Source of the DNA: Strigamia acuminata
Lineage: Eukaryota > Arthropoda > Chilopoda > Geophilomorpha > Linotaeniidae
DNA: 64,000 nucleotides
Direction: 5' to 3'
NCBI GenBank assembly: GCA_949358305.1
Contig: OX442316.1
Span: 9,734,001 to 9,798,000, forward strand
Position 1 is the stretch's first letter; every line of letters begins with the position of its first letter. Positions 1 through 64,000 of this stretch are shown here, in pieces. The notes under the pieces were generated by a model. It saw only the letters and a list, made by a program, of their open reading frames with translations. It had not been told where the DNA came from and searched no databases. Position numbers and translations under genes: made by a program.

Positions 1-607
1 TAGATCCTGTACTTTTGTCTACAAATGGTTTAATAGTTTTTCACCTTAATTAGCAATCTACTCATCCTGTAGTTTTCGAAATAATGATAAATTGATTTCC
101 TATTTCGAAACTAATTGCTAGTTAGTGGATTTTGCATAAATTTGGAAAGAAACACTCACAAAACTCTAAAATAAATAACTATACTACCAACAAAAAACGT
201 GCAACTTACCAAAGTAATAGTTTTGTGCACAAAATCTAAACTACAAATGAAAGAAAAATAAACGACCAGCTGCTACATACACGATAAGGTTATAATTTTG
301 TACAATCCACCAACGTAAAAAATTAAAAAACACTGGAGTTCTTTCAGCAAAAAATGAAAAATAAACATTCCGGATGTTGCAAACGTTATTCTTTTATCAG
401 TCCACGATGCTGCCTTCACAAGCTTGGGCGTTCTGCAAGCCACGTGGATGTATCAATGTATATTACCCTTGAACTGGGGTCACATGGTTCTATCTTGGGC
501 TTGATTTGTTCCAGACTCATTGGCATCAGTTTTTATTATTTACTTGCATGTGAATTTTTACGGAGTTGATTTATTTCTGTTAAAGTTTGAACAGCTCAGC
601 TTTTGCA
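1..607. other. 5' flank of the esterase gene, no gene seen
   Basis: AT-rich sequence upstream of the first esterase exon. A 71-codon frame at 354-569 has no recognisable domain and no convincing splice context, so I do not call it. No clear TATA box can be assigned. Confidence 0.5.
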
Positions 608-3600
608 ATGCGTTCGTTTCTTACCAAGTTTGGGTTTTCAAAGTACTTGGCAGTTTTTTGGATTCTCTCGTCTGAGTTAGATCGTTGCGCTGCAACTACT
701 CAAAGTGATGTAGTGAAGCTCACGAGCAATGGTTACGTTCTGGGCAAGGAAATACTCCTCCCGGATTCAAATCAAGTTCTTGCATTTTTGGGAATTCCGT
801 ACGCAGAACCACCAATTGGAGAACTACGATTTCAGGTATGGAATAACTATTTAGTTTTTACAATTCCTAAAAATAAAAGCATCCGTAATTTAACAATTTA
901 AAATGTTTCTTATCATTTGTCCACATATTTAAGCTCTTGAATCTTCTCTTATCATTTCCTGCGTTTTATCTTTTATTATGATATAATCTCTGAAATATTT
1001 AATTTTTTTTTTATTTTGCGAACCAGAATTAAATTGCGGCTTAGTGTATGTTGTTTTTATAATTAGTTTTTGATGGGACAATTTGCGGGCGGTTTTAATA
1101 AATCACTATAAACAATAAATTAATTTGTCGTTAGTATTAAATGTATTATTATTTATTTTTAATTTTTATTTTTTTAATTAAAAGTAAAGAAGAATGTTTG
1201 GTTTATTTATAACGTCGGCTTAGTTTCAAAGGTTTAAGATAAAGAATGTAGGAAGCAGTTTATTATCTTCATTTCTCAGTACACATTTAATTGGATAATA
1301 GCTAGTGAATATTAGTGAATAGAACTTTTGAAATACAATTTTCTAATTTAATTTTCAAAATTTAAATTTTTAAATGATTTTAAAACATATGTTCAGTCAT
1401 CGGAGACCAATGGTTTATTTGAAATCCAAAACACACAAATATAAATTTAAAAAACACCAAAAATAAATCATATGTTGTATTAGCTCGTGTCAGCTCATTT
1501 AATCAACTTTCAATTATAATTGTTAGTTTTTGCATTGACAGCCTCCTGTTGATAAAAAAGATTGGAATGATGTTTTAAATGCAACGCAGTTCGGTCCCAT
1601 CTGCTACCAACATGAAAACATCCGAATTTGGCTTGTAGATGAAGGTGATTCGGGACAAAAAACACTCAAAATCAAAATGTTAAAATCCTACACCATGAGC
1701 GAGGACTGTCTTTCATTAAATGTTTACATACCAAAGGTATTTACAAAACTTTTTAAAAAATTAGAAACTGTTTCAATACGATGTAAATATAGCGTGTGAA
1801 AGTCATTACAGACAGCTGCTACTCTTGGCCCGTTACCAGTATTAGCGTACATTCATGGCGGCTCTTACGGAATAAATTCAGGGCGGTTTTACGATGGAGA
1901 AATATTAGCGAGTAAAGGAGTTATTGTCGTCACTAGTAATTATCGGCTTGGTGCATTAGGTAATGCTAAGTAATTTCATTTTAACCATATAGAAATTAAA
2001 ATTGCATCAACTGTTTAATAGGTTTTCTTAGCACGGGGGACAATGCGGCAACTGGAAATTACGGTTTATTAGATCAATTGCATGTTTTCAAATGGATTCA
2101 GAAAAATATTGCAAATTTTGGAGGCGATCCCAAAAAAGTAACAATATTTGGAAACAGTGCTGGCGCATCTAGTGTTGCTTTTCATTTAATATCACCATTA
2201 GCGAAAGGTTAATGAAAAGTAATCTTGTACCCTCTTGACTAAATTTACTATATTTGTGTTTTTTACAGGTTTGTTTTCATCCGTTATTGCTGAGAGCGGA
2301 TCTCCACTTGCTCCGTGGGCTCTGCAGGCAAAACCGCATTTTTGGGCCACGACATTAGCCGAGGACTGTGGATGTCCGATTAGTCCAACGAGCACTTTGG
2401 TGGAATGTCTTCGAGATTTATCAGCTAAGAATGTCATTGAACAAGCTACAATTTCAGTAAAGAATTTTGCAATTGTGTAATTAGAAAAATAATTTTATAA
2501 TTTTACATAAATGAATTAGAATGGACTTCTTGTGCCCTATGCTCCGGTTGTTGACGGTTGGTTTGGTGGCGATTATCTTCCAGACCACCCTGAAATTATG
2601 ATCAACTCGGGTCGATTTCTAAAGCTTCCGTTCATGACAGGAGTAACGAGAAACGAGGCCGCCATCTGGTATCAAATGGGTAGGTCAGTACAATTTAGTC
2701 AAAAATAAATAGAAATATTATTTTTATTTAAAACTCTTGGCACAATTTATCTGCATTATTTGAGGTATCTATCTCTTTTCTTTAGGTAGGCGGCAACAGA
2801 GTATGCATTTTTTGGAAGCCTTGATTAGCATGCATGTTGATCTACTACTGGTAAATAGCAGTGTTTCTGATTCGAACCATGCTGCCTTGACTCACGCCAT
2901 TATGACTCAATACTTCTACAAAAATGGGTTTACTGATTTAAATGGTGAAGGAAATTCGAGCTTTTTGATTGATGTAAGTCGTTTTTGAAGAAAAAAAGAA
3001 AAAAACGGTTTTGAAGTCTTAAAAATGAAGTTTATTTTGTCAGTTTGTATCAGAAGTGGTTTTCAAAGCTCCGTGTGTTAAACTTTTACAAAGCATGAGC
3101 AAACATACCTCAGAACCCATATATATGTACGAATTTGCATATTTTAGCCTTGACGATGTGAAAACACAAGACTGGGTAGGTGAGTTTCAGTTTCAGATTG
3201 AGTTAAACTTTAAATGAGATATTTCATCTATTGATTTTTGTATACACACAGGAGCTTATCACGAAAGCGAGTTACAATACATTTTTGGTATGCCCCATCT
3301 CAATTACTCAAATACATTGAGGCTGGAAAATGACAAAACAGTTAGTGATTTTATGATGGAGTTGTGGATTAACTTTGCAAAATACGGGTGTGTTTTATTT
3401 TAATACCTAATTACATAATCAGGCGTTACTCACCTATGATTTCTGGGCTTAGGAATCCAACTACACCGTTTTATAACCCTTTAGACGTCACTTGGCAGCC
3501 ATATACACCAAATCGTCAAATATACCTCGAAATTACTGAAAGTCCAGCAATGAAGGAAAATTATTTAGTGGAGAATTCGATATTTTGGAATTCTTTCTTT

Positions 3601-3810
3601 CCTATCTTCAGGGACTACTCCATCGACAGTGAACCAGCTTCAACTACAACACCTTCCCACTCCAGCAACGAATGGCTTGTCTGGTTTCTGACGGCATTAG
3701 TGTGCTTGTTGTGTGTATCATGTGCATCATTGTTGATTTACCTCATTCGTCGTCGACCTTTAACAGTGGTAAAGCAAGGCGGCGATAGGAAAAGTATTAC
3801 GGCTGTTTAA
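608..3810 (+). CDS. Membrane-anchored carboxylesterase / neuroligin-like protein, 10 exons
   Basis: Exons 608-835, 1542-1736, 1812-1959, 2022-2207, 2269-2456, 2520-2679, 2786-2973, 3044-3179, 3252-3387 and 3453-3810 join in phase into 640 codons. The ATG at 608 begins a signal-peptide-like N terminus ([18 protein letters not shown]). Family motifs occur in order: [30 protein letters not shown] (oxyanion region), FGNSAGA (nucleophile Ser236), TRNEA (Glu361) and AYHESE (His480). The Ser/Glu/His triad of cholinesterase-type hydrolases therefore looks complete. A single transmembrane helix (about [15 protein letters not shown]) near the C terminus is followed by a short basic tail ending SITAV, a class I PDZ-ligand shape. 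HGGSY, the anchor and the PDZ-like end recall neuroligins, whereas classical neuroligins lack the catalytic Ser. It is either a tethered esterase or a catalytically competent neuroligin relative; substrate unknown. Confidence 0.85.
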
Positions 3811-4633
3811 GGCCTAATCCGAAATGATAAGAATTAGATTTATTGTAGATATATTATTATTATTCTAATTATCAAAAGTTGTTGTTATTTTATCTCATGT
3901 ACAGTTTATTTATGACTTACCTGCAACGCTTGCTTCAATTAAACAAAATTTATTTTGTTCGTTTCATCAAGGAGTTGAGTGGTTTCTTTGATACTTGACT
4001 TCATCAACCCACAATGCTATTATACAGTATTATAAAAGAGATTGATTTGATTCAATTCAATACACTTAAAAGACAATTGGACCAAAAAGAAACCTAACTA
4101 TTGTAGTTTATTATTATCGAATCAATGATACAAACATGAAAGAAATTCCGACCAGTTATATCATAATTATGTTTTAATATAAAAAATTCAACTTTATTTA
4201 TAATTCAACTTTATTAGAAAATTGATTTTTATTTTAAAAAAAAATCGAAAATTAATTTGTAACACATGTCACTGAAATTGATAAGGTAATTGCAGTAGTT
4301 TCATCTCAGCTCTTCTGCACACCCAAAAATAGAATTTTGCTAATTTTATTTGATCTTGATTATGCTCAATAGTAATTTGGATTTGTTTTTCGAGGTTTTC
4401 TTTTTATTTTCGTACTACAGTTCGAAGGAAATCGGTTAAGTGGCGCTGCCTTCCGACTTGTCAACAATGATGTCACAGGTAAAATGGCGCTTAACTGCAG
4501 TGCGTAGAAACGTCAGCTGTTGCAAACATTACACGATGATAGCACGGAGCTCCATTTTTAAAAATATCTATAATCATGGTCCAAGGAACGATATATTCAT
4601 ATGATTTCGGGTTTTTAGCAAAAATTTGACAAA
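3811..4633. other. Intergenic region between esterase and TTC39-like gene
   Basis: About 0.8 kb of AT-rich sequence holding the 3' end of the esterase gene and the presumed promoter of the TTC39-like gene. A more GC-rich patch lies at about 4430-4560. No further ORF or RNA gene is seen. Confidence 0.5.
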
Positions 4634-7623
4634 ATGTCTCTAAGTACATCACCTTCATCATCTACAACCGGAACCCCACAGATGTCATGTGAACCAAAAG
4701 ATCATGAATTAGCGATACATGGCATAAATCTGCTGCTAAATAATAAAAGCAAAGCAGCCGAAGAGATTTTTAATAAACATAAGTGAGTTTTTACCTCGGA
4801 TCAATGGAATTAATTACTTACAAGCTTTGATTTCAGGGACGATTGTATAGAAATGAGAATGGGCTATTGTTTTTTAGCATTTATGGTATTACATCGACCG
4901 ATTTAAGAAAAAATTTGACAAATAGACCGAATGTTTTTTTTTATCTGATTTTCACTTCCAGAACGCCTTAATGACATTCGAAGAAGAAAAAATAAATCTC
5001 GCTCATAAAACATTGAAGGAAACGGAAACTAAATTTGCTCACGAAGTTAGCACTTTTCAATCGATGAAGAGAATGGTTTTTGGACAATCCGATCCCGTGA
5101 GACTATTGATTAAATAAAATTAATTAAAATTTGAATTAGAACCTATGAATCTAAATAACTATTTCAATCAGGTCGATAACAATGTTGAAAAAAGATTAGA
5201 AGAACAAATTGGCATCGCCGATTGTCAGGTAAATCGTAATTTACGCGTAATAACGGTCGTTTTATCCTTTTTTTTAAAGGTATGCATGGCAATACTAGTT
5301 TTCACGCATCAAGATCTTGCAAGTTACATAAGAGGGGGTTGGATTTTACGAAAAGCTTGGAAAGTTTACGATCGAACGTACAGAGAAATTAAAGGTCTGT
5401 ACGATCAATTTGTTAAGCGGTCTCGCTCAACAATTTCATCAACATCAGGTATATGCGAATACGAAACGTAAATACAGATGATTATATTAATTAATAAATA
5501 AATTATTGGGCAGTGTTACCTTCGTCTAGTAGCTCAACTGACGATTTAACGGATCCAGAGAACTGGTTAAGTTCCGATACTGAAGATAAGAAAGGCACGG
5601 TTAAGCCCCCAGGTACATGACTTAGAAAGGTGTTTTTTTATTTACCGGATTTATTTTGTTTATTATTTTCTTTTTGTTTTATGTAGACCTCGCGAAAAGT
5701 TCCAGAACAAAACTTACAGCAGCTTTACCGTCAGCTTCTAATGTTTCCTCTTTAACACCGGAGGTTATAACTCGATTATTAGCGTCAGTCAGTTTCGGTT
5801 ATGGAACCTTTCAATTGTGCATTTCTTTACTCCCACCAAGCTTACTAAAAGTAATGAGTTTTCCACACTTTGTTGTTGCTATTCGAGTTAATTACAATTG
5901 AATTTTGAAACGTATGATGCCAAGATTATCCATTTTCTGGGATTTGACAGTGACAGAGAGGCTGCGGTGGAGTATATGATGTATGCACGAACGGGTAGTG
6001 ATATTCGAGCACCTTTTTCCACGTAATTTTTAAATCTACGTCTTTTACTTCGAGGTGATTTATTTTCTCATTTTTGTTATCAGATTGGGTTTATTGTGGT
6101 ATCACACGATTGTAAGGCCATTTTTTTCGCTAGATGGTCACAACGTTGTGGCTGGTAATTATAAAGTAGTTTATTCATGTTTATGTAGCTATGTAAATAA
6201 TTATATTTTAATGTGAAGTGAATGGTTTAGGTGTAAAGGCAGCTGAATTTCTTTTAAAAGAAAACGAGAACACTTTTGGCAATGGCGCACTTTTTTTGTT
6301 TTATAAAGGTCGAATAGAGAGACTTAAGGTTGGTAATTTGTATTTTTGTATTTTTGTTTTTGTTGTATGGTGTGATTTTTTTTTTTTTTAATTTTAGGGC
6401 AACTTGAATGAAGCTATAGATAAATACGAGAAAGCTCTACAAGCGTCTAGTCAAAGGGAGATTCAGTTGATTTGTGTGCATGAAATAGGATGGTGTTACA
6501 TACTACAATTTAATTGGAGTAAATCTTGTACCGCATTTCTCAAGTATAAAAAGTGAAGATTTTTATGAAAATTCAATTGAAATTGTTATAACCATCTTTC
6601 ATAGATTGAAGAATGAATCTCGATGGGCAAAAAGTTATTATGGATACTTAATTGCAGGTAAACATACATTTATTTTTTATATTTTACTTTCATTTATTTA
6701 TTTTTAACATTAAAAAAATTATTTCTAGTCTCTTACGGCGTTCTAAATGAAATGCCAGAATGCAAAAATGCGCTTGCTGAAATTCCATCTTTAGTGCGAA
6801 GGAAGAATAATCAGTTGGAAGCTTTTGTGTTAAAACGAGTATGTTTCGATTAGTAAGATTTATTTTAGAAATTGTTAAATAATTTTTTTTTAAAAGTCTA
6901 TTCGACTGCTCAAAGAAAATGCAGACAGACAGGAAATGCTTTTGTATGGAATGGAATTACTTTATTTATGGCATGCCATTCCATCGTGTACGGACGAAAT
7001 TAAAGCACTTATGCTTTATGGTAAAGTTCACACTAATTTATACCGTATTTCACTTCATTTATTTTATTTACGTCATTTATTCGTATTTAGAATGTAGTAA
7101 TATTGGTGCTAAGAAATTGCTGCCCTTGAAATGTCTGATTGAAGGGTCCCTTCACAATAGCGTTGGAAATCGCGATTTGTCTATTCAGGTAATTTTATTT
7201 TTTTATTTTTGCAAATTAGGTTTGTTAACGGAATTTAATTTTAAGTGTTTAGAAGAAGCTATTGCTCGATCTAGCGACCTAAAAGATGACTTGCACATTC
7301 CTGCGTTTGCCACGTACGAACTGAGTATAATTCTACTTCAAGATGTTGCGGTAATTAAGTTTGATGTTCTCTTTAGTCGATTAAGGTTTGACATGTTTTT
7401 TGTTTTCAGACTTATGCACGTGGAAAAGCTCTCTTGCTTCGTATCAAAGTATAAAATGACGACGATTTGTCAAATAAGCGTTTAATTTCTTGCATTTTAG
7501 GATGACTTTAAAGGTTACGACTTTGAGAATAGACTTAGTGTGCGAATACACGCAGCTGTGAAGAATCTGGATAATACTTCAAGGAAACCCAGTGCGAAAT
7601 CGGTTGTCGGTGGAGTAGTGTAA
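4634..7623 (+). CDS. TTC39C: Tetratricopeptide repeat protein 39C-like, 18 exons
   Basis: Exons 4634-4782, 4837-4885, 4962-5096, 5172-5228, 5280-5448, 5514-5612, 5687-5850, 5925-6022, 6084-6154, 6231-6328, 6398-6543, 6605-6657, 6729-6838, 6897-7020, 7091-7188, 7246-7350, 7410-7448 and 7501-7623 join in phase to 628 codons, close to the length of animal TTC39 proteins. Family landmarks include LAIHGINLLLNNK near the N terminus, SFGYGTFQLCISLLPP, a GLLWYH segment, the LKNESRWAKSYY block and the C-terminal YDFENRLSVRIHAA. TTC39 proteins are cytosolic TPR helical-repeat scaffolds; TTC39C has been linked to cilia, but the molecular role is poorly defined. A serine-rich acidic insert lies at about residues 175-225. 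An alternative donor at 6553 would add three codons; similarity to the family favours the donor at 6544. The 3' end faces CFAP91 at about 250 bp. Confidence 0.85.
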
Positions 7624-7877
7624 ATTTAATACCGTACTTTAAAAATTTACTAGTGTTTAAGTTTGTTTTAAAAACCGTCTGACTAGTTTATAGGCAATGT
7701 TTTTAGGTGTAAATATTGTAGCGAATGAATGTATATAATTGCATAAATTCACTAAAAAAAAAAATGATATTGATGGAATAATTTTGAAACGAACAAACAA
7801 ACATCAAATTGTATTTATTCAACACAACATTAGAATTTTCAATAGAATTTCGTAATTTTTTAAAGCTCAAATTCGAT

Positions 7878-10800
7878 TTATTTTGATTTCTTTTTGAAAA
7901 CTGTTGTACTACCTCTGTTACTTTGGCGTCTATGGGCTGGGAAAGGCATAAGATCGTCCAAATATTCAGAATTTGATTCATCATAGGCATTCGAACCCCG
8001 TAATTGGTTGAATTTTAGCTGTCCGGGTGAATAAATGTCCCAATCTTCTAGTGACTCAGTTGCGTGCCAATCGTGAATGTGCACACCCGAGATCCGCTTA
8101 ACTCGCGAGACTTTCTTTGTAGGTGTTTCCGGGTCCTTCGAACCCTTGGTAGGCTTTGATGGGCCTGGGCTTGCAGTAGTCCGTGCAGGTTGAGATTTTG
8201 GTTGGCTACTAGCTGGCACGTCGCTGTATAAAAATTGATGACAAGCTTTCAGGGAGGCATTTTGTCGTCGGCGTACTACAAAACGGATCAAATGTTGATT
8301 TAAACGTTTGGATTCACCATCTATATGATTGTTTTTCCTCATTTCTTACTATCTTCGCGCACTTTCATCCGCTCAACTTCCGGTAATAGGAAGCTGTGCA
8401 TTAAATTCGCTATCATTTCTTCGGATTGTATTGCACTCGATCTGTAAAATAGTTGCGTTCATTTATATTTATTTTTTTCAAATTTAGACTCACTTTTGCT
8501 CGAGTTCGTGCACTGTATCGTTAATCCTGCGAGCCATGGCTTCTACTTCGTAAGCTGCTTGTTGGCTGACGGTACGATGCATACTGGCATTGATAATTTC
8601 ATCCAGGTATAGATCAATACTTTTTTGGTGCACATTTAAAATCTGAAATACAAATGTGTGTATAAACTTTTGCATTGAAATTGTGATTGGTTTACCTTGC
8701 GGAATATTTCCTGCTCTTCTCTGCGTCGTCGTTCTTCGGTTTGCCTCAAACCGGATTCTTCGGCTTCTCGCAGACGACGTTGTCGTTCGGCCAGTATTGC
8801 TAAAGCATGGATCCGTCTTTCGTCTTGTAAACGGATCAATTCCTTACTCAGATAGTCCAGCATTTGCGCAACTTTATCTCCCACAATTGACTCCACAACT
8901 GCTTTTAATTCTGTTTCTTTCCTGTCTAGTTTGATTCGTTCGTCAGTTTTTGCCTTCAGCCGCACTCGAAGATCGTCTAAGTGTTCTTGTTTCTCAGTAT
9001 ATAGAGCGTGAAAAGTGCGGAGCTCGTCAATTAAATCGGCGCAGCGTTCTTTGCCATCGTGCATCTTTTTATAGAGATAAAAGGAGAAATTTAAATGTCG
9101 ATATTTTTTTCAGTAGGTTTTAACTCACAAGTATCTGTACTGCACGACCACGTAGAATCTTTTGTAAAAATATTGTACTTTGTTCGATTTGTTTCGTTTT
9201 TTCACTCGGGCCTCGGATTTCTGGAGTTACGGGTCTAGGAGGGGGTTTCTCTAATTTTTCCATCAATGCCATAGTCCCAGTAAAGGTTCTTTGAATTGGT
9301 GTTAGGCCCCTTTCCACTATAAAAATACCGTTCTAGGATATTTTAGAATTTTACAAAATTTGCAAAACTTACACAACATGCTTTTGTACGCGTCATCTAA
9401 TTGTTTACTGTTTTTATACTTCCGTTTAACGTATCCACTTTCTGGTAATTTATGCAATACTGGTTGACTAAAATTGCTGTTGAAGTGTTTTTGAGACACA
9501 TAGTTTTCAAAATGCAAAATATCTATAAAAAGAGTTATTTATAAAATAATGTGGGTATTATTATTATTATTTATGAACCTTTGTAGGAATTGAAAAATTT
9601 GCATTCCATTGAATGTTTGTTTTCTCTGCATTTGAAGGGACTCGTTCCACTCCTAAGTAACGGAGTAAACATTTCAGACCCGGGATCAAAATGCAAATCG
9701 ATTTTGTTGTTTTGTGAAAGCTTCTTTGCAACTCGTCTTTGCCTTTCCACAAGCTTGTGATTCGCTAATTTAAACCGATTTACAATTATACAGTGGACTG
9801 TTTCTTCGATATAAATGACTTACCCCTGAACTTGAATCTATTTAAGCTTTTAACGAGTTTAATTCTTCCTACTTCTCTTCTTTTCCATACTCGCATCATT
9901 TTTTTCGTCGATTCTGTCACAAAGCTGTCGTTTTCATCACGCAACAGTTCAATCATTAACTCCATTTTAACATCGTGAATTTCTTGGATTTGCTTAATAT
10001 AAAATTACTTCAATTTAAATCGGTATCATTAAAAAAAAGACTACTCATACATTGTCTCTATACTTCCACTCGGCCCACTCAATTTCACTAATCTGTCGTA
10101 TTCTTTCGTTATAATTTTTTGCCGTTAGTGGTGGCAAAGCGGCTTCTAAACTTCTCTTCACCCGAGCACGTTCGATCATAATTAATTCATTTTCTCCAAC
10201 AGGTAACCCATTTCCTATATTTATTAAAAACATATGAAAAATTCAAGTTTCTTTTCTTACATTTTCTTACATACCCCAAGCAAACGAAGCTAAAGTGAGA
10301 ATCTCTGGTTCAGATCGCCCGTGTATTCTATAAACGGGCGAGTAAGGTCCAGTTTGCGTTTCCGATTCTCTGTAATCTGTTTGTGTGCTTTGGTCTACAG
10401 TGGGTTTGCTGGCGTCAATGCAATCCGACAACTGTTCGCACGATGTTGCTGACATGACTGAATAATCCATGTGATATAACATGCTTGCTAATTCATCATT
10501 AAGTGAAGGAACATTTTGAGGTCTGTGTTTGAAGAAAACAAAAATGTACATTTTGATTTATGTTGTGATTTGTGGTTATTCACCTTTTGAAAAATTTACA
10601 TAATTCGGGTCCTGTGACTTGATTGATAGTTGGAGGAAATATTTCAGCTTCTTGTGTTCCTCTAAAAATTCAGGAAGAGAATATTGGAAGATTTTAATTT
10701 TAAAGTGGACAAAATGTTCGGCTTACGAGCCAATCACTCGATATCTTCGTGATATAAACCAAGGTATTGGTTTGCGGTCTTGTAATCGCACTACTCCACG

Positions 10801-11118
10801 TGGATAATTTTGCAGTTCACTGAACATTCGACGATAAGAGGGGATAAACGCCTGAATAATTTTAATCAATTTAATCAGTTTATAAAATTAATGGTGTTTG
10901 AAATAACAAACCAAATTGCAAGAGTTGTTGGCTGCCCTGTTGGCTTCCTTCGCATGATCTTTGGCACTCGACAAAATGCAACACGGATCTAATTGAGTTT
11001 AATTGAAACAGATTTCTTACATTTTTTAGTCTTTATGTTTAGGGAACAAAATAATACCGTATAAATAATCGTATGGTCGTCCAGACCAAGTTGAAACATT
11101 TCTTCTTTTTACGCACAT
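7878..11118 (-). CDS. CFAP91: Cilia- and flagella-associated protein 91 (MAATS1/AAT1), 14 exons
   Basis: Read on the minus strand, exons 11058-11118, 10912-10988, 10727-10851, 10584-10661, 10275-10522, 10051-10214, 9824-9992, 9579-9764, 9373-9522, 9129-9316, 8696-9064, 8494-8642, 8350-8441 and 7878-8275 join in phase to 817 codons. Diagnostic CFAP91 blocks are RPYDYLYDP near the N terminus, STQTDYRESETQTGPYSP (about residues 159-176), LPVGENELIMIERARVKR, an ILRGRAVQIL segment and a long Glu/Arg coiled coil with ELIRLQDERRIHALAILAER (about residues 483-605). CFAP91 is a scaffold at the base of radial spokes in motile axonemes, associated with the calmodulin- and spoke-associated complex. The C-terminal tail after about residue 690 is Pro/Ser/Lys-rich and not obviously conserved. 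A candidate AATAAA signal on the minus strand lies at 7811-7816. Start chosen because the short first exon matches the family N terminus. Confidence 0.92.
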
Positions 11119-11816
11119 GTTTGTTTTGGATTTTGTTTTTGTCTAAAGGATTTGAATATTTTAGGATGTTAGGTTCATTTCAACAGGATGGATGGTGTCG
11201 CGATCAAAACAAAAGAACAAATGAACGACAAAGTGTAAACAATAGGAGTATTTTGTTTGATTATTGTAGCTAAGAACGGTAAGGAAATTCGATGGGGGCA
11301 TTGCTAGAGCACAATTTATTTGTACAGTATATTAAATGAAAATTCAAGGTTTGTTAGCTTTTCATTATCATAACTCGATTAAATTAATTATGCAAAAATA
11401 AAAGCATTTCACACGTTATTCCCTAGTTACACCTTGGACTAATAGAGACTAATTGTCCAAGGTTACACTTTATTCCCTAGTTACACTTTAACAAGAGAAT
11501 CTCTTTTCTTGTTTTGTGCTTGCTCAGCAGCAACGTTAACAGTTTTTTGCAAGTGTTGTTAAGCTGGAGTTTTGCATTATTGATTGCCATTTAAAATTTT
11601 AATTACAAAAATAAAATTATTTTGAAAAAAAATGTATTTGCTTTTCACATAAAAAATGCGAAGTAATTATTGAAAATGTGTTTCCAACTGAAAACAAGTT
11701 TGTAAAAAAAAAGGCAATATAGTCATTCCCTTTTCTCGATTTAATGTTGTCATGGAAAGAAAACAACAGCAAAGCCAAGATCAGACAGAAGTTCAGATAA
11801 CTCTCTACGATACACA
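11119..11816. other. Divergent promoter region between CFAP91 and the channel gene
   Basis: Seven hundred bases separate the divergent starts. At 11432-11462 an 8-bp stem (CCTTGGAC / GTCCAAGG) forms a small hairpin, flanked by two direct copies of ATTCCCTAGTTACAC. No ORF is supported. Confidence 0.5.
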
Positions 11817-14800
11817 ATGGAAGAAATATCTCCCACGTCCTCTAATGATAATTGTTATTTAAAAGCAGACGACGTACGTCGAGATGTTCGGAAATTAATA
11901 ACTGATTTGCACCGTAGTCATCATGGAAAAATACCTTTAATATTTCAACTTATTTGGTTTTTCATGACAGCAATTTGCTTATTGCTTGCAGCTTATCAGA
12001 TTTTAGGCCGTGTGGACTATTATTTTTCTACTCCAATACAAACTGAAGTGCAGTTTAACTTATTGACCGACGGTCAATTACCTGAGATTGCATTCTGCTC
12101 ACCGCAAAGTGATTATTTAGCCGAATTGATGCTCAATAAGGAGGGCGATAGGGAGTTCATTGAATGCGCTTTACCGTTGTATACCGTGCTCAAAGACGAC
12201 AATGCAAATCCTGATAAATTGTGGAACTTTACAAACGTCCCGGAACGTGTGCAAAGTTTTGCATTAGCGAATGTAAGTAATTTATTTCATTAGTAAATAA
12301 TTTTATAATAATTTTATAAATTAATTGTAGGCTGCTAACAAGGACGCATTTCTTGTGACAAAAAAGAAGTCTATTATAGGACATTGCACTAGCTATCAAA
12401 ACAGTAAGAATCAATTATTTTATTTATTACAGTCATGTTGCATGAATTTTAAATTTTTAAATTTGTTTTTTATTAGAAAGGCGAATAAAATTCTCGCATA
12501 ATCAAAGAGATGTTGCCAAGGTGACATTAAACACTCATACGTATTGCCCAACCACGATTGTTGTCGTAAGGCAGTTTTTAATTAAACGAGTCCGACAAAT
12601 CATTTAATTTTCCAAATTTAGATCGCCATCAAAGATGAAATTGATTTTACTTTTGGCATGACAGTTTCGAGCAAAATTGGACCTATCATGAAGTTTGGTG
12701 TAAGAAAGGTGAGATTAAACACAAATTAATTCCGTTGTTAAATTTATTTGTGTTGCAATGCATTAAGATTTATTTAGTGACATGTTTTGAATTTGAGAGA
12801 GATTCATTGAACAAAAGTTGAATTTTAGTGAACAAATTGGAGTTACTTTAGAATATGGCCCGCTTCGGAATGGGCCCAAAATTTGGTTACTTACCCCCCC
12901 CCCCCCCAGTCCGAAAATGACACTTAAAAATGTCGGAAATGAACCTAACCTTAACATAACTAGCCTATCCTTAAACTAACCTAAGGTTAGGTTAGCCTAT
13001 CCTTAACCTAACCTAAGGTTAGGTTAGCCTATCCTTAACCTAACCTTAGGTCAGGTTAGCCTATCCTTAACCTAACCTAAGGTTAGTTTAGCCTATCTTT
13101 AACCTAACCTAAGGTTAGGTTAAGGATAGGCTAGAGCAGGTTAGATTAGGTTAAGGTTAGGTTCATTTCCGACACTTTTGAGTGTCATTTTCGGACTCAG
13201 GAGGCTTTATTTGGTAAGTAACCAAATGTTGGGCCCATTCTAAAGTAAATCCAACAAATTTTCTTCTTTGCCGGGTTTAAAAATATAAACTTTGTGTACC
13301 TATCGTAAATGTTTGCTTCATGACAGTATAAAAATAATTCCTACACGTTAAGATAATTACCGCGATTTAATTTGACTCGTGTAAACATTTACAGTACAAT
13401 AATTTAAATTTGCCTCAAAGAAGGTGTGTGAGAAGTGAGGAACTGGGAAGATGTTACAGAAATTGCGTTAATTAACGTTTCCTACACAATGTTAAATGCA
13501 GGTATTGAATATATACATTTATAAAAACAAAATGGTTTGTAATTTGCTTAGCTTATTTTATTCCAGGTTTCCATTTTTTGATTCCGATATAAACTTGCCA
13601 CCGTGTAATTCAAACGTCAGCCGAGAATACATGGAGGTTACCAAAATATTATTATTTCCTGACATTTTTAAGACATGCAACTGTGATGTTAGATGTAACG
13701 ATGTTGTTTACTCCATCAACGTTGATTTGTTTTCTACAACAGCATTGCCACTTCCTGAAATGGAAATCACTATGGACAATTCTGAACTGGTGGTCTCTGA
13801 ATATTACGCTTACGGATTCACACGTTTAATATCAGACAGTTTTTTAATTTGTCGATTATTTCTTGGATTCAGCATATTATCAATTTTCAAAATCCTACAC
13901 CGAGTAATATTTTGGTGTACAGCAAAGTGTAAGAAACACGATCAAGTGTTGACATGCTTAACACTTCACTGCATGGCTGAAATTACACGTTGTAAACCCC
14001 GAGAAAAATGTTCATTTATAAATTTCAAAACGTTCGCTTTACCTTTGTGTGCGTGTTTAGGTTGTTATCTAATCGTAGACAAAATTCAGTATTACTTGAA
14101 AGAGCCCATTTTTAATGTTATAAAAATGGAAATGAAATCATCAGTTGAGTTCCCGTCCATTACCTTTTGTGGACTGAGTGCTAAAGTTTTTGTTTACAAA
14201 AAAATATACGCGAAGAAAAATAAGTTACCAGACTCTTCTATATGTGATCTGGACATTGTGGACATTTGGGGTTGGAAAACTGATTGGACGTTGAAAACTT
14301 TGTGGGAAGCTGTCGTAACGAAGGAATTACCTGATGTCATGTTCGCACAGATTTTTGTAAGATTTTAATACAATATAAATTGCAACTAAACAATTTGAGA
14401 TCAGAAAGTTTGTAAATAGAAAAAGCAAAGTTTTTGATTGAATTGAAGATGTTTGATGAGTCATTCTAATTCTGTTGTTTGATTTCGTTAGGAAACATTA
14501 AACCTCCCACGAATTAATGCGATCAAATCGGAAATCAGCACTCCTTTTGGGAATTGTCTGCATTATAAATTTAGTAAGATGATTTTTTTTGTAAATAATT
14601 CTGGCTTATAACGTGTATTTATTTATGCGTACAGGTGAGGAACCTTTCAGAGGATTTTTTTCATTTTATCCCATTGTTTTTCAGGCATCAAAAGCACTAT
14701 ACAGTTGCAAAAAATCATTCTATAAAGTAAAATCAATTTGTTAGCCTTTCGTTTTATTATTATAATACTTTAATTTACTCCAATTCCAGTTGTTTTTTGA

Positions 14801-15515
14801 CGATTTTAACTCTGATTCGTATAATCTTGCATTATCTATTGATTTGCCAATAGCGTCTGCAACTTTAATGCATTTTCGTGTGACTCAAGTATGTTAGATA
14901 AATGAACACTATGGGGAACATTTAAGGCAAAATAAAATCTTTCACAGATTCATCGTGTGAGTATTAAAAACAGACCTTGCACATCAAAACGGGAGTTTCT
15001 CGAATGCAAACTAAACTGTTTGCAGGATTCTTTACGAAGAGCTGATGTTTGCGAGTGAGCCAATCAATCTTGTTTGGATATTGAATAGATAACTAATAAT
15101 TAATCTTATTTCTTTTATTAGATTACCATTTTTCGCCAATCTGACAACTCAGTTCAAAAATTGTACTTCAAAAACCGAAGCAAAAGACAGTCGCAGAAAG
15201 TACATTGATATTTCCACACATCTAAACCAAAAAAGAAGTTGCAATTGTCCAGTTCTTTGCACGGAAAATGTGTATCACTATGGTTCTGGCACACTTGCAC
15301 CAGAGGAAATTGGATCGATAACAGGCGTCCTTGTGTCTCCTGCTACAAGTAATGTAGAAGTCTTTACGGAAGTAAAATCTTATTCGTATAGAGCTCTCTT
15401 GAATGACATTGGAAATATATTTGTTATAATGTTCGGTGTATCTATTTTAAGTGTTATGAAATTCGCATTTATAAAAATGCCTATGAAAGTCACAAAAAAT
15501 CGTAAACAGGATTAA
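11817..15515 (+). CDS. Two DEG/ENaC channel units fused in one frame, in-frame TAA in unit 1
   Basis: Exons 11817-12272, 12331-12403, 12477-12565, 12622-12708, 13395-13501, 13567-14356, 14492-14573, 14635-14726, 14790-14888, 14948-15054 and 15122-15515 join in phase to 792 codons, interrupted once by TAA at 13473-13475 (codon 262). Unit 1: TM1 at about 41-63, LPEIAFCSP after TM1, a Cys-rich ectodomain, and TM2 with the G-x-S filter GFS (371-373). Without any stop the same exon continues into unit 2: TM1 about 427-441, FPSITFCG, a second Cys-rich ectodomain and TM2 with GVS (766-768). Both units are shorter than most DEG/ENaC subunits. Topology permits fusion, since TM2 of unit 1 ends in the cytoplasm where unit 2 begins. 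Alternatives: unit 1 is dead and unit 2 starts at the ATG at 13973 (385 residues), stop readthrough, or a sequence error. AATAAA at 15707-15712. Confidence 0.75.
12839..13252. mobile_element. Fold-back element copy A with telomere-like core, in channel intron
   Basis: A 414-bp element inside the 686-nt intron of DEG/ENaC unit 1. The ends are imperfect inverted repeats of roughly 110 bp, starting GGAGTTACTTTAGAAT on the left and ending ATTCTAAAGTAAATCC on the right. An 8-bp direct duplication AACAAATT flanks it (12831-12838 and 13253-13260). The core (about 12951-13145) consists of about five 32-bp units that alternate CCTAACC and GGTTAGG orientations. A run of C replaces part of the left terminal repeat. 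No coding capacity: a non-autonomous DNA element. Several superfamilies (hAT and others) make 8-bp duplications, so the family is not assigned. Confidence 0.8.
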
Positions 15516-16207
15516 ACTACTGCTTAAATGTAAACTAGAAGTTTCAAAGCACATTTTAAATTACAGTAAAAAGATTCACTCATACTTTTCCTAGAGAGAA
15601 TGCACCATACCGTAACAGTATTTCTGTTTTCATATTTTTTGGATATATTGCAGTGACTTAATATTAAAAATATATAAAACTGACAGTAGTTGTGTAAATT
15701 GAATTGAATAAAATATAATTTAACTTTTACAACCTGTAAAATTGTGTGTTGTATCAATAGATCAATAAATCCTTCGAGTACTTGTATATGACAGAAATAA
15801 AAATGTCCTTAGCTAAAATATTATAAAATGTTATACAAAATAAACATGGAAAAGAAATCAGCATATTGCACATGTCACAGTTCTTTTTAAGTAAATGAAA
15901 GTAAACACATAAAGGCGCCTCATAAAACGAATGGAATATTTTGGATTGCATCAACTACCCTTTAAATCCATAAAATCATAAAATAATTTATTATGGGAAT
16001 AAACAGATAAATTGATGCGTGCACTAAAATCCATAAAGTCACAATTAAAACTTAAATATTTGAGTCACTAGGCTAAACCCCTAAATACATGACGACTTAG
16101 TTACATCACTCGGTAATTACTCTTTTTGCTTCGTATATAAACGCTGAAAAATCCTTGTTCATTCTCCTTGAACTGCTATTTGTGAAAGTACAGTACAAAA
16201 TCTAACC
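15516..16207. other. 3' flank of channel gene and promoter of defensin 1
   Basis: Contains the channel polyadenylation signal at 15707-15712, then AT-rich sequence without a supported gene, then a TATATAA box at 16134-16140 upstream of defensin 1. Confidence 0.5.
16134..16140 (+). promoter_or_regulatory. TATA box of defensin 1
   Basis: TATATAA lies about 70 bp upstream of the defensin 1 ATG, which leaves room for a short 5' UTR. Inferred from position and sequence only. Confidence 0.5.
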
Positions 16208-16479
16208 ATGAACGCCGCAATTGTTTTCGGCTGTCTTCTGCTTGTTGGCATTGCAATTGCCGGAGATGAGCATAATCCAGGTAAATAAGAATATACCAAG
16301 AGTGAACTTTTGGAAGTTTCAGTTTTGACACCGAGTGTTTTGTTGTAGATCTCGATTATGCATGCGCTGCCAACCCGTCACCATTTCGGGGTTTTGCTTG
16401 TGATAGAAACTGCCGATTCGTAAAGAAATTCGTTAGCGGTTACTGTGGTGAGGACAACACGTGCCACTGCCTTAACTAA
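16208..16479 (+). CDS. Defensin 1, secreted CS-alpha-beta antimicrobial peptide, 2 exons
   Basis: Exons 16208-16280 and 16349-16479 give 67 residues. A hydrophobic signal peptide (residues 1 to about 20, MNAAIVFGCLLLVGIAIAG) is followed by a very short acidic spacer and a mature domain with six cysteines spaced C-x12-C-x3-C-x10-C-x5-C-x1-C, the arthropod defensin pattern. The family folds as an alpha helix on a beta hairpin held by three disulfides and is secreted to act on bacteria. The intron is phase 1, just after the signal/spacer region, as in the other two defensins here. AATAAA at 16548-16553. No furin-type site is visible between signal and mature domain, so the peptide probably has little or no propeptide. 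Confidence 0.88.
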
Positions 16480-17058
16480 GACTGACCACTGACGACAGGA
16501 TTACGACAATACGATAAATGAAATCATTATGTTAACAATTTTGTTGCAATAAAATTGGGTATTATTAAAGCATACTTGAGGTTTTATTATTCTGCATCTG
16601 AACAAAACTGACAAATGTAAAACGATATCAATTTTATTTTTAAAGCCAAATTTAAAAAAATAAATGAAAACAGCATATGGTTTGAAACTGCCTTCATTTT
16701 CATAGTAAAATCATTCACATCAACGGTTATTATCATCTGTGGCAGTTAAGTTGCATTCCCAGCTAATAAATGCGGCAAAAACATTTACTATACTTTCTCA
16801 AATCATACAGTGAAACCTGTGATGCTGTTCCTGATGAGTGATGACCAATGCCTAGATAAACCATTTTCTTTTGGCACTAGCACACTGCTGGACTGGCCTG
16901 GTGGCCCGTCCCTGTGGCCCGGCCCATTCAGATTTCCCGGGACTAAATTTGTACCCAGTCCAAACCTGCTGACGTGCGAGTCAAATAAACGTGTACGAAA
17001 CAATACCGTATTGCATTGCTTCCATGGGCAATAAATCGGTCCTTTCCAAAACCCAATC
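16480..17058. other. Intergenic, no gene seen
   Basis: AT-rich downstream sequence with a GC-rich patch at about 16880-16950 (many GGCC motifs). Open frames on both strands here overlap the GC-rich patch and show no domain. Confidence 0.45.
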
Positions 17059-17700
17059 GGATACTTTAGAATAGGGCTCACTTCAGAATGAGACAAAAAT
17101 TTCGTTACTTACTAAACAAACCCTCCTGAGTCCAAAAATAACACTCAAAAATGTCGGAAATAAACCTAATCTTAACCTAACCTAACCTGGCCTAGGCTAT
17201 CCTTAACCTAACCTAACCTTAACCTAACCAAACCTAACCTAACCTTAACCTAACCTAACCTTAACCTAACCTAACCTTAACCTAACCTAACCTTAACCTA
17301 ACCTAACCTTAACCTAACCTAACCTTAACCTAACCTAACCTTAACCTAACCTAACCTTAACCTAACCTAACCTTAACCTAACCTAACCTTAACCTAACCT
17401 AACCTTAACCTAACCTAACCTTAACCTAACCTAACCTTAACCTAACCTAACCTTAACCTAACCTTAACCTAACACTAACCTAACACTAACCTAACACTAA
17501 CCCAACACAACCTAACACTAACCTAACCTTAACCTTAACCTAACCTTAACCTTAACCTAACCTTAACCAGGTTAGGTTAGGTTAAGATTAGGTTTATTTC
17601 CGACATTTTTGAGTGTCATTTTCAGACTCAGGAGGGCTTGTTTGGTAAGCAACGAAATTTTGGGCCCGTTCCGAAGCGGGCCCTATTCTAAAGTAACTCC
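17059..17700. mobile_element. Fold-back element copy B with telomere-like array core
   Basis: A 642-bp relative of the element at 12839-13252. The terminal inverted repeats (about 115 bp) match each other and copy A, including GAGTCC/GGACTC-type and AATGTCGGAAAT blocks and an internal GGGCCC palindrome. The core (about 17165-17590) is mostly a run of the 16-bp unit TTAACCTAACCTAACC, about 15 copies, turning into more degenerate CTAACACTAACC units near the right end. The flanking octamers ACCCAATC and GCACAAGC agree at only 5 of 8 positions, so the target duplication is decayed or absent. No ORF. Confidence 0.78.
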
Positions 17701-19235
17701 GCACAAGCACCATCAAGAGAGATTTTAACTACTAATTCATTACAACTTAGAAACATAGATGGCGCCACCGTTTTGAATCACAAACTGCCTCTGGTCGCTG
17801 TCGCCATCTAGTCACAGCCGAATGAAACAATACCATATTGAATACCGCCCACATCGCTTCATCATCTAACTCGGGCGATCTAACGTCAAAGTATTCATAT
17901 TTCCATCGTAATAAAATTAAAAATGTAATTAAAACAAATGGAACAACAAATATGCTTTCAATCTTTTTTAATATCGCTCAGAATAATATAATATCTCGCA
18001 ATCCAAGCGATGTCTTCACTGCACGGCAGCCAAATCCTCCTCCTTTAATTCCACACGACGACCGCCGCAAATAATGCGAGAATTTGTGTGCTGCACTTTT
18101 TATATCAACCCACAGTGTGACCAATTCAAGTTTCCTCAGGAATCTAATAATGCTTGTTTTCAAAATTCAAATTTTCCAATAAAAATAGCACAAATAAACA
18201 AAGTGCCACTCACAATTTGCCACAAATTTTTGTCAAACATTTTAAATTCAACCTCAACTTACCATTCAAAACAAATCCACCTCCAAGTGATAACACGCTG
18301 AAAAATTAAGAAAAGAAAAGAAAACACACATTATCAATATAAAAACACCAAATTACGCAAAGTGTGGTTGTCAAGTGGTTTCGACAACCCACGATGTCCT
18401 CGCTGCTCCCTTCCAATGAGTGTCGACTAATGACCGGGGTCCAATCCCAAACTTTCCTCGCCCGCTGGGCAAACAAACGCGCAAACAAATCTGGCAGCTC
18501 CCCGAAATGTGAACGAACCAAGGGAATGCACCCACCGTCTTCGGTCCTTCATGCCCGCAGACCGTAAAACATGCACGACCAAGGCAGGGCCCTCAACTGG
18601 AAGCCCATCCCGAAAAGCCACCCTGACTAAGCTTGACTCCCCGGAAACATGAACGAACCAAGGGATGCACCCACCGTCACTAGGCCATGTCCATGCACCT
18701 TCAAGTGAATCTCCTGGCGGCAAGGCCCTTAACTGGATGCATGTCCCTAAAGGAGCCTTTCCATTCGCGCTGACCCCAGCTCACGGACAAATGCAAGTGC
18801 AAATGCAAATGCATGTGGGCCACCCGGTAGTATTATGAATCTCAGAACTCGTACCCTAACAAGCCAAACATTCCACTGTCGGGAAATACAGTGCGCATCA
18901 GGAAGTCATGAATAAAATTATTGTAAGGGATCACGTGGAAGTAAAACCCAACACCCAAAGAATGTTCGAAAATGTTTTTGTTTTTATATTTACTTCTGCT
19001 GTCGATCGTATTTACTTTGTTATACGTCTAAAGAGATTTAAAAAGCATTTACCTTTAATCGTACGCTAATTTTGTAAACAATCTACAAAATAATTTCCAA
19101 GAACTAAAACTTTATATCTGCTGTTAAGTGCTTAAGTCCTTTACAAGTCTCAGAAATGATGCAAGACAAAAAAAACATTATAAAGAGCAATCTATTGGAT
19201 TAAAAAATATCATTCCGAACACGATAACAGACACG
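17701..19235. other. Intergenic region upstream of defensin 2
   Basis: Right after element B is a short inverted repeat around AGATGGCG / CGCCATCT (17757-17812). A GC-rich stretch at 18360-18860 contains a diverged tandem duplication, listed separately, and a cluster of GCAAATGCA-like words at 18785-18820. The open frames in that stretch read on both strands and look like base-composition effects. A TATAAAG box (19179-19185) precedes defensin 2. Confidence 0.45.
18499..18778. repeat. Diverged tandem duplication, two units of about 140 bp
   Basis: Units 18499-18637 and 18638-18778 both open with TCCCCG, share GAACGAACCAAGGG and TGCACCCACCGTC, and later share a GGCCCT(C/T)AACTGGA block and a CC(C/T)(G/A)AAAG-type end. 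Similarity falls in the middle. No coding reading is preserved between units, so I see a plain repeat. Confidence 0.6.
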
Positions 19236-19497
19236 ATGAGAGCCATCTTAGTGTTTTCTTTGGTTGTACTTTTTGCTGCGATGTCGATTACAGACGCTCA
19301 AACTTATTTTGGTAAGTGGTGTGCCACGTGTAAATTTATTATTTCAACTTTATAAAGCTCTGTATTTCTTAGATCGTGTTTGTATAAATAAACCCAAACC
19401 ATATGCAGACTGGGTTTGTTATAAGATCTGTCGTTTTGCCAGAGGATTCGTTTCGGGTTCTTGCTCACCGACGAATGTCTGCACATGCCGGAACTAG
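19236..19497 (+). CDS. Defensin 2, secreted CS-alpha-beta antimicrobial peptide, 2 exons
   Basis: Exons 19236-19311 and 19373-19497 give 66 residues: signal peptide MRAILVFSLVVLFAAMSI plus a short stretch ending at TDAQ, then a mature domain with cysteines spaced C-x11-C-x3-C-x10-C-x5-C-x1-C. The shared RF-(V/A)-(K/R)-x-FVSG segment before the fourth cysteine shows close kinship with defensin 1. The mature part is cationic (several Lys/Arg). The intron is phase 1 at the same place as in defensins 1 and 3. AATAAA at 19586-19591. The ATG at 19236 is chosen because it starts the signal peptide and lies about 50 bp downstream of a TATAAAG box. Confidence 0.87.
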
Positions 19498-19810
19498 AGT
19501 TTCTCCCAATGGCACTGAAATTACAGCTTGTTTTTTAATCAAGATATGAAATATTATAGAATTTGTATGCGTTCTCCACATTATGAATAAATGCATCGAT
19601 TAAAATACTAATCCACATTATAATTTAGTTTGAACGAATTAACAACACATACAGTGTAATTTAGACTAAACAGTATTTCAAACAACATATTTATTAACTT
19701 CAAAAATGGTGGCCGATTTTGTCGGATTTCAGTCTCAGCGGACATGCGCACGACATTGTGCTTAGTAATCTCCACTTAAACTCCCATCATTTATTATCAT
19801 ATAAACATTA
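19498..19810. other. Convergent intergenic gap, defensin 2 / N6AMT1
   Basis: Holds the defensin 2 polyadenylation signal (19586-19591) and the 3' flank of N6AMT1 on the other strand. Nothing else is seen. Confidence 0.5.
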
Positions 19811-20767
19811 TTAGTCATTTTCACACCTTGTGAAACAGGTGACAGTTAGTTTCTCTCTCCCACATCTTCTAGAAATTACAATCCTTTTGTTAAAGTGCAT
19901 CTGCTTCATTATTTCTTCAATTTCATCTAAAAATACACGGTATTGAGCATCTAAAATAATTGTTATTCATATCATATAGCTACCATCATCATTTATATCT
20001 AATGTAAGTAAGTAGAATCTTCCTTTCGAAGACATTAATTGATTTACTTGGGGAAAAAGTCTGTCCATAACTATTCTCCCTTTTCTTCCACCAGCCCATG
20101 ATGCAGATAATCTATTACCACCAACCTTCAAATATATATATTTTAGTGAATATACATTTAATTCGTGCTTTATAATTTTACTTCTGTGTCAGGAGTCTCC
20201 ACATACGGTGGATTGAAAATCAGCACATCGATTTTATTACGTAATCGTGAGTCAAACGCTGTTACCTACGAATCGTTAACATTGTATCAATTTATAAGAA
20301 CTATTTCGTTTGGCTCAAACCTCTTAGTTCATACCAAATCCATTAAAACAGGTTCAATTGACACTTGATTGGCTTTGGACATTTTCAATGCTGCTTCCAC
20401 CGCGGATTTGTTTATATCTGTACAACTAAACAAGAATACTCCAATTAGTTAAAATATATATATATTTCTACAGTGACTCAATCCTAGCGCACAAATACGA
20501 GGCGTTGTTTCCTAATTCTTTGGCGAGGAATGTTATTATAATTCCTGATCCACACCCAACTTCGAGACAAATTGTTGGCCTGAAGTTAAAAAATATATAT
20601 TTAGAACTCATCAGATAAAAATTGAATGAACACGAAAGATACCTGATTTCTTTGATAAAGTTCATTTCATTTTGTAGTGCATCTAACATGAGAAATGAAT
20701 CCTCAGCTGGTTCGTATACAGAATCAAAATAACTTTTTATTTCAGCCGGAATGATGGGCGTAGCCAT
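19811..20767 (-). CDS. N6AMT1: N6AMT1/HemK2-type methyltransferase, 6 exons
   Basis: Minus-strand exons 20643-20767, 20493-20579, 20335-20425, 20182-20265, 19984-20125 and 19811-19950 join in phase to 222 residues, near the usual length of animal HemK2 (about 214). Motifs: VYEPAEDSFLMLDAL near the N terminus, the S-adenosylmethionine loop LEVGCGSG (47-54), CTDIN (acidic SAM-binding loop), the catalytic NPPY (119-122) within DVLIFNPPYVETP, and SWAGGRKGRIVMDR. With its partner TRMT112, this enzyme methylates the glutamine of the GGQ motif of translation release factor eRF1; histone H4 lysine methylation has also been reported. The first intron boundary uses a normal donor; the last intron is only 33 nt (19951-19983) yet is needed to reach the conserved C terminus. 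The gene sits between defensins 2 and 3 in opposite orientation, with no functional link implied. Confidence 0.93.
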
Positions 20768-21170
20768 TTTGAAATTTACTATCGCTTACTTCTGGTTAAT
20801 ACCAGAAATGTAATTGATAAACAACTGTATTGTAACTCGGTGCACTCTGGTGAGCAAATCCAAAAGTTTCTGTGTCGAAATGAGGGTCCCCATCCCCACA
20901 ATGCACGCACGAAACCCCACCCGAAATAAATTTTAATTTTTTTTTTTTGTGTTGATAAAAAGCTTCAAACAATATATTTACATTTTGCAAAATAATTTTT
21001 GTTTTCCCAATAACACTTATTTAATTGCCAGTAATAATTTTGAACAATTACAGTACACGATTTAATTGTAAGGCAAATCCGGAAACAGAAGCAGCTCAGG
21101 TTTAGAATACATAGACTGGAATGTCTTTGTTTCTTCTACAGTTCTTATTGCAGTAACGAACAATCTTAAT
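20768..21170. other. Divergent promoter region N6AMT1 / defensin 3
   Basis: About 400 bp. No clear TATA box for defensin 3. Poly-T run at 20936-20949. No further gene. Confidence 0.45.
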
Positions 21171-21468
21171 ATGAAAATCGCAATTGTTTTCTGCTGTTTT
21201 CTGCTTGTTGCTACTGAGACTATACAAGATGAGCCGAATCCAGGTAAATGACGAAGTAATTAAACTAACATGGATGTTTAAGATAAAAAATGTTCGTCTT
21301 ATTGTAGGATTTGTTTGCGCTGAACCGGAAACAAAGTTTAGAAATTTGAATTGTATTAAAAGCTGCGCATCAAATAAGAAATTCAATGATGGTTATTGCG
21401 GTGACAACAACGTGTGCTATTGCACTCATGTAGAGTCCGTAGCAGGACGAATAAAAAAGAAAACATGA
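21171..21468 (+). CDS. Defensin 3 with basic C-terminal tail, 2 exons
   Basis: Exons 21171-21243 and 21308-21468 give 77 residues. The first exon is clearly a copy of defensin 1 (same 73-nt length, IAIVFCCFLLV-type signal, DEPNPG against DEHNPG). The mature region has cysteines spaced C-x11-C-x3-C-x10-C-x5-C-x1-C, with GYCGDNNVCYC matching the defensin 1 end. Unlike the other two, it continues for 12 residues past the last cysteine (THVESVAGRIKKKT end), finishing in a basic stretch. Same phase-1 intron. AATAAA at 21490-21495. The signal is less typical (VATETIQ follows), so cleavage position is unsure. Confidence 0.83.
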
Positions 21469-23971
21469 TCACTTTAACACTTTAGTTCGAATAAAATCTG
21501 CTATAAGCACATTTGAATTATTAATGCTTCATCTATAATTTAGTAAAAAGTTTGATTTTTTTGGATGGGTGTCTTCGCCCATAGAACAGAAATCATTATT
21601 GTTTTACAGATTACATGAATAGTTGAGAATCCATAGTGGGGAAAGTTTTTTCGAGTTATTCTGCGCGCCTCGGGGAAATCAGAAATCACGATTCGACTTA
21701 ATATCATTTCTTTTTTAAGTGCAAACAATTGTGTTTGTAAACGCCTTTAAAAACTGTGCCACTCACAAAGTATGTACCCGTGCACTAATAAATGTCAACG
21801 ATTCTTTACGATCTATCCATTGCCTTCCGCATAATTTGGCAAAAATGTTATCTCGAACTATTCGAACAAAACGAAACAACGTTTGCGTCTGACCGCAATA
21901 TGTGAAGGGAAGGGCGGGATCAAACCAGTAATTACGATTTAAATCATCGAAGACATTTTATCTGAATTAAAAAATTAAAAAAAAAAAACACCAGCAACAC
22001 AAAGAGCACGAGAACTTAAAACGAAAGTGCATAAAAAAAAGTTTTACGATGTATTAAAACCATAGTTCAGCCACGGAATAGCATTTTTCTTGGATCAACT
22101 GTTTATGAGCTCGGAGAAAATATTATTGATGAAGGTGTAACGTTATTTCAAGATATAATTAAATTAGGTAGAATTTTAAAGACAAAAAATTTGATGGTAA
22201 GAAGAGACAAGGTTAAAGGTGAGCAAGAATTGGATGCCTCCCTGGTGGCAGAACGATACGGGGACTGGTTAATTACACGACAAAAGAGAGACAGCAGAAG
22301 ACGACTCTTCATCTTGTGAGATTTACAATCGGCCTTAACCTCGGAATGCACACGCGCAATATACCGACATTCCATACCTGCGTCAGCAATTAGTGAACTA
22401 GCTTGTTGCTACGGCGCCTCCATTGGCAATTTTTCTAGGGATTCCCCTTTTTTTCTCTCAAATTGTTGTTGTGGGAATTAGCAGTCAATTCTCTTCCCGC
22501 TTGGTGTCACAGATTTTTCTCCTTTTTTAGTGAATTGTTTAATTGATTTAGTTTAAAATAAATAGAACAATTTATTTTTGCCATCTAAGGTGTGTCGCAC
22601 AAAAAAAAACAAAAAAAAATTATTTTTTTAAAAAGTCACATAAAAAATAAAAATAAAATAAAAATAAAAAACAACACATTAACAACTTGTCAGACAAAGT
22701 TGTTTTTTTATGAGAGTGTCACTACTATAACCTGCAAGGCATTTCCTCCGTGTCCTTGGGAATGGAGAAGGGGAAACTCACCTGGATATCACTTCAAAGG
22801 TTGCGCGTGCAATTTTCACCTGTGATTCATGACTATCTGTGTTAGGAAAATTGGGTTAGTATGGGGAAAATACCGTCTGCAAACCCCTTATCATCCAACT
22901 TGGGAAGGTAGGCGGGTCCCTGGAGGGTTGGAAAGGGAGGGAGTTGATGGCGCCCACAATTTCCGGTCTGTCACGCCCATTCGCTGGATTCAGGGCTTCG
23001 GTATGAGGGGTTCTCTCGGGGGCTCTACAAGGATTTAACACTAGGTGCTGCAGAGTGTTGAGTTTGTGGGGCTGGACGTGGGAGGAGTTTTTGGTTTGAC
23101 ATGGTCTGGTTTGGGGGTTTTCTTTCTTTGCAACTATTTGTTTGTTTGTGGTTTATGTTGTGTTGGAGAAAGATGTGTTGCAGGAATAGTCGTGTGGGTC
23201 CCTTTTTGAACGTTGCTGATAAAGGGAGTTATTCGGTAATGGCTCATTTGCAGCAACAACATGGCAGTGTCAAATTCCATGGCGCAGACATACTTTTGTT
23301 TTAGGTAAACATTGTCTAGTTAAACAGACCAAATGTCTATATAAATGAAAAGTAAAAATATAGAATAAATGGACATATTTTTAAATTTAATCAAACTTGG
23401 TTTCAACACGATTTAAAATTGTCATAAAAGAAAACAACAATCTTGTTAAGCCTAAAAAACGCTGGAGCCAAAGAACTCTAAATTGTGTAAGACTACACAT
23501 TATGAAATTGGAGATTTGCTGGGATGAAATGGACCAAGACGAAATTTTTTTAGGGAGTAAATGTACCGAAATTTGTATTTTTTTCCTCCAATTTTCCCTC
23601 AGACTTGACACTCAAGCCTCTATTCCCACCCCTTAAATGGCATAAAATGAGAAGTCAGAGAAGACCACCTGGAATAGTTATGTCCTGTCTCTGCATTTTG
23701 GACATGGCTTTGTGGTTTTCTTATGTTTCATTCCAGATGTTTGTCGTGGAGGGGAGGTCAAAGAGTTGCTGGAATTTTTGTTTAACATGCCCTGTGCTGC
23801 TCAATTTCATCTCTGTAGGTCTCACCTCGACTCATAAATTATTAAAATACCAATTTAGAAGTATCAAATTCTCGCTCGACTGCTGAGACGTTGATCAATT
23901 TAAAATAATGTTTGAATTTCGACCATGTGCCCAAGAGCAGGCGTTGACTAGGATTAATTGTTGTTTAATTA
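21469..23971. other. AT-rich intergenic region with a few exon-like traces
   Basis: Apart from the open frame at 22039-22318 (listed separately), a GGGATTCCCC sequence at 22438-22447 and low-complexity A-rich DNA at 22600-22680, I see no supported gene. A GC-richer patch at 22850-23050 gives open frames on both strands without recognisable domains. Confidence 0.4.
22039..22318 (+). CDS. Open frame of unknown origin, possible exon or remnant
   Basis: A run of about 93 sense codons ends with TGA at 22316-22318. The last third (about LVAERYGDWLITRQKRDSRR) has protein-like codon choice, unlike its AT-rich surroundings. The only in-frame ATG is in the middle. No family recognised; could be a gene fragment or chance. 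Confidence 0.2.
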
Positions 23972-24328
23972 ACAAGGGGAGGGCACCAATAAGCTATCAC
24001 AGATTGTTGTAATATTAAACAAGAAGGATTGTTATATCATGCTGAATGAGACCCTAAAATAATTTCATTCCATAAACAGCCAACAATGCAAACAATGAGC
24101 TGAAAGTTGGCACTATTTTGTCTGTGTATACATCAAATCTGAGCAATCAGGCCTAGTGTATGAATACTGTAAACAACAGTTGCTAGGTAAAAAATAGTTC
24201 CAAGATCTAAGTTCAATTTTATCATTTGAGATTCAATGATGTCATTTCCTCTTTTGATATCACATGACATATGACATCAGAACTTTGTTCAACAACATGA
24301 CTGTCTTCATGAAGACAATAATAGTTTG

Positions 24329-24399
24329 TAGTGGTGGTCCAGTGGTTAAGGCAATGGACTAGCTATCTTTCCACACAGGTTCAAATCCTGTTGTGTGTG
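24329..24399 (+). other. tRNA-Ser-like segment with Pol III A and B boxes (left arm)
   Basis: TGGTCCAGTGG (24335-24345) fits the tRNA A-box consensus and GGTTCAAATCC (24378-24388) fits the B box with one change, inside a perfect ACAGG/CCTGT T stem. The D-arm and ATGGACT part resemble tRNA-Ser(GCU). The anticodon stem is damaged and the acceptor ends do not pair, so this is a tRNA-derived element or pseudogene rather than a working tRNA. Confidence 0.65.
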
Positions 24400-24571
24400 A
24401 AAATTTTTACATTCATTTTTTGTTAAATTTTAGCAGTTATTTTAATGTTTGTAATTTTATATTTGTTAAAAAATTAAAATTAATCAAATTAAAATTTTCT
24501 GAAAACAAATATAAAATTACAAACATTAAAATAACTGCTAAAATTTAACAAAAATAAATGTAAAAATTTTC

Positions 24572-24642
24572 ACACTCAACAGGATTTGAACCTGTGTGGA
24601 AAGATACCTAGTCCATTGCTTTAACCACTGGACCACCACTAC
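24572..24642 (-). other. tRNA-Ser-like segment, mirrored copy (right arm)
   Basis: Mirror image of the left-arm segment on the minus strand: B box complement GGATTTGAACC at 24582-24592 and A box complement CCACTGGACCA at 24625-24635. It differs from the left copy by single bases in the anticodon region and 3' end. Confidence 0.65.
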
Positions 24643-26229
24643 AAACTATTATTGTCTTCATGAAGACAGTCATGTTGTTGAACAAAGTTCTGATGTCATA
24701 TGTCATGTGATATCAAAAGAGGAAATGACATCATTGAATCTCAAATGATAAAATTGAACTTAGATCTTGGAACTATTTTTTACCTAGCAACTGTTGTTTA
24801 CAGTATTCATACACTAGGCCTGATTGCTCAGATTTGATGTATACACAGACAAAATAGTGCCAACTTTCAGCTCATTGTTTGCATTGTTGGCTGTTTATGG
24901 AATGAAATTATTTTAGGGTCTCATTCAGCATGATATAACAATCCTTCTTGTTTAATATTACAACAATCTGTGATAGCTTATTGGTGCCCTCCCCTTGTAA
25001 GACGTGTCTATGGCTTAGGGCCGAGTGTTTCTTTATGACCAAAAACAGGTTGAAAGATGGCAATAATAAAGTTCAGTGTTTTAAAAAATAAATAATCTGG
25101 GGGAAAAAAACGTAATACTTTAAAGATTTGAATGTGAAAAAAAAATGATCAAAGTGTGCAGTGTAAGTTGATTTGACCTGTGTCTAATTAGTAATTTTTT
25201 TACAGAGGGGGTGAGGCGAGTGAGGCGTATAGGGATAGTTGTTGTAGTTGTACCATTTTGCAGTTGCTGTTGTCTCAGATGTAGCCCTTGGGTATGTTTT
25301 ATGCTGTGTTCATAATTGTGTACAAGTTTGTCTAAGTAATAAAAATTTTTTCTTTAAGTCATAAAGTCCAAAAATGAAGTTTCGGAAGGAAAGAATGAGG
25401 GGAGGTGCCCAGTTGGCGAACTTCAGAATTGACCAAACGACTTTTTAAGGGAAATTAAAGGGGCTGTTGAAAATGTTGATTATTTTTTCTCCCCTCTCAT
25501 CAGCAGCTTTTGTGGTTTGTCTAGAATGCAACCTTGTAGAATATGCTACGAGTTGTAATTTCTAATTAGAATATATCCTGTTAAATAATGGATTTAAAAG
25601 ACTTAAGTAAAATGAGCAAAATTTTAATAATAATTTTTTTTTTGTAAAAAAAAGTTTCATGTATAATATAAATAATTATTATAAACCACTAAGCTTTTGA
25701 CTGTCTTCTGGTGAAACAGCAAATATAGAAATACAAGTCTGTTAAAAAGAAAAAGGTCGTCTAGACGTTCTAGACGTGTCTTCCAGACCTCTCATTTTGC
25801 CCTCTACGACCGATGGATTGCGAGTTACTTTCGGAAGGTCATAAAAAATGTCTCGTCATTCGCCACAGAGTTGAAAACTATAACTAAGATTAATATATTC
25901 ATCCGAAAAATATATAATTTCTGATTATACACACAATAACTAGAAATTAAAGCTCAATTTAACGCGTCCTTTCTTGTAATAGGTTTGCAAAGAAAACTTT
26001 AATAAGTGTGTCATCTAATGTAAGCCATCAGAAATAACACGAGAATTTATGTGGCACAGAAATAAAACTAAAACCGAGTGCAAGTAATGTCCTATAGTTT
26101 GCAGGAAACGTAAGAACCAATTAAAAAGGAGGAAAAATATGCGTTTTTTGGCGAACACCTCAAAGCAGGGCAACTTTATCATTATACGCATTTGCAGAAG
26201 GTGTAATGGATGTATGTCTTTGAACGTCG

Positions 26230-26336
26230 TCAGCTGTAGGCCATTTGCCGCTCCTTGCGCAATTCATTAGTCCTAGTCACCGCCTCTTCCATTGCCGTTG
26301 AGGCTAATTGTAGTGTGTCCTCGTGCACCTGAGGCC
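26230..26336 (-). CDS. Putative 3'-terminal exon of an unidentified gene
   Basis: On the minus strand a pyrimidine-rich tract and TTGCAG acceptor precede 107 nt ending in TGA. After two carry-over bases it reads 34 codons plus the stop with a protein-like composition, including LQLASTAMEEAVTRTNELRK, probably helical or coiled coil. No upstream exon could be identified before the retrotransposon. Family not recognised. Confidence 0.35.
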
Positions 26337-27890
26337 CTGCAAGACGACAAGGGCGGAGTCCCAAAGGAAGACCAATCAATCAGAGGTTGGCAAGGGACGG
26401 CCATTGATTATTCACAGGTGATAAAATGGCCTGCAGAAGATGGTGCTTTGCGTCTTGGGAAATAACGAGATAATTTGATTATGTTTACTTTTGTGAATAC
26501 GGTTTTTGGCTAATTTAATTAGAAAAAGTACGTAAGGGTTTAATTGGAAGTGGAACAAGTCTGGACTGAGAACAAAAGTGCTCTCGGTGTTGTAGACAGT
26601 GCAGTGTGATTTGTATCACTTAAAATTTGACTTTTCTAGCACAAGAAAAAAGATCTGAAAACAGAATGGAATTTTGAATGCATGTTTAAACCTAAATAAT
26701 TCATTTTCTTTTTTTTTGTGAGAGAATGGAATTTTAAAGATTAAAACGTAATTTAAATTCCAGTGTAGAGGAAAGGTTTAAATTATTATTGGCTTGTAAT
26801 GTGATTAAAATCAATATTTAATTTGTTCAGTAACATCCACGTATTAAATATCACTTTTTAAAAAACTTCTTTAAATTCTTTTACACACAAAAAAAATATT
26901 TTATAGATCTATCCTCACCCTCCAAAAAAGCACTTCTTTTGGGTCAACAGATGAGCACTTTTTCACCCACAGAACCTTTGTGCAATCTGATAAGAGCGTG
27001 TTATTATACATTGGGCACAAGCGAATGACTCGCAGTTGAATCAGTTGAGTTTAGGTCATGCATGATTGATTCAACGTTGATCAATAGAGCACATCCTGAG
27101 GAGACTAACTCCGTGTCATGTGGGACAAAAAAAGAGACAGAAAGGAGTAGAAACGGCTCCGGGGTGAGCTAGTCTCTTGAATTATGAGGGGAGGTAAGCA
27201 GATGGTGTGTGTCTGTCCCAATTGGCATTGGTGAAAGAATTTTTTCCTCCTTGATGTCCCCCTGGGCAAATGTCTTGTTGTAATTTGCTTAACTAGAAAG
27301 TAGAAACAAAAAGAAAATTACATCTACATCTTTTTGGAGTGAGATTTATTCACTTCACAGTACTCTATTATTTCCCCTTCCATTCTTAGTAACGGGTAAT
27401 TGTCTGCTGGGTAAAATACAAAAAAAGCCTGAGATTGCTAAGTAAAATAGTTACGTTGTCAATTCTTTTTTGAAAAAGCTAAAGCCTGCATGAATTGTGT
27501 TGTAACGTTTTTTTGCTTTGTTTATTGTTAGCTTCAGAAAGTTTTTTAAATTTCGTGCCTCAGAATCTTTTGTGTATCGTACAGTTAAAAATCTGCTGAT
27601 TTGGTGAATTCAAGAATAAAGAAATAGGCTTAGTGTTGACTTAGTGTTAGGTGAAATGGGTTTATCCTTGGGAATAGGCATTTCGGTTATTATTTCCTAC
27701 GTTGTTTCATAAATAAAGGATTTAAGATTGCTGCTCGTTCACTTGAGTGAGGTATGACCTTGTTGATTTTCTATTTTAATGTTTTAAATATTTAATTGCT
27801 CGTTTTAGTTTTATTTGCTGCGAAAAAAGTAGTGAATTTTCTAGATCTCATTGTCTATATTTCTCAGTTTATTACTCTTGCATTTTCCAG

Positions 27891-27980
27891 AATGATGATA
27901 AAGAAAAGAAGTATGAAGTGCAGGTCAAAGATTCTTCTTCTCACACTGTCCGCCTGGCGGAGCCACTGATACAATCTTAA
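27891..27980 (+). CDS. Putative 3'-terminal exon of an unidentified gene
   Basis: A TGCATTTTCCAG acceptor is followed by 29 codons and TAA in phase 0, reading from NDDKEKKYEVQVKDSSSHT to RLAEPLIQS. Codon use is unlike the AT-rich surroundings. Upstream exons were not found. Family not recognised; chance occurrence is possible for such a short frame. Confidence 0.35.
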   Translation, partial: NDDKEKKYEVQVKDSSSHTVRLAEPLIQS

Positions 27981-28991
27981 TGGTTTGCTGCATTATTCAC
28001 GTAATAAGTTATCTGAAAATGTCAAGTAAAAACTTGCAAGATTGATCGAGTTGTTTTAAACACGGTAAAACCAAACAAGCATATAAATATCCATTTTCTA
28101 GCACGGAGCCAAACCAAACAGATAAAAATTTCATTCAATGATTTAAAATCTTTCTGCAGCTGATTAAAGTCATAAAACAAATAATAATTCAAATTTACAT
28201 CCAGGATTAAAATCAAGACCAATTTTTTTGCGCCAGACGTCCTCACTTGTTTATTCAGCACAGATGTCATAGACATAGAAGGAAAGCTCATATATTTTCC
28301 AAATCTCTTTTTCTATACCCAACCAATTTCCCCTCACACTTAATCCTCTGACCACTTGTGATGATGTGACACTCGCTCGTCCATAAAATCCATCCGAAGG
28401 ATTTTAAAAACCACAAAGAAGTATTTATGCAAATCAAGTTAGAAGTGCATGAAAATGGCGCCTCTGGTGATAGGCAAACTGATGAATTCTCATTCACTCC
28501 TCAATCCACCCTTACCCTTCTTGCTTTCCTTCCGTCTTAACTTCCTCCCAACTGCACAAGGGGGAATGAGGGATCTTCCTCTGGTTTCTTAAAGATAAGC
28601 TGAAACGCCCTCTTCTTGTGCAGATGAGGTCGAATGCAAGAGGTAATCACTGATGGTGCCAGACGCTTGATTTTGCCTCCCCTCGACTTGCAGCTGCTCA
28701 TAACCCTCCTTCTCCTCCTCTTGTCAATCTGCAAGAAGGGATGTGGCAGAAGGCAGCTCAATTTTGCGGTCTTGGGGTATTTCAAGGCTTTTGCAGCTTT
28801 GCTGATATTGCCTATGTCGATGAGGTTTTGCGGGGTCTTGTGTCTGGAGTGGTTTTAAATTGGCTTGAAAAATTGTACGTTTCGAGGGTTCTTTTAGCAT
28901 ACCGGTACTCGGTCAAATTGAGTTAATGCTAATAAAATAAAAAAAAATTGGAATTAAAGTTTTCATAATTCTATTGTGCACTTGAAAGAGT

Positions 28992-29622
28992 TGTCGTGAT
29001 TCGACTTTGTGGTTAAAGATAATAAATAATACACTCGGGAATACAATATATTTCAAATACTGCTTTATTAAAACACGCTTACTAATACAAATATAAGTCA
29101 AGATGTTTCCTGTGTTGGTCCTCGGATTCGGCTGCGAATACGAGTTGCCGCTAAACAATGGCGGATCCAATTGTTTAGTCCTACGCGTGGTCTATGTTTG
29201 TTGTCTAGGGTATTTCCACGTGTTATTATGAACACGCGAGAATTCGCTTTCTCGTGCGAATTAAACGAATATCGTTCGAATATTTATTCTAGCGTAGATT
29301 GGCTACGCTAAATAAATGTGGCTGTTGTACAGTTGAAATGGTCAGCGGGCACCGGTCCTCGATCAATCCGTGAAACGGCCTGAAAGGTGAGGTAAATGGT
29401 GCTCTTGCTGAAATGTGGTAACTGTAGTGTCGTTTCCGGTCAAGCATTGGCTATATATATTAACCGGAAATGACGTCATATGCAAATCCTTCTGATTATG
29501 CAGGTTCGCAGAAACACGCGACTAGTCAGTCTAGTCGGTATTTCTAGCGCGCTCTAGTGGCGAGTATTAGTAACACAATAATCACCGCTAATTACTTCTT
29601 CAGGTGATGCTGAATCACCACA
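28992..29622 (-). repeat. 3' LTR
   Basis: 631 bp. In element orientation the LTR holds, in order, ATGCAAAT (octamer, 29480-29487), TGACGTCA (CRE palindrome, 29471-29478), an ETS-type CCGGAA just next to it and a TATATATA stretch (about 29450-29458), a plausible U3 promoter. A minus-strand AATAAA lies at about 29064-29069. Same sequence as the 5' LTR. Confidence 0.95.
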
Positions 29623-29816
29623 CGTCCCTCCCCGAGAATAAATCATCGGGGCCCCCCCTTTAAATAAAGGTGGAGCGGTATCTTTAATCATAAATAATCT
29701 TTTTATTAAATAATGATGAATGATGAACAAAATATTTTACATTCTTGAAATTGATACATAAATAATTTCAGGGTTTTTTAGAGAAGACAGTCTTCTCGTT
29801 ATGAATATGTAATTAA
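29623..29816 (-). other. Polypurine tract and 3' untranslated segment of the element
   Basis: Between the ORF3 stop and the 3' LTR. On the minus strand a GGGGAGGGA tract lies immediately before the LTR, the expected plus-strand primer. A second G-rich run lies about 20 bp further upstream. Confidence 0.6.
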
Positions 29817-32800
29817 TTATTTCTTCAAGTTATCGGCGTAACTTGGCTTATCTTCCGAACTTGGTTCGTCCAGGTTGGGAGATGTGGTCAATTTTGAAGA
29901 GTAGTCCGAGGGGTCTTCGCTCTCGTTCAAGTAGAAACGTAAGTGACCTGGTGCTTCCAGCGGATTCCCCGTTCGTTCGTGGGCCCAAATTGGCGGCAAA
30001 AAGGGCGACATTCCCTGATTGGTGTGATGGATTCTTTGGGCCTCGGCAATGCTGGTTGGCGCGCGATGGGCTCGGAGTAGTCGTTGATGCTGGATGAAGC
30101 GATCGCCTCCGGCTCCAGCTTCGATAGCGTTCTTCATCCAGACATAAAGAGAATAGCCACGGTCTGGGGTTTGGAGTAATTTTGTTTCAGTATCCTTCGT
30201 CAAGGACAACCCCGGGAAGTACATCCGGAGTCTGGCGGCGATCTGAGGTTCGGCCGTCTTTGAAGCTTTCATGCTCGATTTTGGGCGGAGCAATTTTCCT
30301 TTTGTTTCCTTCTTTTTGAGCGAGACTGGTTCGGCCAGTGGTTCGGAAGGTCTATTTTCCTTCGGCGGAGGCGGAGGAGGAGGCGTCGGATCCCTGGGAG
30401 CCGGAGTTTCCACGACGGGTGTGGTCACTGAAGACGACGGGCGTGGGTGTTGGATGATCGCTCGAACGTTCTGATAGGAGGTCTCTGGATCCGGGTCCTG
30501 GGCCACCATTTGGGCTCGAATTACTGCCGCAGAGGGCACTAGGCGGGTCCAGCTGTCTACGAGAGCCGGCGGGACTTGGAAACCCTCGTGGGCCACCACG
30601 ATCCAGGCTGCCACAGCAACACGTGCGTTTCGGAAGGTGGCGGCGGCCAGCAAAATCGACATCAAGTCGGTAATGGCAACCACGATCCTCGTATTCCAAT
30701 TTGGATGATCCCGATTTTTGTTCTGCGTATATTCAATCGAGATCCGCTGAAGGTTCGTGATGACGTTTTGGATCACGTTTTGTTGGTAGGAGTCCATCTC
30801 GCACAAAAGCGCTCTAGCTTGCTCCACGGTCGTTACCTCCAGAAACTGTTGCAACGTTACCTCCGAAGGGTTGATTGGAGTCGAGGCTTGGATGACTGCT
30901 GGGGCTGGCAACATCGGATTGGGTCCCGTGGATGTCGTTGGCTGAGGCACAGATCTGACCAGACGTCTTGATTTTTCCGGTTCGGGCTTGTCCCAAACGA
31001 TTGGAGTTCTCGTTGAAGTTGAGGCTTCGGGGATAGTTGGGAGAGGTTCGACTTTGGCCGGTCCAAAGCGAGCTTCTCGATGTCTGAGTTGTTCTTCAGA
31101 ACTCAGTGTCGGTGCGCCGATTATCACTTTCTTGCGAAAGGCGCTTGGGAGGCTGACGCTGGATGTTACGCTTCTCGTCTGCGAGAGTTCCGGCTTGATG
31201 AAAGCACTTGGCGCCGTCTCTAGACTCGAGGCGGTCGAGGGAGTCGGGCGGTAGACTGGTTTCGGCTGCATTTGTTGGTATTGCATAACTACCGCGAGGA
31301 GGTCCGCCTGAGTATACATCTTCTTTTGCTCGGGGACCTCGTCGATAATTACCTCATCGTCGATCTTCATTGGTTCGGGACTGTCCCGAATTGATCGTGT
31401 ATCTTCGCAGCGCCTCCTATCTCGCTGTCGAATTTCTTCTTCACGATACGCTTTCCATGAACGTGCGCGACTCTCCGATCCTCTCCTTCTTCGTTCGTCT
31501 TGTAGACGGAGGTTCTCTCGTTCACGTCGGGCTCTTTCATCACGTTCGCGCAGGAACTCCTCTCGGTGTCTATTCCAGGATTCCTTGTTTTCTTCCCGCC
31601 GTCGGAAGTAATTTCTACGATAATCGTCCCAATTTTCTTGGTTCCTATCGCGTCGGCGTTGATCTTCTCGGCGGTCGGGGCGTTCGCGTACATTTTCTCT
31701 TCTTCGGCTGGTTGACGGGGCATCCCTGGATTGAAATCGCGATGTTTGTGGGATCTCCGTCTTTCCCAGGCGAGAGAGAGCGCTTGGTTTGGCCAGGCGT
31801 TTCTCTGTCGCGGGTTTCTTATTCTGCGCGCTGCTGGAAGTGCTTGGCTTGTCCAGGCATGGTTTCTTCGCTGAGCAGCCTGCTTCGTCGTGCTCGTTGG
31901 AGAGACGTTTCTCGGCCTTCTGGCGTTTGCGACCAAAGAAGCCCAAAAAATGCAATTGATGCATTGCTCGTTGCGAGGTGATGAAACCGTGTCTCGGTCT
32001 CCAATCTGGGCGGTCGGGCCGGTCTTCGCGGATCTGAAGGAGCCAAAACCTGATTTCCTCGGTCGAGTAACCGTCCGGCTGTAGATAATTGAAAACCTCG
32101 TCATGTGCGGTCCGCCTTACTTCTTCGTAATATGCCATATGAATCTGGTGTTTTTCTTCATCTGTTTCGGCGTCGCGCCATTGTTCGTAAACGTCCCATC
32201 CTCGCTGGTCGTCAGGAAAGGCGGCTCGGATTAGTGGATTCGGGATTGGCGCTGGCGGGTCCATATTTCTCGAGATAACTGCCCGTAAAGCTGCTTGATA
32301 TTGGCGCGGCATGTAGTGGATCAACGTTTGCTGGCTGGACCAGTAGCGGCTGATCGCACGGGACAATAAAAGGCGAATTTTCCATGGTTCAAAGTCGACC
32401 GCTTCTTCGAGCGCTTGTCGGAACAGTATGGGGATTACTTCGCGCCATAAGCTGCCTGCGGAAACTCTTTTCGGGTCGATTTGCCCCCACGTAGTGCGAT
32501 ATCCGTCCTAAATATTAGAATATTAATAAATATATTAGGATCGTTGATTAATTTGTCATATTTTTGTAGAGATTCTTTCGTCTAACACAAGATGGCGTCA
32601 TGGTCGGCCATGTGCTTTTCGACCACGTGTCTTGAAGTTAATTTTTCTTTCGGTATTTGATTAATTTTGATAATTTGTCACTTAAAGTTAAATTATTTCT
32701 TCGTTTGTGGTCAGTCCACGAACTTATTTCGTATTTTTGATTATCGATAATTGAATTTTTTCTATTTTTTACTTACGTCGGGTTGGACATCGGGTTCATT

Positions 32801-32926
32801 GGGTTCGTCCCAATTTCCCTCTTCGTTGTTTACAATGATTTGTAACAAATCCACTTGATCTTCATCGTCATCCTCGGAAGCGTTGTTTACGGCCCGTTCA
32901 ATTTCTTTCTTCCAATCATTTCTCAT
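29817..32926 (-). CDS. Retrotransposon ORF3, spliced, unknown function, in env position
   Basis: Minus-strand exons 32777-32926 (50 codons, ATG at 32924-32926) and 29817-32507 join in phase across a 269-nt GTAAGT...TTAG intron to give 946 residues. The first exon is acidic (SEDDDEDQVD). The second holds a helical N-terminal region with Trp-rich patches, a very long Arg/Glu-rich section with RRE/RDR dipeptides, Pro/Ser/Thr-rich linkers, a mid helical domain (around LQQFLEVTTVEQARALL) and a C-terminal domain around LRMYFPGLSLTKDTE. No signal peptide, no convincing membrane anchor and no furin site, so it does not look like an envelope glycoprotein. Expression could use the GTAAG donor just before the gag ATG (40037) and an acceptor near 32974, by analogy with spliced env messages; that is inference. 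No family recognised. Confidence 0.75.
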
Positions 32927-33104
32927 TTTTCGGAAACTAATTTGATTTCACGGCTGTCTCGAGGTGATCGTTGCTTAGTCGGAGATGACAGTGATAAGTG
33001 TGGGTCGGGTTAGAGGTTAACTATTAGTCTCATGTCATCTTTGATTGGTTTGGCCAATTAAGACGCATTGTGGGACGTAACAGGTGTCCCCCCTGTGGTT
33101 GTTT
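32927..33104 (-). other. Pol-ORF3 spacer with candidate splice acceptors
   Basis: Short region between the pol stop and the ORF3 ATG. On the minus strand a pyrimidine-rich tract ends CGACTAAG at 32974, and AAATTAG lies about 10 nt before the ATG; either could serve a subgenomic spliced RNA. Confidence 0.4.
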
Positions 33105-36100
33105 TTATCGATTGTTTGAGACAATGGCCGGAGTCGCTTTTTGTTTTCCGACGAGTTTCCCGTCTTTTATGAACGGGTTTGGCTTGTGTCGGCGCATACC
33201 GTATATTTTATCAGGTTTGGGGATTCCTGTAGTCTTCTTTTTGTTTGATTGCTTTCCTTTTTTAGGAGATTCTGCGACTATTTCCTCCCTCCCCGAAATC
33301 TCATCCGGGGCGTCGGCCACTTCGAGTAACTCATCTTGAACTAAATTGGTTGGGCCAGTTTGTTCATCTAAAAACATGTCGCGAATAATTGGATTTTTCG
33401 CTGGTTTCGTCTGATATTCCGTCCAAGCCTCTTGAGGAAACTCAGGTAAGTATGGAGTTAATTCTCGGGCGTGGATCGATCTAAAATTAACGTTATCTGC
33501 CAATCTTTTTAGCTTGAAAGCGTTTCCGCCGTGGGCTTCGAGTATGACGTACGGGCCGTCGCGTTTGTCTGCTAAGCCTGCGTGGATCCCCTTATCGGCG
33601 CTGGACTGAATATGTGTGTCTTTCCAGACGAGGTCATTGACTTTAAAATTGCAGAAGGGCCGATCCTTTCCAGCAATGCTAATACGATCTCTCATGTCGA
33701 ATATGTGTGACATCATGTGCTGATAAGTGGCCGAAATTATTTGCTCCAGTCTGTCGACATAAATATGAGGCTTCTCAGGATCAATTTCCAGTATTTCCTC
33801 CGGTATTCGTGGGTCCCAGGGTACTCTGAGTTCCCGAGCGAAGTTTAGAAACGCGGGAGAAAATTTGCGGTTCCTTGAGATCGTTGTGCGGATGCTGAAG
33901 GCAATTTCACGAAGATATTCGTCCCAGCTGGAGTGAACATCGGTGAAAATTGCTAGTGCATATTTTATATCGCGATTTAACCTTTCGACGGGATTGGCCC
34001 GTGGATTATAGGTTGATGTATATGATGTCTCGATGTCGAATTTTTTACAGAAGTCTTTATACAAATTTGACGCGAATTGTGGTCCATTATCGGAGATTAA
34101 TTTTCGAGGGAATCCAAAATGAAGCGCCACTTCGTACAAACATCGAATGATTTTTTGCTTAGTTGGTCTCTCCATTGGAAAGAGTTCGGGCCATCCAGTC
34201 GCGACATCCATGATTACTAATATATATTTGTTTTTATTGGATGACGTGGGTTTTGGGCCCATTAAATCCACGCTCCAGCAATCGAAGGGTGCGAAAGGGC
34301 CAAGTGAGATTCTCTCGTAGTTCTTGGGCGTCCTCGGCTTGCACGCTTGGCATCTGGGGCAGTGATGAATAAAACGAACAATATCTCGGGTCATTTTTGG
34401 CCAGAAATAAAGTTGATTTGCTCGGTAGATCGTTCTGGCCACTCCAGAATGTCCGGCGAGCGGGTGTCCGTGGACCATCCACAGAAACCTTGTCAGCAGA
34501 CTCCTGGGTATAACGACTTTCATCGAAGTTCCTGTCTCCGTCAGATCATCGCGGAAATTCGGGTGGTGTTTTAGTAGAAGTCCATCCTCGATTAAGTACG
34601 TGGAGGCTTCTCTTTCGAATTCTTCACGTTGGATTTCGTCGAAATTCTCGTCGGGAAATATTTTATCTGTGATGAAGTCTCGATAAGTTTTACAGAAGTC
34701 GTCTGCCATCTGGGCGGCTATTAATTCGTCCCTGGTGGGCGGTTTGCTATTCGTCCCCTTGCTTACGTGGGCGACGAATGCTCGAACGTACTTGTCGGAG
34801 ATTCGAGGTTCTATTGTTAGCTCATAATTTGGGTGAGCGTCCTTGACCGACTGGTACGCTCGGAGCCAATAACTGTAATAATTCTGGTCTCCTGACTCGA
34901 GTTTCTCCTTGGGTAATTCGTTTAGCTTTTTAAATTCCCATTTTCGGACGGGGTTCGGACAGTAGAAGAGGCGTGAGTCGTCCTCTCCGCAGTCGGTCTC
35001 GTCTTCGGGGTCTGAAGCTGGGGCTCGTGAGAGGGCGTCTGCCACGACGTTGAATTTTCCGGGTCGGTATTCAATGATTAAGTCACAAGCCATTAATTCT
35101 AGCTGCCAGCGAGCCATTCTTCCGGACGGTTCCTTCAACGCCATTAACCACTTTAGTGCTTCGTGGTCAGTTTGTACGTTGAACTTGGTAAATTCCAGGT
35201 ATGGTCTGAATTTTCGGATTGCCCAGACGACGGCTAGACATTCTAACTCTGTCGCATTATAATTCTTTTCGGCTGCTTGTAATTTCCGGCTGATGAACAT
35301 CGTCGGGACCTCTAACACTACTCCGTCGATGTCATGCTTTTGAAGCAACGCAGCACCTAGGCCAATTCGACTGGCGTCGGTGTGAAGAGTGAATTCTCGA
35401 TTAAGATCTGGTAGGGGAATTCGTTTTACATCGATCAGCATTTGTTTTATTTTGTTAAACGATGTTTCGCAGTGGTCAGTCCACTCGAAATCTTTATCGT
35501 TGCGTAACAGATCTGTGATGGGCGCCGCGACGTCTGCCAAATTTGGGAGCAATCGATTGAAGAAATTCACCATGCCCATGAAACGTTGGACTCCTTTTAC
35601 ATCTTCCGGGGCGGGGAACTGGCTAATCGCCTGGGTCTTTTTCGGGTCGATGGATAGGCCACCTGTTCCGACTGTGTAACCCAGGAATGCCAATTCTTTG
35701 CGGCAAAATTTACTTTTCCCTGGATGAATGTTTAGACCGGCTTTTGTGAGTCGCTCCATGACGTCATTCACGTGTATCAGGTGATCTTCAAAAGTTTGGG
35801 AGACTATGACTATATCATCGAGGTAAGCCCATGCGTATTTGTGTAAGGCATCGCCGAGAACTTTTTCTATTAGTTTTTGAAAGGTGGCGGGTGCGTTTAC
35901 TAACCCGAAGGGCATTACATTAAACATCAGTCGACCCTGTGGTGCCCAAAAAGCTGTTTTCTCTTTATCCTCTTCCCGCAATTCAACCTGCCAGTAACCC
36001 TTGGACAAGTCCATGGTCGTGACCCAGTTAAATGGGGCGAGCTCCCGTAGAATCGCTTCTATTGACGGCATTTGGATGGGGTCGATGACGGTTATGGCGT

Positions 36101-37187
36101 TTAAAGGTCTATAATCGATGCAGAGGCGCGGTTCGGAGCCTGGTCGCATGACGAGGACAATCCTCATTCCATATTCTCCGATGGCGTGCGACACGATCCC
36201 TTTTTCGAGCAACTCGTTGCACATCGTTCTTACGATATGTCTCTTTTGGGGATTCATAGTTTTAAAAGGTACTCGCACCGGTTTTCCCGTAACCAATTCG
36301 ATCTCGTGCATTACGTAACTAGTCTTTCCTGGATCTTTATTTAAGTTCTTCGAGTGCTTCTTGAGCATTTCCTCGAGGAGTTTCGTTTGTTCTTCTCCAA
36401 GATTGGCGTCCATGGCCAGATTATGTATTAAATTCTCCTCTTGGAGGATAGTATTAAACGACTTAAAATTATAGTCTTGGATGAACTTCTTAATTTCGCC
36501 TCCTCCCCATTCCTCGTCGTCCTTAGCTTTGTCTAGGAGTTCCGGAGGTATTATGGGTAGTCGTGGGTCCTCGTGGTTGTCGATGTAATTCCACGAACGT
36601 GTGACTGGGTTGGGCTGGATGTTCATCCGTTCCATCAAATCCATTCCTATCAGCAGGATTGTGTCTCGGGTTGGTAACACGATGAAGAAATGCTTAATCG
36701 TGCCTCCTTCCCATACAAAATCGGTTGATAACGTCCCCACTGCTCTAACTTCTCCCGCTGCTGTAAGAACTCGAATATTCTCGTTCATTCCCCGTAATTT
36801 TTTCTGTATTTTTTCTTCGAGTGATTCGAATAAGTCGGTGGAGATAAACGACTGATCCGCTCCCGAGTCGAGTAGTCCCATTAACACCTTTTTGCCGAAA
36901 GAGACTGGTATTTTAGCCAGTACGCTCTTCGCTTCTGTTGATAGGTTGCAACGAAGTATTCGCTTTTTAAGAGGATTGGCCCCTTGGTCAAGCGGCAAAG
37001 TCATGAAAGCGTTGGCTATACCGTCTTCGTCTCTAATTTCGAATTTCCGTTTTTTGGTTGGAGTTGTGACTTCCTCGTTGGCAGCTTCCTCGAAGAATTC
37101 CAACAATTTTTTCATTTCTTTAATTTGTTTTTCCACCAGTGTAAGGTCCATCGTTTTCGAAGTTATCGCGAGCGGATGTGGAATCAC
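33105..37187 (-). CDS. pol: Retrotransposon Pol: protease, RT, RNase H, integrase
   Basis: 1360 codons, open from a GTG that overlaps the gag stop; the first ATG is 36 nt further in (37149-37151). The frame is -1 relative to gag and open upstream of the overlap, so it is most likely made as Gag-Pol by frameshifting. Domains: aspartic protease LLDSGAD (105-111); reverse transcriptase with CIDYRPLN and active-site YLDD (455-458); RNase H with TDAS (603-606), NATELE and TDHE; integrase zinc-binding HHCC (His908/His913, Cys943/Cys946) and catalytic Asp974, Asp1033, Glu1068 (about D,D35E). The C-terminal part after about 1210 is basic and may contact DNA. All catalytic residues expected for the family are present. 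Confidence 0.95.
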   Translation of the reverse strand: MIPHPLAITSKTMDLTLVEKQIKEMKKLLEFFEEAANEEVTTPTKKRKFEIRDEDGIANAFMTLPLDQGANPLKKRILRCNLSTEAKSVLAKIPVSFGKKVLMGLLDSGADQSFISTDLFESLEEKIQKKLRGMNENIRVLTAAGEVRAVGTLSTDFVWEGGTIKHFFIVLPTRDTILLIGMDLMERMNIQPNPVTRSWNYIDNHEDPRLPIIPPELLDKAKDDEEWGGGEIKKFIQDYNFKSFNTILQEENLIHNLAMDANLGEEQTKLLEEMLKKHSKNLNKDPGKTSYVMHEIELVTGKPVRVPFKTMNPQKRHIVRTMCNELLEKGIVSHAIGEYGMRIVLVMRPGSEPRLCIDYRPLNAITVIDPIQMPSIEAILRELAPFNWVTTMDLSKGYWQVELREEDKEKTAFWAPQGRLMFNVMPFGLVNAPATFQKLIEKVLGDALHKYAWAYLDDIVIVSQTFEDHLIHVNDVMERLTKAGLNIHPGKSKFCRKELAFLGYTVGTGGLSIDPKKTQAISQFPAPEDVKGVQRFMGMVNFFNRLLPNLADVAAPITDLLRNDKDFEWTDHCETSFNKIKQMLIDVKRIPLPDLNREFTLHTDASRIGLGAALLQKHDIDGVVLEVPTMFISRKLQAAEKNYNATELECLAVVWAIRKFRPYLEFTKFNVQTDHEALKWLMALKEPSGRMARWQLELMACDLIIEYRPGKFNVVADALSRAPASDPEDETDCGEDDSRLFYCPNPVRKWEFKKLNELPKEKLESGDQNYYSYWLRAYQSVKDAHPNYELTIEPRISDKYVRAFVAHVSKGTNSKPPTRDELIAAQMADDFCKTYRDFITDKIFPDENFDEIQREEFEREASTYLIEDGLLLKHHPNFRDDLTETGTSMKVVIPRSLLTRFLWMVHGHPLAGHSGVARTIYRANQLYFWPKMTRDIVRFIHHCPRCQACKPRTPKNYERISLGPFAPFDCWSVDLMGPKPTSSNKNKYILVIMDVATGWPELFPMERPTKQKIIRCLYEVALHFGFPRKLISDNGPQFASNLYKDFCKKFDIETSYTSTYNPRANPVERLNRDIKYALAIFTDVHSSWDEYLREIAFSIRTTISRNRKFSPAFLNFARELRVPWDPRIPEEILEIDPEKPHIYVDRLEQIISATYQHMMSHIFDMRDRISIAGKDRPFCNFKVNDLVWKDTHIQSSADKGIHAGLADKRDGPYVILEAHGGNAFKLKRLADNVNFRSIHARELTPYLPEFPQEAWTEYQTKPAKNPIIRDMFLDEQTGPTNLVQDELLEVADAPDEISGREEIVAESPKKGKQSNKKKTTGIPKPDKIYGMRRHKPNPFIKDGKLVGKQKATPAIVSNNR

Positions 37188-37217
37188 TTTTGTTCCGCCC
37201 GCGAGTTCCAGTTTTTT
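37167..37217 (-). promoter_or_regulatory. -1 ribosomal frameshift signal between gag and pol
   Basis: On the minus strand the heptamer A AAA AAC (37211-37217) sits in the gag frame. After a 7-nt spacer comes a potential stem: CGCGGGCGG (37195-37203) pairs with CCGCTCGCG (37167-37175) over nine positions with one G-U pair and a 19-nt loop. Slipping back one base leads straight into the pol frame before the gag TGA (37184-37186). Spacing and heptamer match known -1 signals. Confidence 0.8.
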
Positions 37218-40030
37218 GTCATACTGTCGAATTTGGCGGTGAGTTCCTTCAAGATTTTTTCTTGTTCCTTCGCGAGCAATTTCACTAGCTCCTCACGCTC
37301 TGCGGCCTTGTCGTCGGCTTTTTTCTTTGCCAGTTTTGGGCAGGCCTGACGCCAGTGGCCGTCTTCGTTACAGAAATTACAAGGGCTTTTCTTCTTTCCC
37401 TCCCGCTCAAAAGGTTTTTTGGGGTAGTCCTTCTTCTCGGAAGTCGCCTCTGTTTTCGGGTTGTGGTGTTCCGATTTTCTGGACTTCATCTGAGGTCGGT
37501 AGCTGGGCGCCAGTTCCTTCCCCATGTTTGCGTGTACCACATCGTTGATACCTTCGTCAGCCTCATCGCTTTCCGAGAATTGCTCAGAGTCTTCGCTTAC
37601 TTCGTCTTCCGACTTTTCCTCGGCGGCGTTAGTTTGCGTGCGATAGGCCTTATTCGGAGGTGGTAAAGGGTTAGAAGCTTGTTGGTTTTTCTTTGAGGGG
37701 AGTGGCTCTATACTTCCGTTTAGATAATTTCGCGATTGGAGCAGCTTAGTGGAGTCTATGCTGCGCTCCTGTATTCGTTGCTGTCGGGCCACTCCTAGAG
37801 CTCGCTCTTCTTTTGTCAGATTTTCGTTATACCGAGCATTTACTTCGGTGTGTTTCTTCTCGACGAAAGCTAGGATGGCTTTGAAATTATCCCCTTTAGG
37901 AGCGTTCATTTCTCGTAGGACTTTGGTTGCGGTTTCGTTTAGTCCTTGTTCGAAGAGAGCTTTCTGAGCGTGTTGGTCAAATGGTTTGTCCATTTCACGG
38001 AACAGGCTGTCGGCTCGTTGTACGTATTCCCTCAGAGTTTCCCCGGGAGCTTGCTTCATAGAGCTTACTCTTTTCTGGATTTCTTGGCTCGTCTCGCCAT
38101 ATTGATTGTGGAACTTTATGACGAAATCTTCCCAGTTTCGGGGTTGGACATCAGCGTACCAGTTTCGGGCCCGGTTGATCAGCATTTCTGGTATTCCGCG
38201 TGCAACCATTTCGTCGGGTTCCGCTCCTAAGCGATTAATCGTCAGGGCGACTTCGTCCAAAAACAAGTTGCCGGCGTTCCAGGATCCGTCGAACTTAATT
38301 AGTCTCGGGGTCGTCCACTTGATGTTGTTATCCTTGCGAGAATACAGCCATCGGTCTGCGGAGTAACGTTTCAGCAATCCTTCGCTTCGATCGTCCTCCT
38401 CGGTCTCTTGGCCACGGCTTTGTTGAAGTTTTTGGTCCATGGCCTGAAGGAGTTCGTCTTTCATCGTCCGTAGTTGGTTGCTTAGCGAGTCAGTCTCACT
38501 AAGCAGCGGTGATGATCGTGGATTGTCGGAAGGGAGGCTTGGGTAATGCGTACCGTTGCCCGTCAGTCCGAACTGATTGTGTTGGAACGACGTTTTCCCT
38601 GATGATCCCGCGGTGTTCGGGTTATTCGTGAGGTCTTGCGCTATGGTTGAGTTATCTGGGTTCGCTTTCTCTGGAGCGGAGGTTTGGCTCAACTTTGTTC
38701 CGGGCGGTATCAGATCGTCCAGTCGGGTCCCCGTGAGGCCTTCGTTCGTTTTTTTGATAAAAACGTAGGAATCTCTCCCAGCATACGCTTCGGCGGCGTG
38801 TTTCTTTTCGAGGTGATTTTTAACTGCGTTAATCTCCTCGAGCGTCGGCATGGCCAGTTTATTTTGACCTACTTCGTTGCGTATTTGATTCTTCTGATTT
38901 ATACATCTGATTAGCTCTGCGTTAGGGTCGCCTGGGTTGTTATTACTGGTTTGGCCAGTTTTCATTGCGAATGAGTTTTTTACTGCCCATGATTGTGCGC
39001 CCTGATTATTCCTCCTATCCTGTATAAACGCCTCGTACAGTTCTCCTTTGACTTCGTCCGATTCGTTCAAGATGCTATCTAGTCCGTTGACTCGGATACT
39101 GCCGTGAGATGCTTGAGAGTCGATACTTTCGCTGTCTGACGTTGCTTCGCCGCCTGTCTCGGACTGTTGTCGATCCGCTCCGACCCGACGTCGTTTCTCT
39201 CCGCGTCTGGCCGTGTTATCTGCCGATCGTTTTTCAGTCCTCTGATTTACTAGGTCGATTACTCGGCTTAGCTCTGCGTAGGGATCCTTGTCCTGGTCGA
39301 TCTCGATGCCGTGTGCGCAAGCTACCCGAGTTACTTCTATTGCTTTGGCTACCAGCTCCTTAGCTGTGTGAGACCGTTCTGGGGAGCTCTGTACGGAGTT
39401 TGGCTCCGAATGCTGGCTTAACCCGTTGCTTGGCGGCCGGATCTGGCAGTCCTTTGCCATTTCTTGTTCGATTATTTTCTGCTTCGCGAGCAATTCTCGA
39501 GCCAGCTCGCGCTCCAGTGCCATTTGTTTAGCTTGGTGTTCTTGTGCCAAGCTCTGTTCCATGGCAGCTAATTTCTCGCGATGCTCTCTGGCTAAATCTT
39601 CCATCAATTCGTTTTTCTTCTTCTCTAACGCGACTGTTCTTGCTTGGTCTGCGCGGGTAGCCTCGTTGATAATTGCGGCACTTGTGTTTGCCGCTTTATT
39701 TAGAAGAGTCATTAGATCCATTTCACTGGGATCCTTTTCGACTGGTCTTGGGCTTTTCAATCCGAATCGAGGGTTTTCGAACGATTTATTTAGTCCGTTT
39801 TCTTCGTGAGAGCTTCCTGATCCTTCGAATTCGCCTCCCGTAAACGGAAGTTGTCTTGCAAGGGGAAGGCTTTCACTTGATGATTCCGTTGAAACTTTAG
39901 TCGAGTTAGTCTCGACTTCTGGTTCCACGTGGTTCGCTTCTTCCGCTTTTTGGCGTTCGATTTCTTCGGCTTCTTTTCTATCCTTTTCGTCGTTACGCCT
40001 TTTTCTATCTTCTGCGGTAGTTTTTGTCAT
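37184..40030 (-). CDS. gag: Retrotransposon Gag with zinc knuckle, unusually long
   Basis: 948 codons from the ATG at 40028-40030. The N-terminal third is charged, with a coiled coil rich in Ala/Glu/Gln (about LAREHREKLAAMEQSLAQEH). The retrotransposon-gag capsid domain lies around residues 560-720 (RLIKFDGSWNAG, RARNWYADV, LREYVQRADSLF). A CCHC zinc knuckle CNFCNEDGHWRQAC (884-897) binds RNA in this family and is followed by a Lys/Glu helix. Most Ty3/gypsy Gags are 300-500 residues, so the N-terminal 500 residues are an extension. Forms the particle shell and packages RNA. Confidence 0.92.
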   Translation of the reverse strand: MTKTTAEDRKRRNDEKDRKEAEEIERQKAEEANHVEPEVETNSTKVSTESSSESLPLARQLPFTGGEFEGSGSSHEENGLNKSFENPRFGLKSPRPVEKDPSEMDLMTLLNKAANTSAAIINEATRADQARTVALEKKKNELMEDLAREHREKLAAMEQSLAQEHQAKQMALERELARELLAKQKIIEQEMAKDCQIRPPSNGLSQHSEPNSVQSSPERSHTAKELVAKAIEVTRVACAHGIEIDQDKDPYAELSRVIDLVNQRTEKRSADNTARRGEKRRRVGADRQQSETGGEATSDSESIDSQASHGSIRVNGLDSILNESDEVKGELYEAFIQDRRNNQGAQSWAVKNSFAMKTGQTSNNNPGDPNAELIRCINQKNQIRNEVGQNKLAMPTLEEINAVKNHLEKKHAAEAYAGRDSYVFIKKTNEGLTGTRLDDLIPPGTKLSQTSAPEKANPDNSTIAQDLTNNPNTAGSSGKTSFQHNQFGLTGNGTHYPSLPSDNPRSSPLLSETDSLSNQLRTMKDELLQAMDQKLQQSRGQETEEDDRSEGLLKRYSADRWLYSRKDNNIKWTTPRLIKFDGSWNAGNLFLDEVALTINRLGAEPDEMVARGIPEMLINRARNWYADVQPRNWEDFVIKFHNQYGETSQEIQKRVSSMKQAPGETLREYVQRADSLFREMDKPFDQHAQKALFEQGLNETATKVLREMNAPKGDNFKAILAFVEKKHTEVNARYNENLTKEERALGVARQQRIQERSIDSTKLLQSRNYLNGSIEPLPSKKNQQASNPLPPPNKAYRTQTNAAEEKSEDEVSEDSEQFSESDEADEGINDVVHANMGKELAPSYRPQMKSRKSEHHNPKTEATSEKKDYPKKPFEREGKKKSPCNFCNEDGHWRQACPKLAKKKADDKAAEREELVKLLAKEQEKILKELTAKFDSMTKNWNSRAEQK

Positions 40031-40103
40031 TTCTTACGATATAATGATCGATCGAAAGATCCCGGTTATTATTTAAAGTATTGTCTTAAGGTTAGCAAAT
40101 CTA

Positions 40104-40120
40104 TCCCGGACAGGCCCCCA
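40104..40120 (-). other. Primer-binding site, tRNA-Pro-like
   Basis: Two bases after the 5' LTR the minus strand reads TGGGGGCCTGTCCGGGA, the form of a primer-binding site. It complements the 3' end typical of animal tRNA-Pro except at two adjacent positions. Primer identity is therefore likely but not certain. Confidence 0.55.
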
Positions 40121-40122
40121 CG

Positions 40123-40753
40123 TGTCGTGATTCGACTTTGTGGTTAAAGATAATAAATAATACACTCGGGAATACAATATATTTCAAATACTGCTTTATT
40201 AAAACACGCTTACTAATACAAATATAAGTCAAGATGTTTCCTGTGTTGGTCCTCGGATTCGGCTGCGAATACGAGTTGCCGCTAAACAATGGCGGATCCA
40301 ATTGTTTAGTCCTACGCGTGGTCTATGTTTGTTGTCTAGGGTATTTCCACGTGTTATTATGAACACGCGAGAATTCGCTTTCTCGTGCGAATTAAACGAA
40401 TATCGTTCGAATATTTATTCTAGCGTAGATTGGCTACGCTAAATAAATGTGGCTGTTGTACAGTTGAAATGGTCAGCGGGCACCGGTCCTCGATCAATCC
40501 GTGAAACGGCCTGAAAGGTGAGGTAAATGGTGCTCTTGCTGAAATGTGGTAACTGTAGTGTCGTTTCCGGTCAAGCATTGGCTATATATATTAACCGGAA
40601 ATGACGTCATATGCAAATCCTTCTGATTATGCAGGTTCGCAGAAACACGCGACTAGTCAGTCTAGTCGGTATTTCTAGCGCGCTCTAGTGGCGAGTATTA
40701 GTAACACAATAATCACCGCTAATTACTTCTTCAGGTGATGCTGAATCACCACA
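40123..40753 (-). repeat. 5' LTR
   Basis: 631 bp, TG...CA, identical by eye to the 3' LTR at 28992-29622, with the same octamer/CRE/ETS/TATA arrangement. In the minus orientation it drives gag. Confidence 0.95.
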
Positions 40754-43700
40754 GAGTCAGGTGCAAGAAATTGTGGAATTTTTCGTAAGTGGCGGACTGT
40801 GAAGAAGGAAAAAAATTCGTGGGGAAAAAAGGGAAATTGTTGATGTTGTTGCAAGTTTGTTGATGCGTGCAGATCAGGTGAGGTGATAGTGAAAATGTGG
40901 AAGCAAATTGGACCCACAGAGTTCACTGGTGGGCGTTTAATGAAGCACAAAGTTCAATCACCAATCATTCCTAGGCCGATGACGAATTTTACGACGAGTT
41001 CCATTACCTCAGATCCCCCCATTATTTTTCATTAGGGGTCATACACCACAATTCAATGACCCAGGTGGGCATTAAAACCTGTGACAAATGCCGACTTACG
41101 CGGGTTTATGTTCGTTTGATAAATGCGGAACAAATCTGGGTTTCAGGATTTGGAAGTGTAATGGAAAGCAGTTTCATGTTTCATTCCCACTGAGTAAAAA
41201 CAAAACCGCAACATGTTTGTTTATTGTACAGTATACAACAGAATAAAATATTGATTTTGAAATTTCATTTGAAATATATACATTTCTTTTCCGTACCGAT
41301 TTTTATAAACAACCAAGATTCGGATTTTGATGCGCCTGCGCAGTCGTTGTCAAGGAAATCAAGGAAATGGGAAGAACGAACAAAGAAAAGATTTCAAATG
41401 TGTGGCGTCGGGAGTTTTGTTTTTCCGTAAGTAGTGCGATAAAGAAACCCGAAAAAATGGATTATGTTTTGAGATATCACTTGACCTCACAAACGTATAA
41501 CTGTAGATGTAAAGATTACGATATTTTTTTCATTCCTCCGTGTAATAAACTTATAATCTCTTCAATTACTTATTATTACACGTCAAATAACTCTCAAAAT
41601 TCAACCATAAAACGTTAATTAATTTATATAAGCCATAAAATGTGTCTTAAAACGATTAAGTTTTCGTATAAATAAACCAGTTTCACAAGTATTCTTTAAA
41701 TTATTAACTACGAAGAGTTTTAAAATCTATCACCAAATAAATTCTAAAAATCTCAGTTTATGACATCTCAATTACAACATTTCATCTTTAAGGGTTTACT
41801 TTATGTTATAAAAAACAACAACAACACAAGCTTGTCGAATTATTGAATAGTATTATTGACTAAAACTTGATTTTAATCGCAGGAAGTTTGAATCAACCAA
41901 CCCGTCTTCATTTCGCTCGATGCTTGCGATGCAGTTCTCCAAGGAGAAAGTTGACAATAGCAGCCTTGTTGGATATTTGGAAAGAACGTAATACAACCGG
42001 CATTAGTTTATGAGGTATATGGAACTTGCACAAGTGGAATCAATGACTCCCTTCTTCTATTGACTTGTGTGCTAAATGACAAGCATGAATCAGTAGAAAA
42101 CAAAGCAAGTAGGCACGCAATGGTAGTTGATGACTCTACCATTATATGGGTTGCTTTTTATTGACTATTTTATAGCGTGACACGATATTAAAAATATATA
42201 CATAGAAAAAATATATTTTTTATGGTGTGCTATAGGTAACATTGTTTTTTTTTAAGGTCAATCAAACGGCGCAGCTGATCATAACGAAAGTCATTAACCA
42301 CGCAATTAATTTTCGGAAAGGGAAATATTTTGGGAAAAAGGGAATTGGTAGTTTGGTTGCGAGTGTAATGACCCTTGGATAGAGATTTGTGAGATTAGGC
42401 ATATTTTTTAAGGTTATGCTTTAAAGAGGTTAAAATATTAACGTTTGAACGAGAGAAGTTAAAGGGAAAAAAATGGCCATTGCAAATTAGGCATCCAAGA
42501 GCGGAGAAAGTGAATGCACTGTGCAAGGATGTTTTGCAAGACCGGTTTCGAAGGAGGAAGGAAGGAAGCAAGTGTCATTATATCGCACATGCACCATGGA
42601 ATGTTGGTTGCGACATTGTGAATATTAAGCGACATCTAAATGTGAATGGATTAAATGCAGGAAAAAAGTGTAAAGTATTGGAAATAAAAAAAAGAAGAAA
42701 TTTGTAATTTCTTTTTCTTTTTCTTTGTTTTATATCCCGAGGTGTGTTGTTCTCATTAAGAGCAATCAGCACTTGGGTTTAGGCCTTCGATCATTTGCCT
42801 CGCGACGATAATGATGGTTATTTGGGACTGTGTTGTTAATGGTACAAGTTAATGGAGGTGGGGATCAGAAGCAGAGATGACTGACATTCAGTTGTGAGCA
42901 GTAAGTAGCAACAAGTAGCTGAGTGGCGAAATTAACCAATAAAATGTTATTCCTTGAATGGATCAACATTGTATTTCGATTAAAAATGCCAGCGATTTAG
43001 CTGAGATGTGCCAGCGTGATAACAAAATTTTCAAGACTCATCCTACATAAACTAATTAGATTTTTTTTATTTTTTTTATATATATGTTTTAAAACTCACA
43101 AATATCGATAATTTTCCCCCCGTCGTGCTTTCCCTGGTGGCTAATTAGTACAGTTCCCACTTAGTTCTAGGTCGTTAGTTCAAGCTCGACTGAGGCTGAG
43201 AGTTTTTTATTTTTTTTTATTTTTTTTAGGGAGGAAAGTTCTTTCCTTTTGGGGGAAAGTAATGATAACGGTTCCATATGTCGCTTTGTTGCAGTTCTAC
43301 AGACAAGTGGTAACTGTTTTGTTGTAATGGTAGGTAAAAACTTGCAGGAAGATGACTTATATTCTTGTTTTTGTTGGGTAGTAGCAGGAAGAATTTGAAT
43401 CATAAAACAAAGTGCCAAATGAATTCGATGCAGTCGTTAGTAGTTTTGCCTTTCGGACTAAGATCTGGGAATGCGAGTTCATGTTTGGCTGCTGTTGATT
43501 GGTTTTTGTTTTTTTGCTTTTGTTTTTGTGGGGTGAAAAACCTGGTGTTGAAGTATTGGAGAATTGTTTATCTCTAATAATCGTTCATTATAAATGCATT
43601 ATAAACAGGAATTAATGAAATCGAACGGGGCGGTTTTGGCACGATATTCTAAATGTTAACATTCATTATGATTTATGATGTATTGCTGTTTATTGGTCAA

Positions 43701-46700
43701 TTCTGTCTGGGTACGAATTTAAAAGCGTTTTCAAGTATTTATCAAAACTTTAGATCGCAATAAATATTTTTTTTTGTTCGTTTTAAACGGCAATTCAGCA
43801 AGAATAGTTTTTATAATTACATTTTTTTTTTAAATCGGTGAAGGTTTTATCCCCCACCCAATAAATTGCAGCTAGTTATCCGCTATATTTACTTTTATAT
43901 CTTATTTTTTTTTAAAAATTTGGTTTTGTGTTCAAAGTTTTATTGGAATTGATGAAAATTCTAAAGAAATAATTTTTTTTTTTCAAAATTCGATTTTTTG
44001 AAGTGAATTTTGTAAACTTAAATATAAAATGCAATGGATTACATATATTTTTTTTCTCTTTTCCCTGCTGCGGTATTAGCTGACTAAAGTCACGCAAGAA
44101 TTCAATTTGGAACAAAGTGAAAAGCATCACCTGATGCACAATTTGCAGCCATGTTTGCTCTAGCCATCAGTTCATCATGGAAATCTCCTGGGGCCGACTG
44201 GATGAAAGAGGAGGATGGGAACTCAGTGTCTGGTGCCATGCCTCATTTCTAAAGTAGGAACTAGAGTCATTAGTGGTGGCCACTGGAAGCAAATGATGCA
44301 GAACTCCCCTCTTGTGGGGATTTGTATCACTTCCCTTGTTCAAACTTACTCAACTCCACTTTCCGATGAGGCGGTTCTTTTTCTTCTCGAAACTTTTCCC
44401 CTCGGAGTAAATGAACCGTCCGGAAGTGACGGAATGGGCCCACCAAGAAGAGAATTGAACACAGCAGATGGCGAATATGGTTTGGGGAGAGTGAAGGGAT
44501 TGTGTTGAATGTGTATTTTGAATGCAAAGTGACATAAATGAGTCCAATTTGTACGTGAACGAGATGTGTGGCTCTGCTGGCGCTGCCTTATCCGAGAATA
44601 AGCCTAGCTGAAATTATGCTAATTGCTGGTAATTAGGCGTATTGCCACGATTTAATTGATTTGTTTTGAATATTTTATTTTGAATTGCTTTGCATTCATC
44701 CGCCGGAAAAGGGATTTTTGCACTGATTTCAAACTATTTCGCAGCATAACCTGCTTCTGTCTCTGTGATTGATTACGTTGCCTGGGTATCAGGTGTTGAG
44801 AATGCATGAAAAAAATCTACCTCAATACTCTAGAGGATTATCCAATGTAAATAGAACAAATTCCCATCCATAATTCAATTTTGTTTTTTTTTGCTTAAAA
44901 GAATCCGGCAATAAAATCATGAAAGTTGAAATATATATATTTTTTTTCTTTTATCCATTGAACAAATTAAGATCTTTTATCTCAAAATACACAACTACAG
45001 CATTAAATTCAATACGAGGGACATTTTCCCAGAGGAGCACTTTTTATATACCTGTAACAATATCCCAATAAATTTTTAAAACTGAATCCAATTGCTTTTT
45101 TTTTTTAGGATTGTATGATGGTGGACCTACCAGTCGTTGGTGGACCCCATGCTAGCGTCCGTCCTTGAGACGCCGCGTTCTTCCCTTCATTACCCGGGGC
45201 AAGGAAATTTATCGCTAGCGTCTTCCGAGCAAGACCTGGCCGTCTAAAGAGGAGATAAGTAGTGCGAACGAGGATAGGAATGTGGCGATGGGGTGTACAT
45301 ACACACACGAGTGGGTGCAAATTGCCTCTTGATTGTTGTGGTCCATTTTTCTAGGTGCTTTAAACATTTTTTTTGTGGGTTATTAACCATGTAATCGCTC
45401 ATGTTGATGCATTAGGCAATTTTGAGTGTTTAAGAAAGAGGGGATATCTAAAGTTATTTGAATGGCTATTATGATATGTCGAGTAAACGCAACTGCCACG
45501 CAGGGCAGAGGGATTTTTGTTTGGATTGAATATTGAAGCCGAGGGGAGAGTTTGGTGGAATTTTTAATATTTTCTATTGTTAGTCATCGATATTCAGTGG
45601 TGGTATTGAAGTGGGATATGGTTTTGCCGTTTCTCAATTTGCATTCAACGTGGAAAGTCCCTTTCGGTGTAATGGAAATTTCTATTTTCAACCATTGTGG
45701 TCGGTGTGAACTGAAGTATAATTTTCAAATTAGTTTTCTCGTTATAGATGCATTTTATTGATTAGAATTTTGACGTCAGTAACCAATGAGAATCGTTTGT
45801 TAGTGATAATTTTACCTGTAGTTAGATTTGAGGTTTTTTTTTTTTAATAAAATGTATATTGGAATTTATGTTGGAATAAAATTGTTGAGAAACACTACTT
45901 GATATGATAGACACAGACTGGTACCAATGCTGTTTATTTATGATTTATTACACAGACCAATGCATTTTCCCAATTTCTCATGGTTTTTCTTCTATTTGAA
46001 TAAACGTTTTTGCGTGATTAGTGTATGACCGTGATGTATTAATGAAGCAAAAACTGAAATTGCATACCGTCGTCAAGAGAAAGGGTTTTTTTTTGTTAAG
46101 GAACTGTCAAATAGATTGATAAACTATCTGAATATCCTGTCGAAAAGAGCTTTTAAACATAAATTACGGTAATTTACTTTCCTCCCTTCATATTTATACT
46201 TTTTTTATCATGGTTTAATGCAAATACCTATAGTCAGGACGTAGTAAAGCAAAATAAGTTAAATAACCAAAAAATAGTAAAAAGTTGCTGCTTTTGAGGC
46301 GAAACGATAGAAAAATGTTCGATTTTACTTCAACTGCTTTTAGATTTCATGCAGACAATTTGCCAAATTTAAATAAATGGGTTAGTAGAATATCTTAATT
46401 CATTTTGAAGAGCTATAAATTGATGTAAAATCTTTACAGGTGCAGAAAGTTAATTAGAATCGTAAATAAAATTTTATTTCAGTTTAGAGCCTGTTTGGAT
46501 TTATATTTATTATTGATTTTAAATTTTAAATTGTTTAATTATGGAATAATTTTGATTTCGGATAAGTAAAATAAGAATTAACCTTAAAAACAGGATCTGG
46601 TTTCCTGCCCATATATGAATAAATAAATAAATAAATAAATGTAAGGTAATCACTCATTGGAAGAACTCGAGGTAAAGGTTTTAACAGAAAAATGTATGAA

Positions 46701-48587
46701 GGGATAGAATTTAATGGACAGAATTCCAACGTAGTTAGGTTAGATCCAATTATAATACGGTATGTATAAATAACTTTAGCAGTTCCATTATCTCGAATCA
46801 TGTTAGTTCCTGAAATGTGATTGACTTGTGTGCTGCAATTTTCCACAAAACCCAACGCAATTACACGCGTCAAGTTTTTGATCGATTTTTTTAAGATTAC
46901 TCTCGAAACAACTTTCAAGTGATAACATTGAATTATTTATTACTTTTATTATTTTTTTTCCCTGACAAATTATAATATAAAATATTCAAATTGATATATG
47001 AAATTTTGTATGAAAAATTTAGATGTAGCTTTAATGATCTGCCTGATTAGAAATTATGTTATCTGGGGGAATTTTTAACGAAGTGACTGCCGCCTTACTT
47101 GGTAGGAAATTGGGGGAAATGGTGCCAAGGAGTGAATTAGTCAAAATAATCCACATATGAAGAATTAAATAGGAAAAACACGTGGTTTATTTTAATTTTT
47201 TCACGTGGAATTTTTTTTTATTCTTGTGTTTACCTGCTGTGTAACCTAGAAATATTAAATATTGGAAAAAAAATTGTTTTATATTCCTCTGACTCGCTTT
47301 AGTGGCAAGCTATTGAAATGTTTGACTGAGTTTGTGTTTTTTTTTTTACTTTTCAATCATTAGTTGTTTATGGTATCTAATTGGTTTGTGTTCCCGTGAT
47401 GACTATACCATAACTTAAAAAAAAACAATGGAGCTATAAAAAGAACCATTGTTTTTTCCATGACGATCTCTGCTTAGAGGTCGAAAAGTAAATCCTTAAA
47501 AACAAAAGTTTCGGTGATTAAGTGACTGTTTATACCAGTAAAAAAGTTGCAACTTAAAGCGTTTCAATTGTACTCATTTTGCCATCAGTTTCTGTGTTTT
47601 TAGGTATAGTAGGTAGAAATAAATATAATCATGACTGGTTTGCTGAAGTTTTGGTTTTTACGGTTTTTACCGTTTCTATATATGGAATGGCATCAAAAAT
47701 AGCCAAAAACCATCACCAGAAACTGCAAAACCACTACTGGAGTGATTTATGAAATCGGTTTATGCCGGATTTGGTTTTTACAACCAAATTCAAAATGGCT
47801 GCCTCGAAAGTTAGATCGATGAAACAGACTTTCAAGTGTCATAAACACTTTCAGGTGAAGCTTCCATCCCCCAAAATGTGCGTAAATGCTAAATTATGTT
47901 TAAATAAAGGGGTCACAACCACAATTTGTTGATTAGATGAAAGAAAAGGAATTTTTGTGCACTATGGACTCACCCGATTGCGACGCAAAAACGATATAAT
48001 AAAACGGCCTAAACACGAACACATTCACGGTTAGATACGTTTCTGACTACTATTTTGGCTGTTTTTACAAACGGTATAAACGGCAGAAACCGAAACTTTG
48101 AACGCACCTAATGTTTAATTCCAGATTTACTCAGCATATCATCAGCGTTTGGCTAATTATTAATATTGCGGACACAACGGCAGAAAATAGGCTTAAGAGC
48201 TGCGTATATTATGGTTGGAGAAATATTAAGATTGCGGTCAAGCTGGGATCGGATTGGGTGACCATTAAAATAAAATCGGGCAATTAGGCTTTCAGTTTTT
48301 CGAAAAACCCGTTTCAATAACTTACTTATCAAAACGGCAGATTGTTTGTATAATGCCAAAGGTTATTCTGACAGTTGATTGTTAATTCATTTTTTTCCTC
48401 GTCAGTTGAGACTGGAAGCAAAATTTCAATATTCTGGGTCCTTGAAGATATGTAACGGGAAATCGAATGGACAGGTGATGAAGCTGTTTTGCAATGGTAA
48501 ATTGATGAGAGCAGGTGAGGATAATCATGAAATAATTTTGATAATTTTGTATTTGTAAAAATAATGTATTTTTTTTAAAAAACACAG
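40754..48587. other. Long AT-rich region without a supported gene
   Basis: Nearly 8 kb. Short open frames are scattered on both strands with no domain or splice context I trust. At 46618-46641 is a six-copy AAAT microsatellite; the minus-strand frame running into it (46535-46918) resembles the 3' tail of a non-LTR retroelement only vaguely. Confidence 0.4.
46618..46641. repeat. (AAAT)n microsatellite
   Basis: Six consecutive tetranucleotide units of the AAAT type. It could be the tail of an old non-LTR insertion on the minus strand, but no reverse transcriptase motif is visible. Confidence 0.7.
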
Positions 48588-48652
48588 TTAACATGGATCC
48601 ATGGCTGTGGGAGAAATCCAACTCGTTCCGAAACGTCTATCCATCATTAAAG
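48588..48652 (+). CDS. Putative 5' coding exon A (own ATG, phase-0 donor)
   Basis: After an AACACAG acceptor, TTAAC precedes ATG (48593-48595) and 20 codons reading MDPWLWEKSNSFRNVYPSLK, ending at AAG|GTTAGT in phase 0. The GC content and codon use exceed the surroundings. Family not recognised. It may be an alternative first coding exon of a gene to the right. Confidence 0.35.
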
Positions 48653-51600
48653 GTTAGTTGTTTGCATTTGTGTGAATTTCTTATTAGATTCATTAAGGGT
48701 TAATGTTAGGTAATTATTTACGAGTTGTTTTTGTTGTAAGTTTGTTTTACAATGAGCAGTTTAACCTCTTTGAAATGTAAATTTTTTACACGAATACATG
48801 GTGAAAAGAGAATGGGTTTCGAGACACGATAAGCCCACGGATCAGAAGGGAGTGGGGAAAAGGCGAAAAGGGGCTGAGAAAAGCGATCTAAATTTCCGAT
48901 AAGCTGCAGCCAGTTTTGCTAATCAGGAATTCCTTTCTCTTTCCCTGTCACGACGAAGAAGAACAAAAGAGAATTGGTCCCGATCGTGTATTTCGCATTC
49001 CATTTGCGAAAGGTTTTCCGTTTCAACTTTTGCTGGATCGGGCTGGTCGTGTCTCAATTTAAATACACGGATGAGAAGGGGGAAAAGAGCAGCAACACAG
49101 CACAGGGTCCTGGCATTCTGGCAAAGTGCCCGCGTCATCACATCGTGCAAGCAAGAGATGCTCGATTTATACGACTTGGGAGTTGAACTTAATCCTAGCT
49201 GTATATAATTTCACAGGTTTGGTTCGAGAGGCTCGCTCGTGTAAATGGGGATGTCCAAAGTGCTATTTTAAAGGGTTTTCATAACGCCGAGTGAAAGTTT
49301 TGCGCCTCGATTGAAAAAGTTGAATAAAAGCTGCAAAGTTTTGCCTATTTGAAATCCCCCGTCGACGGGTGACGCTTGTATTTTTGCCAGGAAGTGGATC
49401 AGTGATGTTTATTGGCGGAAAGTATTTTTGAATGAATTTATTTTTAGTTTTGCTATGTCGGTGCGGCGTGAGAAGATAGTTTGATAGTTTTCGTTTGTAA
49501 GGGCTCGGATGTTCCCGCAATCTGCTATGATCGCCCAAGAGGAAAATTAATGCAGAATTCCGATGATTGGGGACAATTATCCACACAGTCTTGTTGCTAG
49601 AAGCGTGTTTCACAATTAAGGTATTTGCAGTCTGACATCCTGGTATTAATGTTTAAAAATTGGTGGGTAGGACTATAAGTGTGTTTGCATTTCAGGGGGT
49701 AATGCAAAAGAGGAGCGTATGTGAGGTTTGAGGTCATTTTTGATGCCTCCAGAAAGAGTAGGTGTTGTTTATTTGAAAGAGGTGACTTGTTTTGTTGAGT
49801 GTTCAGAATTCAGATAGAAATTGGTTAATTTTTAAGGGCAGTAAAATTTTTTTTTTGTTTAATTACAGCTTTCTGTAAATTGATGAATGACTTTTATTAA
49901 ATTAGGAGGAAAGGAAGTCCGCTAATAATAAACAAGATAACTGAATTATAGATTTACTGCTCCACCCTGCAAAAGTAAAAAAAAAAAATGTGCACAGATG
50001 GCATGTCTTATGGCAACTGTCCACGGGATTTGGCATCTGGTTAATAATGGTAATTCGGAAAAGGAAGGAAAGTGGAGTCTTAAATTTTTAAATTAAAATT
50101 GACTTGTTTTTAAAATATGTTGTACGATTTTATTGCTGGGTAAAAATGTTCTGAAAGATTTTTCACACCATTAGTTGTACGTTTTAATCCGCTATAAACT
50201 AGGCGGACTCACGTTTGATTGTTGTGGAATTGGATCTTGGGGTTGACATTTGGAGAATTAAATGCGATTTAGCGGTTTTACGGTGCAATGAAATCATGTA
50301 TTCAACCTGTTTGACATAAAATTCGGTAACAACGTGTTTTTAGTGGAAAAGTAGGAAGGAAAAAAAAGGGCCCACCTGTTGACAAATCCGGTAAACAAGA
50401 GCCTTTGAACATTGTTTATGGTTTATATAAAAGGGTGAGTGGTGACAAAATCTCGCATGATGTGGTCTCTGCAGGATTTTCCTGCAGTAAATACCGAACT
50501 TTTTGTTTATTGCTCTTTGACCAGGCAATGCTTTGGCTTTGCCCGCTGTTATTTTATGGAATGCAATGCCATTGTTTGTCAGGTTGTAAAAAACACACTT
50601 TTATGGCAGTATGGGTTAGAAGCTAGAGGGATAGATTTTAATCACCAACGAAGAAAACAATAGACGAGGAAGCCATTTTGAAATTTATTATAAAAATAAA
50701 AATGAAGTTGAGTCGAGTGTGAGGAAAAATGTTAAACATGACAGGAGTGCGAGTGTTATTTTTGTTGACATTTTAATTGTCAAATTTAAATGGAATGACA
50801 TTTGAATGTGATACGGAAAACAATTAACTGATAGGACTGGCCATTTTCTCCTGTAGGTTTTTAGTTACAGTTGTTTTAATTAATGTGTATAGAAGGAAGT
50901 GTTTCACCTCACAAGTCAGCTCACCTTGAGGGATATAATAATGGGAAAAATCGAGGTGACGGGTTTGTGACGTTAAAGGGAGGGGGAAAGAATGAGGAGA
51001 GAGGGGGGTGTTGAAGCCTGAAGGGATTGAGAAGTTGCATGACGGGAAAAATCCATTACCAGCTGTCAGGGCGTCCACACGTTGGCCGATTGGTGGCGTC
51101 TCGTTGGCGTTCCACTTCTGGTCCAAATATTGAGCAGGAAAGTGTGTGGGTGAGCAGCTGCTCCTGTCATTGTGCGTGGACTGTAGATTGGCTTATTATT
51201 TTCTAAGGGATTTTATAATTTTTTGAAATTTTTATTTGATGTTTCGGGGGTTTAAATGGGTTTTTCGGTGGGAATTTGATAATAATTTAGACTGTTTGGA
51301 TGGTTTGAAAGGGCAGTGGAGAGGAAATGACGTTTCTTTTGAATATTTATTTTTTGGAGAAAATGTAGGGAGTGGTGAAGCTGATGGGTTGGAGGAAAAA
51401 AAGTTGGTTTTTAATTACTGTTGGTGGAAGAAATCGTTAAATTATTTTTAAATGTTGCGGTTATTAAGGATAAGTTTGTACTAAGAATAAATCAATTGAT
51501 TTTTTTTTTTAATTTAAAAAAGTTGCAATTTAAAATAGGAAATAGGAAAAACATGTTTAGTCTGGTTCGTTTTAGTGCTCTATGCTTAATTTTTTTTTAG

Positions 51601-53463
51601 ATTGGTGGTCATGTACCAAAAAATTTAAAAAAAAATTTTTTTGGCTTTATTTGCTGAGAAATTAAGTTTATTTTTCTGCTAGAAAATTGAGAAGAAAAAA
51701 AAATTCTTATTTTTGTCTTGAGTAAATTTAATCTAGAGCCTTGAAACGTTCTAAAAGCAGATGGAAAAAAAGGAGTGTGTGTTTATATATGAACATGAAA
51801 AGTAATTTCTGGGTAATTTTAAAAAATAGGTCTAATTTAATTTTATTTCACTTTTTTTTTTCTTTCCTTTTCTTTCTTCTTTTTCCCTTTCGGACAACGC
51901 CAAAAAAAGTAGAAATTCTTTTCATCGGTAATTGTATTACGATGTTTTAAAGATTAGTCATTTTTTTTTTAAAAAAAGAGGTCTTGGATATTGGGGTCAA
52001 TTAATTTCTAACCTTGCACAGTGATTAAATAAGGAAAAAAATGAAAGCGAAATAATAGAAACATTTTTGAGCTGAAATATTCAATTACACTTAAGATGAG
52101 TGTTAAATACAAGGTCGTCTTTTACCCATTCCACCTGACTCTGGAATGGGGCTAATAAATTTCCAAATAACAAGTGTAAATGCTGTAAGCAGGTGTTGAG
52201 GTGGGTCTAAATAAAAACGGAGACAAGGTGAAAAAGCAGTTAAAAGTAAAAATAAAAAAAAGTAGGGCGAATTTTGTTGATTTCACCTGCTGAAAATACC
52301 TTGAACCTGTAAAGGGCAGGTGTTGTTGGCAGTGATTCAAGAGAATAAACACTTAAGATGGCCAGAGGTCTCACCACTGTGCTTTGAGACAACAAATTAC
52401 GGGAGCTCAGGTAAACACATCACACGTAGCTCAGGTGTGTCAGCGTTGAATGCAGGCATTTTTTCTTCCTTTTTTGGTCTGATTAAAGTGTCACCAAGGG
52501 ACCTGAAATGGAGGCATTTGTTTCGGTGTTGAATTAATTTTGGGAGTTTTAATAAAGTTGTCTCCCGGTGAGCCATTCTATGAAAAGTAAGGTGGTAATG
52601 GAAGCTGTGCCGCTATTCTGATTTTATAATGTTCTGCTGGTGCTGTAATAGCGATGTGTTTTATATTTTTAAATTTTTTTTTTATGTGCTGGTGAAGGGG
52701 GTGAAGTGAAACTACAATGGTCATAACATAGCCGCAAATTGGTTCTAGTACAAGAAACTTGTTGTGAATAGTGTGATAGCATTTCCAGGTTCCTCCCACA
52801 TTGCCCAATGGCCCAAACGGTTAAACCGATATATTGCACCCCCTGCGGGAACAGCGCAAGCGCGAAATTTGTGGCCATTGTGGCACGACGTTGTGGCAGA
52901 AACAGACAAAAGGACATAGAAAAGTTTGTGTTTTGTGCCAAGACAAAACTTACACTTTGCTGTCATAAATCTTGGTCATGTGATTGCAAATGGAGTCTTA
53001 TGTCAATATCAGATCAAGTCAAACCGGTTTACGCGTGGCTTTCTCAGCGTTGTACTCAGCGGTGTGGTAGACCGGTAGACCCACCACTTTTGCCGTGTGT
53101 GTGAAAGTAGGAAAATATTTAAAGTTTTACAAAAATAATATCAGAAAATGGAGGGTTCTCAACAAATCAAAGAAAATCACGAAAAGTTTTCAATCCGCTG
53201 ACATGACTACAACACCCCCACATTGTTTATAATCCGCCATTTTGACTGAGGTGCTTTTTGTTGATTATACGCCACAACTTGACCTTATAAACACAGTACA
53301 ACACAGTTATGCGCCCCCTTGACCTTCAAGTGGAAGAAAATAACAGTCTGCTGAGAAGGAACGACAGAGGGTGTATGTTTATAAAACAAAATTTAAAAGA
53401 GAATAAAAATGGCAGACATTAAGGGAAGAAACTCATTTCCTTTTCTTTGCTTCATTTTACACA

Positions 53464-53498
<35 letters not shown>

Positions 53499-53997
53499 CG
53501 CAGAATCGAAAAAGAAAAGTAAAAAAAATAAATAAATATAAATTCATGTTAATAACAGCAATTCATACATAACTGCATTTTAATTACTATTCAGCGTGCT
53601 TTCATTTCCTTCGGCTTTGAAATGGGTCATTGCATTTTTGTATGTCTCAACAACACTATAACCTCATGTCCACAATCTATTCTTCCTACCCAATTGATTA
53701 CCCAAAATCTCTTCTTCTTCCTCCTTCATCCTCCCAACTGGTTTTTTTTCTCCTCTTCTCTTTCCCTTCTCGACAGCCTTAGTAGGGGCAGGTGTCCACT
53801 TTGAACCCGCCCAGGGCTTTTCTTCCTTCATCCGGGTCTAAGACTGGGTGTGTGTGTGCACGCGCACACTTGAAACACGAGTACAGTCGGTGCTAGTGGG
53901 TCTCTAAGCAGGACGTTTTGAGTTTGTGTTTGGGGCCGTCTGTCAGGCGCCAGTGACTATTTAGTGGAGTCCCCTTCTCGAAAGATTATCTTAACTG
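48653..53997. other. AT-rich region with a CA microsatellite, no gene seen
   Basis: Over 5 kb with short unsupported frames on both strands. A (CA)n run lies at about 53459-53498. If the flanking exon-like segments are real this would be intron. Confidence 0.4.
53459..53498. repeat. (CA)n microsatellite
   Basis: About 17 CA dinucleotides in a row after a short imperfect start. Confidence 0.9.
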
Positions 53998-54177
53998 ATG
54001 ATCCAACAACGTTCAATTTGTTTCAGCCCCGCTACACGTGAGCAAATGAGCAGTAGCAGACGAGCAAGAAATCATTTGGACCTTAAAAAGATTGTGCTGG
54101 AGTTGGAGAGAAGTCGTCCAGAAATGAACAGGACTAACCAAAATTCAGCTTTACTCACGAGGCTTTTGGTTCATCAG
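53998..54177 (+). CDS. Putative 5' coding exon B (own ATG, phase-0 donor)
   Basis: A frame from ATG 53998 (or ATG 54046) runs to CAG|GTGAGT at 54178. A TTTGTTTCAG acceptor at 54026 offers an alternative exon start. The predicted protein contains RNHLDLKKIVLELERSRPEM followed by NRTNQNSALLTRLL, strongly helical and protein-like. Ends in phase 0 like exons A and C. Family not recognised. Confidence 0.45.
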
Positions 54178-57100
54178 GTGAGTTTTCTTGGCCTTGAAGT
54201 GGGTTTAAGGGATGGGAGGAAGTTGGAGCTTGATATGAAAGAATGATCGGGTCTGGAACAGTGATTGGAGGGTGGCATTGAGCGGTGAAATGTTGCACCT
54301 GGCCCATTTCTGTCTTTTGTCCTTGTGTCGGTACTGGTTATGTTGGTGGGAGGTTTGAGTCTACTAGTATATTTTTTTATTTTAGATTTTGGTTTTAAAA
54401 TGTTGTTAGGGTTTAGATTGGTTGAGGTTTGAGGTTAAATCTGATTAATTGGACGAATTAGTGAGTTGTTATTCAAGTTAAAGGTCAATGTTTACAATTT
54501 ATTGATAAGTTTTTCTTGGAAAGTTTTTTTGGGCGGAATTTTTATGAGTTCACTGAAGAAGTGAAAGAATATATTCTATGGGTGGGTTGTATGTATGTTT
54601 GAATGGGTTATAAATTACATTTAAGATTTTTGTTCTGGCTTAAGTGTGTGGGTGGGTTTGGGTTTTAACCTCGATGAATGAAGTTTTGGGCTGAGTATGG
54701 TTTTTATTTCTTTTTTGTAATTTATAAAAATATGTAATTTTTTTTTTTTAAATAGAAAATTTATTGTTTAGTTCCAGCTTGCAGCTATTATCAATAATTT
54801 GGGATATAAAATAGGTACACAATTATCTAATGCTATTAGAGAGAGAAAGAAAAAAAACGAAACATTCCATAAATATAAAAACAAACAGACTAAAATCGAA
54901 ATTAATAAATGTAATAAATAACAGTGTAAAATAAATAAACAACTAATATTTCAGGCTTAGTGTATTTACATCTATCATGTCACTGGATTTTTTTTCTCAC
55001 ATAAATAAACTGCTTCGGATTTCTTAAAACACTTTGCCATTCTACCAGCATAAAAACACACCTAAAATTCTTTTTATTTGCATTTTTTTTATTTTCTGGT
55101 TTGTACGAACCACCTTAAAAACAAACAAGAAACATAATAAAAAATGAATGAAATTTTTATAATAAATAACTTTTTGCAAGTAGCAGTTTGCTTTATCCTA
55201 AGGTTCAATTGCCTCTAAAAGTATACCGGACAGGGAGGAGGCTAATGAAGGGATGCACGGAGGACAAGAAATATGGAAAGTGGTTGTGTTGGGCTAAATG
55301 GTTGGTGCACTTGTTCTTTTGATAGAGATTCTTATCATTACAAGCCCATTTTTCTTTCTTTCTCCTCGCTTTGCTTTACTAGGCATCATGTGTGGGTTGA
55401 GAAAAATGGAATAAAATGTGAATTCTATGCAAAAAGATGAGGAAAAATCGTATAAAGTTTTCTGGTGCAATAAATAGAGATATAAAAGTGTGTCGAATGG
55501 AGTTTTGGTATAGTTTTTGTATTGTATGAGGAATGGGGAAAGGGAGTAATCCTGTGATCTGGTCGTTTGACACCTGGATTTTTATGAAATGCTAAGGAAT
55601 TATGACTGGGATTAGATGGCGATGGATTTGTTTGTTTGGTTTTGTAATCACTTTATTTGGGTGTAATAATTTTCAAGCAATAAGTTATGGCGCTTGTTTG
55701 AGCAGTCGAAGGAGGTTTAATCCTGTTTTATGAATAAGTGGTTCGTGGCTTTATAAGAATTGTTCGGATAGTTTTTTTTTATTTTTATTTTTGTTTAGAA
55801 ATTTAGAAATAAGTATTCAATGGATGCATGCAATGGATCACTCGAGTTTGTTTCTCATTTTGGGGGATTGCAAGCTCGTGATATTTTTTAAATATGATAT
55901 GCATTCAAAAGTAGAAACTCTTTCATCTTCGTTTTATTTTTGCTGTACGTGTTTTTCGAGATTCATCTGCCAGGGTTTTTGGTTCGGATCGAAGATAAAC
56001 TAATTTACTGAGAGAAATGCAAAAATTCTTCTTTTTCTGAATGCAGATTTGGTGTTCAATTTCTTGAGAAGAAAAAAATCAATAGTATCACATTTAATTG
56101 GATTTGAGAGGTATAAAAACAATAAAGTTTAATAAACCGCAACTCTTTTGAGTTATTCTTAATTGAACTCCTCGTCATACTGCACCCTGCAATTTCTAAT
56201 TAGGAATTTGAATTAGAAAACAATGAAATGTCTATCTGGTAGTAATAAAAATATTGCTGTAATAGGATTGCTGCAAATAGCATTGAGCACTTGTTGGCCT
56301 TGTCTAATTTCTCTTATTGGCTATCTGATTTTAAAGTATTATTATTAGAATATTTTCTATTAAGGATATCTTTTAATTATCATCATATATTATAGTTGGG
56401 GATTGTTTTTTTTTTAAAAAAAATGATAATGTGACACTTTCAGCTGTTTTTCGCACAAAATAATCTTTGGATATTGGATTTCTGCACCAGTAACATGAGA
56501 TTTTGCATCCTCTATCTTAAGTTTTTTCTCTATCTATGTTTACAGCTGCTTGCTGGATAGTTGCTTGATTATATTGATGGTATTGACGTCATAATCCATA
56601 GTGGGGATAAAACAAGTGAGCTTAATTAAGATACGGGGAAGTGTTTTGATTTCGGGTAATGGAAATTTGTTGTCTTTGTACCTGCACAATTTTAGATTAA
56701 ATATTATTTTTTTTTTCTCGTTTTTAATCACAATATTTTCTTTAGTTTCGTGGAGAAATTAATTAGGTCATGTTTACTTGCTTCCGAATGATGCTTGTTA
56801 AAACAAATATTTGGAAAGATGTTTGACTAAAGATGTATACACTAGTATATAAAATCTTATAAACGAGAATATTGTATTACATTTATCACAGAACGCTATT
56901 GTCTTGTGAAAAATGCAGCGTTTTTGAAACTCATAACTTCCTTTGTTGAGGTCAAATTTGATCCATTGGGATGAAATAAAGGAGGTTGGGATTACACACG
57001 TAGAAGAATGTATATATTCTGATATTTTGAACTATTTAGCACAAATTGAATTTGCTGACATGCTAAAGTTATTGATTCTGACGCAAAGCGTCACACTCAA

Positions 57101-58993
57101 TTCGTAAATAACTCGTGACTACGTGAGATTTCGGACAAATTAGCTATTTACGGTACGGAAATCGAATGATTGTTTGAATATTTAGTCTCGACTGCGTAAG
57201 TGCATAGAGGTAAAAACATGAAATTCAGATCTGATTCCCAGAGAATGCGGGCGGGGAAGGAAAATTTATGTAAATCTTGAAATTTTTTCCCATCGAGCAA
57301 TATGATAAAATAACATTTTTTCATATTAACCTCAACTTTATTTTCGAAACTATTCAAGCATTTTTTTCCCTCTCCGCATGGGAATAAATGCCATCTAACG
57401 ATGCAGTCGATTGATTGTTTACGACAGAGGTGAGGAATCGAATCGATTCGAGCCCTACGTGTAATGCACGTCGCGCAATATGCGGGCGATAACGATGCAA
57501 ATATCGCATAATACCAGGACATTTGAATAAAAAATGCAGGTGGTGTTGTTTTTCACTTTGCACAGTTTGTTTATCGAAAAACTCTTGTCCCCACCTCGTC
57601 CATTACCATTGAGAGACGTTTTTACGATGAGTCTGCTGTGGGTCTACGTTCACATCCGGTGTGGAAGGAGGGACCGAAAGTATATTTCGTGACTAATAAT
57701 TTTAAATTCTTGTCCCTTGTAACGTTGCTCATCACCAATCAGCGGTTTTAAGAGGTTTAAATGTCTAATTGATGAAAATTGCTTTTTTGCTTTTTTTCTT
57801 TAACTGGTTTTCTTAATTTGTAACCACAAACACTGGAGGAATTTTAACTAGCTGTTTAAATATATGTAGGTGCATTAAATATGTTTTGCAATGCAGGGAG
57901 ATAAAGAATTTTACAGATAAATACTGTATTGTATAATTAAATGAAATTTAAAAGAGGTAATAATTCAGGCTTTTTTATTTTTATTTAAGTAAACAAACAC
58001 TAAAAATGTAATGAAAAAATGTTTTCTGAATTTAAATTTCGGAAAAGAAGTAAAAAAAAAATTATTTTATTTTATTTTATTTTTTTAAAGAAAACATGTT
58101 TTTTTGGAAAATAAACGCCCGTTTTTATTCCAAAAAAAAATGTCTTTTAAAATTGATCGATAGATACGGGAAAAAAAGTCAGCTTTAACTATAAAAATTT
58201 TAAATTTACGGAGAAAAAATTGATATACCGACTCAAAAACCGTTAATTTTAACACCAGTTTAAAAAAAAGAAAAGAAAAAGAAATAAAGAAAAATTGATA
58301 AATCCTTTACTCGAAAGTTAAACACTTTCGGGTTTGTCTGACTCACATATAAATCATTTTTTAACACAGTTGATACATTTCTTTTTTACATCATCCTTTA
58401 TCACGTCTTTTATTTCAAAAAGAAAAAAAAAAATTTAAAAAATATTCCGAATGTGTAAAAAAAAAAAAAAGAAATCATTTATATTCACAAAAATCGAATA
58501 TAAAAATTGTCTACTTCGCGAAGGAAAATGCAGAAAAGCAACAACATCCGAAATGAAAACTTCAAGACAAAATCTTTTCCATCAAAACAAAACAGAATAC
58601 CTCCATTCCCACCAAATTCTCCTCCCCTCATACTTGAAAAACAAGTGCACAAATATCCACAAATCCACTCCCCTTACTCCGTATCCCCGACCCCCTTTTC
58701 CCCTGGAGCCACATAATATCCGAGCTCAGCTCACCACACTCCACTTCATCCAACCACCCCCGAACATTCAATTGAACGCGTCCAGGTGCGCTGGCGTTCC
58801 AGAGCGCGTTCCGAACTGACTGAACGCCGTTTGGCCGAGCTGTAACGTAGTGCTGCGCGTGTTCCGCTCCCCAGTTGACCATGCTCAGATAGTCTACGGA
58901 TTATATCGTCGCCGCAACACAGCTAGAACACACAACTTTTCATTCGACAAACATCTCCCGGGAATTGACTCATTTTTCGCCCGATTAATCACG
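54178..58993. other. AT-rich region, probably intron or promoter, no gene seen
   Basis: Long T- and A-rich tracts. The last 200 bp (58780-58900) become GC- and CpG-richer, as expected for a promoter of the exon at 58994. No other support for genes. Confidence 0.4.
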
Positions 58994-59167
58994 ATGCCGC
59001 ATACGGGTAAAGAGACCGAGTACGAGTACGAGTCGAGTAGGACTGAAAGCCCCGTGTATGAGGAATGCGTGCCCGATCCGGATCGGCCGGGAGTGTGGAC
59101 AATCCCTGGTTATATCGCTTACAAGGCTGCACAGTGCGGCACTAATGGATGTATACCAGTTAAAGGG
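58994..59167 (+). CDS. Putative 5' coding exon C (58 codons, phase-0 donor)
   Basis: ATG at 58994 opens 58 codons (MPHTGKETEYEYESSRTESP, then an acidic Pro-rich part and TIPGYIAYKAAQCGTNGC) ending at GGG|GTAAGT. The frame is also open upstream to about 58850 but without ATG. A CpG-richer stretch precedes it, and a perfect NRF1-type motif lies 216 bp downstream in the presumed first intron. This is the best-supported coding segment in the right half. The rest of the gene must lie beyond 64,000. Product not recognised. Confidence 0.55.
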
Positions 59168-62100
59168 GTAAGTTAGTTATTGACATTTAGATGAAAGTTT
59201 GAATTTTGAGAAAAAAAGAGAAACAAATATTTTTTGCTTAAAAATTGATTTTTTGTTCTTTTGTTCTTTTTTGAATACTTCGGTTTGTGAACCAAACCGT
59301 ATCAAGTCAAATTGACCAAGTTATTCGGTATCCAAACTGAATAAACTTTTGTTTTTGACGTTTGGTTTTTTAATAACGTGTTTGCGCATGCGCGCGTGCG
59401 TGGTATGGTATTTATTTATTTGTGTTGTTGGTATTGATTAATTTAGTTTTATGTCGTGTTTTCGGTTATTTTTAGTATTGATTAATGTTTGAGTTATTTT
59501 GAGTTAATTGGATTGTTGGAAGTTTGGAAAGGTCAGCTAGGGCGCATATAGGTTGTTAATTAATGCAGGTTGGGACGTGGTTTTCTACCTGGTCTTTTGT
59601 GGTTCGTTGGTGCGTGCTGACCCCCTCCCGATTTAGGGGATGAACGGGATTGGGGTGTTTGGGGGCTTGTCTATTGTCGACCGATGACCGTGAGGATGCG
59701 CTGCTTGACTTGCCCAATTATACACCTGAAAAACACACCTGAGCAAAATGGGCTTGAGTGCGAGGGTAAAGAAAATTAGTTAAGGGTAGGCTTTGGGGGG
59801 TTTAAAAGCAGGTTTTATTGGACTTCGGAAATTGATTTTGGTTTTTAAAAATTCTAGGGGGTTTGTTTCGAGAAATAAAAATTAATTGAATGCATGTTGT
59901 GGGTGTGGCGAAAGAATTAATTGCATAAGGTAGTTTCATTATGACCCAGAAATAAATTGATCCGTTTTCGAAATGTTTTAAATGGGGTGGAAAATTTACA
60001 CCCACTAACTGAATTGTTTGTCGTAAATAAATCTGTTAAAAGGAGAAAGTAAAACGAGTATTTTTCATGTTTTTGGCAATTTTTTTGTTTGTTTTTTGGT
60101 CATTTTTAATGGGAAATAGATTTCTGCCTCCTGTACGATTCATTTTTGACAGTTGATATTAAACAATTTCACGTCCGATTTTTCATTTCATTTAAATTTG
60201 ATAGAAAAGGAAAAAAAAATAGAAGAGAAATTCCATAAGAAATCTTTATAGGAAATCTGAAAATGTGGTGGAAATAAATTGAACCAGTTTTGAAATGTTG
60301 AAAAAAGAAAATTGGAAAAAAGTATTGGGAGAACAAATTACAACAATCTCCTACTCAAATCTAGCAAATAAATTCCTTGCAAGTTTAAATTGAGTTATTA
60401 CTCACCTATATCCTATTGGCCTCAGGTGAAATGCTCGTGGGTGTAACCTTTTACAGCCTACCCTAAAATTGAGCTATTGTCCCACAGTTTGTGGGGTCTC
60501 ATAGTCTTAACCCCCACCCACCTGTTCTTTTTTACCCACCCTTTATAGGTGAGATAGGATCTGAAGTGTGTTGTCTCTTTGTGTGGGTGTGTTAAACCTA
60601 AGGGGTTCTGTCTAAGGGGACTCTGAAGAGATGTGTTTGATGCTCCAAAGGGGACCAGTTGGGACTCTGGTCTGGAATGTGTCCTTACTCGCCCCTCGCG
60701 CCTTTCCTGGATCCAGCAAAGCAGCAAAGAGACCACCCAAAGGGAGTATGTGACTGTAAATTGCCGGTTGTACTTTATTTTTTCTCTTTCTTTTGCGCTA
60801 GGTGGGAGTTAGATTCAACTTTAATACTGTAGTGATTTTTGGAATTGGTTTTTGATGAATGCGGAATCAGGGTTAATGACGCAATGGTTTGTAAATTAAA
60901 TTTTGCTGGTGGGTTTTGAGTAAGGTTGCACTGCATACGGGCCGCTGTGCTGTGCTGGCAGCAAAGATATTACAAGTTTGTTCGTTGACGCCATTTTGGA
61001 ATTTATTTTTTTTTTAGTTTTTTTTTGGTTTGTTATTGTTTTAGAGGTATGAAATTAGTTTTTTTCCCCCCTGTTGTTTGTTTTCTTTCTTTTTTTTATT
61101 TTGGAAAAAGAAAATTAAATTTTGGCAAATAGAAAGTTTCTTTAAACTTGTTTAGTTAGTTTTCCCAATGGAAAAAAACGGAAAATTTTCCATCCTATTT
61201 AGGTACAAGTATAGTCATTATAATGACAAAACGTTTTCTGTTTTTTTTCTTCTTCTGAATTTGGATGTCAGATAAAATTAGAAGATAAATTTTAGAAAAA
61301 GTGTATTTTATATTCGCTTTTTTTTACATTAAAATGTCCGTTATTATAAAGTTTGTGTGTAAAAAGGAAATGATATTTTTTTGTTACTGAAATATAAAAG
61401 AAAAAGCGATTATATTTCGCCTGGAACATAAAAAGGAGAAAAGTGGCAATAAGAGCGTTTTTTAACACTTTCCAGCAGTTGTTGGTGAAGAAATTGCTGT
61501 TTAATTGCATCTTTTTTATTTTTATTTCTTTTAAATTGATTTTCACCATATTTCCCGGCCTACGTAAAACAGTGAGTGAGTTGGCAAAACATTTTCTTGC
61601 CAACACAATTCCCCCTTAAAGGTCCCAGAGGCGCCCGAGAAAATTACCAGTCTAATGATTACGGCATATACGAGGTGCGAGTGTGAATAAAAGTCTGCGG
61701 GGCTACAGAAAGATAGAAAAAAAAGAAAAGGAAAGAGTCAAAAGCAGAGGAAGAAGAGAAAAAAAGAAAAATAAGGTTCTTTTTAAAAGAACCCGGGTCA
61801 TTCACTCGAGTTTAATTTGCCCCTGTAGACCTGGTGTTAGCTTCGCCTTATAACGCGCGCCGAAAGTAAACGGGATTTTCAAAGTCCACTCGAATCAAAA
61901 GGATTGACTTTGGTGAAAGATTACCTGGATCCAAGAGTCTACAATCTTTTTGTAGAAAAGTTAATAACGCACAATGGTTTAGCAGGAATTCCTGTTTCGT
62001 TGGAAAACTTCAATGATTAAAGGGTATTTGTTTAGCTTTTGTAATCTGTGGATGTTTAAAGCTTAGAATTACTTTTTTGTTGTACCGGTGGATATAGAAT

Positions 62101-64000
62101 TTTTATTAAAGGAAAAAAGGAATAAATATTAATTCAATTTATATATACATTTTTAAGAAAAAAAATCTTATTTGAACTTGGTATTTAAGCAAAGTTCTTT
62201 CTTTCGTCAATTTTCAATTCATTTATCCTCATTTAATTATTTTTTTTTTGGAGGGGAATTTTTTTAAAAAAATTTTATTTATAAATTAGTCATCAATTTT
62301 CATCAATTGTTCATTCAGGTATTCACGGTTTACAGTAAGGAAAGCCTCGGAGGAGAGAGGTTGTTCGATCTATATTTTTTTTTAACTTCTATCTATTCTT
62401 CTTTTTTTATTTTTTATTATTTTTTTTTCATCTACTTTTCTTTTATCCTTTGGGTGTGAAATCAATTGAAGAGTAGGAGACACGGTATTCAGCGGTGGAA
62501 TGTTATTTTTGCAACAATATCCATTTGAAAAAAAAATATTTTGAAACTATTAAAAAAACGAAATTGTTATTGGGATCGGTTGGGGAATTTATGAATTATG
62601 AAAAAAAAGGACAACTGGGTTAAAAACTGCCATAAAAATCATTAATTAATTCACTTTAAAAGAAAAATTAATTTCAAAAGCTAATATGATTATTTTTCAT
62701 AAATTTACGGTAACATTTAAAAATGATAAATTATAAATCTGACTGGAAGCTAAACCTTCTAGAATTACCATTTCTATAAATAAGAAAATTAATTTTATAA
62801 CTGAATTTTTAAACCAGAGCATGTCACAGCAGCTGTGTTGACAAATGGGTGGGGTCATAAAAGAAAACCAGCCTCACCCTTTATTATAATATTGAATTAA
62901 AAATGACCTCTTAGAGTTCCAATTTAGTGCGTAAAAACAGCCCCATTCTTTTCCTCTTAACGTTTGTGCTCCGATTTTCCCCGATCGAATTGAATAATGA
63001 AATATGAAAAAAAAACGTTCTAATCGCCTTACCTCACCTACTTTTTAATGAAGTGCAATTGTCGACCACAGAAACAGGTGGGTTTTACCACTAGCAGCTG
63101 CTGGTTTCAATTTGCCCATGCGCGTACTCGGAGGCTGGTGGAAGGTTGTACCACGGGTTGGACCAAAGGGAGGAGTTCCACCTGGGCGCAGGTATTGTCC
63201 CAAAGCAGGTATTGGGGAGTAATAAATCTCCCTTCAGTGTCCTTCTGTGGACCCCCTTCTGATTTGAGTTACCTGGCTGGGGTGAAGCCGAAGGAGACGC
63301 CATAGCTAAAGGCAAGACGTCTCGAGAAATTGTTTGAATGCCCTGCCACAGCCTACCTTTGGGGTCGCGTCTTTTGTCGTGTGTGTGCAAGTTGGGGTCT
63401 TTGTGTGTGTTTGCAAGAGGAGGAATTGGAAATTTTCTATTTAAAGTTCGAATTGAATTGCCACTAGTTGGTGGCGTGTCTTTTAGTCCAATCGGGTTTC
63501 GGGTTTGCGTTCGGCTGCGATTTTAGTGTGATGGAAAAGGAAAAAAAAAAAGGAAAAGTAAAATGAAGTGGACTTTGGGGTGGAGGCCGGAAATTGATTG
63601 AAATTTGCTGGTGGTTACAACTGCGCAGAAAGGCATTTGGGGTTACACAAAAGGAAGCCATTTTATCTCATTTTGGTTGTTATTTATTTGGTCGGGGAGA
63701 GAAAGAAACACGGTAAATAAAACTCTTTTTTCAGCTGGCGTTTAAAAGCTTTGATTTTTTTATATTGCTCATGAGTTTCTATTTTTACGGGGGTTTTAAG
63801 TGGACTTCACACCCCTCTTCCCACGAAAGGGTTAAATAGGGAAAACAATTTTTCTTTTCACCCCTTGCTTGAAGATCTCTTAAATTTAAACGCCCTTTTG
63901 GAGTAAAATCCCTAAAACCCTTTGTAAAGCCCCTTTGGCATAGGGCCATTGTGCCCCTTTGAATGACCCTTCTTCAATCCAGTCGTCCAAAGTTGGCTTG
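59168..64000. other. Presumed first intron of the gene starting at 58994
   Basis: No exon with both splice signals and good coding content was found to the right edge. TGCGCATGCGCG at 59383-59394 fits the NRF1 palindrome. GC-richer patches at 60560-60720 and 63090-63310 give open frames on both strands, which I attribute to composition. Confidence 0.4.
59383..59394. promoter_or_regulatory. NRF1-type palindrome
   Basis: TGCGCATGCGCG fits the YGCGCAYGCGCR consensus exactly and sits about 220 bp downstream of the exon C donor, in an alternating purine-pyrimidine run that could also adopt Z-DNA. Confidence 0.4.

What the first reader, a model, noticed from the sequence alone, without database searches (positions are those of the whole stretch)
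11817..15515. Two DEG/ENaC channel units fused head-to-tail in one reading frame
The 790-nt exon 13567-14356 carries the pore helix (GFS filter) of unit 1 and then, with no stop, the N terminus, TM1 and post-TM1 segment of unit 2. Animal DEG/ENaC subunits are normally one polypeptide each and assemble as trimers. A natural two-subunit concatemer would fix stoichiometry and order. Topology is compatible because both ends of each unit are cytoplasmic.
Basis: partly seen in the sequence, partly recalled or inferred. Interest (0 to 1): 0.8.

Follow-up and report, generated by a model that had tools for sequence, protein, structure and literature searches.

The report
Two-unit fused sodium-channel gene family
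A centipede genome carries hundreds of genes in which two sodium-channel subunits, normally made as separate proteins, are written end to end as one chain; the copy in this window belongs to that family but has a stop codon in its first half and is probably broken.

Summary
The junction exon is real: 13567-14356 encodes the pore end of one DEG/ENaC unit and, without a stop, TM1 of a second. But the claimed frame 11817-15515 is not open. This copy is probably a young pseudogene in the assembled haplotype.

In the same genome (Strigamia acuminata, judged by assembly size) three capped searches found 332 distinct junction exons, 11 with a stop in the match. Of 72 examined, 70 run TM2-linker-TM1 in one frame, with purifying selection on both units and, more weakly, on the linker. 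Seven of ten modelled paralogs are stop-free chains of 779-827 aa. A 791-aa S. maritima protein (T1JD34) matches one end to end at 61% identity. The two units have different pores: D, E or N in nearly all U1, mostly basic in U2, at the lower-pore selectivity position.

Shown: fused genes. Inferred: translation as one chain, and assembly; a two-unit chain alone does not fix a trimer. I found no report of this in the library searched.

The parts
11817..12272 (+). Unit 1, exon 1: ATG, cytoplasmic N terminus, TM1 (about 11931-11999), post-TM1 segment
   Evidence: length 456 nt against 450-507 nt in the nine paralog models that have an ATG
12331..12403 (+). Unit 1, exon 2
   Evidence: AG/GT, phase-matched to unit 2
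12477..12565 (+). Unit 1, exon 3
12622..12708 (+). Unit 1, exon 4 (87 nt; an 87-nt exon also in 5 of 10 paralog models)
13395..13501 (+). Unit 1, exon 5 (107 nt): segment with four cysteines shared with unit 2; contains the stop
   Evidence: same length as 14948-15054
13473..13475 (+). In-frame TAA interrupting unit 1
13567..14356 (+). Junction exon (790 nt): unit-1 palm and TM2, linker, unit-2 TM1 and post-TM1 segment
13865..13873 (+). Unit-1 filter G-F-S; the segment before it (ISDSFLICRLFL) has lost the GG(N) of the family
13907..14014 (+). Cytoplasmic linker between the units, in frame (36 aa)
   Evidence: boundaries as; 33-48 aa in the sampled copies
13973..13975 (+).
14015..14077 (+). 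Unit-2 TM1
14492..14573 (+). Unit 2, exon 7
14635..14726 (+). Unit 2, exon 8
14790..14888 (+). Unit 2, exon 9
14948..15054 (+). Unit 2, exon 10 (107 nt, counterpart of unit-1 exon 5, no stop)
15122..15515 (+). Unit 2, exon 11: palm, TM2 with G-V-S at 15435-15443, stop 15513-15515
12813..13254 (.). Repeat inside unit-1 intron 4, repeated across the genome; not part of the gene
   Evidence: matched part of the query

Best explanation
The locus is one member of a large family of two-unit DEG/ENaC genes in the centipede Strigamia. A typical gene has 11 exons. The last exon of an ancestral first unit and the first exon of an ancestral second unit are merged into one junction exon, so the gene is read as a single chain of about 780-830 aa: TM1-ectodomain-TM2, a cytoplasmic linker of about 39 aa, TM1-ectodomain-TM2. 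The fusion most likely happened once, before S. acuminata and S. maritima split, and then duplicated, partly in tandem arrays. Most likely the chain supplies two adjacent, unequal subunits to a trimeric cation channel: U1 keeps the canonical pore (GGN before the filter, then D, E or N below it), while U2 carries a changed pore, mostly with a basic residue at the lower-pore selectivity site. The third place would be filled by a single-unit subunit or by one unit of another chain. Given the expansion and the closest characterised relatives (a centipede heat receptor and a proton receptor), the family is probably sensory. The window copy has a nonsense codon in U1 and an eroded U1 pore; it is probably a recently disabled member. 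Shown: exon structure, stop, family, conservation. Inferred: one-chain translation, assembly, sensory role.
For: Exon anatomy and stop. Family: 145 junction matches, 141 without a stop inside; 148 and 148 with two other queries; 332 distinct loci. Open frame across TM2-linker-TM1 in 70 of 72 examined, linker 33-48 aa, median 39. dN/dS pooled over 28 independent pairs: U1 0.48, linker 0.67, U2 0.45; linker below 1 by Fisher p = 2e-4. Ten paralogs modelled, 7 stop-free. S. maritima T1JD34, 791 aa, 61% identity over 99%: U1 59%, linker 46%, U2 65%; T1JD59, a 472-aa partial protein, also runs from U1 TM2 into U2 TM1. U1 rows fall on one side of a branch (85/78), and the U2 rows lie with seven unassigned rows on the far side of another (97/89). 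Pore difference; role of that position in ASIC1a from passages of PMC5449180. Window copy an outlier in the U1 pore. Assembly QV 59.6 and 98-fold HiFi (PMC10556566, passages) make a base error at 13473 unlikely.
Against: No transcript, protein or functional data were available. Three of ten paralog models carry stops (L052 one, L116 three, L117 one; those of L116 and L117 lie in poorly matching parts with odd small exons), and some stop-free models (L053, L115, L118) also have odd small exons; L118 has no ATG. The 72 copies were not a random sample: I left out two of the four matches that carry stops. I dropped 15 partial rows, several split or with stops, so broken copies are undercounted. 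Single pairs come close to dN/dS 1 (L052/L054 1.04, L066/L071 0.91). 36 of 70 linkers contain a methionine. The linker is the least conserved part. Flanking exons could be paired only through capped lists: of 144 junction exons, 79 had a first-exon match within 8 kb upstream, 56 a last-exon match downstream, 48 both; of 150 last-exon matches 56 had a listed junction exon upstream. Last exons of a C1 cluster that group with U2 keep an acidic residue below the filter. Mixed trimers versus other assemblies were not tested. The AlphaFold model of the junction exon is of low confidence (pLDDT 64.8, pTM 0.30).
Confidence: 0.82

Rival explanations
1. Two ordinary single-unit genes lie very close together; unit 2 has its own transcript starting at or near ATG 13973, or is the second cistron of a shared mRNA.
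For: There is an ATG at 13973 in this copy, and 36 of 70 linkers contain a methionine. Unit 1 is interrupted in this copy.
Against: 34 of 70 linkers have no methionine. The frame is kept through 33-48 aa in 70 of 72 examined and the linker has pooled dN/dS 0.67. There is no room for a 3' end, promoter and 5' UTR. The one boundary between tandem neighbours that I read looks different: stop, about 1.2 kb, next first exon. S. maritima has a single 791-aa protein.
Confidence: 0.05
2. The chain is made as one polyprotein but cut in the linker, giving two ordinary subunits in fixed 1:1 amounts.
For: The linker is the least conserved part (dN/dS 0.67; 46% identity to S. maritima against 59% and 65% for the units), so it may be only a spacer.
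Against: I did not test for a cleavage motif. The linker is cytoplasmic if each unit has the usual topology (inference), where signal peptidase and furin do not act (recalled).
Confidence: 0.1
3. The window copy itself is alive: the TAA is bypassed by the alternative donor at 13423, by read-through, or is absent from other haplotypes.
For: Donor AAG|GTGTGT at 13423 scores higher than the canonical donor on a generic matrix that I wrote from memory (5.1 against 1.1) and keeps the frame to 13567. My model of the rest of the gene needs no frameshift.
Against: The 13423 form deletes 26 codons with four conserved cysteines. The unit-1 pore has lost GG and gained Arg and Lys, unlike the other sampled copies.
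Confidence: 0.15
4. The family is an array of pseudogenes or an assembly artefact rather than working genes.
For: Stops occur in 11 of 332 junction matches, in several of the 15 partial rows dropped, and in 3 of 10 gene models.
Against: Purifying selection pooled over 28 independent pairs, 7 of 10 models stop-free, and a protein record from another species carries the same fusion.
Confidence: 0.03

Closest known systems
BRTNaC1, Scolopendra DEG/ENaC heat receptor (PDB 8ymr and others)
   Same: Nearest solved sequence to unit 2 (2e-13) and to the U1/U2 profile (3e-23)
   Different: One unit, 431 aa
PDPNaC1, Scolopendra proton-gated DEG/ENaC (PDB 9jf7; PMC12714832)
   Same: Nearest solved sequence to unit 1 (5e-15), aligned on both sides of the TAA
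   Different: One unit, 421 aa; the abstract reports a homotrimer (abstract and two sections read)
T1JD34_STRMM, uncharacterised protein of Strigamia maritima
   Same: 791 aa, two units, 61% identity end to end to paralog L050
   Different: A database record; I saw no transcript evidence or description of it
Engineered ASIC concatemers (PMC10329638, PMC5449180)
   Same: DEG/ENaC subunits joined head to tail form functional channels (passages read)
   Different: Man-made, three units, order chosen by the experimenter
Expanded arthropod DEG/ENaC families discussed as chemoreceptors (PMC7738191)
   Same: Family suggested as chemoreceptors (passages read)
   Different: No two-unit gene is mentioned in the passages I saw
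Channels with natural internal repeats, such as two-pore-domain K+ channels and four-domain Na+ and Ca2+ channels (recalled)
   Same: Subunits fused in evolution into one chain
   Different: The repeat number fits a four-fold pore; here two units meet a three-fold pore

Membership tests
DEG/ENaC (Pfam ASC, PF00858) | Sequence match to the family profile in each unit | tested here: met
   Unit 2 2.2e-13; unit 1 up to the stop 7.2e-08; three intact paralogs 4e-24 to 5e-36 with 2-3 stretches each
DEG/ENaC (Pfam ASC, PF00858) | Two TM helices around a cysteine-rich ectodomain, per unit | tested here: met
   Hydropathy peaks at both ends of each unit; cysteines shared by the units
DEG/ENaC (Pfam ASC, PF00858) | G-x-S filter in TM2 | tested here: met
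   GFS in unit 1, GVS in unit 2; 69 of 71 readable U1 copies G-x-S
DEG/ENaC (Pfam ASC, PF00858) | His-Gly motif before TM1 (recalled) | tested here: inconclusive
   HHG in unit 1 of the window; not seen by eye in its unit 2 or in the modelled paralogs; PDPNaC1 shows none at that place either
DEG/ENaC (Pfam ASC, PF00858) | One subunit per polypeptide | tested here: not met
   Two units in one gene; the polypeptide itself was not observed
DEG/ENaC (Pfam ASC, PF00858) | Trimeric cation channel | not testable with these tools
   No functional or structural data
Two-unit DEG/ENaC gene family described here | Junction exon carrying U1 TM2, linker and U2 TM1 in one frame | tested here: met
Two-unit DEG/ENaC gene family described here | Eleven-exon layout with matched phases in the two halves | tested here: met
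   Window 11 exons; 11 exons in 7 of 10 paralog models, of which L049, L050, L051, L052 and L114 match exon by exon
Two-unit DEG/ENaC gene family described here | Open frame from first ATG to final stop | tested here: not met
   TAA at 13473-13475

The most novel reading that the evidence does not exclude
A geophilomorph centipede lineage evolved natural concatemers of a trimeric ion channel and expanded them into a sensory receptor family of well over 300 genes. Each chain couples a canonical pore unit to a specialised partner unit with a basic lower pore, so that every channel is an obligate heteromer (two units from one chain plus one from elsewhere, or two linked trimers made by three chains).
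Probability: 0.5. Interest if true: 0.92.

Novelty: new variant of a known kind. Interest (0 to 1): 0.82.

Why it matters
I know of no natural concatemer of a trimeric channel (recalled; literature checks are listed under Tried and rejected). A two-unit chain cannot fill a three-fold pore by itself, so these genes pose a concrete puzzle of assembly that expression and structure can settle. With hundreds of copies whose pores differ systematically between the two units, they also offer a natural experiment on how DEG/ENaC subunits divide the work of gating and selectivity, and point to an unexplored receptor repertoire in centipedes.

Tried and rejected
Relatives in the protein database: the window's read-through chain and a two-row U1/U2 alignment found nothing at E <= 0.01; the intact paralog L050 found the two S. 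maritima proteins. DNA-level copies: the other 146 aligned matches all lie in the intron-4 repeat; no second copy of the locus (40 of 209 candidates scored). Triple-unit genes: the second-closest junction pair of the union list (4.8 kb apart) is two separate two-unit genes; the closest pair (4.3 kb) was not read, and one apparent junction-junction-last-exon case rests on capped lists and was not followed. Ways round the TAA by other exons: twelve paths keep the frame with the 13567 acceptor; eleven use unrelated intron sequence and one is the 13423 donor. Structure: one AlphaFold job on the junction exon gave low confidence, so no fold search was run. Rfam: no match in the window. Literature: searches were judged from their listings; I opened, by word search, PMC4244043, PMC7738191, PMC7067487 and PMC9151784. 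None of the passages seen treats DEG/ENaC genes of Strigamia or natural DEG/ENaC concatemers. Searches used 'DEG ENaC', which seems not to match 'DEG/ENaC'; the other papers listed were not opened, and the library is open-access only.
Full report
1. Where this is. The window lies in a genome of 237,517,015 bases, contig C4 9,734,001-9,798,000. Its contig C1 is 66,985,994 bases long, the same as the longest scaffold of the published Strigamia acuminata assembly (237.5 Mb, 98-fold HiFi, QV 59.6; PMC10556566, listing and passages seen). I therefore take the window to be from this centipede.

2. The observation. The exon 13567-14356 is as described: flanked by AG and GT, open throughout, with the unit-1 pore helix (GFS) followed after a short linker by unit-2 TM1. 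Spliced models of the two units give 11 exons with the same phases in both halves, and exons 5 and 10 are both 107 nt. The units align to each other with a score of 152 against at most 62 in 300 shuffles and match Pfam ASC. In the Protein Data Bank the nearest relatives are two Scolopendra channels: BRTNaC1 for unit 2 and PDPNaC1 for unit 1.

3. The stop. Exon 13395-13501 joins unit 1 to the junction exon in the claimed frame, and has TAA in frame at 13473-13475. PDPNaC1 aligns on both sides of it, so the exon is right and the codon is a nonsense codon. Skipping the exon shifts the frame. With the 13395 and 13567 acceptors kept, the one stop-free, frame-keeping path uses donor 13423 and removes 26 codons with four conserved cysteines; 16 further paths use other acceptors and also lose part of this region. 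A base error is unlikely at this assembly quality. The unit-1 pore of this copy is also the outlier of the family: FLI where 58 of 71 readable copies have GGN or GGS, 11 have AGN and one GRN, and Lys six residues after the filter serine where 67 of 71 have D, E or N. I read this as a young pseudogene or null allele.

4. The family. Searching the same genome with the junction exon gave 145 matches, 141 without a stop inside. Two other junction exons as queries gave 148 matches each. For the union I retyped the places; I dropped one partial row and 15 partial rows, several of them split or carrying stops, so broken copies are undercounted. The union is 332 distinct loci, 11 with a stop in the match. 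They form 56 clusters of two or more within 50 kb and 81 single loci. I took DNA for 72 of the 145 loci, not at random: the best ones and a spread of the rest, leaving out two of the four matches with stops. In 70 of the 72, TM2, linker and TM1 lie in one open frame; the linker is 33-48 aa, median 39; 36 of these 70 have a methionine in the linker and 34 have none. Pooled over 28 independent pairs dN/dS is 0.48 in U1, 0.67 in the linker and 0.45 in U2; single pairs range up to 1.04. For the linker the excess of silent change has Fisher p = 2e-4.

5. Full genes. I modelled ten paralogs with a spliced aligner of my own (lengths recounted). Seven have no in-frame stop: L049 827 aa, L050 789, L051 789, L053 779, L114 814, L115 799 and L118 796 (no ATG found). 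L053, L115 and L118 have some odd small exons. L052 has one stop in unit 2, L116 three and L117 one, the last two in poorly matching parts. Flanking exons of other junction exons were checked only through capped lists: of 144, 79 have a first-exon match within 8 kb upstream, 56 a last-exon match downstream, 48 both. Between one closely spaced tandem pair the DNA shows a last exon with stop, about 1.2 kb, then the next first exon: two-unit genes with ordinary spacing between neighbours.

6. Another species. With the intact L050 protein as query the protein database gave two hits, both Strigamia maritima: T1JD34 (791 aa, 61% identity over 99%) and T1JD59 (472 aa, partial, also running from U1 TM2 into U2 TM1). 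Against L050, T1JD34 is 59% identical in U1, 46% in the linker and 65% in U2. The fusion is thus most simply older than the split of the two species, and a separate record carries it as one protein.

7. Unequal units. In a tree of C-terminal domains (56 rows: 28 of the U1 copies, 13 U2, 15 single-unit or unassigned) the U1 rows are one side of a branch (85/78, not starred), and the U2 rows lie with seven unassigned last exons on the far side of another (97/89). This fits one ancient fusion; the U2 rows alone need 3 changes, so a single origin is not proved. The residue six places after the filter serine, by alignment E18' of ASIC1a, is D 31, E 20, N 16 and other 4 of 71 in U1, but R 7, H 3, K 1, Y 1, I 1 of 13 in U2. 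The unassigned C1 last exons that group with U2 have E there, which goes against a simple rule for all U2-like units. In ASIC1a this residue with D21' is reported to form the selectivity filter (PMC5449180, passages). A homotrimer of basic U2 units would put three positive charges there, so I think U2 works in a mixed pore or does not line a conducting one. The genome also has single-unit relatives: C5:5.19M shows a first exon and a last exon with a stop, its middle exons not resolved, and three last exons with canonical pores end 14-20 residues after the filter motif.

8. How it may work. Both ends of each unit are cytoplasmic in this family (established topology, recalled), so a short cytoplasmic linker can join them; engineered ASIC concatemers work (PMC10329638, passages). 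Two units cannot fill a trimer alone. I rank: two units of one chain plus one from elsewhere (most likely), three chains making two linked trimers, and one idle unit. The relatives are a heat receptor and a proton receptor of centipede neurons, and DEG/ENaC members are discussed as chemoreceptors in other arthropods (PMC7738191, passages), so a sensory role is likely; that is inference.

9. What is known. In the papers I could search, nothing seen describes DEG/ENaC genes of Strigamia or natural DEG/ENaC concatemers (listings of searches; word searches inside four papers). The S. maritima protein is public but uncharacterised.

Noticed in passing
29817-40033, minus strand: Retroelement with gag (Retrotrans_gag, weak zinc knuckle) and pol (RT, RNase H, integrase, weak protease) matches in long open frames, and a further 896-aa open frame at 29817-32507 without a Pfam match.
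   Followed up: partly
12813-13254 and about 17037-17700: Stretches rich in CCTAACC/TTAACC units, inside unit-1 intron 4 and downstream of the gene; the intron copy has 146 further aligned matches, some in the window itself, in a capped search.
   Followed up: partly
16208-16479, plus strand: Small two-exon gene: signal-peptide-like start and a six-cysteine mature peptide resembling a defensin by eye; no Pfam match.
   Followed up: partly
584-901, plus strand: Carboxylesterase-family exon (Pfam COesterase 4.5e-10); an open frame at 3373-3810 with a hydrophobic stretch, without a Pfam match, may be its membrane end.
   Followed up: partly
G000:C1:26.8-29.0M and C1:1.43M (L041-L045, L048): Last exons that group with U2 but keep an acidic residue after the filter in most; whether they are two-unit genes or single U2-type genes was not settled.
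   Followed up: partly
G000:C5:5189920-5193253 (L004, L119): Single-unit DEG/ENaC gene with a canonical pore, a possible third-subunit partner; middle exons not resolved.
   Followed up: partly
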